From: Lachnospiraceae bacterium
Lineage (GTDB): Bacteria; Bacillota; Clostridia; Lachnospirales; Lachnospiraceae
Assembly: GCA_022776445.1 (NCBI GenBank)
Contig: JALFHZ010000037.1
Coordinates: 1-51,615, forward strand
DNA length: 51,615 nt
Reading direction: 5' to 3'
Of the stretch, positions 1-51,615 are shown in pieces; positions within the stretch are counted from its first letter, which is position 1; each line of letters starts with the position of its first letter. The notes under the pieces were generated by a model, which made no database searches, was not told where the DNA came from, and saw only the letters and a list, made by a program, of their open reading frames with translations. A program made the position numbers and the translations under genes.

Positions 1-20
1 TCCAGCTGAGCTATATGGAC
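1..20 (-). other. tRNA-like 5' module, unit C, cut by the window edge
   Basis: GTCCATATAGCTCAGCTGGA on the minus strand, exactly 125 bp from unit B. Confidence 0.5.
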
Positions 21-34
21 GTGTCTGATATATG

Positions 35-63
35 ATTATAGCCCGATCAAAGTCGAACTGCAA
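35..63 (-). promoter_or_regulatory. sigma70-type promoter upstream of tRNA-like unit C (TTGCAG-17-TATAAT)
   Basis: Same motif and 17-bp spacing as the promoter at 161-189. Confidence 0.6.
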
Positions 64-85
64 TCCCTTATTTAGTTTTTTTTGA

Positions 86-145
86 GGTGGCCGTTGTAAC
101 GCAACCTTAGGAGGCGGTCGCTCTATCCAACTGAGCTATAGCGAC
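86..145 (-). other. tRNA-Arg(CCU)-like 5' module, unit B
   Basis: GTCGCTATAGCTCAGTTGGATAGAGCGACCGCCTCCTAAGGTTGCGTTACAACGGCCACC; exactly 125 bp from unit A. Confidence 0.6.
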
Positions 146-160
146 GTATGGTCATCTATG

Positions 161-189
161 ATTATAGCCCGACAAAAGTCGAACTGCAA
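161..189 (-). promoter_or_regulatory. sigma70-type promoter upstream of tRNA-like unit B (TTGCAG-17-TATAAT)
   Basis: Minus strand TTGCAG TTCGACTTTTGTCGGGC TATAAT; 17-bp spacer. Confidence 0.6.
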
Positions 190-210
190 TCCCTTATTCA
201 ATTTTCCTCC

Positions 211-270
211 GGTGGCCGTTGTAACGCAACCTTAGGAGGCGAACGCTCTATTCTACTGAGCTACAGAGAC
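211..270 (-). other. tRNA-Arg(CCU)-like 5' module, unit A (no canonical 3' half)
   Basis: Minus strand reads GTCTCTGTAGCTCAGTAGAATAGAGCGTTCGCCTCCTAAGG, a canonical tRNA acceptor-5'/D-arm/anticodon loop with CCT, but continues TTGCGTTACAACGGCCACC rather than a normal anticodon 3' stem and T-arm. Confidence 0.6.
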
Positions 271-358
271 AAAAACATGAAAATCCATCCGGCATAAACT
301 GCCTGACACCTTTACCTATTATAGAGAAAAAACGCCCCAGAGTCAAGCTTCTTTTCGC

Positions 359-1237
359 TCATCCTTCAAACACAGCCTCTCCCAGCATCCAGATCTGTCC
401 CTTGAACCGGCGTCCGACCTTGGGCTCCCCCAGAAGATCACGCTTCGCAATCCCGACATGAAATACAAGATCATTGCAATTCAGAGTCAGATCATAAACC
501 GGCTCCTGAGTCAGGCAATTCTCCTTCTGGTCGATTTTCACAATCTCTCCGATCACAGAATACTGATCGCACTCGATCCCACACGGCATGAAGCTGGAAT
601 CCACAATCGAATAAATATCTTCCTTCATCACTCTTCTGGAAATCTGAGAGTACATATCCATATCTTCAATCGTCAGCGTCTCCATCGCATCTTCATCGCC
701 ATTTTTTGCCGCCTCCAGAAGGCTGTTGCGGTCCTTCGTGGCCACCTTCGCCAGCTCGATCTGTTTCCTCGTCTTGTGAAGCGGAAGCAGAATCTTTCCT
801 TCCGCACAAAGCCCTGCCAGCTTTACGCCCTTCACTTTTCGGGAAGCATGATCCAGCTTGCGCTCCCGATACTCAAATCCATTATCCAGGTAAAAAATCA
901 GAGAAATACCTACCCGATATTCATCCAGCAGCCCGGCATAAGTCTCCTTCTCCGTATGGCGCTGAATGGAACATTCCGCCTGCGATGATACATCCGGACT
1001 CGTAATATAGGGATAATAATACTCCCGCCGGAAAACACCATATGCATCCATCTCTCCCGTCATGGCAATCCCCATGCCAGGGGCCACCTCCGCCCGAATC
1101 TCGCAGAGATTCTCATCCGTATCAATCTGTATCCGCCGCCGGTCTGTCGCTGTCTTCTCCAGTTCTGTCAGAAGCTTCTCTATCTCTCTTTTCTTTCCGT
1201 ATTGGCCAAAGCCCACACTGCGCAAAAATTTATGCAT
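359..1237 (-). CDS. DUF3881-like hypothetical protein
   Basis: 292-aa ORF; resembles Lachnospiraceae DUF3881 proteins from memory. Confidence 0.6.
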   Translation of the reverse strand: MHKFLRSVGFGQYGKKREIEKLLTELEKTATDRRRIQIDTDENLCEIRAEVAPGMGIAMTGEMDAYGVFRREYYYPYITSPDVSSQAECSIQRHTEKETYAGLLDEYRVGISLIFYLDNGFEYRERKLDHASRKVKGVKLAGLCAEGKILLPLHKTRKQIELAKVATKDRNSLLEAAKNGDEDAMETLTIEDMDMYSQISRRVMKEDIYSIVDSSFMPCGIECDQYSVIGEIVKIDQKENCLTQEPVYDLTLNCNDLVFHVGIAKRDLLGEPKVGRRFKGQIWMLGEAVFEG

Positions 1238-1372
1238 TCTGTCACCTTCTTACTTCCCGTCTGCATCCGAATATTGTTCTCTGTAAGTATGCATTATAAC
1301 CCATGATTCATCATATTGCAAATTAAAAAAAGGAAGAACAGCAAATGCCATTCTCCCAAAATCCACCGTTTC

Positions 1373-2767
1373 TTATCGGTCTCTCACCACCAGGCAATCC
1401 AGATCCGCAAAGAACGGATGCAGCATACCGCAGATATCCGAAGTCGGAAGTACCTCATCCCGCAGGTTGATTCCCAGAACCTCTCTCATAAATGTCTGGC
1501 GATTCATCATCCGCTCATAAGAATCCGGAGCCTGACGCCGGATCTCCTCACGCGTTTCACGATCAGCCAGAATCAGACCGTCCTCCGTGTGAACCCCAAG
1601 TCCCATGCAGGATGCCGGTCTTGCGGTAAAATCACACTGAATCAGCATACCTGATTTCAGAACTGCAGTACCATTCTCCACAAACGGACTGTTCGTCCAT
1701 TCCTCCGTATGAATCAGATGCCCCGGATTCAGAGCAATGCCGAATTCCTCATAGCTTCCTATGACTTCCTTCACTCTGCTCCATACCTCGCCTCCGGTTA
1801 CTCCGATTCCCAGTGATTCGAACCACACTGCCACAGCTTCAAAATAAGTGGCAAACAGTTCTTCCATACAAGATCTGAACTTTTCTTCCAGATCTGCAAA
1901 ATTTCTGGCATATAACCCAACCCGATGAATCTGCGCATAACGGTAACCCATACCGAATGCAATCGGGCCGCCCATTTTCAGCGTCCGATGATAATCCGGA
2001 CTCAAAATACCTTTTCCGTAAAAACAGATATTCGGGTAAGTCGGACACGGTTCACCGTCAATATTGAACAACTGCGATGCCTCAATTTCTGTCATTCCTT
2101 CCTTCAGACCACAGACAAAATCCCAGGTTTTTCTGCTGGCTTTCGTCGATGCAATCTCAGACAGAATCAGCGTCTTCACATCGTGAACGGTTCTCAGGCC
2201 GCAGTGATTGTCCATCATCAGCCAGTTGGCATTCTCCATTGTACATCCGCTTGCCTGAAGTGCCCCTATGATATAAGCAGGTACTTCAAACATATGCTTC
2301 GGATCATCTGTTTCCAATTCCGAAAATGATTTCCAACCAAGCACTCCGACATTGGCAGATGCATCAATACCAAAATCCCCCAGAATTTCTGTCAGCTTCT
2401 TCGATTTTCCCCGGCCCTGTCCCATCGGACTTAACGACTGGAACAATACCTTTTCATGTGCAACAGTAATGCACTGGGACTGCCCCATTCCTTCATTTCC
2501 GACAATCAGCCACGGAAGACTTCCCTTCTTCAGCAGCATCATGCACTCTTCGTAGCGCGGATCGTATCCCGTGATATACTCCAGATTGGAAAAATGCTCC
2601 TTATCTGCATAAATAAGCAGATGGGAATATTGGGAAGCCGCATCCAGCAGCTTCCCAATACGTCCCTCATAATCTTCTTTTGTAATGACCGGAGCATGAT
2701 CATATCGGAGCGGGATTCCCTCATTCATGATACCATGGTGTCTGATACAGGTCATCCGTTTCTTCAT
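1373..2767 (-). CDS. M24-family (creatinase/aminopeptidase P fold) protein, probably not a canonical metallopeptidase
   Basis: 464 aa; N-terminal creatinase-like domain (LEYITGYDPRYEE...), C-terminal pita-bread motifs GHLIHTEEW and GLGVHTEDGLIL. Confidence 0.7.
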   Translation of the reverse strand: MKKRMTCIRHHGIMNEGIPLRYDHAPVITKEDYEGRIGKLLDAASQYSHLLIYADKEHFSNLEYITGYDPRYEECMMLLKKGSLPWLIVGNEGMGQSQCITVAHEKVLFQSLSPMGQGRGKSKKLTEILGDFGIDASANVGVLGWKSFSELETDDPKHMFEVPAYIIGALQASGCTMENANWLMMDNHCGLRTVHDVKTLILSEIASTKASRKTWDFVCGLKEGMTEIEASQLFNIDGEPCPTYPNICFYGKGILSPDYHRTLKMGGPIAFGMGYRYAQIHRVGLYARNFADLEEKFRSCMEELFATYFEAVAVWFESLGIGVTGGEVWSRVKEVIGSYEEFGIALNPGHLIHTEEWTNSPFVENGTAVLKSGMLIQCDFTARPASCMGLGVHTEDGLILADRETREEIRRQAPDSYERMMNRQTFMREVLGINLRDEVLPTSDICGMLHPFFADLDCLVVRDR

Positions 2768-2778
2768 TCTGCTCCTCC

Positions 2779-3831
2779 TTATTCACCAAGTGCTTCTCTC
2801 TCTTCAATCTCAGCCGGAGCGTACAGCTTCACTTCTTCTCTGTGCTCCCATTTACCCGGGTTGTGATCATTGCGCTCTTCGATGTGAATCGCAAAACCTG
2901 CCAGATCATCCTTCAGATAAATTACATACGGCTTTCCATTCCACGGTTTTACACTGTCGTAATTAAACTCGATGCCCTTCTTCTCCAGATAGAAGATCGC
3001 TCTTTCCAGATTGTCAGTAAAGTAACCCAGATGACCATGCTCCGTTCTTACTTTAAACCGCTGTTTGGTAATTTCTACTTCATGTCCTACGTAAGAAGAA
3101 CTTCTGGTATTGCCCAGAATCAGATCAAATGTATCTGCCAGACGGAAGATTGCATCATAGCCCGCTCTCACCTTGTCCACATTAATGCCAACATGAGCAA
3201 ACGCGAAATTCAATACTCCAAATACAGCATCACGAGCCAGTTTGCGGATCTCATCGTATTCGCCTGCGTTCAGCAGATTAGCCGGAACAATCCAGGTACC
3301 GCCGCATGCGATAACATTCGGATTCATCAGATATTCCCGCATATTAGACGGTTTCACACCGCCGGTCGGCATAAATTTCACACCCTTGAATACAGATGCC
3401 AGAGAATTGATATAAGCAACTCCGCCAGCTGCTTCAGCCGGGAAGAATTTTACTGCTTTCAGTCCGCAGGAAACTGCCATCTGAACTTCGGTCGGTGTTG
3501 CGCAGCCCGGCATTACACAAATGTCATTCTCTACACAATACTTAACAACTGCCTCTACAAAACACGGAGATACAATAAAGTCAGCGCCAGCTTCCACAGC
3601 AGCTTTTACCTGATCAACCGTTGTTACCGTACCTGCACCAATCAGCATTTCCGGATATTCCTTGCGGATTGCGGCAATCGCCTCTGCTGCACAGTCGGTA
3701 CGGAAGGTAATCTCAGCCGCTTCCAGCTCTCCGTCACAAAGTGCCTTTGCCAGCGGCAGTGCCTGCTCCAGTTTCTCAATTTTTACAACCGGAATCACAC
3801 CATAATTTTCAATTCTTTTTAATACGTCCAT
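2779..3831 (-). CDS. KDPG/KHG aldolase fused to a C-terminal VOC (glyoxalase-like) domain
   Basis: MDVLKRIENYGVIPVVKIEKLEQALPLAKAL...GAGTVTTVDQVKAAVEAGADFIVSP...KFFPAE typical of Eda; C-terminal AFAHVGINVDKVRAGYDAIFRLADTF...GHLGYFTDNLERAIFYLEKKG is VOC-like. Confidence 0.8.
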   Translation of the reverse strand: MDVLKRIENYGVIPVVKIEKLEQALPLAKALCDGELEAAEITFRTDCAAEAIAAIRKEYPEMLIGAGTVTTVDQVKAAVEAGADFIVSPCFVEAVVKYCVENDICVMPGCATPTEVQMAVSCGLKAVKFFPAEAAGGVAYINSLASVFKGVKFMPTGGVKPSNMREYLMNPNVIACGGTWIVPANLLNAGEYDEIRKLARDAVFGVLNFAFAHVGINVDKVRAGYDAIFRLADTFDLILGNTRSSSYVGHEVEITKQRFKVRTEHGHLGYFTDNLERAIFYLEKKGIEFNYDSVKPWNGKPYVIYLKDDLAGFAIHIEERNDHNPGKWEHREEVKLYAPAEIEEREALGE

Positions 3832-3879
3832 TTTCCTATCCCCTAAACTATATTTATTTAAAATCAACAGTTACCATGA

Positions 3880-5787
3880 TTATGCCGCAGATGCAGCTTT
3901 TGCTTTTTTCGCTGCCGCTTTTTCAAAGAAAACAATCAGCAGCAATCCGCCTACACCAATAACGTCTGTAATGGTTTCAGGAATGATCAACATCATCGCC
4001 AATGCAAAAGTTACAGTTCTCATCCATACCGGCATCGGACGGAACAGGAAGCCGGAAACCGTAACAGAAAGACCAAATACACCTGCAAACAATGTTATGG
4101 TAGGCTGAATTATATCAACCAAAGAACCTTGCAGAAGAAGTGCTGGCTGGTACGCAAACGCAAATGGTACCAGGAATGCCACCAATGCATAAGTAAAACC
4201 TGTCCAGCCGGTCTTCCAGGAATCTGCTCCTGCAATACCTGCCGCTGTAAAAGAAGCAAGACATACAGGCGGCGTAATCTGCGCCATAACACCGAAATAA
4301 AAGCAAAACATATGAGCAACTATTGGTGAAAGCTTCAGCTTCAACATAACAGGTACAAATAATACTACAGCAATCAGGTACGCTGCCGTTGTCGGCAATG
4401 CCATACCCAGAAGCATACATCCGATCATGGTAATTAACAGAGCCAGAATCAGATACTGTCCGCCGACAACTGCTACAACCTCTGAAAACTTCGTTGCCAA
4501 ACCAGTTTGTACACAAGCCGCAATGATAATACCGCAAGCTGCTGTCGGCAATGCAATGTTTGCAGCCTGTTTAATACCATCTTCAAATGCATCAATCAAT
4601 ACCTCTTTGCTGACCCCACGTCCCGGAACCAGATTCAGCACCAGAACTGCTACGGTTGCCACAATTGCAGAACGTCTTAAAGACTGTCCCGACATTACCA
4701 TATAAACCAGAATAGCTGCCGGAATCAACAAATACAATCTCGGTACAATCGGATTTACATCAAACTTCAAATCTTCTGCATTAACTTTTCTTCCCGGATT
4801 AAGATGAACATTTTTTCTGGCAATTAAATCTACAAGAATAAACACGGAAAGATAATAAGCCAGTGCAGGAATCAAAGCAGCCATGGCAACTTCTCCATAA
4901 CCGATTCCCAGAAGTTCAGCCATAATGAATGCGCCAACACCCATGATCGGCGGCATAATCTGACCACCTGTAGAAGCTACAGACTCAATTGCACCTGCCT
5001 GATGCGGCTCATAACCTGCTTTTTTCATCATCGGAATCGTCATAACACCGGTAGTCGAAACATTTGCTACCGCACTTCCGCTTACCATTCCCATCAGTCC
5101 GGAAGACAGAACTGCTGCCTTTGCAGGTCCGCCCGAGTTCGGATTACTGAACTTCATACCGATATCAATCAGACACTGTCCGCCTCCGCACTCAGCAAAA
5201 AAAGCACCAAACATCATAAACCAGAAGATGAAGCTTGCAGTTGTTGCCAATGGTGTACCAAACAGACCGTCTGTAGTCATTGTCATGATCTCACAGAACT
5301 GCTTGATGGAAAAGCCATTGAACTTCATGAATCCCGGATAATATTTTCCAAAGAAACAATAAGCCAGGAAGAATAATACAAATGCCAGAAGATTCCAGCC
5401 GATTACTCTGCGAACTGCTTCCAGCAAAAATACGATCAGAAACAGTGTAATCATTTTATCCTCAATCTGCACCGGAGAGATATGAGGAATTCTGGTGATA
5501 ATACGGGTCTGTTCCATATAATAGAAAACAGATACCCAGATCAGAATCGCAATCATCACAAAATCCAGAAGCCGCAGAACCTTCACTTTATCACTAAAAG
5601 GAAACGGCTTGTTAATAAACACAATCGATAATCCAAACGCCAAAAAGACCGGCGAAAGCACCATCGGGTGAAGCGACTCCACAAGGCTGAAATAGAGCAT
5701 GAAAATCAACCACACTGTACCAACTCCAAGTGTCGCATTCTTTTTGAATTTCTTGTCATTAAGTTCCATACGAACCCTCCTTCTCAC
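3880..5787 (-). CDS. TRAP transporter fused permease (4TM/12TM, DctQM fusion)
   Basis: 635 aa, many TM segments; GGQIMPPIMGVGAFIMAELLGIGYGEVAMAALIPALAYY motif of TRAP fused permeases. Confidence 0.9.
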   Translation of the reverse strand: MRRRVRMELNDKKFKKNATLGVGTVWLIFMLYFSLVESLHPMVLSPVFLAFGLSIVFINKPFPFSDKVKVLRLLDFVMIAILIWVSVFYYMEQTRIITRIPHISPVQIEDKMITLFLIVFLLEAVRRVIGWNLLAFVLFFLAYCFFGKYYPGFMKFNGFSIKQFCEIMTMTTDGLFGTPLATTASFIFWFMMFGAFFAECGGGQCLIDIGMKFSNPNSGGPAKAAVLSSGLMGMVSGSAVANVSTTGVMTIPMMKKAGYEPHQAGAIESVASTGGQIMPPIMGVGAFIMAELLGIGYGEVAMAALIPALAYYLSVFILVDLIARKNVHLNPGRKVNAEDLKFDVNPIVPRLYLLIPAAILVYMVMSGQSLRRSAIVATVAVLVLNLVPGRGVSKEVLIDAFEDGIKQAANIALPTAACGIIIAACVQTGLATKFSEVVAVVGGQYLILALLITMIGCMLLGMALPTTAAYLIAVVLFVPVMLKLKLSPIVAHMFCFYFGVMAQITPPVCLASFTAAGIAGADSWKTGWTGFTYALVAFLVPFAFAYQPALLLQGSLVDIIQPTITLFAGVFGLSVTVSGFLFRPMPVWMRTVTFALAMMLIIPETITDVIGVGGLLLIVFFEKAAAKKAKAASAA

Positions 5788-5793
5788 TTCCTG

Positions 5794-5807
5794 AATAAAA
5801 TTTTATT
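5794..5807. promoter_or_regulatory. AATAAAATTTTATT palindrome, candidate operator
   Basis: Perfect 14-bp palindrome upstream of the TRAP permease gene. Confidence 0.5.
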
Positions 5808-5888
5808 TGTGTTCGTTCAAATTTTATCTATTCATATATTAGCACAAAAAGTCGTTTTTTTCAATATTAAAAATCTACTTTTTATACT

Positions 5889-5902
5889 AATAAAATTTTA
5901 TT
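5889..5902. promoter_or_regulatory. AATAAAATTTTATT palindrome, candidate operator, second copy
   Basis: Identical 14-bp palindrome in the same divergent intergenic region; an imperfect copy GATAAAATTCTATT lies at 5910-5923. Confidence 0.5.
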
Positions 5903-5993
5903 TTTAGTTGATAAAATTCTATTTTTCTTGTTTTTTTGCTGTTTTCGTGATATAATACACCCAAATTAATAATTATTACAGGAGGGCCATTTT

Positions 5994-6539
5994 ATGAATA
6001 CTCAATCATGGAATGTATTACCATCTACCAGACCTTCCTCCCGTTTTACGGACGACCTAACCAACCGCTGGATGCTGGTTACTGCCGGTAAACCAGAGGG
6101 TCTGGGAACGATGACTATAAGCTGGGGCGGAAGCGGGTTTATCTGGAATAAGGATGTTGTTTTTCTCGTTATCCGCAATTCAAGAAACACCCTGACTTAT
6201 TTAAAGCGATATCCAACGTTCAGTCTGACTCTGTTTGACGAGTCCTATCATGATCAATTATATTTTTGCGGTCGAAATTCCGGACGTACAGTTGATAAGA
6301 TTTCCCATTGCAATTTCACCCCACGATTTTACGGTGAAGAGGAAACCCCTTATTTTGAAGAAGCACAGTCCGTTATGATCTGCCGCCAGCTTTTCCGTAC
6401 CACCGTTGAGCAAACAGATTTCCTCGACAGCTTCCCTTCTCAGATTTGGGAAACCTGGTACAATACCGGTATTCATAAAGGGGATAAGCATCAGCTTATC
6501 ATTGCCTCAATAGAAAAAATCATGACGAAAGGAGATTAG
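5994..6539 (+). CDS. Flavin reductase-like domain protein
   Basis: 181 aa; NRWMLVTAG...NTMTISWGG-type N-terminus and the FLVIRNSRNTLTYLKR region. Confidence 0.75.
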   Translation: MNTQSWNVLPSTRPSSRFTDDLTNRWMLVTAGKPEGLGTMTISWGGSGFIWNKDVVFLVIRNSRNTLTYLKRYPTFSLTLFDESYHDQLYFCGRNSGRTVDKISHCNFTPRFYGEEETPYFEEAQSVMICRQLFRTTVEQTDFLDSFPSQIWETWYNTGIHKGDKHQLIIASIEKIMTKGD

Positions 6540-6543
6540 GAAT

Positions 6544-7227
6544 ATGCCAAAGATTAAAGAACCGCATCCGTCACTGGTGGACGCTGCATATGAGAAAATT
6601 CGGTCTGATCTTTCCAGTAACGTATTAAAACCCGGGCAGAAAATTATCTTTCAGGATCTTGTAAAACGTTACGAAATCAGTGAAACACCAATTAAGCAGG
6701 CTTTAAATCGTATGGTTGTTGAAGGACTGGTAGAATCCATTCCACGTAAAGGCATGCGAATTAAACCTATTTCTATCCAGGATTATAATGAAACCATGGA
6801 TATCCGATACATGCTGGAGAGCTTCTTTGCCCCGGTTATTATGGAAGCAGTCAGCTATCATCCGGAATATCTGGACGAACTGCAGGCAAATATCAACAAA
6901 CAATACCGTGCTATTGAAATTGGGACAACGGAATTAAACGACTTCTTAGAGATCTACAGCGTGGATCATGAATTCCATCGAATCTTTCTGAAATGCGCAA
7001 ACCACAAGCGTGCACTTCAAGTATACGATACCATCGGAGCCCATACTTTTTCTTATTTCCTTTATAACAAAAAACCAAAAAGCAAACTGATCGCTGGAGT
7101 TCAGGAACATGAAGAAATACTGGATGCATTGAAAAAACAGGATCTGGATGCTCTCCAAAAAGCAATTCTGCATCATATCGATGGTGCAAGAACCAGTATC
7201 AATTATACGCTGGAACGTATTAATTAA
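6544..7227 (+). CDS. GntR family transcriptional regulator (FCD domain)
   Basis: AYEKIRSDLSSNVLKPGQKIIFQDLVKRYEISETPIKQALNRMVVEGLVESIPRKGMRI wHTH followed by a helical FCD domain. Confidence 0.9.
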   Translation: MPKIKEPHPSLVDAAYEKIRSDLSSNVLKPGQKIIFQDLVKRYEISETPIKQALNRMVVEGLVESIPRKGMRIKPISIQDYNETMDIRYMLESFFAPVIMEAVSYHPEYLDELQANINKQYRAIEIGTTELNDFLEIYSVDHEFHRIFLKCANHKRALQVYDTIGAHTFSYFLYNKKPKSKLIAGVQEHEEILDALKKQDLDALQKAILHHIDGARTSINYTLERIN

Positions 7228-7231
7228 CGAA

Positions 7232-7275
7232 GCCGCTGCAAAACAGATGATTCTTCGCCTGTTTCGCAGCGGCCT
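7232..7275. terminator. Bidirectional intrinsic terminator
   Basis: GCCGCTGCAAAACAG ... CTGTTTCGCAGCGGC inverted repeat between convergent genes. Confidence 0.75.
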
Positions 7276-7284
7276 TTCCCTTTC

Positions 7285-8265
7285 TTATTTCAGATTTAAT
7301 TTCGGCAGCACATCTTTATTTACCAGATTCGGCACTTTGCCATACTCAAAGTAATCAATGATATTTCTTCCTGCTGCAGCAACCATACCTGCTTTGTCTT
7401 CAATGGTACCGGTAGCCATGTGCGCAGTAACAACCACATTGCGCATATCCAGCAATTCCTGAGGAATATTCGGCTCATGCTCAAATACATCCAGTCCAAC
7501 ACCAGCGAGTTTGCCTGCCTGCAGATGTTTAATCAATGCCTGCTCATCAATGATCTGGCCACGTCCCTGATTGAACAGATAAGCGTCATCCTTCATCATA
7601 TTCAGAGTCTTCTCATTAATCATATGGAAAGACTCATCATTCAGAGGAGCATTGATAAATACTGCATCGGAAGTTCTCAGCAGTTCTTCCAGGCTAACCA
7701 GTTTTGCATCACCAAGGAAGCCTTCCAGCTCAGCACCTACAGAATGTCTGTTGTAGTAGATAATCTTCATACCAAATGCCAGCATACGTTTTGCAACGCC
7801 GCGACCGATTCTGCCCATGCCGATGATACCCAGAGTCTTTCCTCTCAGAGAATGTCCCAGGTTCGCAACAGGCCCCCACGGAAGCCCCGGAATGGTTCTC
7901 AGATTGTAGTTGGTCTGCGGAATATTTCTCATGGTACTTGCAATCAGAACTGCACCAAACTCTGCAGTCACTTCATCAACTGCATGCATATTTGCTACAA
8001 CAATTCCTTTCTCTGTTGCATAATTTAAATCCACATTATCATAGCCCTTACCGAATGTGCAGATAATCTTCAGTTCCGGCATTGCATCAATGACTTCTTT
8101 GTCTACTTTAAAGACCGGGCATACAATGGCCTCATAATCTTTAGCAATTTCAATGATTTCCTGACGCGGCTTTTTCTCCTTCGGACAGTAAATCTGATAG
8201 CCCAGATCCTGCATTTCTTTTAATCCGCTTTCAATCATCGGATGGGTAAATAATACTTTTCTCAT
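7285..8265 (-). CDS. D-2-hydroxyacid dehydrogenase (NAD-binding)
   Basis: GKTLGIIGMGRIGRGVAKRMLAFGMKIIYYNR Rossmann motif; NQGRGQIID; FEHEP; TAHMATGT. Confidence 0.9.
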   Translation of the reverse strand: MRKVLFTHPMIESGLKEMQDLGYQIYCPKEKKPRQEIIEIAKDYEAIVCPVFKVDKEVIDAMPELKIICTFGKGYDNVDLNYATEKGIVVANMHAVDEVTAEFGAVLIASTMRNIPQTNYNLRTIPGLPWGPVANLGHSLRGKTLGIIGMGRIGRGVAKRMLAFGMKIIYYNRHSVGAELEGFLGDAKLVSLEELLRTSDAVFINAPLNDESFHMINEKTLNMMKDDAYLFNQGRGQIIDEQALIKHLQAGKLAGVGLDVFEHEPNIPQELLDMRNVVVTAHMATGTIEDKAGMVAAAGRNIIDYFEYGKVPNLVNKDVLPKLNLK

Positions 8266-8315
8266 ATCTGTTCTTCCTCCAAATGAAAATTAACTTTCAA
8301 TTTTGTTAAATGAAA

Positions 8316-9440
8316 TTAGTGCTCCCAGCCCTGTTCTTCGTAGTACTTGATTGCGCCTGGATGCAGAGCCATACCATTACGTCCCGGTTCACCAGATTTC
8401 TCCGGAACAAAGTATACGCCAAGAGCCGGAACCTGCTCTACCAGAGCCTCTTTATTCTCACAAATTGCTTTTACGATAGCATAAACAACTTCATCCGGCA
8501 AATCTTTGTTACATACTGCGGTAGAACACTGAAGTGCGGTCTTAAGCGGCTTAGTCTGTCCGTTCCAGCTTCCAGCCTCAATCTCAGATAATACATATCC
8601 GCATGCTTCCAGATTCTTCAGAGTCTCATCAGAAAGCTGAGCAAAATACATATTGGTGGTCATCGTAAGCTCAGATAATGCAGCCTGTCCCAGTCCAACA
8701 ACATCAAGACAAACATCTGCACGTCCTTCTTTCAGCAGATCTGCCATATCGTTCGGTGCAACCTGAGTAACTTCTCCACCCCATTTTCTGATATCATCAT
8801 AGGTGATGCCAAAGGTTCCTAAAAGTTTCTGGATACCCATCTCGCTTGCAGAACCCGGTGCTTTTGTAACTGCACGGAACGGAACTTTATTCTCGATCAA
8901 TTCTTCCAGTGTGGTATAACCGGTCTTCTTCTGGAAAGAATCCGTAAACATAATCAGGAAATGTGCATAGTCAGTACCTGCAAACATACCCAGAGTATTT
9001 TTCAGAGGTTCCATACCGCCATACTCACCGTTTACCAGCATTCTGTCAGTAACACTGATACCCTCACCAATGTCAGCCTGTCCCTCTTCTACCAGTAAGG
9101 TACCTGCCAGACCGCCGGAAGAAATCGGCAGAATCTCTAACTCCCAACCTTCCGGGAGATTCTGATTAATAACAGATGCGAACGCACTTACACGAACATA
9201 TCCGGTGGTACCAACAGACTGTGAGGCAAACGTAATTTTTCTCGGCTCTGCTGCCGGTGCTGCTGCCTCAGTCTTTTCCTCTGCTTTTTCTTCTGCCTTT
9301 GTCTCCGCCTTCGTTTCTGCCGGGGCTGCTGCCTCAGTCTTTGCAGGCTCTGCCGGTTTCTCAGAAGAACCACATCCGGTTACCATGCCTGATACCATTA
9401 CTGCTGCCATTGCCAGCGCTGCCAATTTTTTCAATCTCAT
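8316..9440 (-). CDS. TAXI-family TRAP transporter solute-binding lipoprotein
   Basis: Lipobox VTGCGSSE; ITFASQSVGTTGYVRVSAFASVINQNLP...; Ala/Glu-rich linker. Confidence 0.85.
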   Translation of the reverse strand: MRLKKLAALAMAAVMVSGMVTGCGSSEKPAEPAKTEAAAPAETKAETKAEEKAEEKTEAAAPAAEPRKITFASQSVGTTGYVRVSAFASVINQNLPEGWELEILPISSGGLAGTLLVEEGQADIGEGISVTDRMLVNGEYGGMEPLKNTLGMFAGTDYAHFLIMFTDSFQKKTGYTTLEELIENKVPFRAVTKAPGSASEMGIQKLLGTFGITYDDIRKWGGEVTQVAPNDMADLLKEGRADVCLDVVGLGQAALSELTMTTNMYFAQLSDETLKNLEACGYVLSEIEAGSWNGQTKPLKTALQCSTAVCNKDLPDEVVYAIVKAICENKEALVEQVPALGVYFVPEKSGEPGRNGMALHPGAIKYYEEQGWEH

Positions 9441-9467
9441 AAAACATCCTCCTCATTTTGTTTATTT

Positions 9468-9896
9468 TTACTTATTCATTTCGTGACGAATTGCATCTAC
9501 ACCCAATAAATAGCAATTAATTCCAAATCCACAGATCACACCTGTGCAGTTCTTTCCCGGGACAGTAGGCTCACCTGTTTTTAAAATATTCACAAGATGA
9601 ACTTCTACCGTTGGAATATCAACCGTCCCCAGCGTTACACGAATTGCGTGGCTGTACTGAGTAAATGGTCCCGGATTGATAATGATTCCATCATAAACTC
9701 CATCCGCTTCCTGGATCTTGTCAACAATCTCTCCCTCATGATTGCTCTGGAATGCATCTACCTGAATATCATATCCGGCAGCATATTCCTTCACTTTATC
9801 GACAATATAATCCAGTCCCTTTCCTCCATAAAGACTAGGATCCCTTTTGCCGATGCGGTTCAGATTTGCACCATTAATCAGCAGAATCTTTCCCAT
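9468..9896 (-). CDS. Type II 3-dehydroquinate dehydratase-like (AroQ-like) protein, divergent active site
   Basis: KILLINGANLNRIGKRDPSLYGG...FQSNHEGEIVDKIQEA..DGIIINPGPFTQYSHAIR...VEVHLVN...GVICGFG. Confidence 0.8.
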   Translation of the reverse strand: MGKILLINGANLNRIGKRDPSLYGGKGLDYIVDKVKEYAAGYDIQVDAFQSNHEGEIVDKIQEADGVYDGIIINPGPFTQYSHAIRVTLGTVDIPTVEVHLVNILKTGEPTVPGKNCTGVICGFGINCYLLGVDAIRHEMNK

Positions 9897-9925
9897 GTTT
9901 TCTCCTCCTCTTTTTATTTTTATCC

Positions 9926-10681
9926 CTATCTTCCCAAGTATCCGCCATCTACAGTGATAATTGCACCATTCAGATAATCAGATGCCTTAGAAGCTAAAAA
10001 TACGACCGGACCTTTCATATCTTCCGGAGTTCCCCATCTTCCCTGAGGAATTCTCTTTAAAATCTCATCATTTCTGCCTGCGTCATTCATAATTGCAGTA
10101 TTCATAACGGTTGCCATATAACCGGGAGCAAGTGCATTGACATTAATATTCTTGCCAGCCCATTCATTTGCAAATGCCTTCGTAATCTGTGCAACACCAC
10201 CCTTACTTGCTGCATAAGCCGGAACCGTATAACCACCAAAATAACTCAGCATAGAAGCAATGTTGATGATTTTTCCTCCACCGTTTTTCAGATAGTGCTG
10301 TGCAGCCAGCTGACAGAGACGGAATACAGAAGTCAGATTGATGTTAATTACAAAATCCCAATCCTCTTTCGGGAATTCTTCACTCTTATGACGTTTCTGA
10401 ACACCTGCTGCATTTACAATGATATCCAGACCATTCATTGCAGCAACACTTTCATGGAATGCATTCACCAGAGATTCCTCATCTCCCAGATTTGCAATGA
10501 TTCCATGACATTTGAACCCTCTGTCATTAAATTCTTTTACAACTTCCGGCGTTTTTGGCGATATATCAATAATCGTAACTTCCGCACCGTTCTCCATCAG
10601 ACCTTCTGCCATTCCATGTGCAAGTCCCTGAGCTGCTCCGGTAACAATTGCTTTCTTACCTGTAATATCAAACATATTCAT
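9926..10681 (-). CDS. SDR family oxidoreductase, KduD-like (2-deoxy-D-gluconate 3-dehydrogenase-like)
   Basis: MNMFDITGKKAIVTGAAQGLAHGMAEGL...YAASKGGVAQITKAFANEWAGKNINVNALAPGYMAT; start chosen at MNMF. Confidence 0.85.
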   Translation of the reverse strand: MNMFDITGKKAIVTGAAQGLAHGMAEGLMENGAEVTIIDISPKTPEVVKEFNDRGFKCHGIIANLGDEESLVNAFHESVAAMNGLDIIVNAAGVQKRHKSEEFPKEDWDFVININLTSVFRLCQLAAQHYLKNGGGKIINIASMLSYFGGYTVPAYAASKGGVAQITKAFANEWAGKNINVNALAPGYMATVMNTAIMNDAGRNDEILKRIPQGRWGTPEDMKGPVVFLASKASDYLNGAIITVDGGYLGR

Positions 10682-10724
10682 CTGACATGTCCTCCCTTCT
10701 GAATTTCCCGTACCGCTGGCTTGA

Positions 10725-11525
10725 TCAGGTATTTTCATAAACCGGATCAAGTACTGCCAGATCATAACGTCTGCTGGCATGTGAATGTGCCGCTAAAACC
10801 CATAAATAGGTGTTCTGCGTTCCCGGGGATGCAACCGTCGGATGATAACCAACCGGTGCCAGAATCATGCTTCCGCTTCTCACTGTATGAGCAACGATAT
10901 CTTCAACTTCCCCACTCTTTAAATAGCTCACATGGAAACCAAATTTCGGAGCATCCATGTCAAAATAGCAATATACTTCCTCCAGATCCTTCTCATGCTG
11001 ATGTGGCGGCCAGCTGGTCCACGCACCATTGCCGCCCCAGGTAAGACCACATAACAATCTTGATGATTCCATCTCTGGGTTCAGGGTAAAGAATACTTCT
11101 CTCTGCCCTACTCCATGTCCATGAATCTGATGAATTTCTCCTAATGGAAGATCTTTATCAAATTTACGAACAAACGGCTTTCCGTATCCCTCACAAACAG
11201 CTGCACCAATATAGAAGATGCAGTCATCCAGAGCTTCAATTGCAACAGTCATCCCACCTGTGATATAGAAAGAATCTAATTTTACCAGTTCTTCCTCAAA
11301 TGCACTACAGGAAACTTTTGCCATTCCCTTCAACAGTACCGGATTCATCTCCAGTTCTCCGGATTCCAGTTCAAATTTACTGCCCTTATTCAGATTCAGA
11401 CGATAAATATGAGCAACCTTGCAGTCCTGTACTCCCGGCTGAATGCATTTATGAAGACCTTCTGTATCTGGTGAGGTAATATTCCAACCTTCCATTCTTT
11501 TCTTGTTTTCCTGATTCGAAATCAT
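10725..11525 (-). CDS. 5-deoxy-glucuronate isomerase (IolB)/KduI-like cupin isomerase
   Basis: WTSWPPHQHEKDLEEVYCYFDMDAPKFGFHVSYL...GSMILAPVGYHPTVASPGTQNTYLWVLA; RBS ggaaggtgg precedes ATG at 11525 (ORF open to 11543). Confidence 0.8.
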   Translation of the reverse strand: MISNQENKKRMEGWNITSPDTEGLHKCIQPGVQDCKVAHIYRLNLNKGSKFELESGELEMNPVLLKGMAKVSCSAFEEELVKLDSFYITGGMTVAIEALDDCIFYIGAAVCEGYGKPFVRKFDKDLPLGEIHQIHGHGVGQREVFFTLNPEMESSRLLCGLTWGGNGAWTSWPPHQHEKDLEEVYCYFDMDAPKFGFHVSYLKSGEVEDIVAHTVRSGSMILAPVGYHPTVASPGTQNTYLWVLAAHSHASRRYDLAVLDPVYENT

Positions 11526-11625
11526 ACAGACCACCTTCCGCATTATAATTTTTGACTAATTTTTTGATATTTTCTTCACATCTGTTGTTAAAAACATCAT
11601 ATCACAAAAACCTAAATAATTCAAT

Positions 11626-11637
11626 ATAAAATTTTAT
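11626..11637. promoter_or_regulatory. ATAAAATTTTAT palindrome upstream of the IolB-like gene
   Basis: Same palindrome core as at 5794 and 5889. Confidence 0.5.
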
Positions 11638-11733
11638 TTTATCCTAATTGTATTTTATAAATGTTTTAATTAGATTTTTGCATATAAAAACAGCAACTTT
11701 ACTCTCCCAAAAACAGCTCCAAAATTCAAAGCC

Positions 11734-11934
11734 ATGTATCAGGATATCTACGAATTATGTTTAAATACAGAGAAGGTAATGCAGATGTATTCCAAAGAAT
11801 TACAGATGTTGGACGAAAATACCGTCCACTACATGATTAATGAATTGCAGTCAGAACGAGGTAAAGCGAAAGAACAGGAACGCATCCGCAGGCTGGAAGC
11901 CCAGTTCCGAGCCCACGGCATCATTCCCGACTGA
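11734..11934 (+). pseudogene. C-terminal remnant of an Rpn-family recombination-promoting nuclease/putative transposase
   Basis: YELCLNTEKVMQMYSKELQMLDENTVHYMINELQ resembles Rpn-family C-termini; catalytic N-terminus absent. Confidence 0.6.
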
Positions 11935-11976
11935 TCCCAGTTCTGCAAAACGCAAAACGGAAGTATTTCCTTTACG

Positions 11977-12672
11977 TCACACTCGCAGCATCCGATATCC
12001 GATTCCTACATGCGTTTGAATATACTGCGGGGCAGACGGATCTTTTTCAATCTTCTTTCTTAAAGTAGCCATAAACACCCTCAGAGAGGCCACATCATTG
12101 TCCCAGGAGCTGCCCCAGACTTCTTTTGTAATATAAGAATGCGTCAGCACCTTGCCCACGTTTTTCGCCAGAAGGCAGAGAAGCTTATACTCGATCGGAG
12201 TCAGATGCAGCTGAGTGTCCTTCAAATAAACACAACAGGATGCATAATCAATCCGCAGATCACCATTTTCAAAAATCGTTGTCTCTGCCTCACAGCCGGC
12301 TGAATAACTCAGTCTGCGGAAGGTTACGCGCAGGCGCGCCAGCAGTTCTTCCACAGAAAACGGTTTTGTCAGATAATCATCTGCCCCAGCATCCAGTGCC
12401 TCGATCTTATCCGTCTCCTCACTGCGTGCACTGATGACAATAATCGGTATCGTCGACCAGGACCGCACTTTCTTTATTACTTCCACGCCATCCATATCCG
12501 GCAATCCCAGATCCAGCAGCATGACCTCCGGATTGTGAGATGCCACGGCCATAACCGCAGCCTCTCCACTCTGAACCGCCTGATATTTATAATTCTGCAT
12601 CGCCAGCGTCGTTGTAATCAGATTGCTGATCGCCGCATCGTCCTCGACAACAAGAACCAATGGTTTATTCAC
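11977..12672 (-). CDS. kdpE: OmpR-type response regulator KdpE
   Basis: Receiver plus winged-helix domains; LVVEDDAAISNLITTTL...LLDLGLPDMDGVEVIKKVR...ADDYLTKPFSVEELLARL. Confidence 0.85.
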   Translation of the reverse strand: MNKPLVLVVEDDAAISNLITTTLAMQNYKYQAVQSGEAAVMAVASHNPEVMLLDLGLPDMDGVEVIKKVRSWSTIPIIVISARSEETDKIEALDAGADDYLTKPFSVEELLARLRVTFRRLSYSAGCEAETTIFENGDLRIDYASCCVYLKDTQLHLTPIEYKLLCLLAKNVGKVLTHSYITKEVWGSSWDNDVASLRVFMATLRKKIEKDPSAPQYIQTHVGIGYRMLRV

Positions 12673-14632
12673 GTAATGTTACCTCCTCTTCCGGCAAAGT
12701 GAACCGGAACACCGCACCTCTCGGCTTGTTATCCCGCACTTCAATCATCCCACCATGTGCCGTTATAATTGATTTACAAAGAGACAGCCCCAGCCCAAGA
12801 CTTCTGCGGCTGTCTACCACACCATGCCCCGCTACATAAAACCGGTCAAAAATCTGAGGTTTTTCCTCATCCGAAATTCCGTTACCATTATCCGCAATTT
12901 CCACAGACACCATACCATTCTGACGAAAAGCCGATATTCTTATCTCTGATCCCGGCGGTGTATATTTGACCGCATTATCTACGATATTGCTGATCACCTG
13001 CATGATCAGACGCGCATCTGCCTTCACAAGGAGAAAATCTTCCGATGGTGTCAGAATAATTTTATGATCTTTTTTGCGAAGATTTACATGCTGCAGCGCC
13101 TCCTGGATCATCTCGTCAATCAATTCTGTCGATTTATGCAGCTTTACGGTTCCATCCTCTATTTTCGTCACGGAGAGCAGATTTTCCACAAGATTGATCA
13201 GCCAGAGCGAATCATCATAAATATTCGCGTACAGCTTTTTGCGATTCTCCCCATCCATGCCGTCTGGATTGGCCAGGAGAACACCTGCATTGCCGGAAAT
13301 GGACGTAAGCGGCGTCCGCAGGTCATGAGAAATCGACCGGAGCAGATTGGCACGAAGCTGCTCGTTTTTGGCAAGAAGAGCACTCTTTTCACGCTCCCTC
13401 AGAGCGGTCTCTTTTTCCAGTGCCAGTGCACACTCACCCAGAATAGACAAGGTAATGCTGTTCTCAAAGGTTTCCAACGGTTCACCGGAAATCGGAATTC
13501 CGATTACGCCCTGCGCCCGATCTCCGGTGCGGATCGCCAGATACAGGCATCGTGCATCATTTCTCACATCCGTTGTCGCTCCCGCATGACGATTGTGCCG
13601 CAGCACCCACTCCGCAACCTCCCGCTCCGAGGCTGTGAGATAATCTTCCTTTCCATACTTCGGATTCTTCTCTCCATTCTCACAGAAAAAAATCACCGCT
13701 TCCTGCAGCTGCCCCTTTTCCACCGGATAATAAATAATATCCCGCCGCAAAAGCTTCATCAGCTGACCGGCAACCACCGACACCATCTCCTGACGATCAC
13801 TCTTCTGCTGAATCATCTGATTGGTTTCCAGCAGAATCTTGGTACGATATGCAGCCTCCGAAGCCTGCGCCATCTGCTGCTTCATACGTCCGGCCAGCGT
13901 ACTGGTGATAAAAGCGGCCAGCAGCATGGTCAGAAATGTAACCGGATAATCATCACTGTATGCTTTCAATGTAAAATACGGTACCGTAAAGAAATAGTTG
14001 AATGCCAGTACACTGACCATCGACATGACCAGACTGTACAGCATCCGTGACGTTACGGCCGCTGTCAAAAGCACACAGATAATATAAATCATGACAATAT
14101 TAGAGTCCGACATGTTCATATAGCGGAAAATCCCGCCTACCGCCGTCGCCGCCATCAAAAGCAGCAAGCTTTTGATCATATCATCCGGACGGAACAACCG
14201 GTCCGCCTGATAGAGTTTCCGAATTCGATAATTTGACACATCCCGATCCGGAATAATATGAATATCCAGATCCGGTGCCAGGTTAATCAGACGTTCTACC
14301 AGCGGAGGTTTGCTCCAGATGTACTTTCTTCGCATATTGCTTCTGCCCATCACAATTTTGGTCGCTCCGGACAGTCTGGCATACTCCGCAATCTGAAACG
14401 GAATATCACTTCCGTACACGGTCTCCACGGTAGCGCCCAGATGCTCCGCCAACAATGTATTTTCCCGCAGCCGGGCCTTATTCTCTTCACTCATGACTTT
14501 ATAATCCGGTGTTTCCACATACAGTGCGGTCAATGTTCCGTCATATGCTTTTGCCATCTGTGCCGCTACCCGGATAATTTTCCCGTTCGTAGGTGAAGAC
14601 GAAAGACAAACCAGAATATGTGTTTCTGACAT
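12665..14632 (-). CDS. kdpD: KdpD-like sensor histidine kinase (Usp, DUF4118 TM, HisKA, HATPase)
   Basis: Usp-like N-terminus; LLRSISHDLRTPLTSISGNAGVLL H-box; overlaps kdpE by 8 bp. Confidence 0.85.
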   Translation of the reverse strand: MSETHILVCLSSSPTNGKIIRVAAQMAKAYDGTLTALYVETPDYKVMSEENKARLRENTLLAEHLGATVETVYGSDIPFQIAEYARLSGATKIVMGRSNMRRKYIWSKPPLVERLINLAPDLDIHIIPDRDVSNYRIRKLYQADRLFRPDDMIKSLLLLMAATAVGGIFRYMNMSDSNIVMIYIICVLLTAAVTSRMLYSLVMSMVSVLAFNYFFTVPYFTLKAYSDDYPVTFLTMLLAAFITSTLAGRMKQQMAQASEAAYRTKILLETNQMIQQKSDRQEMVSVVAGQLMKLLRRDIIYYPVEKGQLQEAVIFFCENGEKNPKYGKEDYLTASEREVAEWVLRHNRHAGATTDVRNDARCLYLAIRTGDRAQGVIGIPISGEPLETFENSITLSILGECALALEKETALREREKSALLAKNEQLRANLLRSISHDLRTPLTSISGNAGVLLANPDGMDGENRKKLYANIYDDSLWLINLVENLLSVTKIEDGTVKLHKSTELIDEMIQEALQHVNLRKKDHKIILTPSEDFLLVKADARLIMQVISNIVDNAVKYTPPGSEIRISAFRQNGMVSVEIADNGNGISDEEKPQIFDRFYVAGHGVVDSRRSLGLGLSLCKSIITAHGGMIEVRDNKPRGAVFRFTLPEEEVTLRE

Positions 14633-14710
14633 ATTCCTCTCTCCCTTCCTCTTTGTGTATCCAGTATAACATATCTTTCGCTTCCTGTTTTCGATTGCAT
14701 GGAAAAATAA

Positions 14711-14762
14711 GCATTAAGATTGCATTAAGATTTGACCGGTTTAATATTATCTTAATATTATC
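14711..14762. promoter_or_regulatory. Two pairs of perfect 11-bp tandem direct repeats, candidate KdpE site
   Basis: GCATTAAGATT x2 (14711-14732) and TTAATATTATC x2 (14741-14762). Confidence 0.5.
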
Positions 14763-14836
14763 GCTCAAACCCCAATCCCATCCTTATGTGATATTCGATA
14801 TAATATAAGTACAAAAACGGAAAGGAGGTACCCGAT

Positions 14837-15031
14837 ATGACTGCTGTATTAATCATTCTTGCTTTAGCCGGAATCTTTTTCTTCTGCTATCATATGATTG
14901 GAAATCTGGATCACTTCCTCAAATCATCCAGAAAACCCATGACCTCCACTGAGAAGTCAGACCGTTTTCAGGATGATGAAGCTGTGCTTTATCAGACCGC
15001 TTTTGATTCCATTATGAATCAAAAGAATTGA
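14837..15031 (+). CDS. Small single-TM hypothetical protein
   Basis: 64 aa with strong RBS (aaaggaggtacccgatATG), N-terminal TM helix; divergent from kdpD. Confidence 0.65.
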   Translation: MTAVLIILALAGIFFFCYHMIGNLDHFLKSSRKPMTSTEKSDRFQDDEAVLYQTAFDSIMNQKN

Positions 15032-15049
15032 GCTTTTCCCACTTATTAA

Positions 15050-15096
15050 AAAAATCCGCAGACGAGCCTTACCAACTCGTCCGCGGATTTCTTTTT
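15050..15096. terminator. Bidirectional intrinsic terminator
   Basis: AAATCCGCAGACGAG..CTCGTCCGCGGATTT followed by cttttt. Confidence 0.8.
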
Positions 15097-15115
15097 GCAT
15101 ATTATAAGGATTTTA

Positions 15116-16480
<1,365 letters not shown>

Positions 16481-16505
16481 TTACATACAACATACTTTCT
16501 TTCCC

Positions 16506-16542
16506 GAAAAAAGACAAAGAGGCCCTGCCACCCGGCAGAGCC
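16506..16542 (-). terminator. Intrinsic terminator inside the candidate gdhA leader (possible attenuator)
   Basis: Minus strand GGCTCTGCC GGGT GGCAGGGCC then TCTTTGTCTTTTTTC. Confidence 0.65.
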
Positions 16543-16684
16543 CCATTGCTCTTTACGCTTCCGAAAAAAATTATAGCAATTCAGCATAGTAAAGTCAAGA
16601 AGTTAATATACTAAATTAATATGCCGGAAATTCATGGCAGATATGGATATAAATTATAATTATTGAAGGCAGTGCTTTTGTATT

Positions 16685-18544
16685 TTAATTTTGTTCCGCG
16701 ATTTTTTCCGCCAGTTCGTTCAGATACATCCAGCGCTCCATTTTCTCCTCCAGCTGCTGCTCCTTCTCCTCTTTCTCCGCCATCAGCTGATTCAATCTGC
16801 CGTAATTGGTCGCAGAAGCCGCAATCTCTTCATCCAGCGCGGCAATCGCATCCTCCAGAGCCGCAATGTCATCTTCTATCGTATCCCATTCTTTCTGTTC
16901 CTTATAAGAAAAGCGAAGCTTCTTCTGGTGCGCCCTGCCATCCTGCGATGATTTCCCGCTTCCTGCTTCGGAACTGCTCTCCGCGCTGTCCCTGCTGCCG
17001 GTACCGACCTTCTTCCCGCTTCCCGTACTCCCGGCAGACTCCGGATGCTTCTTTGCGTATGCCACCTGATAATCCGTGAAACCGCCTTCATACTGCACCA
17101 CCGCTCCGTCTCCTTCAAAAGCAAAAATCCGACGCACCATGCGGTCCAGGAAATAACGGTCATGCGATACGGTGATCACGATTCCCTGGAAGCTGTCCAG
17201 ATAATCCTCCAGAATCGTCAGAGTTCTGATATCCAGGTCATTGGTCGGCTCATCCAGCAAAAGCACATTCGGCGCATCCATCAGAATCCGCAGCAGGTAC
17301 AGGCGGCGCTTCTCACCACCGGAAAGGCGGCTGATCGTCGTATACTGCACACTGGACGGGAACAGAAAACGCTCCAGCATCATGGATGCGCTGACGCTTC
17401 CGTCCTTTGTCTGCACATATTCCGCCACATTCTTGATATAATCAATCACCTTCAGATTTTCATCCATGGCTTCATTCTCCTGAGAGAAATATCCCAGCTT
17501 TACCGTCTGTCCGATCGCAATCGTACCGGAATCCGGCTCCACCCATCCGGCAATCATCTTCATCAGAGTTGATTTTCCGCTGCCGTTCGGTCCGATGATG
17601 CCGATCCTGTCATTTTTCAAAAAGACATAACTGAAGTCCCGGATGAGAACCTTATCTCCATAAACCTTACAAAGATCTGTCACCTCCACCGTCGTCCGTC
17701 CCAATCTGCTGGAAACAGACTCCATCTCAACCTCCCGGTCAAACTCCGGCGCATCCATATCCCGCAGAGCTTCATAGCGCTGAATATGTGCCTTCTGCTT
17801 CGTCGAACGGGCACGCGCACCACGCTGCATCCATTCCAGCTCCACGCGCAGAATCGACTGCCGTTTGCGCTCAGAAGCCAGAGCCATATCCAGCCTCTCT
17901 GCTTTCAGCTTCAGGAAACCTTCATAATTCGCCTGATAACTGTAAAGCTTCCCCTTATCCAGTTCCACAATCCGGTTGGTCACACTGTCCAGAAAATATC
18001 GGTCAGGGGTAATCATCAACAGCGACCCCCGGAACCGTTTCAGATAATCCTCCAGCCAGTCCGCCATCTCACTGTCCAGATGGTTCGTCGGCTCATCCAG
18101 AATCAGAAGATCCGCCGTAGAAAGCAGTACGCTGGTCAGGGCCACACGCTTTCTCTGCCCGCCGGACAGATGCTCCACCTTCTCATCGAAATCATAAATG
18201 CCAAGCTGCGTCAGAATCGTCTTCGCGCTGGCCTCTATCTCCTCTCTGGAAGAAAAATGCGGCTCGGAAGCATTGTCCCGCACAATGCTGTCCAGTACCG
18301 TATCCCCGGCCGTAAACTCCGGAATCTGAGGCAGGTACCGGATGTAAAGATTACGCCTGCGAACCACCGATCCCTCATCCGGCTCTTCCAGACCCGCCAC
18401 AATCTTCAGCAGCGTGGACTTGCCGGTACCGTTGATGCCGATCAGCCCAACCTTCTCTCCTTCGTTGATGCTGAACGCCGTATCGTCAAATAATCGTCTC
18501 TCCGTATAAGATTTTGTCAGATGTTCAATCGTTACTAAACTCAT
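16685..18544 (-). CDS. ABC-F family ATP-binding protein (Uup-like)
   Basis: Two ABC domains with GINGTGKSTLL and GPNGSGKSTLM; LSGGQRKRVAL, LSGGEKRRLYL; C-terminal coiled coil. Confidence 0.92.
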   Translation of the reverse strand: MSLVTIEHLTKSYTERRLFDDTAFSINEGEKVGLIGINGTGKSTLLKIVAGLEEPDEGSVVRRRNLYIRYLPQIPEFTAGDTVLDSIVRDNASEPHFSSREEIEASAKTILTQLGIYDFDEKVEHLSGGQRKRVALTSVLLSTADLLILDEPTNHLDSEMADWLEDYLKRFRGSLLMITPDRYFLDSVTNRIVELDKGKLYSYQANYEGFLKLKAERLDMALASERKRQSILRVELEWMQRGARARSTKQKAHIQRYEALRDMDAPEFDREVEMESVSSRLGRTTVEVTDLCKVYGDKVLIRDFSYVFLKNDRIGIIGPNGSGKSTLMKMIAGWVEPDSGTIAIGQTVKLGYFSQENEAMDENLKVIDYIKNVAEYVQTKDGSVSASMMLERFLFPSSVQYTTISRLSGGEKRRLYLLRILMDAPNVLLLDEPTNDLDIRTLTILEDYLDSFQGIVITVSHDRYFLDRMVRRIFAFEGDGAVVQYEGGFTDYQVAYAKKHPESAGSTGSGKKVGTGSRDSAESSSEAGSGKSSQDGRAHQKKLRFSYKEQKEWDTIEDDIAALEDAIAALDEEIAASATNYGRLNQLMAEKEEKEQQLEEKMERWMYLNELAEKIAEQN

Positions 18545-18721
18545 AATCGCTTCTTTCCTGCTGTCCTTCCTGTTCGAATAGCAGTATTATAACATGAAAC
18601 CTGTTGAAGTTTTGTACTTATATAACAAAAATTAAAAGTTTTTCATTTTCCTATTTAAAAATCAATCAATTTATTATATCCTATTATTAAAGATACATTA
18701 ATTATTAGAGAGGTGTATAAG

Positions 18722-19582
18722 ATGAAACCAATCAAAGAAGGTAAAGTACGTGAAATTTATGACAACGGCGACAGCCTGATCATGGTTGCAACGGACCGGA
18801 TCAGCTGCTTCGATGTCATCCTGAACAACACCGTTACCAAAAAAGGAACGGTGTTGACCCAGATGTCCAAATTCTGGTTCAATTTAACCAAAGACATTCT
18901 TCCGAACCACATGATTTCTACCGATGTCAAGGATATGCCGGAATTCTTCCATACTCCGGAATATGAAGGCAAGAGCATGATGTGCCGCAAGCTGAACATG
19001 CTGCCTCTGGAATGCATCGTGCGCGGCTACATCACCGGCAGCGGCTGGGCAAGCTACCAGAAGACCGGTACCGTATGCGGCGTTCAGCTGCCGGAAGGTC
19101 TGAAGGAATCCGACAAACTGCCTGAGCCGATCTATACTCCATCCACCAAGGCGGAGATCGGTGACCATGACGAGAATATCTCCTTCGAGCAGAGCATTGC
19201 TCATCTTGAGAAATATTTCCCGGGCAAGGGAGAAGAATACGCAGTCAAGCTTCGTGACTGCACCATCGCGCTTTACAAGAAATGTGCAGACTACGCACTG
19301 AGCCGCGGTATCATCATCGCAGACACCAAATTCGAGTTCGGTCTGGACGAGGACGGCAACATCGTGATCGGCGATGAAATGCTGACTCCGGACAGTTCCC
19401 GTTTCTGGCCGGCAGAAGGCTACGAACCGGGTCATGGCCAGCCATCCTTCGACAAGCAGTTTGCCCGCGACTGGCTGAAAGCAAATCCGGACAACAACTG
19501 GACACTGCCGCAGGAGATCGTCGACAAGACCATCGACAAATATCTGCAGGCATACGAAATGCTGACCGGCGAGAAACTGTAA
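18722..19582 (+). CDS. purC: Phosphoribosylaminoimidazole-succinocarboxamide synthase
   Basis: MKPIKEGKVREIYDNGDSLIMVATDRISCFDVIL...; MLTPDSSRFWP. Confidence 0.95.
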   Translation: MKPIKEGKVREIYDNGDSLIMVATDRISCFDVILNNTVTKKGTVLTQMSKFWFNLTKDILPNHMISTDVKDMPEFFHTPEYEGKSMMCRKLNMLPLECIVRGYITGSGWASYQKTGTVCGVQLPEGLKESDKLPEPIYTPSTKAEIGDHDENISFEQSIAHLEKYFPGKGEEYAVKLRDCTIALYKKCADYALSRGIIIADTKFEFGLDEDGNIVIGDEMLTPDSSRFWPAEGYEPGHGQPSFDKQFARDWLKANPDNNWTLPQEIVDKTIDKYLQAYEMLTGEKL

Positions 19583-19589
19583 ATCAAAT

Positions 19590-19653
19590 GAAAAACTCCG
19601 TGAGTACGGATATCCGGCATTACCGGTATCTTCCGTCCCCACGGAGTTTTTTT
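19590..19653. terminator. Bidirectional terminator between purC and aspA
   Basis: AAAACTCCGTG ... CACGGAGTTTTTTT. Confidence 0.75.
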
Positions 19654-21048
19654 CTAAAACTGGTGTCCGGGCTGCGTCATCGCCAGCAGATCCAGCCCCT
19701 TCTCCAGCTGCTCTTCCGTCAGCAGATTTTCACTCAGCACCAGCTCACGCACAGGAACTCCCGTCTCCAGCGACTTCTTCGCAATATCCGCAGACTTTTT
19801 ATAACCAATGTACGGGCACAGCGCCGTTGCCAGGGATACGCTGGATTCCACCAGTTGTTCGCAGCGCTCCCGATTCGCTGTAATACCCAGAATACAGTTG
19901 TCAATCAGAGTCCGGACCGCTCCGGTCATCGTATCAATCGATTCAAAAATATTGTAAAATACCACCGGTTCAAATGCGTTCAGCTCCAGCTGTCCTGCCT
20001 CAGCCGCCATCGTCACTGTCACATCATTGCCGATGACATTGAAAGCTACCTGACTGACTACCTCCGGAATCACCGGATTGATCTTGCCCGGCATGATGGA
20101 AGAACCGTTCTGCTTCGGCGGCAGATTGATCTCACCGATACCGGTTTTCGGTCCGCTGGAAAGCAGGCGCAGATCGTTGCAGATCTTTGACAGGTTCACC
20201 GCACAGGTCTTCAGCACACCGGAGGTAAACACAAAACCGTCCAGGTTCTGGGTCGCATCGAACAGATCCTCTGCCTGCGAACAATTGGTTCCACACACCA
20301 GATTGATATTTTTAATAATATGGAAGAGGTAAATGGGATTCACGTTGATCGCGGTACCGACTGCCGTCGCACCGATGTTCAGCACACGCATCTCATCTTC
20401 CACCTGCTGCAGCCGCCGGATATCACGGGAAATTACAGCCGCGTATGCTTCAAATGACTGTCCGAGCCGGATCGGCACCGCATCCTGCAGCTGTGTACGC
20501 CCCATCTTCACCACATCATCAAACTCTACCGCTTTATCCATCAATGCTTTATGTAAACGCTCCAGTTCTGCAATCAGCCCCGGCATCAGCTCCATGATCG
20601 TCAGCTTGCCCGCACACGGAATGACATCATTCGTGGACTGTGCCATATTGACGTGATCATTGGGATGTACAATCGAATAATCCCCCTTCTGACCGCCCAG
20701 AAGCTCGATCGCGCGGTTTGCAATCACCTCGTTAGCATTCATATTCGCTGAGGTTCCTGCGCCGCCCTGTATTGCGTCTACGATAAACTGATTGTGCAGT
20801 TTTCCCGCAATGATCTCATCACAGGCTTCCACAATCGCTTTTCCGATTCGTTCATCCAGTACATGTGCCGTCATATTGGTATAGGCCGCCGCTTTCTTAA
20901 TCCGTGCCAGATTATTGATAAATGCCGGGTGCAGCGGACGACCTGTGATATTGAAATTGTGCTTCGCACGCAGACTCTGCACTCCATAATATGCTCTTGA
21001 CGGTACCTCCATGGTTCCGATTGAATCTGCTTCCATACGTGTATTCAT
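19654..21048 (-). CDS. aspA: Aspartate ammonia-lyase
   Basis: RMEADSIGTMEVPSRAYYGVQSLRAKHNFNITGR...GSSIMPGKINPVIPEVV signature. Confidence 0.93.
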   Translation of the reverse strand: MNTRMEADSIGTMEVPSRAYYGVQSLRAKHNFNITGRPLHPAFINNLARIKKAAAYTNMTAHVLDERIGKAIVEACDEIIAGKLHNQFIVDAIQGGAGTSANMNANEVIANRAIELLGGQKGDYSIVHPNDHVNMAQSTNDVIPCAGKLTIMELMPGLIAELERLHKALMDKAVEFDDVVKMGRTQLQDAVPIRLGQSFEAYAAVISRDIRRLQQVEDEMRVLNIGATAVGTAINVNPIYLFHIIKNINLVCGTNCSQAEDLFDATQNLDGFVFTSGVLKTCAVNLSKICNDLRLLSSGPKTGIGEINLPPKQNGSSIMPGKINPVIPEVVSQVAFNVIGNDVTVTMAAEAGQLELNAFEPVVFYNIFESIDTMTGAVRTLIDNCILGITANRERCEQLVESSVSLATALCPYIGYKKSADIAKKSLETGVPVRELVLSENLLTEEQLEKGLDLLAMTQPGHQF

Positions 21049-21319
21049 ACTGATTTTTCCTCCCGAATTCCCATTTCTGTAAGGATAATGCCTTTCTCTG
21101 ACTGCAACATAGCACTTTCAGACAGGAATGTAAATAGAATAAAAAAAACGCTTGCTATTTTAATAATTTCGCGCATAAACTTTATTTTATTTTGTCAAAC
21201 CCTATTTTTATTTTATAAAATAAACCGGTTTCCTTTCTTTTCGTCTTTATTCTCTTCTTCCGCAAAAGATTTTTAATTTCACGTTATGATCGCTGATTGT
21301 TCAGGACAAACCAGATATA

Positions 21320-21365
21320 TAAAAACTGACCGGCTGAAAAACACTTTTTGCCGGTCAGTTTTATA
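21320..21365. terminator. Intrinsic terminator
   Basis: AAAACTGACCGGC..GCCGGTCAGTTTTAT. Confidence 0.75.
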
Positions 21366-21381
21366 TTCAGAAAACCGATAT

Positions 21382-23019
21382 TCAGTTGTCCTCTTCCTGC
21401 TTCTCGGATACCGAGAATACGTAACGCTTTCTCGCCATCTCATCGCTCTCCAGATACTCGTCATAAGAAGTAATCTTATCAATCAGCTGACCATTGACGA
21501 TTTCCATAATACGGTTTGCTGTCGTCTGTACAATCTGATGGTCACGGGAGGAGAAAATCAATACGCCCGGGAACTTCATCAGTCCGTTGTTCAGCGCCGT
21601 AATGGACTCCATATCCAGATGGTCCGTCGGCTCATCCAGAAGCAGAACATTGGCACCGGAAATCATCAGCTTGGAAAGCATGCAGCGCACCTTCTCACCA
21701 CCGGAAAGTACCTTTACTTTCTTCACGCCGTCTTCACCGGCAAACAGCATACGTCCCAGGAAGCCGCGAACATAGGTCACATCCTTCTCCGGAGAATACT
21801 GAGTCAGCCAGTCCACGATCGTATCATCGCCGGCAAACTCCGCGCTGTTGTCCTTCGGGAAATAGGACTGTGTGGTAGTCAGGCCCCATTTGTAGGAACC
21901 CTCATCCGGCTCCATCTCACCTGCCAGAATTTTGAACAGAATGGTCTTCGCATGCTCATTCGGTCCAACCAGAGCAACCTTGTCTTCCCGGTTCAGCGTA
22001 AAGCTGATATTATCCAGAACCTTTACTCCATCGATGGTCTTGGACAGATTCTGAACACTCAGAACCTCATTGCCGATCTCACGTGCCGGACGGAAATCAA
22101 TATACGGATATTTTCTGCTGGACGGCTTGATATCATCCAGTTCAATCTTCTCCAGAGCACGCTTTCTGGAGGTCGCCTGCTTGGACTTGGAAGCATTCGC
22201 AGAGAATCTCTGAATGAACTCCTGCAGTTCCTTGATCTTCTCTTCTTTCTTACGGTTCGCTTCCTTCATCTGCTTCACCATCAGCTGGCTGGACTCGTAC
22301 CAGAAATCATAGTTGCCGGCATACAGCTGAATCTTGCCGTAGTCGATATCTGCAATGTTGGTGCAGACTTTATTCAGGAAATAACGGTCATGGGATACCA
22401 CGATCACCGTATTCTCAAAGTTGATCAGGAATTCCTCCAGCCATGCGATCGCATCCAGATCCAGATGGTTGGTCGGCTCGTCCAGAAGCAGAATGTCCGG
22501 GTTGCCGAACAGTGCCTGTGCCAGCAATACCTTCACCTTCAGTGCACCGGTCAGATCCTTCATCAGAGAGTAATGGAACTCGGTATCCACACCCAGACCA
22601 TTCAGCAGGTTTGCCGCATCCGATTCCGCTTCCCAGCCGTTCATCTCCGCGAATTCACCTTCCAGCTCCGCTGCACGGATACCATCCTCATCAGAGAAAT
22701 CCTCCTTCATGTAGATCGCATCCTTCTCTTTCATCACATCATACAGACGCTGGTTTCCCATGATAACCGTATCCAGCACCTGATATTCATCGTATTTAAA
22801 ATGATCCTGCTGCAGGAAAGACAGACGTTGTCCCTGCGTAATCACCACATCACCATTCGTCGGCTCCAGCTGACCGGACAAAATCTTTAAAAACGTAGAC
22901 TTTCCGGCACCATTTGCACCGATCAGGCCGTAACAGTTGCCTTCCGTAAATTTGATATTCACATCTTCAAACAATGCTTTCTTGCCTACCCGCAGGGTAA
23001 CACCATTTGCACTAATCAT
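21382..23019 (-). CDS. ABC-F family ATP-binding protein (YbiT-like)
   Basis: GLIGANGAGKSTFLKILSG; LLDEPTNHLDLDAIAWLEEFL; second ABC domain. Confidence 0.92.
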   Translation of the reverse strand: MISANGVTLRVGKKALFEDVNIKFTEGNCYGLIGANGAGKSTFLKILSGQLEPTNGDVVITQGQRLSFLQQDHFKYDEYQVLDTVIMGNQRLYDVMKEKDAIYMKEDFSDEDGIRAAELEGEFAEMNGWEAESDAANLLNGLGVDTEFHYSLMKDLTGALKVKVLLAQALFGNPDILLLDEPTNHLDLDAIAWLEEFLINFENTVIVVSHDRYFLNKVCTNIADIDYGKIQLYAGNYDFWYESSQLMVKQMKEANRKKEEKIKELQEFIQRFSANASKSKQATSRKRALEKIELDDIKPSSRKYPYIDFRPAREIGNEVLSVQNLSKTIDGVKVLDNISFTLNREDKVALVGPNEHAKTILFKILAGEMEPDEGSYKWGLTTTQSYFPKDNSAEFAGDDTIVDWLTQYSPEKDVTYVRGFLGRMLFAGEDGVKKVKVLSGGEKVRCMLSKLMISGANVLLLDEPTDHLDMESITALNNGLMKFPGVLIFSSRDHQIVQTTANRIMEIVNGQLIDKITSYDEYLESDEMARKRYVFSVSEKQEEDN

Positions 23020-23231
23020 GTTCTAACACCTTTCCATTTTTTACCGAAAAAAAGAGGGCATCTGCTGTCCTCATCCTTTGTATCATATTCATTTTACAGG
23101 AAAATCATGAATTTGCAATACCTTTTGACGATTTTCCCATGAAAAACCGTGGTTTTATGCCTCTTACATTTCCAATCTATACATGCTATACTTGAAACAC
23201 GTGAAAATTTAAAACAGAAGAGGATTTATTT

Positions 23232-24113
23232 ATGAAGTATCTTGAAAAACATCCGATGATTATGATTGTCATCGGAATCATCGGCATTTCGCTTTCTGCC
23301 ATCTTTGTGAAATATTCTCAGGCTCCATCGGCAGTGACTGCCGCCTACCGTCTGCTCTGGACGGTGCTGCTCATGTCGCCGGTCGTTTTTCTGAACCGGC
23401 AATTCCGCCTGGAACTGCTCAGCCTGGATCGGAGCACCGTAACACTCTGTATCGTGAGCGGTATCTTTCTGGCCTTGCACTTCACACTGTGGTTTGAATC
23501 CCTGAAGCATACTTCCGTAGCAAGCTCCACTACCATTGTCTGCACGGAAGTCATCTGGGTCGCTCTGGGTTTCTGTGTGTTTCTGAAGGGAAAGCTTTCC
23601 ATCCGGTCTCTGATCGCCATTGCCATCACTCTGGCCGGCAGCGTCCTGATCGCCTGGTCTGACTCTTCCTCCGGGGGCAGCCACCTGTACGGTGATATTC
23701 TTGCTCTGACAGCCGCCATCGCGGTCGCTGTTTACACGCTGATCGGACGGGTTGCGCGCACTTCAACCTCCACCACGGTTTACACTTATCTGGTGTATCT
23801 CGCATCGGCAGCAACACTGGTGCTCATGACGTTTCTTCAGGGACACTCCCTGACCGGACATGGACCAAGCGGCGTTATTGTCGGCCTGCTGCTTTCCATT
23901 TTTTCCACAATCCTCGGTCACAGCATTTTCAGCTGGTGCCTGAAATTCCTCTCCCCGGCATTCGTATCTGCTTCCAAGCTGTGCGAACCGGTCGTTGCCG
24001 CTGTTTTTGCAGTATTTCTGTTTCATGAGATTCCGGGCATGATGCAGATCATCGGCGGCGCTGTCATACTGGGAGGCGTCATTTACTATTCCCGGATTGA
24101 AAATCAATCGTAA
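23232..24113 (+). CDS. DMT family (EamA) transporter
   Basis: 293 aa, ~10 TM; AIFVKYSQAPSAVTAAYRLLWTVLL. Confidence 0.88.
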   Translation: MKYLEKHPMIMIVIGIIGISLSAIFVKYSQAPSAVTAAYRLLWTVLLMSPVVFLNRQFRLELLSLDRSTVTLCIVSGIFLALHFTLWFESLKHTSVASSTTIVCTEVIWVALGFCVFLKGKLSIRSLIAIAITLAGSVLIAWSDSSSGGSHLYGDILALTAAIAVAVYTLIGRVARTSTSTTVYTYLVYLASAATLVLMTFLQGHSLTGHGPSGVIVGLLLSIFSTILGHSIFSWCLKFLSPAFVSASKLCEPVVAAVFAVFLFHEIPGMMQIIGGAVILGGVIYYSRIENQS

Positions 24114-24128
24114 AAAAGGAGATTTTTT

Positions 24129-25484
24129 ATGAACACAAACAAATATCTGTTTGAAGAAGCACCCGTTCCCAAAGCCGTTGCCACCATGTCCATCCCAACC
24201 ATCATTTCCATGCTGGTTGTGGTCATTTACAACATGGCCGATACCTTTTTCATCGGGCAGACCGGTGATCCGATGCAGGTTGCCGCTGTATCCCTGACCA
24301 CACCGATCTTCATGATTTTTATGGCACTTGGCAATCTGTTCGGCATCGGCGGCAGTTCCGCTATCTCCCGTGCGCTGGGTGAGAAAAAGCAGCATCGGGC
24401 GAAGCATATCTCTTCCTTCTGCTGCTATGGTTCTCTGGGCCTTGGAGTGATCGTCGCTCTGCTGCTGCTGATTTTCATGAACGGCATCCTGAAACTGATC
24501 GGTGCCAGTGAAAATACCATCGGTTTCGCCAGAGATTACCTGACCTATATTTCTTTCGGCGGTCCGTTCATTATGTTCGCCACCGCATTCGGCAATATCC
24601 TTCGAGGAGAGGGTGCTGCCAGAGAATCCATGATCGGCAACCTGATCGGCACCGTTACCAACATTATTCTGGATCCGGTCATGATTCTGGTATTTGGCTG
24701 GGGGGTGACCGGTGCCGCTCTGGCTACCGTTATCGGCAATATGGCCGCAAGCGCATTTTATCTCATGTACTTCCTGCGCGGCAGATCCAGCCTTTCCATC
24801 CGGATTCAGGATTTTCAGATGGGAGACCGTATTGCTTCCGGAGTAGCTTCTATCGGAATTCCGGCCTCCCTGAACAATATTCTGATGAGCTGCGCGAATA
24901 TCGTTCTGAATCTGGCGCTCGGCGGATATGGAGACACTCCGGTTGCCGCAATGGGTGTTGCGCTGAAATCCAACATGCTGGTTGTTTTGCTGCAGATCGG
25001 CCTTTGTGCCGGAATTCAGCCACTGATCGGCTACAACTACGGCGCAGGGAACAAAAAACGTCTGATGCAGGTATTTCGCTTCACCGGACTGTGCGCAGTA
25101 TGCATGGGGACCATTCTTACGGTATTTATGATTTTCGCCCGCAGATTCCTGATTCAGGCATTTATCAATGATACCGATGTTATCACCTACGGTATGCAGA
25201 TGGTCGTTGCCCTGCAGCTTTCCGGACCGGTGATCGGCATTCTGTTTCTCTGCATCAATACCATCCAGGGTATGGGCAAGGCACTGCCTTCCCTGATCCT
25301 TACCATATGCCGTCAGGGACTGCTCTTCATTCCCTTCATCCTGATTCTGAACCAGCTGTTCAAACTGGAAGGTGTCATCTACGCACAGCCGGCTGCCGAC
25401 TATGCTTCCATCGTGCTCGCGGTCATCCTGTGTCTCGGAATCATCCGGAAGATGGAACATCATGAACACGAATCGGATTCCTGA
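24129..25484 (+). CDS. MATE family efflux transporter
   Basis: 451 aa; VPKAVATMSIPTIISMLVVVIYNMADTFFIGQTGDP. Confidence 0.92.
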   Translation: MNTNKYLFEEAPVPKAVATMSIPTIISMLVVVIYNMADTFFIGQTGDPMQVAAVSLTTPIFMIFMALGNLFGIGGSSAISRALGEKKQHRAKHISSFCCYGSLGLGVIVALLLLIFMNGILKLIGASENTIGFARDYLTYISFGGPFIMFATAFGNILRGEGAARESMIGNLIGTVTNIILDPVMILVFGWGVTGAALATVIGNMAASAFYLMYFLRGRSSLSIRIQDFQMGDRIASGVASIGIPASLNNILMSCANIVLNLALGGYGDTPVAAMGVALKSNMLVVLLQIGLCAGIQPLIGYNYGAGNKKRLMQVFRFTGLCAVCMGTILTVFMIFARRFLIQAFINDTDVITYGMQMVVALQLSGPVIGILFLCINTIQGMGKALPSLILTICRQGLLFIPFILILNQLFKLEGVIYAQPAADYASIVLAVILCLGIIRKMEHHEHESDS

Positions 25485-25491
25485 CAGATAG

Positions 25492-25541
25492 AAAAAGCGT
25501 TGTAATTGTTCGTTATCCGGCAATTACAACGCTTTTTCTTA
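25492..25541. terminator. Bidirectional terminator
   Basis: AGAAAAAGCGTTGTAATTG ... CAATTACAACGCTTTTTCT. Confidence 0.85.
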
Positions 25542-26420
25542 CATACAGCACTGCTTCATCACAAATTCCCGAAAATCCTGAACCACCTTCGGCATATACA
25601 CACGATCATGCTTGACCATATAGATATTCCGCTGCCAGATCGGCTTTCGAATCCGAATCACCTTCACATCCAGTGACGGCAGAATCTCCATCTCCGGAAC
25701 CACCGCAATACCGAAATTCCTGGCTACCAGCCCCGCCGTCACCTGATCTTCCACAATCTCATAGGCAATCTGAGGACGTTTTCCAATCAATTCAAACAAT
25801 TTATCCACTTCATAACGAAGACCTGAGCTTTCCGCAAAATAAACATAAGGATAAGACAGCGTCTGATTCAGATCAATTTCATCAAACACCGCGAGCGGAT
25901 GCTCTTTCGGCACAATCAGAACCAGCTTCTGATGAAGAACAACAACAGAAGACAGTCCGGTATCTTGCTGCGGTCTGGAACTGAATATCAGATCGAAATG
26001 CCGTGCATGAAGACCTTCTACCAGCTTCTGTGTTACGTCCGTGCTGAAAGTAAAGCGGATATCCTTATCCGGATTGGCCTCCATAAACTGTCTCGCCAGA
26101 TCCGGAATAAACTTCACACCGACCGGCCGCACCATGCCAACCCGTATCACGCCTTCCCCCTTCGCACCTCTGCGCAGTGCATCCACACCTTCGTCCAGAG
26201 TTTTCAACGCACTCTCGACATGACTCAGAAACTGCTCCCCGTAACAGGTCAGCTCCGTATTTCTTCCCGTTTTCTCAAAAAGCGGAACTCCCACCTCCGC
26301 TTCCAGCTGGTTGATCGCATGGCTGAGACTCGGCTGTGTAATGCAAAGCTGCTCCGCAGCCCGTGTATAATGATGCGTGTGTGCCAGCTCTGCAAAATAT
26401 CTGAGATGAATCAGATTCAT
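25539..26420 (-). CDS. LysR family transcriptional regulator
   Basis: MNLIHLRYFAELAHTHHYTRAAEQLCITQPSLSHAINQLEAEVGVPLFEKTGR. Confidence 0.93.
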   Translation of the reverse strand: MNLIHLRYFAELAHTHHYTRAAEQLCITQPSLSHAINQLEAEVGVPLFEKTGRNTELTCYGEQFLSHVESALKTLDEGVDALRRGAKGEGVIRVGMVRPVGVKFIPDLARQFMEANPDKDIRFTFSTDVTQKLVEGLHARHFDLIFSSRPQQDTGLSSVVVLHQKLVLIVPKEHPLAVFDEIDLNQTLSYPYVYFAESSGLRYEVDKLFELIGKRPQIAYEIVEDQVTAGLVARNFGIAVVPEMEILPSLDVKVIRIRKPIWQRNIYMVKHDRVYMPKVVQDFREFVMKQCCM

Positions 26421-26627
26421 AATCGCCTACCCCCGGTACAATAAACTCTATCATAGATAAAATCTATTATACCATGAAAATAATTGATTTGAATATCCGT
26501 TTTTTTCGTTATATACTATAGACAGATCAAAGATCTAATATTATTTCAGGAATTTCCCAAATTCAGATAAATGTTGCTCCATAGGAACCCCTTCAATCTT
26601 CTATGGAGCAGCAGTGCCCCCTCTTTT

Positions 26628-27466
26628 TTATTTCCGATCCATTTTAACAACAAACAAATAAGACAATGCAAAGGATAACGCTACAGTAATGATCCATCCC
26701 AGTGCAGCCCATACAAAATACGGTCCGATGTATGCCGGAATACTGAACACGCTGGAAGTAATGTAGCCATACAGTCTTACACCAAATGCTCCGATAAACA
26801 TACAACCCACACAACTTGCAATGGTTGCTGCCAGAAATCCTTTTTTATACTTGGTCAGCACACCGAACAGCGCCGGCTCCGTAATTCCCAGAACACCTGA
26901 CAGCACTGCAGAAAGAACAATGGATTTGTCTTTCTGGGTGGTTTCCTTGAAATAACATCCGCAGGCAGCTCCTACAATCGACAGATTTGCAATAAACATC
27001 ATCGGCATCAGCATATCCCATCCCTTGGTTGCAAAATTCTCCAGGGCAATTGGAGTCATGGCATGATGCATACCGACCAGAATGGAGGCCGGCCGGATCA
27101 GGCCCATGATAAAGCCTGCCAGAATCGGAGAAATTCCGAATACTCCATCCAGAACCCATGCCAGAGCCTTACCCATATAGATACCAACCGGTCCAATCAC
27201 TGTCAGCGTAAAGAATCCGGAAATGAAAATCGTAAATGTCGGAGTTACCACAGTTCTTGCTGCTTCCGGCACCACCTTATCCACCCACCGGTGAATATAG
27301 CTCAATGCAAACACGGAGAAAATAATCGGAATAACCGAACCGGAATAGTTAAACACCGGGATTGGAAGTACACCGCCAAACAGAAAATTGCTGATTTCTC
27401 CGGCTTTCGCAGCATCCACCATGGTTGGATACATAATGATAGATGCCATGGCAATCGCAAAGCTCT
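26628..27466 (-). pseudogene. PTS EIIC (glucoside/trehalose-type), N-terminus lost at a rearrangement junction
   Basis: [17 protein letters not shown]...[43 protein letters not shown]...GLIRPASILVGMHHAMTPI is EIIC; upstream residues MRDLPPQS are antisense to manD-like sequence. Confidence 0.75.
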
Positions 27467-28329
27467 GGGGCGGCAAATCCCGCACAGCGATTCCCGCCTA
27501 CACCCATGCCGTAGCCGATACCATGGAGGATTTATATCAGGAGATCGATAAAATCCGGGCAGAAGGTTATCGTCACATCCGATGCCAGCTTGGCTTTTAC
27601 GGCGGAATCCCGGATGATCTTCAGACACCGGAATCCCCCATCGCCGGAACCTACTTCGATCAGGACGACTATATACGCAACACCGTTCACATGTTTGCCG
27701 CTCTGCGTGAAAAATACGGCGACAGTTTTCACATTCTCCATGATGTTCATGAACGGCTTTTTCCAAACCAGGCCATTCAGTTTGCCAAGGATCTGGAACC
27801 GTACAAGCCATATTTTATCGAGGATCTTCTTCCTCCGGATCAAAATGAATGGCTGGCACAGCTGCGTAACCAGTGCGCAGTCCCGATTGCCACCGGGGAA
27901 CTGTTCAACAATCCGATGGAATGGAAGCATCTGATTGTAAACCGCCGAATTGATTATCTGCGCTGTCATGTTTCTCAGCTTGGAGGTATCACACCGGCTC
28001 TGAAGCTTGCCGCATTCTGTGCAGCATTCGGCATCCGGATTGCATGGCATACACCATCTGATATCACGCCGATCGGACTTGCCGTGAATACTCACCTGAA
28101 TATTCACCTGCACAATGCAGCCATTCAGGAAAATATTGAATTAAAGAAAAACACCAAATGCGTATTTCCGGGATACAACGAAGCAAAAGGCGGATATTTC
28201 TACCCGATTGACCGCCCCGGTATTGGTGTTGATATCGATGAACAGGAAATTACAAAATATCCTGTCGCCTACCGTCCTCATGAGTGGACACAGAGCCGGA
28301 TTCCGGACGGTACCATTGTAACCCCATAG
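27460..28329 (+). pseudogene. Enolase-superfamily mannonate dehydratase-like (ManD/RspA), N-terminal domain lost
   Basis: [48 protein letters not shown]...[18 protein letters not shown]...[12 protein letters not shown]...[15 protein letters not shown]...[11 protein letters not shown]. Confidence 0.8.
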
Positions 28330-28337
28330 TATCACAA

Positions 28338-28380
28338 AACCCGGTCAAAACAGATTCCGCATCTGTCCTGACCGGGCTTC
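28338..28380 (+). terminator. Intrinsic terminator
   Basis: ACCCGGTCA..TGACCGGGCTT hairpin just after the manD-like stop. Confidence 0.6.
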
Positions 28381-28402
28381 ATAAGAAAGAGAGGTACGCC
28401 CC

Positions 28403-29137
28403 ATGAGTTCGAAGAAAACGGAATTTATTGTATCAGATCTGATCTGTAAGATTTTCCAGCAGAAATTCTGGAACAACCGTCTCCCCACCCAACGAGATCT
28501 GGCATGCGCTTATCAGGTATCCCGTTTTACCATTCAGAAAGTCTTAAAACGTCTGGAATCCATCGGACTGATCGAATCCATCCAGGGTGACGGCATCTAT
28601 ATCCGCGAACGTGCTCTCGGCAATCCGCTTGTCTCAAATTCTATGACAGAAGTCTCCTATCAGGATCTGCAGTCGAAACTTGTTTACTTAAAAAAGATCA
28701 AACCAGATGCGGAGCTGCAGAGTATCTTTAATCTGAAAGCCGACGAAGATGTATGGGAATTTCAGCGCATCCGTATTGTCTGTTATGAAATTTCTCAGGT
28801 AGAGACCGCCTGGATGCCCTGCCATCTCTTTCCGGAATTAAACCGTGCAGTCATTGAAGACTCCATTCAGAACTATGCGCTGAAAAAGAAATACCGCATT
28901 TCCCATTTTATGACAAACTATCGTCCTATGGTGCTCTCAAAAGAAGCTGCGGAGATTCTGAACTGTAAAAAAGGGACTCCGGCCATGTACATTACATCCC
29001 GAGGCATATTAAAAGATGGCACGATTTTTATATGCAGTAAAATCAATGCCATCCACTATGAATGTACCTATATTATACCATTTAATAAAGATGTTTACCT
29101 GTCACGCAGAGGAAGCAGGCAGAAAAAAACAAAATGA
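28403..29137 (+). CDS. GntR family transcriptional regulator (UTRA domain)
   Basis: LPTQRDLACAYQVSRFTIQKVLKRLESIGLIESIQGDGIYI plus UTRA C-terminal domain. Confidence 0.9.
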   Translation: MSSKKTEFIVSDLICKIFQQKFWNNRLPTQRDLACAYQVSRFTIQKVLKRLESIGLIESIQGDGIYIRERALGNPLVSNSMTEVSYQDLQSKLVYLKKIKPDAELQSIFNLKADEDVWEFQRIRIVCYEISQVETAWMPCHLFPELNRAVIEDSIQNYALKKKYRISHFMTNYRPMVLSKEAAEILNCKKGTPAMYITSRGILKDGTIFICSKINAIHYECTYIIPFNKDVYLSRRGSRQKKTK

Positions 29138-29145
29138 ATCTTTTC

Positions 29146-29913
29146 CTACTTCAACATCTCCCCATACCGTCCAAGGAAGGTCTGCGTCCGCTCATTATTG
29201 GAAGCAAACACTTCCTCCGGGCGTCCCTCTTCCACAATCACACCATCTGCCATGAAAATCACCCGATCAGAGATATCTCTTGCAAAAGCCATCTCATGTG
29301 TGACGATTACCATCGCAATATGAAGATCTGCCAGAGAACGAATCACTTTCAGCACTTCCCCGGTCAGCTCCGGATCCAGCGCGGATGTCGGTTCATCAAA
29401 AAACAGAATTTTCGGATTCAAAGCCAGCGCCCGGGCAATCGCCACCCGCTGACACTGACCCCCGGAAAGCTGACACGGATAGGCATCTGCTTTATCCTCC
29501 AGTCCCATCTTACGCAGCAGCTCCAATGCAGTTTTATGTACTTCCTCCTTATCCCGTTTCTGCACGGAAATCGGTGCGTCCATGATATTTTTCAACACGG
29601 AAAAATGCGGGAACAGATTAAAATTCTGAAATACCAGTCCATAATTTTCCTGTATTTTTTTCAGTTCCTTTTTCGGCGCATATACGGTATGGCCGTTCTC
29701 ATCATTCCAGGCCGCCTTCTCTCCCAGATAGATCAGTTCTCCATTGTCCATTTCTTCCAGCATTGTCGCACACCGGAGCAGCGTCGATTTGCCCGAGCCG
29801 GACGGTCCGATAACCGATACGATTTCCCCTTCGCCTACCGCCAGGGAAATATCCTTAATTACTTCCAGTCCGTCAAAGGACTTTTGTACATGGTTCATTT
29901 CCAGTAAATTCAT
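29146..29913 (-). CDS. Amino acid ABC transporter ATP-binding protein
   Basis: [53 protein letters not shown]. Confidence 0.95.
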
Positions 29914-29922
29914 GATATCCTC

Positions 29923-30597
29923 CTATTGATAATACGAAAGTTTCTTCTCCGCATACTCCATGGCCATAGCCACAACCAGATTAAAAACATAATAAAATAC
30001 TCCTGCGGCGATGAACGGAATCATCGAAGTCTGTGAAGAAGCCAGCGCCTTGGCAATCGTAAACATCTCCAGAACAGCGATGGTAAATGCCAGAGACGTA
30101 TCCTTGACCAGCGTAATCACCTCATTGGTAATCGAAGGTAAAATCCGTTTGACCACCTGAGGAAGAATGATTTTAAAAAATGTCTGATTTTTACTGTATC
30201 CCAGAAGCTTTGCCGCCTCATACTGTCCCACCGGCATGGACTGGATGCCGCTGCGGTAGATCTCCGCAAAATATGCTGCATAGTTGATCACAAATCCAAT
30301 CAGCGCCGCAATCAGGCGGTAACTGTTGCTGACCTTGATTCCAAACAGATAATAAGGCCCAAAATATACAACCATCAGCTGAAGCATCAGAGGCGTACCG
30401 CGCATGATCGAAATATACGCTTTTACCAATCCCTGAATTACTTTGTTCTTCGACATGCGCCCGAAAGCAATAACCATTCCAAGCGGCAGAGAAAAAATAA
30501 GAGTCACCATAAAAATCTGAATGCTGACAAACATTCCTCCGGCTAATTGTGATATCATTTTTGCGAGTGTCATTGTTTTCTCTGCTCCTTTTTCCAT
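29923..30597 (-). CDS. Amino acid ABC transporter permease
   Basis: GTPLMLQLMVVYFG...YAAYFAEIYRSGIQSMPVGQYEAAKLLGYSKNQTFFKIILPQ (HisM/GlnP-type). Confidence 0.93.
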   Translation of the reverse strand: MEKGAEKTMTLAKMISQLAGGMFVSIQIFMVTLIFSLPLGMVIAFGRMSKNKVIQGLVKAYISIMRGTPLMLQLMVVYFGPYYLFGIKVSNSYRLIAALIGFVINYAAYFAEIYRSGIQSMPVGQYEAAKLLGYSKNQTFFKIILPQVVKRILPSITNEVITLVKDTSLAFTIAVLEMFTIAKALASSQTSMIPFIAAGVFYYVFNLVVAMAMEYAEKKLSYYQ

Positions 30598-30675
30598 TCT
30601 CTTTTGACTGAAACTGCCGCTCCGTGAAACGCGGAGCGGCGGTCTTAATCAGTCTTCGTTAACTTTTATCAATTC

Positions 30676-31554
30676 TTACTTGCCGATCGTAGTAACATCG
30701 CGGCCAAACCATTTATCAGAGATCTCTGCCATGGTACCGTCTGCAGCCATCTCTTCCAGAGTTGCCTGAACTTTGTCTCTCAGTTCTTCGTTGCCCTTCT
30801 TAAAGCCAACGCCATACTCCTCAGATGCCAGGGTCTCATCCAGGATCACATAAGCATCTCCGTCTTCTCTCTGCTCCAGCTGATAACCGGCTACGATCAC
30901 ATCCATCGCAATTGCATCTACTGCACCCATTTCCAGATCCATAAATGCGGTATTGTAATCCGGGGTTGTCTGCAGCGTGCCAAAGCTTCCGGCAAGTTCC
31001 TGATTGTCCTTCAATGCTGCTTCAGCAGAAGAATCCGCCTGAACCTCAACTACTTTACCTGCAAGATGAGCCAATGTCTTAATTCCGGATTCGGCAGATA
31101 CTACAAATACCTGACTGTTGTCCATATACGGTTCACTCCAGGTGTATGCATCCTCACGACCATTGATTGTAAAGCCGTTCCAGATACAGTCAATCGTACC
31201 GGAATTCAGCTCCATATCCTTGGAATCCCATGCGATCGGCTGCGGAACAAATTCCAGTCCAAGGCGATTCGCTACCTCCTTCGCCAGTTCCAGATCAAAA
31301 CCAGTGTACTCACCATCATCTCCTACAAACCCCATCGGAGGGAAGTCCTGATCAAAACCAACGGTAAAGGTGCCGCCTGCTGCTTCTGCCTTTGTCTCAG
31401 CCTCAGATGCTGCCGTGGTCTCTTCTGCCGTAGTTGCCGCTTCTGTCGCTGCCTCTGCTGCAGCTGCAGTAGTCTCTGCCGGTTTGCTTCCGCATGCGGT
31501 TAAGGATGCTGCCATAACGCCTGCTAATAATAAACTGAATACTTTTTTCTTCAT
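30676..31554 (-). CDS. Polar amino acid ABC transporter substrate-binding lipoprotein
   Basis: Lipobox LTACGSK; FTVGFDQDFPPMGFVGDDGEYTGFDLELAKEVANRLG. Confidence 0.93.
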   Translation of the reverse strand: MKKKVFSLLLAGVMAASLTACGSKPAETTAAAAEAATEAATTAEETTAASEAETKAEAAGGTFTVGFDQDFPPMGFVGDDGEYTGFDLELAKEVANRLGLEFVPQPIAWDSKDMELNSGTIDCIWNGFTINGREDAYTWSEPYMDNSQVFVVSAESGIKTLAHLAGKVVEVQADSSAEAALKDNQELAGSFGTLQTTPDYNTAFMDLEMGAVDAIAMDVIVAGYQLEQREDGDAYVILDETLASEEYGVGFKKGNEELRDKVQATLEEMAADGTMAEISDKWFGRDVTTIGK

Positions 31555-31638
31555 AATTGTCGCTCCTCCTTTTGCCTCGCCGTTCTGCGTTGCTCTACCA
31601 TAGTAGCATACTAAAGTATTTATGTCCAGTCTTTTCCT

Positions 31639-32517
31639 TTACTTTCCCCGAAATTCTTTCCTGGCCAACTCAATCAGCTGTCTGGTACCTGCCGATAGTT
31701 TTCGATTGGCATTCCAGATCAGCAGAATCTGAATTTCAGAACAATCACGAACAGGAATCTTCGTAATTTTCCGGCTTTCATCCATAACGTCATCAAAAAA
31801 GAAAGTTGCCGCCGCATTGCTCTCTACCATTCTCTGAATCGCAGCAATCTGATTGGTCTTCACAATTACATTCGGACTCTGATCCATTTTTTTATAGCAG
31901 CGGTAAATATAACTGGTCAGAAAAGAATCCTCCGGCAGCAAAGCAAGCGGTATATCTGCAATATCCTCAAGAGATACTTCCCTGCATCGGGCCAGCGGAT
32001 GATCCGCAGATACATAAAAATAAAAATTTCTGGAACATAAATCACAGGAACGAAAAGAAGGCCCCAGCGACTGATCGGAAGAAACCATGGCTGCGTCCAG
32101 CGTTCCCTCCAGTATCATCGCCTTATTGGTCAGCGTTCCATTCTCGACCATCTGAAGCCTGCTCTCCGGATATTCTTTACAAAATGCGGCAAATAACTGC
32201 GGAAATACTATAGCAGACAACATGTAGGGGACACCCAGTTTGATACTGTGCTTTGCACTTCCCATTTCCCGCATCTGTTCACAGAACGAATCTGCATGTT
32301 CCAGCAATTTTTCTGATTCCTCCAGAAAAATCTTTCCCTGTTCTGTCAGGGCAATTCCTTTACTCCGACGATAAAATAACGTAATTCCAAACTCTTCTTC
32401 CAGCTCGTGTATGGCATTGGAAAGACTGGGCTGTGATACATGAAGCTCAGCAGCTGCCCGCGTCATATTATAATACTTACACACCGCCTGAAAATATTTC
32501 AATTGCATCAGCCTCAT
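31639..32517 (-). CDS. LysR family transcriptional regulator
   Basis: MQLKYFQAVCKYYNMTRAAAELHVSQPSLSNAIHELEEEFGITLFYRR. Confidence 0.93.
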   Translation of the reverse strand: MRLMQLKYFQAVCKYYNMTRAAAELHVSQPSLSNAIHELEEEFGITLFYRRSKGIALTEQGKIFLEESEKLLEHADSFCEQMREMGSAKHSIKLGVPYMLSAIVFPQLFAAFCKEYPESRLQMVENGTLTNKAMILEGTLDAAMVSSDQSLGPSFRSCDLCSRNFYFYVSADHPLARCREVSLEDIADIPLALLPEDSFLTSYIYRCYKKMDQSPNVIVKTNQIAAIQRMVESNAAATFFFDDVMDESRKITKIPVRDCSEIQILLIWNANRKLSAGTRQLIELARKEFRGK

Positions 32518-32654
32518 GGATAACCTCCTGCTGCAAGATATTCGTTTTGGCTATATCATAGAAAAATTTAACTATTGGACACGAAACGCACCATTTTGTA
32601 AACTAGTATAAAACAGAAACGAGAATGTTTCAACACAACCGGAAGGAGGAACAC

Positions 32655-33215
32655 ATGAATCGAAAATTATGGACACTTTTTAAAACCTGCTTCTTCATCA
32701 GCGCCTGCACATTCGGAGGCGGCATGGTTATCATCTCTATGCTTCAGAAAAAATTTGTAGAAGAGCTGCACTGGATTGAACAGGATGAAATTATGGATAT
32801 GGTAGCAATTGCACAGTCCTGCCCCGGTGTCATGGCAGTAAATACTTCGATTATCATCGGCTATCATATCGCCGGGATGTTGGGAGCCATTCTCACAATG
32901 TTCGGAACCATCCTGCCGCCCATGATCATCCTGTCAATCATTTCTTTATTTTATGTTCAGTTTCGTAACAATCTTATCATTGCACTGATCTTAAAAGGAA
33001 TGCAGGCAGGTGTTGCGGCAGTCATGATTCATGTAGCGGCAACCATGATGAAAAATGTATTAAAAGACAAAAAGCTTTTATCTCTGCTTATGCTGATCGG
33101 TGCATCCGCTGCTGCAATCGTACTTCAGATCGATATTATTTTCATTCTGATCGTCTGCGGCATCATCGGCGGAACATCTGTATGGATAAGTGAAAAACGA
33201 GGTGAAAAAATATGA
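32655..33215 (+). CDS. Chromate transporter family protein, half-size subunit 1
   Basis: FKTCFFISACTFGGGMVIISMLQKKFVEELHWIEQDEIMDMVAIAQSCPGVMAVNTSIIIGY; ATG at 32655 preceded by ggaaggagga. Confidence 0.9.
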   Translation: MNRKLWTLFKTCFFISACTFGGGMVIISMLQKKFVEELHWIEQDEIMDMVAIAQSCPGVMAVNTSIIIGYHIAGMLGAILTMFGTILPPMIILSIISLFYVQFRNNLIIALILKGMQAGVAAVMIHVAATMMKNVLKDKKLLSLLMLIGASAAAIVLQIDIIFILIVCGIIGGTSVWISEKRGEKI

Positions 33216-33784
33216 TTTATCTGAAATTACTCCAAACCTTTCTCCTGATCGGTCTGTTCAGCTTTGGCGGCGGATATGCTTCCATGGAATTGATTCGCAC
33301 CCGGGTGGTTGCCCAGCAGCACTGGATGACAGATGCAGAATTTACAGATATCATTTCCATTGCTGAAATGACTCCGGGACCGCTTGGAATCAATATTGCT
33401 TCCTTCGTTGGAACAAGAACTGCAGGAATCCGGGGTACTTTGATCGCAACCATCGCCTACGCACTGCCGGCTATGGTGATCGTTATGATTCTGGCTAATG
33501 TATATGATCGTTATCGCTCATTACATGGGATCCAGGGAGTCCTGAAAGGCTTGCGTCCAGCGGTTGCAGCCATGGTGCTGGCAGCTGCTCTCAAACTGAC
33601 CGGCAGCGCATGGTGGGGCGGACTGGAACAGATCAGCATCCCTAATACCAACTGGATCTCCATCCCGGTTTCTCTTGCGATGCTGATACTCCTCTGCAAA
33701 AAGAAACTTGGACCTATGCAGGCAATTCTTTCCAGCGGAGTAATCGGAGCAATACTCTATGCAATGCTTGGTATTGTACCGTAA
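33212..33784 (+). CDS. Chromate transporter family protein, half-size subunit 2
   Basis: LIGLFSFGGGYASMELIRTRVV...MTPGPLGINIASFVG; 4-bp overlap with subunit 1. Confidence 0.9.
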   Translation: MIYLKLLQTFLLIGLFSFGGGYASMELIRTRVVAQQHWMTDAEFTDIISIAEMTPGPLGINIASFVGTRTAGIRGTLIATIAYALPAMVIVMILANVYDRYRSLHGIQGVLKGLRPAVAAMVLAAALKLTGSAWWGGLEQISIPNTNWISIPVSLAMLILLCKKKLGPMQAILSSGVIGAILYAMLGIVP

Positions 33785-33828
33785 CCCTTCAGCACTGCGC
33801 CGAACCATACAATGCGTCAATATCACAA

Positions 33829-33870
33829 GCAGCCCCCGGGGCGTCATGCACTCCCGGGGGCTGCTCATTT
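33829..33870. terminator. Intrinsic terminator
   Basis: CAGCCCCCGGG ... CCCGGGGGCTG between convergent genes. Confidence 0.8.
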
Positions 33871-33886
33871 TATAACTTTCTGTCTC

Positions 33887-36496
33887 TTATTTTCCGTAAT
33901 AAGCTCTCAGATACATTTCCTTGATCTCACTCATCAGCGGGTATCTCGGGTTTGCACCGGTGCACTGATCATCGAATGCCTGCTCAACCATTGCATCCAG
34001 CGTATCCAGGAAGTATTTCTCATCCACGCCGTACTCAGCGATCGTCTTCTTCACACCACCTGCAGCCTTCAGTTCCTCGATCTTATCGATCAGTTTCTTC
34101 ACAGCTTCCTCATCGTTTGCAGCCTGAATGCCTACAAAACGTGCACACTCCGCATAACGGGCTCTGGTGTGCGGATACTGATACTGGGAGAAGGTTCCCA
34201 TCTTTCTCGGGCATTCTGCAGAGTTATATTCTACAACCAGAGAAATCAACAGTGCATTTGCAATACCATGAGGAAGATGATGGAATGCGCCCAGCTTATG
34301 CGCCATAGAATGGCAAACACCCAGGAATGCATTTGCAAACGCCATACCGGCCATACAGGAAGCGTCAGCCATCTTTGCACGTGCCTCTACGTTGCTGCCG
34401 TCATTGTAGCAGGTCGGCAGATACTCAAACACATTCTTCATTGCTTTCAGTGCCAGACCATCCGTGTAATCGGTAGCCATTACAGAAGCATATGCCTCCA
34501 GAGCATGCGTCAGAACATCCACGCCAGATGCGCTGGTCAGACCCTTCGGCTGGCTCATCATATTATCGGTATCCACGATTGACATGTTCGGCAGCAGCTG
34601 ATAGTCAGCCAGCGGATATTTCACACCGGTCTCCTGATCGGTGATAACAGCGAACGGAGTTACCTCAGAACCGGTACCGGAAGAAGTCGGGATTGCTACA
34701 AAATATGCTTTCTCACCCATCTTCGGGAAGGTGTACACACGTTTCCGGATATCGATAAAACGCATTGCCATATCCTGGAAATCTACTTCCGGATGCTCAT
34801 ACATTACCCACATGATCTTACCGGCATCCATTGCGGAACCGCCGCCCAGTGCGATGATCACATCCGGCTGGAATGCAGTCATAGCCTTTGCGCCTTCCAT
34901 TGCGTTAGCCAGAGTCGGATCCGGCTGAACATTGGAGAAGCACTGATATACGATGCCCATCTCATCCAGCTTGTCGGTAATCGGTTTGGTATAACCATTC
35001 ATATACAGGAAGGAGTCGGTTACGATGAAGGCTCTCTTCTTGCCCATAACGTCTTTCAGCTCGCTCAGAGCTACCGGCATACAGCCTTTCTTAAAGTAAA
35101 CCTTCTCAGGTGCGCGGAACCACAGCATGTTCTCTCTCCTCTCAGCTACAGTCTTAATGTTCAGCAGATGCTTCACGCCTACGTTTTCGGATACGGAGTT
35201 GCCGCCCCAGGAACCGCAGCCCAGTGTCAGAGACGGAGCCAGCTTGAAGTTATACAGATCGCCGATACCGCCGTGAGAAGAAGGAGTATTGATCAGAATA
35301 CGGCAGGTCTTCATTGCCTCCGCATGCTTCATAATCTTTTCCTTCTCATTGACATTCACATAGAGAGAAGACGTATGTCCATAACCACCATCTGCAACCA
35401 GACGCTCTGCTTTTGCAATTGCCTCATCAAAAGTCTCAGCCTTGTACATAGCCAGTACCGGAGACAGCTTTTCATGAGCAAACTCCTCACTGATATCTAC
35501 AGATTCTACTTCACCAATCAGAATCTTGGTATCTTCCGGAACCTCAACACCTGCGAGCTGAGCAATTCTGTGAGCACTCTGTCCAACGATTTTTGCATTC
35601 AGTGCACCGTTGATCAGGATTGTCTTTCTTACCTTTTCGATCTCTTCCGGTTTCAGGAAATAACATCCGCGGTAAGCAAATTCCTTCTTCACTTCCTCAT
35701 AAATCGGAGCCAGTACGGTTACAGACTGCTCAGATGCACAAATCATACCATTATCAAAGGTTTTGGAATGAATGATGGAGTTGACTGCCATCTTGATATC
35801 TGCCGTATCATCAATGATAACCGGGGTATTGCCTGCGCCTACACCCAGAGCCGGCTTGCCGGAGGAATAAGCTGCCTTTACCATACCAGGGCCACCGGTA
35901 GCCAGAATGATATCCGCATCCTTCATAACTGTGTTGGTCAGTTCCAGAGACGGAACATCAATCCAGCCGATGATGCCTTCTGGTGCTCCTGCTTTGACTG
36001 CCGCTTCCAGAACAACCTTTGCTGCTGCGATCGTTGAATTCTTAGCACGCGGATGTGGGGAAATAATGATTGCATTTCTGGTTTTCAAACAGATCAGTGT
36101 TTTAAAAATTGCGGTAGAAGTCGGGTTGGTCGTCGGGATAACCGCTGCAACCAGACCGATCGGCTCTGCAATCTTTTTGATTCCGTATGCCTTGTCTTCC
36201 TCGATCACGCCGCAGGTTTTTGTATTTTTGTATGCGTTATGGATATGCTCTGCAGCATAGTTGTTTTTGATCACTTTATCTTCTACAATACCCATGCCGG
36301 TTTCTGCCACAGCCATCTTAGCCAGCGGGATTCTCATCTTATTTGCTGCGGTTGCAGCCGCGGTGAAAATCTTATCAACTTGCTCCTGAGTAAATGTTGC
36401 AAATACCTTCTGCGCTTCACGCATTGCCTGCATTTTTGCTTCCAATGCTTCTACGTTGTCAATTACTTCCGGAACTGCAGTCTCATTCTTTGCCAT
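33887..36496 (-). CDS. adhE: Bifunctional acetaldehyde-CoA/alcohol dehydrogenase
   Basis: 869 aa, ALDH plus Fe-ADH fusion; GCGSWGGNSVSENVGVKHLLNIKTVAERRENMLWFRAPEKVYFK. Confidence 0.96.
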   Translation of the reverse strand: MAKNETAVPEVIDNVEALEAKMQAMREAQKVFATFTQEQVDKIFTAAATAANKMRIPLAKMAVAETGMGIVEDKVIKNNYAAEHIHNAYKNTKTCGVIEEDKAYGIKKIAEPIGLVAAVIPTTNPTSTAIFKTLICLKTRNAIIISPHPRAKNSTIAAAKVVLEAAVKAGAPEGIIGWIDVPSLELTNTVMKDADIILATGGPGMVKAAYSSGKPALGVGAGNTPVIIDDTADIKMAVNSIIHSKTFDNGMICASEQSVTVLAPIYEEVKKEFAYRGCYFLKPEEIEKVRKTILINGALNAKIVGQSAHRIAQLAGVEVPEDTKILIGEVESVDISEEFAHEKLSPVLAMYKAETFDEAIAKAERLVADGGYGHTSSLYVNVNEKEKIMKHAEAMKTCRILINTPSSHGGIGDLYNFKLAPSLTLGCGSWGGNSVSENVGVKHLLNIKTVAERRENMLWFRAPEKVYFKKGCMPVALSELKDVMGKKRAFIVTDSFLYMNGYTKPITDKLDEMGIVYQCFSNVQPDPTLANAMEGAKAMTAFQPDVIIALGGGSAMDAGKIMWVMYEHPEVDFQDMAMRFIDIRKRVYTFPKMGEKAYFVAIPTSSGTGSEVTPFAVITDQETGVKYPLADYQLLPNMSIVDTDNMMSQPKGLTSASGVDVLTHALEAYASVMATDYTDGLALKAMKNVFEYLPTCYNDGSNVEARAKMADASCMAGMAFANAFLGVCHSMAHKLGAFHHLPHGIANALLISLVVEYNSAECPRKMGTFSQYQYPHTRARYAECARFVGIQAANDEEAVKKLIDKIEELKAAGGVKKTIAEYGVDEKYFLDTLDAMVEQAFDDQCTGANPRYPLMSEIKEMYLRAYYGK

Positions 36497-36581
36497 TCTT
36501 TTCTCTCCTCCTATTACTTTTGCATGAATTTATAGTTTCGATATTTTTTTAACAATTTAATTCTAACTGCATTATAACTAA

Positions 36582-36599
36582 TTGTTAAATAATTGTCAA
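36582..36599. promoter_or_regulatory. Candidate Rex operator upstream of adhE
   Basis: TTGTTAAATAATTGTCAA, imperfect match to the known Rex consensus TTGTTAANNNNTTAACAA. Confidence 0.4.
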
Positions 36600-36713
36600 C
36601 CAACAGATTGCTATATTTTTAACGATATATGTTTCTGTTTTTGTTCTTTTTCACAAAACAAAAAAATAACCCATCCATTTATCAATCAATGAACAGGTTA
36701 TCTTTTTATTTTC

Positions 36714-36959
36714 TTATTCATCTGGATCCAGATTATCAAACAACTCTGAATCATAAAACTCCCGAATCGTGATACCCAACCCATCTGCAATCTTATTGAT
36801 GTTCACAATTCCTGGATTTTTGCTCTTTCCATTCACAATACTTTTATAAGTAGATGCCGGCATTCCTGCTTTATAGCTGACGTAATATCCACTCACATTT
36901 TTCTGTTTGCACAACTCTGCAATCCGGTAACTGGTAGCTTCACATATCGTCATATCCAT
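36714..36959 (-). CDS. XRE family helix-turn-helix regulator
   Basis: 81 aa; RIAELCKQKNVSGYYVSYKAGMPASTYKSIVNGKSKNPGIVNINKIADGLGITI. Confidence 0.85.
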   Translation of the reverse strand: MDMTICEATSYRIAELCKQKNVSGYYVSYKAGMPASTYKSIVNGKSKNPGIVNINKIADGLGITIREFYDSELFDNLDPDE

Positions 36960-37140
36960 CCTCTCCTTTACAGAGTCTAGTTTAGTCGAATTTTGTCGTC
37001 TACTAGGTCGATATAATGTCTAATAAGCTAACAATACCAAAATTTTCCAAATAACAATAATATTTATAAATGGAGTATACAATATATAATTGTTTTACTT
37101 TCTGCAGTTGTATAATCATGATCCTTTCTAAAATATTCTA

Positions 37141-37200
37141 ATCGAGTAGGAGGCGGTGACTAACCGCCGTCCTCACACCGGACATACGGTTCGCGTTTCC
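37141..37200 (-). repeat. Group II intron 3'-end remnant (domain V/VI-like)
   Basis: Minus strand GAACCGTATGTCCGGTGTGAGGACGGCGGTTAGTCACCGCCTCCTACTCGATT; same 3' terminus CTACTCGATT as the intron ending near 41800. Confidence 0.6.
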
Positions 37201-37225
37201 GACGTTTTCAATAGGGGACCACAGC

Positions 37226-37471
37226 TTTCTTCTGGAAATCAAATGCCGGGTCTCTCCTGACAATGTCATCCTCATCGGCAAAACAGAGTATGAAGTGCAC
37301 TACCGCTATGCAAAACAGCGTATCCGGCTGCGCTATTTTCCTGATATGGAAAAAGTCTTCGTTGTAGTACCCTCAGGGAAACTTACTCCGATCCGTTTAC
37401 TGAACAAACAGGAGAACGCCCTCGTGAAACGGGAACGTGTCCGCTTAAGTGATGGAGGTGACCAGACATGA
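37226..37471 (+). pseudogene. C-terminal remnant of a Mu/Tn7-type DDE transposase subunit
   Basis: FLLEIKCRVSPDNVILIGKTEYEVHYRYAKQRIRLRYFPDMEKVFVVVPSGKLTPIRLLNKQENALVKRERVRLSDGGDQT*. Confidence 0.6.
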
Positions 37472-37860
37472 TGGATTACACTGCCCGTTACGGACTTGAA
37501 TTCCTTCCGTAGTAAAGCTCCGCCTTGATTACCTTGGCAGCACAAAGGGATTCGATATCCTCACCGGCGAACCGGGACGGGGCAAGTCAACTGCCGCGAG
37601 GGTGTGAGCCTCTTCCCTCAATCACTCTCTTTTCAAAGTGACTGATAACAGCCTTTCCTCCCTGACGGTTTTGGATTTCTACCGGCAGATTGCTTCCGGA
37701 CTGGGTGCTGACCCCAGTTTTCGAAAAAATTAACAATGTCCAGCGTAAAATCAAGAGCTGTGCTCTGGAAAAGCGTATCACACCGGTGATCATCATTGAC
37801 GAAGCTGACATGCTCAGCCACAAGGTCCTGTCCGACCTGCACAGTATTAGCATGCAAAAA
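37468..37860 (+). pseudogene. Frameshifted, truncated AAA ATPase (TniB/ExeA-like transposition ATPase)
   Basis: MMDYTARYGLEF; ILTGEPGRGKSTAA (Walker A); SLTVLDFYRQIASGLG; KRITPVIIIDEADMLSHKVLSDL (Walker B) spread over shifted frames. Confidence 0.65.
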
Positions 37861-37912
37861 AATAGCCTCTGCATAGTAATATGCAAAGACTATTTGATAA
37901 TTCTGATTTTTT

Positions 37913-38428
37913 CTACAATGGTTTCTCTTTATATCCAAGTGCCTGTTCCAGCGCCTCTTTTTCTTCACTGCCAAGTGCAACTTCTGTCTCTCCGCGATCA
38001 ATTTCCTTCAGATACAGGAAGCACCCCTCTCTGCTGTGCACAGAGTTTATTACAAAACCGCTGTTGGTATAATCCAGCATTGCAAGTGCAAAACTGAGAT
38101 TTCCTCCCATACCTTTAAATGCGTTATACTTTACCATACCAAATTTCTGAAACGCTGCTCTGCTGTTCTTGTTTGCAATGCGAATCGAATCTTTATTTGC
38201 TCGATCCTGTGAACGCAGCTCTGTGATATCATCCAGCTGTTTCATAATAAGATCTTCCAGGGTCTCCGCATCTTTCCCGCGCATAAAAATATCATAACGG
38301 CGGTACAATTTTCTGATCTTAAAAATACATACGATCACAATAATTAACAGAATCACAGTCAAAATCGCCTGAGCAATCAAAATATAGATCGGATCAAATC
38401 CAAGATTATTTAAAATACTTCCTTCCAT
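37913..38428 (-). CDS. DUF4446 family protein
   Basis: 171 aa; FQKFGMVKYNAFKGMGGNLSFALAMLDYTNSGFVINSVHSREGCFLYLKEI; next to parB. Confidence 0.85.
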   Translation of the reverse strand: MEGSILNNLGFDPIYILIAQAILTVILLIIVIVCIFKIRKLYRRYDIFMRGKDAETLEDLIMKQLDDITELRSQDRANKDSIRIANKNSRAAFQKFGMVKYNAFKGMGGNLSFALAMLDYTNSGFVINSVHSREGCFLYLKEIDRGETEVALGSEEKEALEQALGYKEKPL

Positions 38429-38461
38429 CCTGCAGCTTCACTCCCATCCTTTATGTATCGG

Positions 38462-39421
38462 TTATCGGATAGATTCAATCAGTTCTACAATTCTCTCCAG
38501 TTCAGATTCTGAGTAATATTCGATTTCAATTCTTCCCTTATTCTTATCTTTTCTGCTGATATTGACTTTAGTACCCATGATAGATTTCATACGGTCTTCC
38601 AGATCCCGGAATATCAGTTCCAGTGCTTCATCCTGCTGATTCTCCTTTTTTTTGCGCGGTTCTTTGCCCATTGCTTTCACAAGCTTTTCTACTTCACGCA
38701 CACTCAGACGCTCCTTCTCGATGCGCTGCGCAATTTGAAGCTGCACCTCCCCATCTTCAATTCCGAGAAGCGCTCTTGCATGACCGCTGGTGATCTGACC
38801 GCTCATCAGCATTTTCTGAACTTCTTCACAAAGATTCAGCAAACGAACACTGTTTGTGATTGTCGTTCTGTTCTTGGAAACGCGGTCTGCAATCTCCTCC
38901 TGCGTCAGATGAAATTCCTGCATCAGACGTTGATAAGCCATTGCTTCCTCAATTGGATTCAGGTCCTCTCTCTGCACATTTTCAATCAGGGAAATCTCAA
39001 CTGCCTGCTGTGCGTTATATTCCCGAATTACAACCGGCACTTCCTTGAGACCGGCCATTTTGGCAGCGCGCCAGCGCCGTTCTCCCGCGATGATCTCATA
39101 GTAATCGCCTTTTTTCTGCACAAGAAGCGGCTGAAGAATGCCATACTGGCGGATGGAATCTGCAAGCTCCTTCATCTGCTCTTCATTAAAATCCTTGCGC
39201 GGCTGTTCCTGACTCGGTTCTATTCTGGTTATTTTTAATTGTATTTCCCCAGTTTTATTCTTTTCTTTTTTCTGCGCTTCTTCCTGTCCTGGTGCTGCAC
39301 TGCCGTGCTCTGCTTCTGAACTCTCCGCATGTTCCTCGTTAACTTCCTGAACTACTTCATCACCAAAAAAGGCACCCAAACCTTTACCTAATCCTCTTTT
39401 CATTTTTGCCATATCATTCAC
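38462..39421 (-). CDS. parB: Chromosome partitioning protein ParB
   Basis: GLGKGLGAFFG; GERRWRAAKMAGLKEVPVVIRE; LIENVQREDLNPIEEA. Confidence 0.96.
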   Translation of the reverse strand: MNDMAKMKRGLGKGLGAFFGDEVVQEVNEEHAESSEAEHGSAAPGQEEAQKKEKNKTGEIQLKITRIEPSQEQPRKDFNEEQMKELADSIRQYGILQPLLVQKKGDYYEIIAGERRWRAAKMAGLKEVPVVIREYNAQQAVEISLIENVQREDLNPIEEAMAYQRLMQEFHLTQEEIADRVSKNRTTITNSVRLLNLCEEVQKMLMSGQITSGHARALLGIEDGEVQLQIAQRIEKERLSVREVEKLVKAMGKEPRKKKENQQDEALELIFRDLEDRMKSIMGTKVNISRKDKNKGRIEIEYYSESELERIVELIESIR

Positions 39422-40178
39422 CCCTGCTAATCACTTCCGCTGCCAGCATCCGGTATGCTTCCGCTCCTGTTGATCTCGTATCATACAGATTGATTGGCAT
39501 TCCATGGCTCGGCGCCTCTGCCAACCGCACATTTCTCGGTATTATGGTTTTGTATATAGTCTTATTCAGATGACTCTTTACATTCTCTACCACTTCCAGT
39601 GAAAGATTTGTTCTTGCATCATACATGGTAAATACAACACCCTCCAACTCCAGTTTTGGATTCAGTTTTTTCTTTACAAGATCGACTGTCTGGAGAATCT
39701 GGCTTAATCCTTCCAATGCATAGTATTCACACTGAATTGGTACCAGTACCGTATCTGCTGCTGTCAAAGCATTGATTGTAAGAAGATTCAATGACGGAGG
39801 ACAATCAATAATGATAAAATCGTACTGATCTGAAACCTTTTCCAGTTTTTTCTTTAAAAGAGATTCCTTTCCCGGAACATCCAGAAGCTCGATCTCCGCA
39901 CCGGCAAGATTTACATCCGACGGAAGGACATCCAGATCTTCCTGAACTTCCTGAACAATGCACTCTTCGATCTGATTTTCTCCAATCAATAATTCATATA
40001 CGGTTTTATCCATATATCCTTTTTCAAATCCCAGGCCGCTTGTAGCATTTCCCTGTGGATCAAAATCCACAGCCAACACTTTCTGTCCAGCCTCCGCAAG
40101 GCATGCGGATAGATTAATTGCAGTGGTTGTCTTACCCACACCACCCTTTTGATTTGCAATTGCTATTATTCTTCCCAT
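39414..40178 (-). CDS. parA: Chromosome partitioning ATPase ParA/Soj
   Basis: IIAIANQKGGVGKTTTAINLSACLAEAGQKVLAVDFDPQGNATSGLG. Confidence 0.96.
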   Translation of the reverse strand: MGRIIAIANQKGGVGKTTTAINLSACLAEAGQKVLAVDFDPQGNATSGLGFEKGYMDKTVYELLIGENQIEECIVQEVQEDLDVLPSDVNLAGAEIELLDVPGKESLLKKKLEKVSDQYDFIIIDCPPSLNLLTINALTAADTVLVPIQCEYYALEGLSQILQTVDLVKKKLNPKLELEGVVFTMYDARTNLSLEVVENVKSHLNKTIYKTIIPRNVRLAEAPSHGMPINLYDTRSTGAEAYRMLAAEVISRGE

Positions 40179-40275
40179 ATCTTATCCTTTTAATTCTTTT
40201 TCCATTTTTATAATCAATGTTTAGTATAGCACAATTTTTTTTGAATTCCTACTTATTATGTGTAAAAAATATAAA

Positions 40276-40291
40276 TGTTTCACGTGAAACA
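40276..40291. promoter_or_regulatory. parS: parS site
   Basis: Exact consensus TGTTTCACGTGAAACA. Confidence 0.95.
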
Positions 40292-40411
40292 TTCTTTAAA
40301 ATTTTCGTCATATCTTTTTCATTGTGTAAAAAAACATTTTGTATTATACTAGAGTCAGGGTTAAAAGGCATTTTGCCCTCTATGATACATGGATAGCAAC
40401 AGGAGGAAACT

Positions 40412-41362
40412 ATGACAACCAAAAATAAATTCATTACTCTACTCATACTGTCTGCTGGTGCTGCTTCTGCTATTGCAGCGATTAACAAAGTTATAAAGGT
40501 AACTGCTGTCTCCAAGAATTTATTATCCAACAGCGAATCCCTTTGTTATAAATGGCGCTTTGGAAATATCCACTATACGAAATCAGGAAACGGCAAACCA
40601 TTACTTCTGATTCACGATCTTTCCTCAGTTTCAAGCGGAGCGGAATGGAATCATATGACTGCACGTCTCCAGAAAGATTATACGGTATATACCATTGATT
40701 TACTTGGATGCGGCCGTTCTGAGAAACCATGTATGACTTATACCAATTATCTTTTCGTACAACTCATATCGGATTTTATAAAAACTGTCATCGGTCACAG
40801 AACCAATGTCATTGCAACCGGTGAAGCCGCTTCAATCCCTGTCATGGCCTGTGCCAACAATCCGGATCTATTCGACCAGATTATGCTGGTAAGTCCATTA
40901 AGCCTGCTTGAATACAGTCAGTTACCTGGGAAAACTGCCAAACTTTACAAGATTCTTCTTGACACTCCACTGGTTGGTACGCTTCTTTACAATATAGCAA
41001 CGAGCAAAAAATCGATCCGTGAAAAATCAAGATCCATTTACTTTGCAAATCCATATTCTGTAAAAGAAAACTATATTGATATCTGTCACGAAGCTGCAAA
41101 CCTGGGCTCATCCCAGAAGTCCATTTATTCCAGTGTAATATCGAATTACACGAAGTGCAATATCACCAATGCACTCAAAAAAATCGACAACAGTCTCTTT
41201 CTTGTAGGCGGTGAATGCACCGAAAATATAGATAAAATTCTTGAAGAATACAAAGGTTATAATCCGGCGATCGAGACTGCTCTCATACCGGATGCAAAGA
41301 AATTACCTCAATTAGAAACACCTGATGCATTATATGAGCTGATTCGAACATTCTTTGGGTAA
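40412..41362 (+). CDS. Alpha/beta hydrolase fold protein
   Basis: GNGKPLLLIHDLSSVSSGAEWNHMTARLQKDYTVYTIDLLGCGRSEKP. Confidence 0.88.
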   Translation: MTTKNKFITLLILSAGAASAIAAINKVIKVTAVSKNLLSNSESLCYKWRFGNIHYTKSGNGKPLLLIHDLSSVSSGAEWNHMTARLQKDYTVYTIDLLGCGRSEKPCMTYTNYLFVQLISDFIKTVIGHRTNVIATGEAASIPVMACANNPDLFDQIMLVSPLSLLEYSQLPGKTAKLYKILLDTPLVGTLLYNIATSKKSIREKSRSIYFANPYSVKENYIDICHEAANLGSSQKSIYSSVISNYTKCNITNALKKIDNSLFLVGGECTENIDKILEEYKGYNPAIETALIPDAKKLPQLETPDALYELIRTFFG

Positions 41363-41368
41363 TACCAA

Positions 41369-41384
41369 TGTTTCACGTGAAACA
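41369..41384. promoter_or_regulatory. parS: parS site (within 24-bp palindrome 41365-41388)
   Basis: CCAATGTTTCACGTGAAACATTGG contains the exact consensus. Confidence 0.95.
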
Positions 41385-41429
41385 TTGGTTATGAATTTCA
41401 AAAATCAAACAATAAATAAGGAGAATGCT

Positions 41430-41795
41430 ATGATTAAATTCAATCACTTTAATTTTAATGTGCTGAACCTGGAAAAATCCCTCTCTTTCTACAAGGAAGC
41501 ACTGAATCTGGAACCGGTTCGTGAAAAGATCGCTGACGATGACTCGTTTAAGCTCGTATATCTTGGTGATGGCTCCAGTGACTTCACCCTGGAACTGACC
41601 TGGCTCCGCGATCGCACTGAACCATACAATCTCGGAGAATGCGAATTTCATCTGGCCTTTGTAACAGATAACTACGAATCTCTCCATCAGCATCACAAAG
41701 ATATGGGCATTATCTGTTTCGAGAATGAAAAAATGGGGATCTACTTCATCACAGATCCGGATGGCTACTGGATTGAAATTGTACCACAGAGATAA
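41430..41795 (+). CDS. VOC family protein (lactoylglutathione lyase-like)
   Basis: MIKFNHFNFNVLNLEKSLSFYKEALNLEPV...FITDPDGYWIEIVPQ; start placed after parS with RBS ataaggag. Confidence 0.88.
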   Translation: MIKFNHFNFNVLNLEKSLSFYKEALNLEPVREKIADDDSFKLVYLGDGSSDFTLELTWLRDRTEPYNLGECEFHLAFVTDNYESLHQHHKDMGIICFENEKMGIYFITDPDGYWIEIVPQR

Positions 41796-41799
41796 AAAT

Positions 41800-43565
41800 C
41801 GAGTAGGGGAGATTTTCTCTCCCCTCTCACACCACCGTACATGCCGTTCGGCATACGGCGGTTCAACACAACTTCAAGGCATGACGCTCGTTGTAATAAT
41901 CAAGACAGCTTATAAGTCCCGCTTTAGCTAATACTTCTTTAGAGATTGCTCTGCTGAAACATGTTTTTGTGGCAACCCAGTAATAACGGTCTCCGCAGTA
42001 TGATGTCAGTCTTGCAAGGTCTTTTCCAATCCCAAGCTTCTGCAATCCCCATTGTCGTTTCTTTGGTACTTTCCACTGCTTCCAGATGATAACTCTAAAC
42101 CTTGTCCTTAGATGTGCGTCGATATCTGCCATTGCTGTTTTCATGGAACCAAGTGCATAATAGTTTATCCAGCCTCTTATCACCTGATTTACCTTCACAA
42201 TCTTGCCCGTAACTGTTCCAGGCATTCTTCTACAGGTCAGCTCTTTTAGCTTGCTTTTGAATTTCTTAACAGAATCCTGATGAGGTCTGCACTTCCATTC
42301 TTTTGCTTTGCTGTCCTTGTAGAATCCGAACCCGAGGTATTTCAGCTTCTGTGGTCTTGTGATATGGGTCTTGGTCATGTTTACCTTCAGTCCCAGCTTC
42401 CTCTGTATCCAGTCCGACACTGTACGCATGACTCTTTTCGCACTCGATTCACTCTTAACTGCGATAACACAGTCATCGGCGTATCTCGTGAAACGGAGTC
42501 CCCTTGCTTCCAGTTCCTTGTCCATAAGCTTATCCTGCGGCACATTGTCGTAAAACTTCTCCAGATCGATATCCACTATCCATTCGTAACCCTCGTTTAA
42601 GTATACGAGCAATTGCCTGATTGCCATTTCGCAGCTTCTGTTCGGTCTGAAACCATAGCTCCATTCCAAAAACAAAGGCTCACACATGGGACTCATCACT
42701 TGCACTATGCCCTGCTGAATGACCCTGTCCATTACGGTCGGAATTCCGAGCTTTCTCACTCCACCGTTAGGTTTGGGTATTTCCACCCGTCTTACCGGCT
42801 GTGGTTTGTACTCCCTGCGTCTGATTTATTCCCTGATATTGTCCCAGTTCTCTTTGATATAATCGCCGAGTTCCTCGACCGTCACTTCGTCTACACCTCC
42901 TGCGCCTTTATTGGCACAGACTCTTTTGTATGCGGCGTTCATGTTGTCTCTGGACAGTATCTTTTCCAACAGTTCCGACATTGCCTTGTGTGCTTTCTCC
43001 TTTCCGTTCCCATGGATTCGCCCTAAGTTACGCAGTACCTACTCATTTACGTTTTGCTCTTCCTGCTGTCAGGTATTCCATGGAGCATACATTTGATTAC
43101 ACGGTTACATTGTTCAGCCCTTTGGCATTGTCCATTTCAGGACTCTGCCTACTACGGCTTCTGCTGACTTCTCACAGTTCGTTGTTACTACGGTAAATGT
43201 TACCGCCTGTGAGACCTCGCGGGATAAGCCTCCCAGTCTTTCCTCGTCTACCTGCCTGATTTACGCGCATGGGTTACGGTTGCCTTTGGGACTTCGCTGT
43301 CATTGGCCAGCTTATCCGCCATACACGCCTTGTATCAGATTTCTGTTCGTCAGGCTACGATTTCGCTATCCCTTCTTCTCGCCTGTACCTCACGATACAA
43401 ACCTTGGAAATCGCTATGGGGTTCGTCGGCAACTACGCCCCTTGTGGACTTTCACCACAGACTGATGGCATGCCCGTCATACCAATAAAAGCAGGCTGCC
43501 CACAACAGACAGTCTGCTTTCTGCATATAGAAGATTCAAATGGCTGGCTTCTTTTACCATAACAC
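41800..43565 (-). mobile_element. Group II intron, approximate bounds
   Basis: Minus-strand domain V GAACCGCCGTATGCCGAACGGCATGTACGGTGGTGTGAGAGG, domain VI-like GGGAGAGAAAATCTCCCCTACTCG, RT ORF upstream; 5' GTGTT-type start near 43565 is tentative. Confidence 0.75.
41863..42981 (-). pseudogene. Group II intron reverse transcriptase/maturase (LtrA-like), degenerate
   Basis: MSELLEKILSRDNMNAAYKRVCANKGAGGVDEVTVEELGDYIKENWDNIRE*IRRREYKPQPVRRVEIPKPNGGVRK...; in-frame TAA at 42826-42828; residues between FYDNVPQDKLM and DKELEARGLRFTRYADD missing. Confidence 0.85.
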
Positions 43566-43595
43566 TGTGTTCTGACTCACATTGCTTCTGCAATA

Positions 43596-44327
43596 TCAGG
43601 CAATCGGTTCCTTCGAAGGTACCCCTGCTTTTCTCGGAAATTTCTTTGCAGTCTTCTCATTCTTCCGAATCACCACCAAAGCACGATCTGCCTCTGCAGA
43701 ACGAAGCTGAAAACGTACGATGTTTTCAATCGCACCGCCAAGCACACGTATCGCCTTGGTTCCTGCTTCCAATTCCTCATCAATCTTTCCTGACTTATAT
43801 GGAATAAAGCAGCCTCCTACTTTCACAAACGGCAGGCAATACTCTGAAAGTGTTGCTGCATTTGCAACCGCACGTGATACACAATAATCGTACTGTTCAC
43901 GATACACCGGATTGCGGCCGAAATCTTCTGCACGTCCATGAATTGTCTCAATATCACTCAAAGATAATTTTTCAATCACTTCATTCAGGAATTTAATTCT
44001 CTTATTCAGAGAATCCAGCAAAGTAATCTTCAATCCAGGAAAAGCAATTTTCAATGGAATTCCTGGAAATCCTGCACCAGTTCCAACATCTATCACTTTT
44101 GCTTTCGTTTCTCCGAGATCATCGGCTGCCTTCACAAGAGTCAGACTGTCGATAAAATGCTTGCTTACCACTTCATCCAATTCTGTGATTGCCGTCAGAT
44201 TCATCACCTTATTCCACTCTATTAACAGCTCATAATACTGAAAGAACTGATCCAGCTGCAGATCATTTAATGTTATCCCCAGTTCTTTCAGTCCGGCTGC
44301 CATCTTATCCACAAAAAACTGTTTCAT
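43596..44327 (-). CDS. rsmG: 16S rRNA (guanine(527)-N(7))-methyltransferase RsmG
   Basis: LLIEWNKVMNLTAITELDEVVSKHFIDSL...VIDVGTGAGFPGIPLKIAFP. Confidence 0.96.
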   Translation of the reverse strand: MKQFFVDKMAAGLKELGITLNDLQLDQFFQYYELLIEWNKVMNLTAITELDEVVSKHFIDSLTLVKAADDLGETKAKVIDVGTGAGFPGIPLKIAFPGLKITLLDSLNKRIKFLNEVIEKLSLSDIETIHGRAEDFGRNPVYREQYDYCVSRAVANAATLSEYCLPFVKVGGCFIPYKSGKIDEELEAGTKAIRVLGGAIENIVRFQLRSAEADRALVVIRKNEKTAKKFPRKAGVPSKEPIA

Positions 44328-44347
44328 TTTATCTCTCCTGTTGATAT

Positions 44348-46234
44348 CTATGCCTTATGGTGACGAAGCTGCTCAAGATGAACCAGCAATACGGAAATAT
44401 CCGCCGGAGATACCCCGGAGATTCTTGATGCCTGTCCGATCGAAACCGGCTTCAGCTGATTCAGCTTTTGAACAGCTTCTCTTCTCAGACTTTTTACCGT
44501 ACTATAGTCAAAATCAGGGTCAAGCTTTTTGCTTTCCAGTTTCTTGAACTGTGCTACCTGCTGCTGCTGCCGTTTTAAGTATCCCTCGTATTTAATATTT
44601 ATGTTAACCTGTTCTGCGGTATCTCGTGGCAGGTCCGCCCTGTTATCATCAATTTCAGTTAACATAAAATAATCAAGCTCCGGTCTGCGCACCAGCTCCG
44701 CCAAGGTAGCTCCCGTTTTCAATGCGGTGCTTCCGTGGCGTTCCAAAAATTCCTGAATACGTGGATTTGCGCCGACATTTGTCTTCTCCAGGCGCTCCAC
44801 CTCAGCAGCAATATCCCTTTCCTTCTGCAGCACATGTTCATACGTCTCATCGTCCACAAGTCCAATCGCATGACCGATGCCACGCAGCCGCAGATCCGCA
44901 TTATCCTGACGAAGAAGCAGACGATATTCTGCCCTGGAAGTCATCATGCGGTATGGCTCATGATTCTCTTTTGTCACCAGATCGTCAATCAGTACACCAA
45001 TATAGGCCTGGGAACGATCCAGCACAAACGGCTCCCGACCAAGTACCAGCATTGCCGCATTGACACCTGCCATAAATCCCTGCACTGCTGCTTCCTCATA
45101 TCCGGAACTTCCGTTAAACTGACCGCCGCTGAACAAACCACGGATTGCCTTAAATTCCAGAGATGGTTTCAACTGCAGAGAATTGATACAGTCGTATTCA
45201 ATTGCATATGCATTACGAACAATTTTCACATGTTCCAGTCCCGGTACCGTTCTGTACATTGCATACTGTACATCTTCCGGAAGTGAACTGGACATTCCGC
45301 CCAAATACATCTCATTGGTATAAAGTCCTTCCGGCTCAATAAAAACCTGATGCCGCTCCTTATCCGGGAATTTTACAACCTTATCTTCAATCGATGGACA
45401 ATAACGCGGACCGGTTCCTTCAATAGCGCCGGAAAACAAAGGAGAACGATCCAGATTATCCCGAATGATCTGGTGAGTGGTTTCATTGGTATAAGTCAGC
45501 CAGCAGGATACCTGTTCCTTCTGAACCGATTCCGGATCGGTCGAAAACGAAAACGGAACAATCTGCTCATCTCCAAACTGCTCCTCCATCTTCGTGAAAT
45601 CAATGCTGCGTCTGTCCACACGTGCCGGTGTTCCGGTCTTGAAACGAAACATCTCAATTCCGTTGGCAATCAGTGAATCTGTCAGATGGTTAGCTGCCTG
45701 AAGTCCGTTCGGCCCGGTTGCATTGCTCACATCACCATAGATGCAGCGTGCCTTCAGATACGTTCCGGTTGCCAGCACCACGGCCTTTGCATGATAAACC
45801 GCACCGGAAAAAGTCTTCACTCCGGTAATCCGATGGTCTTCTACGATAATCTCCGACACCTCTGCCTGACGCACCGTCAGATGATCCGTGTTTTCCAGCG
45901 TTCTTCTCATCTGACGGCTGTAATCCTGTTTATCCGCCTGCGCCCGCAGGGAATGAACCGCCGGTCCCTTGGACTCATTCAGCATCTTGGACTGAATAAA
46001 GGTCTTGTCAATATTCTTTCCCATTTCTCCGCCCAGTGCATCCAGCTCCCGTACCAGATGCCCCTTGGAGCTTCCGCCTATATTGGGATTGCAGGGCATC
46101 AGCGCAATACTGTCCACACTGACAGTAAACACGATGGTCTCCAGCCCCAGTCTTGCACAGGCCAGCGCCGCCTCACATCCCGCGTGACCGGCTCCGACCA
46201 CCACAATATCATAATTTTCTTCTAAAAATGGCAT
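44348..46234 (-). CDS. mnmG: tRNA uridine-5-carboxymethylaminomethyl modification enzyme MnmG/GidA
   Basis: [23 protein letters not shown]...[25 protein letters not shown]. Confidence 0.97.
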
Positions 46235-46265
46235 TTTTAAATTCCTTCTCTTCTATCACAATCTG

Positions 46266-47657
46266 TCACTTACCCATGCAGAATCTGCTGAATATCTCGT
46301 TTACCAGATCATCCTCCACTGCTTCTCCAAGAATGCTTCCCAGCTGCTCATAGGCATCCATCAAATCGATGGTCAGAAAATCTTCCGGCATTCCGTCATG
46401 GATACTCTGCTCCACCATCTTAAGGCTCTTTAAAGTATCTGTCAATGCAGTTTTGTGACGCACATTGGTAATAATCACCTCATTATTGAAATCCAGCTTT
46501 CCTTCATAAAACATTCCCTGAATGACCTTCTCCAGTTCTTCGATTCCAGTCTCCTCTTTTGCGGAAATCGCGATTACCGGATGCCCGGTTTTTTCTTCCA
46601 GTTCTTCCTGTGACACGACCATATCCAGATCCGTTTTATTCAAAAGCACAACCGCTTTTCTGTCACGGATCAGTTCCATAATTATCGCATCATTTTCATC
46701 CAGCGGGCAGGAACCATCTACCACATAAATAATCAGATCCGCGTCATCCGCAGTCATTTTCGCCTTATTGACACCGATTTTTTCCACCACATCATCTGTT
46801 TCACGAATTCCCGCTGTATCCACTACATTCAGCGTAATTCCCTGCAGACGGATCTGTTCTTCCAGTGTATCTCTGGTGGTACCTGCAATATCCGTTACAA
46901 TTGCACGTTCCTCTCCTACCAGAACATTCATCAGCGATGATTTTCCCGCATTCGGCTTTCCGAGAATCACCGTTTTCACACCTTCCGACACAATTCTCCC
47001 ATTATCTGCCGAACGTACCATCTGTTCGGTTTCTGAAATCATCGGCTGTAAAATTTTCAGAAGTGATTCCTCATATCCATCCAGTGAGATATGCTCCGGA
47101 TCGTCCAGAGCTGATTCAATAAATGCAATCTGATATAAAATATTCTCTCTCAGTTTTCGAATTTTTCCGGACACGGATCCTTTCAGCTGACGAACTGAAC
47201 TTTTCATGGCATATTCATTACTGGAATTGATCAAATCCATTACAGCTTCCGCCTGCGAAAGATCCATTCTTCCGTTTAAAAACGCCCGTTTGGTAAATTC
47301 CCCCGGCTCCGCCGGTCTTGCTCCATATTTGATTACTGTTTCCAGTATTTTTTTCATAATCAGGACACCGCCATGGCAGTCAATCTCCACCGTGTCTTCT
47401 GCCGTATAACTATGAGGTCCTCTCATGACCACAGCCAAAACCTCATCCAAGACTTCTTCTCCATCCTGAATCACACCATAATGAATCGTATGACTTGGCA
47501 CATTTTCCAGTTTTTTTCCTTTTTTCTTACTTCTAAAAATCTGATCTGCAATTGCAATCGCATCACTTCCGCTGATCCGTACAATACCAATTCCGGAACT
47601 GCTCATTGCAGTCGCAATTGCTGCGATTGTATCCGTGGTCTTTCTGCTCTGCATCAC
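46266..47657 (-). CDS. mnmE: tRNA modification GTPase MnmE
   Basis: DTIAAIATAMSSSGIGIVRISG...GKPNAGKSSLMN...DIAGTTRDTLEE; C-terminal FCMGK. Confidence 0.97.
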   Translation of the reverse strand: MMQSRKTTDTIAAIATAMSSSGIGIVRISGSDAIAIADQIFRSKKKGKKLENVPSHTIHYGVIQDGEEVLDEVLAVVMRGPHSYTAEDTVEIDCHGGVLIMKKILETVIKYGARPAEPGEFTKRAFLNGRMDLSQAEAVMDLINSSNEYAMKSSVRQLKGSVSGKIRKLRENILYQIAFIESALDDPEHISLDGYEESLLKILQPMISETEQMVRSADNGRIVSEGVKTVILGKPNAGKSSLMNVLVGEERAIVTDIAGTTRDTLEEQIRLQGITLNVVDTAGIRETDDVVEKIGVNKAKMTADDADLIIYVVDGSCPLDENDAIIMELIRDRKAVVLLNKTDLDMVVSQEELEEKTGHPVIAISAKEETGIEELEKVIQGMFYEGKLDFNNEVIITNVRHKTALTDTLKSLKMVEQSIHDGMPEDFLTIDLMDAYEQLGSILGEAVEDDLVNEIFSRFCMGK

Positions 47658-47740
47658 TATCTCCTGCTGTTTCTATCCCTAAAACGGCAGGGGCATCCGG
47701 TGGTGGCAAACCCACTACCAGACACCCCTTTCCAATGCCT

Positions 47741-48820
47741 TTATTCACTCACATTATTTTTAACTGTCTTTTCCGGACGATTGTCTCTGTCTTTATCCCG
47801 ACGGGACTGATATCGATCCCTGCGTCCGCCTCCGCTGCCGTAATTCTCTCTCTTCAGAGAAATGACAACATGGCGATATGGATCTTCTCCCTCGCTTCGT
47901 GTTACCACATAACGATCGTTCTGAAGTGCGGAATGAATAATTCTTCTCTCATAAGGGTTCATCGGCTCCAGAGATACCGGACGTTTCGTCCGCTTTACCT
48001 TGTAAGAAATATTCTTAGCAAGTGTTTCCAGCGTCTCTTTTCTTCTCTCACGGTAATTCTCCGTATCCAGTTTGACTCTCAGATACCCTTCTGTTTCCTT
48101 ATTCACTACCAGACTTACCAGATACTGCAGCGAATCCAGTGTCTGCCCGCGTTTGCCGATGAGAATGCCCATATCATCACCATTCATCATCACAAGCAGT
48201 TCGCCTTCTTCCGCATCAAAAACAGTCTCAATGGTTACTTCCATTCCCATTGCTCCGAATACCTGAAGCAGGAATTCCTTCGCATCCTTCTGCACTTTTT
48301 CCGCATCCACCTTCAGCGGCTGTTTTGGCTTTGCTTCCGGCTCTTCCCGTTTCGGCTGATTTTTCTTTTTGTCAAAATCTTTTCTGTTTTTTGCGGATTC
48401 TTTTCTTTCCGGCTTTTCAAAAGATTTCTCAGCAGACTTCTCCGCCTGTTTTTCTGCTGGCTTTTCTGCAACTTTCTCGACCGGTCTTGCCGCTGGCCTC
48501 TCTGGCTTTTTCTCCACAGGCTTTGCCGCTGGCTTTTCCTCTTTCACCGGAGCCTTTTTCTCATCCGGTTTCTTTTCCGGCTTCTTCTCCGGTTTCTTTT
48601 CTGCTCCCTTTTCGGCTCTTTCTGCCTTCTCTTCCTCTTCGCTCTTGGCTCTTGCACGAATCACACACGGCTTTACGCCGAAAATTCCAAACAGTCCGGA
48701 ACTTTCCTTCTGAATTACTTCATAATGCAAATGATCACTGGTAATCTGTAATTCAATCAGGGCTTTGGTAATCGCCTCATCCAATGTCTTTGCAGAAATT
48801 GTAATCATATCCATTGCCAT
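47741..48820 (-). CDS. jag: RNA-binding protein Jag/KhpB with long low-complexity linker
   Basis: Jag-N domain, KPEKKPEKK-type linker, KH (GILIGKRGQTLDSLQYLVSL) and R3H domains. Confidence 0.93.
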   Translation of the reverse strand: MAMDMITISAKTLDEAITKALIELQITSDHLHYEVIQKESSGLFGIFGVKPCVIRARAKSEEEEKAERAEKGAEKKPEKKPEKKPDEKKAPVKEEKPAAKPVEKKPERPAARPVEKVAEKPAEKQAEKSAEKSFEKPERKESAKNRKDFDKKKNQPKREEPEAKPKQPLKVDAEKVQKDAKEFLLQVFGAMGMEVTIETVFDAEEGELLVMMNGDDMGILIGKRGQTLDSLQYLVSLVVNKETEGYLRVKLDTENYRERRKETLETLAKNISYKVKRTKRPVSLEPMNPYERRIIHSALQNDRYVVTRSEGEDPYRHVVISLKRENYGSGGGRRDRYQSRRDKDRDNRPEKTVKNNVSE

Positions 48821-48826
48821 TCCCTC

Positions 48827-50128
48827 CTATTTATTGTGCTTTTCGTTATACTTAGCTACCATATTGGCTTTCGCCGCCAGGCTGCCCGGTTTTGCATCTT
48901 TATTATAATATTCGTTGGACTCCTTCATCTGCTCTCTGGTCTTCTCCAGCTTTTCATTGCGCGTCGCTTCCTCACGCTCCTGAACAGCCTGAATCTGCTT
49001 TAAGCTTTCGCTGGCGGTCTTATTGATCTTCTGAGGCGGAAGTCCCTGTTTTGCACGTTTTTTATTCGCTTTCTCCAGGTTCTTCGCAATCATCTCATCA
49101 ATATCCACCTTATCCAGATATGCATTGACAATCACCTGCTGAATGATCTGAAATGCACTGCTGGCAACCCAGTAGATACCAATTGCTGCCGGGAAGGTAA
49201 AGCAGAAAAATACAGACATCAGAGGCATCATAACGTTCATCTGCTTCATCATCTGAGCACTGGTGGAATTCTCATCCTGCGGCTGACTCTGATTTGCCAT
49301 CATAAGCTTCGCAGAAAACCACTGTGTCAAGCCTGCCAGAATCGGGATCAGCCATGCCATGTTCGGCATAAATCCCTGCCACGGGTTTGTTGCCAGATTG
49401 ATTCCCAGGAAAGAGTTCATGCTCTCAATCGCTGCCGCATTTTCAGAAATCACGGAAGCCGCATTCGGGAATGCATTGCCAAGCTCTGTCCACTGTGCCG
49501 GGTTCAGCTTGTACAGAATATCCACCATCTTATTGCCCAGTGCCTCACCGCTCAGCCCGGTCAGATCACCAAGCGCCGGCATGGTGTTCAGAGAGACATT
49601 GTGATCCGTTGCAAACTGCATCAGCTGTGCCGCAGCTCCTTCCGGCAGTGCGGAAAAATCAGCCACTCCGCTGATCGCATGAACGACCTGCATAAAATAT
49701 TCTTTTACAGAATAAACGTACGCAGGAATATTATAAATAACACGATAAAGAGCAAACAGAATCGGCATCTGGATCACCAGCTGCAGACATCCGCCGGTCA
49801 TGGAGGTTCCGTACTTTTCATAAACCGCCTTCGTCTCGACATTCATCCGCATCATGGAATCATTGTCTGTTTTACCTTTATATTTGTTCTGAATTGCCGC
49901 AATTTCAGGCTGCATGACAGCCATCAGTTTCGAAGATTTCTGCTGTTTGATGGTCAGCGGAAACATGAGTACTTTTACTACCAGTGTAAACAAAATAATA
50001 CATAAACCAATATTCAATACACCAAACATGCTGGTAAACTTGAATAATGCATCCATGATCCAACCGAGAATCATGGAAATGGGGCCTAAAATCATTCCCC
50101 CGCTCTTAGTCAGAACTAAGTATTCCAC
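48827..50128 (-). CDS. yidC: Membrane protein insertase YidC
   Basis: LFTLVVKVLMFPLTIKQQKSSKLMAVMQPEIAAIQNKYKGKT...MPLMSVFFCFTFPAAIGIYW. Confidence 0.95.
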   Translation of the reverse strand: MEYLVLTKSGGMILGPISMILGWIMDALFKFTSMFGVLNIGLCIILFTLVVKVLMFPLTIKQQKSSKLMAVMQPEIAAIQNKYKGKTDNDSMMRMNVETKAVYEKYGTSMTGGCLQLVIQMPILFALYRVIYNIPAYVYSVKEYFMQVVHAISGVADFSALPEGAAAQLMQFATDHNVSLNTMPALGDLTGLSGEALGNKMVDILYKLNPAQWTELGNAFPNAASVISENAAAIESMNSFLGINLATNPWQGFMPNMAWLIPILAGLTQWFSAKLMMANQSQPQDENSTSAQMMKQMNVMMPLMSVFFCFTFPAAIGIYWVASSAFQIIQQVIVNAYLDKVDIDEMIAKNLEKANKKRAKQGLPPQKINKTASESLKQIQAVQEREEATRNEKLEKTREQMKESNEYYNKDAKPGSLAAKANMVAKYNEKHNK

Positions 50129-50147
50129 GCTGCTACCTCCTCATATG

Positions 50148-50363
50148 TTACGGAACTGGGTCATAACCGCCTTTTGCCCATGGATGACACCGGAGTATCC
50201 TCTTCACAGACAACCATGATCCTTTCAGCACACCATACTTCTGAAGTGCCTCAATGGCGTATTGAGAACACGTAGGTGTGTAAATACAGTGAGTATACAC
50301 TTTCAATGGGGATAAAAAAATCTGATATCCTCTGATCATCAAAATCATTAATTTCTTAATCAT
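50148..50363 (-). CDS. yidD: Membrane protein insertion efficiency factor YidD
   Basis: [61 protein letters not shown]. Confidence 0.96.
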
Positions 50364-50367
50364 ACGC

Positions 50368-50712
50368 TCACTTCGATTCTCTTAAAATGTTATGCAGTCC
50401 GCAAAGGTGCAAAAATGCACGTTCAATCGTTTTGTATTCTGCTTCTTTTGCCGCAGCTCTCGCTACAACGACGATGTCCAATCCTGTCTCCAGTGATTCC
50501 TGATTCAAACGGAAACTTTCCCGGATGAGACGAGTCAGGTGATGTCTCACCACACTGTTTCCTACTTTTTTACTGACGGAAATACCGATACGCCTTCCCA
50601 TATCGTCTGTCCGTCTTACATATATAACCAACTGTCTGTTGGCATAGGATTTCTCAGTACGGTAAATATTCTGGAAATCTGAATTTTTCTTGATACTTGG
50701 AAATCTTTTCAT
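50368..50712 (-). CDS. rnpA: Ribonuclease P protein component
   Basis: [28 protein letters not shown]. Confidence 0.95.
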
Positions 50713-50840
50713 CTTAATAACCGCCTTGATTGATCACGGGCATTCTCCCTATGTTTAAAAATACATCTGCAAAAAATCATGCAGGCATGATTTTTGCTTC
50801 TTTATTTTTAAACGCGCTGCTCATTACTTACGTGAAAAAA

Positions 50841-50873
50841 AAGGTCACAAATCTTTGTTGAATTTGTGACCTT
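50841..50873. terminator. Hairpin downstream of rpmH
   Basis: AAGGTCACAAAT-loop-ATTTGTGACCTT. Confidence 0.6.
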
Positions 50874-50879
50874 GGTTCA

Positions 50880-51014
50880 TTAAGCTGATAATTTCGCTCT
50901 GCCTTTAGCTCTTCTTGCTGCTAATACTTTTCTTCCACCTGGAGTACTCATTCTAGCTCTGAAACCATGAACTTTAGATCTCTGTCTGTTCTTTGGCTGG
51001 AAAGTCATTTTCAT
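50880..51014 (-). CDS. rpmH: 50S ribosomal protein L34 (44 aa, missing from the supplied ORF track)
   Basis: [44 protein letters not shown]. Confidence 0.97.
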
Positions 51015-51205
51015 ATCGCGGCACCTCCTCTTATAATAGCATATCTGGTAAACACATTCCGACTATTTTAATTAAACATCTTCTCAATTATAATGAAAAT
51101 AAAAGGCTTCGTCAAGCTTTTTCTAAAAAAATGGAGCAGTAAAATTACTGCTCCTATAACATGTATGTATCAAAAAAATATTATACTATATTTAGTAGTA
51201 ATCAT

Positions 51206-51615
51206 TCATTCTCCAACAAAACGAATCAGCGCTTTCCCAATGAAAGCCACAAGAATTGCAGCCGCAATCGCCTCCGGAATACCGGACGCCGTAATGGTTC
51301 CCATAATCAATCCCCATACTGCATCGATTGCCACGCTTTTCACAGAAGCATATTCCTGTGCCAGTAAAATATAAATACTTCCCATTACAAAGATAGTATT
51401 GGTCATAGATCCGATAAAACCGGTGACCGGAAGTGCAATCAGCTGATTCATGCTGCACTTCTTCAGTAAAATCCATACCCACCCTGCGACTACGCCTATC
51501 ATAATACGACATCCAAAAGCAATCCAGATCGCTTTCACCACACCGGAAAGACCGGTCATGCTCATAAATGGGGAAAACGCAAATGACAGCAATGTCGGTG
51601 CCATGGTATTACTGA
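51206..51615 (-). CDS. ECF transporter S component-like membrane protein (5' end outside window)
   Basis: IDAVWGLIMGTITASGIPEAIAAAILVAFIGKALIRF typical of ECF S components; frame stays open to the window edge. Confidence 0.7.
   Translation of the reverse strand, partial: SNTMAPTLLSFAFSPFMSMTGLSGVVKAIWIAFGCRIMIGVVAGWVWILLKKCSMNQLIALPVTGFIGSMTNTIFVMGSIYILLAQEYASVKSVAIDAVWGLIMGTITASGIPEAIAAAILVAFIGKALIRFVGE

Follow-up and report, generated by a model that had tools for sequence, protein, structure and literature searches.

A type II dehydroquinase-like protein with altered pocket residues in a catabolic-type operon of a Lachnospiraceae bacterium

Type II dehydroquinase (AroQ or DHQ2) is a textbook enzyme of the shikimate pathway and an antibacterial target, and databases name every homologue type II 3-dehydroquinate dehydratase. 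RifJ is homologous to type II AroQ. KdgF, which converts unsaturated uronate to 5-keto-4-deoxyuronate, is a cupin. RifJ is the aminodehydroquinate dehydratase of rifamycin biosynthesis (PMC8788734). In DHQ2, Arg19 and Tyr24 of the lid and Asp88' are essential, Tyr24 being deprotonated by Asp88' and its pKa lowered by Arg108 and Arg112; the C5 hydroxyl of the substrate is contacted by His81 and Arg112 and the C4 hydroxyl by Asp88', while Asn75, the hydroxyl of Ser103 and the NH groups of the 102/103 backbone bind the carboxylate, His101 is the general acid, and Pro11, Asn12 and residue 78 position a water, W1 (PMC6011038).

The gene described here, termed AroQL (AroQ-like), was found in the window, i.e., the whole 51,615-nucleotide stretch of Lachnospiraceae DNA that was analysed. 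The following two features define it (residues in M. tuberculosis numbering).

9468..9896, minus strand: AroQL (AroQ-like protein), 142 aa; N12, R19, Y24, N75, E99 and H101 kept, H81Q, D88V, S103V and R108T replaced, R112 deleted
9897..9915, minus strand: ribosome-binding site of AroQL, GAGGAGGAGAAAAC before the ATG, purine-rich, read from the sequence

Family and fold of AroQL

AroQL is a genuine open reading frame with the fold and descent of type II dehydroquinases. The type II signature recognised in an earlier note on this DNA was borne out by a match to Pfam DHquinase_II (E=1.3e-40, 138.8 bits vs a cut-off of 23.3), and the best PDB sequence matches were likewise type II dehydroquinases. 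The predicted structure was confident (pLDDT 90), and a fold search with this model returned type II dehydroquinases (DHQ2, flavodoxin-like) as all of the top 50 matches, with a TM of 0.92 to 4b6r. Compared with DHQ2 from M. tuberculosis, H. pylori and Butyrivibrio crossotus (6hs9), AroQL was alike in fold and length, and its identity to canonical members was approximately 40-50%. The protein scored under the NCBIfam aroQ equivalog cut-off TIGR01088 (139.6 vs 169.85 bits) and cleared the subfamily model NF003805 for type II DHQ dehydratase (152.2 vs 146); one or two subfamily cut-offs were passed.

Phylogenetic analysis placed AroQL and its seven relatives in one clade with support of 100/99; its stem is long, at 0.78 changes per column. 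Pairwise dN/dS among these proteins ranged from 0.015 to 0.12 for pairs with unsaturated dS, values that indicate purifying selection. A pseudogene, or a gene subject to drift, was ruled out by dN/dS and by conservation of the operon.

Pocket residues of AroQL and its relatives

Differences in the pocket were noted when AroQL and these relatives (L032-L038, 73-96% identical) were aligned with 98 canonical homologues, which were drawn from relatives of the AroQL query and are not a random sample. Thus, His81, Asp88, Arg108, Arg112 and Ser/Thr103 were kept in all 98 canonical proteins, whereas the first four occurred in none of the eight AroQL proteins, in which His81->Gln, Asp88->Val, Ser103->Val, Arg108->Thr and deletion of Arg112 were fixed. 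Two of the positions that hold the W1 water were also altered in all eight (Pro11->Ala, residue 78->Pro), and the fixed differences specific to AroQL were mostly at, or adjacent to, these pocket positions. The three motif changes reported in the earlier note were all present. They comprise TQYS for THYS/THTS, in which only the His change matters, as clostridial proteins usually read THYS; HLVN for HLSN; and TGE followed by PTV in place of RE-FRxxS, where a 3-residue deletion removes Arg112. Overlooked at that time were Asp88->Val (IRVTL for IRDAL), Arg108->Thr, Pro11->Ala and residue 78->Pro. Since the changes are common to eight proteins, affect residues kept in 98/98 canonical proteins and accompany a dN/dS of at most 0.12, they are not attributable to chance drift.

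Asn12, Arg19, Asn75, Glu99 and His101 were invariant across all AroQL members. Tyr24 was kept in AroQL from Bacillota, including the window protein, and was gone from both Desulfovibrionaceae members (L037 and L038), the loop of which reads SFGEGE as opposed to SLYGG; Tyr24 was also missing from L028. Read against the published roles, AroQL appears to be without the enolisation and diol-binding half of the pocket and to retain the carboxylate and leaving-group half. The earlier claim that carboxylate contacts had been removed held only for the Ser103 hydroxyl and was otherwise not supported, as Asn75 is kept and the roles of Arg112 are to bind the C5 hydroxyl and to lower the pKa of Tyr24 (PMC6011038).

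These residues bear on two rival explanations. According to one, AroQL would be a non-catalytic structural or regulatory protein, e.g., a ligand sensor or a partner of the isomerase or dehydrogenase encoded beside it. Although the loss of several catalytic residues and the constant company of the same genes are consistent with such a role, the invariance of the remaining polar pocket in all members and the very low dN/dS argue against it, and we regard it as highly improbable. According to the other, AroQL would still dehydrate 3-dehydroquinate, weakly or in catabolism, for quinate/shikimate use or as a backup activity. The type II fold and family matches and the presence of Arg19, Tyr24, His101 and Asn75 favour this explanation, as does an AroQ-like protein from a quinate/shikimate-type cluster of Rhizobium (shikimate dehydrogenase/TIM-barrel/protocatechuate; L129:6989-7432), which carries His81->Phe and Arg112->Tyr and probably dehydrates DHQ. 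Thus, loss of His81 and Arg112 does not by itself exclude DHQ as substrate. In contrast, Asp88, which is essential in characterised enzymes (PMC6011038), is Val in 8/8, Arg108 is lost as well, and some AroQL relatives are even without Tyr24. As judged from the alignment, the decisive loss is that of Asp88', a stronger argument against DHQ than the losses of His81 and Arg112.

The AroQL operon and its distribution

As the earlier note had proposed, AroQL lies outside any aro cluster in an operon of catabolic type, with no aro gene nearby and with genes for an importer and sugar-acid enzymes around it. On the minus strand from 11543 to 1373, the genes are ordered isomerase, short-chain dehydrogenase (SDR), AroQL, TAXI protein and 2-hydroxyacid dehydrogenase, followed by TRAP permease, aldolase and M24-like genes, the last three being separated from the 2-hydroxyacid dehydrogenase gene by genes for a divergent GntR regulator and a flavin reductase.

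10725..11543, minus strand: KduI/IolB-family isomerase, a paralogue under both the KduI and IolB cut-offs, HxH...E...H metal-site pattern kept (profile search)
9926..10780, minus strand: short-chain dehydrogenase closest to KduD, probably starting near 10681, without counterpart in Desulfovibrionaceae operons (profile search)
8316..9440, minus strand: TAXI-family TRAP solute-binding protein with lipoprotein-type signal (TIGR02122, 117.2 vs cut-off 84.35 bits)
7285..8265, minus strand: D-2-hydroxyacid dehydrogenase, glyoxylate reductase-like (profile search)
6544..7227, plus strand: GntR/FCD regulator, divergent (profile search)
5994..6539, plus strand: flavin-reductase-like protein, Flavin_Reduct (profile search)
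3880..5787, minus strand: TRAP permease, fused (TIGR02123, 569 vs cut-off 320.65 bits)
2779..3867, minus strand: KDPG/KHG aldolase, Schiff-base motif VKFFPAEA kept
1373..2767, minus strand: M24-like protein, 464 aa, last gene of the operon, distantly M24/Xaa-Pro-aminopeptidase-like (annotated relatives, 30-37% identity)
1332..1357, minus strand: hairpin resembling a terminator, followed by its T-run; the operon likely ends here (from sequence)

The isomerase scored 34.4 bits with the KduI model NF002091 (cut-off 250) and 78.4 with the IolB model TIGR04378 (cut-off 205), and a canonical KduI with a score of 430.5 bits is encoded elsewhere in the same genome. The M24-like protein gave no Pfam or NCBIfam match; its relatives sit in varied sugar and amino-acid clusters and are uninformative as to substrate, and its structure model was poor (pLDDT 48) and was left out of the analysis. 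The aldolase carries an uncharacterised C-terminal tail (approximately 150 aa), in which a VOC-like arrangement of His and Glu residues was noted by eye. No KDG kinase was found in the window operon. Elsewhere in the window, near mnmG/rsmG, a reverse transcriptase of the group II intron type (YADD; 41863-42786, minus strand) was noted that is possibly shortened internally.

Further evidence against DHQ dehydration came from the operon and from carrier genomes. The operon proteins included neither a known type of quinate/shikimate dehydrogenase nor a dehydroshikimate dehydratase, and quinate/shikimate catabolism was rejected as the purpose of the operon given the absence of these partner genes. 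The suspicion of the earlier note that AroQL does something else than dehydrate 3-dehydroquinate for biosynthesis is supported by the separate dehydroquinase in 9/9 carriers tested (seven type I AroD, two canonical AroQ), on which basis biosynthesis as the only role of AroQL was rejected. The genome of the window, which is 88% complete, encodes a type I AroD that is intact and scores 244 bits vs a cut-off of 139, and no second type II dehydroquinase was found in it. The refuting case named in the earlier note, a genome lacking any other dehydroquinase, therefore does not apply. AroD was present in carriers G014, G021, G820, G821 and G822, plus G013, which bears a diverged AroQL counterpart, and canonical AroQ in carriers G011 and G819. 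With a biosynthetic enzyme encoded elsewhere in the genome, we consider it decidedly unlikely that AroQL still serves as a DHQ dehydratase.

Synteny of the operon extended from Lachnospiraceae, Enterocloster and Flavonifractor to Desulfovibrionaceae, with most genes 55-96% identical and a nearly constant gene set, i.e., TAXI/TRAP importer, KduI/IolB-like isomerase, 2-hydroxyacid dehydrogenase, KDPG/KHG aldolase, M24-like protein and flavin reductase, plus KduD in Bacillota. Gene order was rearranged in Flavonifractor, and the Desulfovibrionaceae operons were without KduD, encoded a different IolB-type isomerase and gave no GntR match. The TRAP permease gene of Enterocloster (L035:13118-14918) was apparently broken in two by a frameshift, possibly an artefact of assembly. 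A minimal operon of four genes (altered AroQ-like protein, TAXI protein, TRAP permease and isomerase) was noted in congener G013 (L126:4518-9319), the isomerase of which is 80% identical to that of the window. The AroQ-like protein of this minimal operon, a second and strongly diverged one of 38% identity, has Tyr24->Leu, Asp88->Glu, Ser103->Ala, Arg108->Lys and Arg112 deleted. The common core of these systems is importer, AroQ-like protein and isomerase.

Since AroQL from Desulfovibrionaceae is nested in a mainly Bacillota group and the whole operon is common to both, horizontal transfer is indicated. The system is rare and patchy: it was found in one of 397 Lachnospiraceae genomes and in 4/24 genomes of the genus, and a search for the operon isomerase found it in one of 391 Clostridia genomes. 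No account of this gene set turned up in the open-access library that was searched.

Altered AroQ-like proteins were also noted in other catabolic settings. Plasmid genes of Klebsiella (KPC plasmid), Pantoea and Rhizobium directly precede a GhrA-type 2-hydroxyacid dehydrogenase gene (L128:6992-8367, L130:7001-8373, L143:5992-7367, L144:5983-7367) and resemble AroQL in their catabolic-looking importer operon, the 2-hydroxyacid dehydrogenase and an altered pocket. Unlike AroQL, they form a separate clade, have an ABC importer and carry Arg19->Asp and His81->Tyr, with Asp88, Arg108 and Arg112 kept; their annotation as 3-dehydroquinate dehydratase is probably wrong. An S. meliloti plasmid gene (L137:4989-5462), the product of which has Asn12->Ser and His81->Thr, lies in a cluster of aromatic-degradation type, with a NIPSNAP gene on one side and a maleylacetate reductase gene on the other.

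Candidate function and meaning of AroQL

On balance, we favour with somewhat better than even confidence the view that AroQL is an enzyme of type II dehydroquinase fold that would no longer make 3-dehydroshikimate and would have been recruited to the catabolism of an imported carboxylated, sugar-acid-like compound. Probably, AroQL would act as a repurposed lyase or hydratase on an imported carboxylate, ahead of the isomerase, the substrate being a candidate only. The substrate carboxylate would dock as in AroQ, and at the carbon that bears it His101 with Asn75 would add or remove water or a different leaving group. Such a step would need no tyrosinate-driven enolisation, which would explain the loss of Tyr24 in two lineages. 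The product would then pass to the KduI/IolB-like isomerase, to KduD where present, and to the KDPG/KHG aldolase, from which the 2-hydroxyacid dehydrogenase would receive pyruvate or a 2-keto acid. Against the lyase or hydratase reading, NF003805 is still passed, Arg19 and Tyr24 remain in the window protein, and a KDG kinase is missing from the window operon.

The same residues and neighbours are consistent with a third rival, in which AroQL acts on the same carboxylate as an isomerase, epimerase or lactonase through His101/Asn75, e.g., by lactone opening or keto-acid tautomerisation before the KduI/IolB-like isomerase. The residues for enolisation have been lost, the acid/base His and the carboxylate anchor are still there, and the operon partners are an isomerase, an SDR, a 2-hydroxyacid dehydrogenase and an aldolase. 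However, we know of no member of the type II dehydroquinase-fold family with such chemistry, and this rival seems to us rather unlikely.

A specific version of the lyase or hydratase reading, speculative and in our view unlikely, is that AroQL hydrates a cyclic unsaturated uronate-type enol ether to a 5-keto-4-deoxyuronate analogue. This is the job done elsewhere by KdgF, the sequence and fold of which are unrelated to those of AroQL, and a shared role before a KduI-type isomerase is a guess. Such hydration would fit the KduI/KduD/aldolase gene set. GH88-type hydrolases are abundant in the genome of the window. The version is weakened by the canonical KduI elsewhere in this genome, as the operon isomerase may therefore not handle ordinary 5-dehydro-4-deoxyglucuronate. 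The ordinary pathway for unsaturated uronates from pectin or GAG was kept only as a sub-hypothesis, given this canonical KduI and the failure of the operon isomerase at both the KduI and IolB cut-offs.

RifJ parallels the recruitment proposed for AroQL, i.e., of an AroQ-type enzyme to a substrate other than DHQ, and differs in serving antibiotic biosynthesis on a close DHQ analogue; the two are likened by role, not by pocket residues. It is possible, and proposed here only tentatively, that with AroQL a new class of enzymes has arisen from the dehydroquinase fold, in the form of a hydratase or lyase without tyrosinate enolisation. It would catalyse the first step inside the cell of an anaerobic pathway for sugar acids that is so far undescribed, in which TAXI/TRAP import is followed by AroQL, the KduI/IolB-like isomerase and the aldolase, and which would have spread horizontally among gut Bacillota and Desulfovibrionaceae.

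AroQL is real and under selection, a variant within a known enzyme family that has, probably, a new substrate and, perhaps, new chemistry, and the database label 3-dehydroquinate dehydratase is probably wrong for it. The system is small and testable, with one soluble enzyme, one binding protein and three to four downstream enzymes. The operon points to a catabolic pathway common to unrelated gut bacteria and, with other AroQ-like lineages of altered pocket also found in catabolic clusters, mis-annotation may be common in this family.
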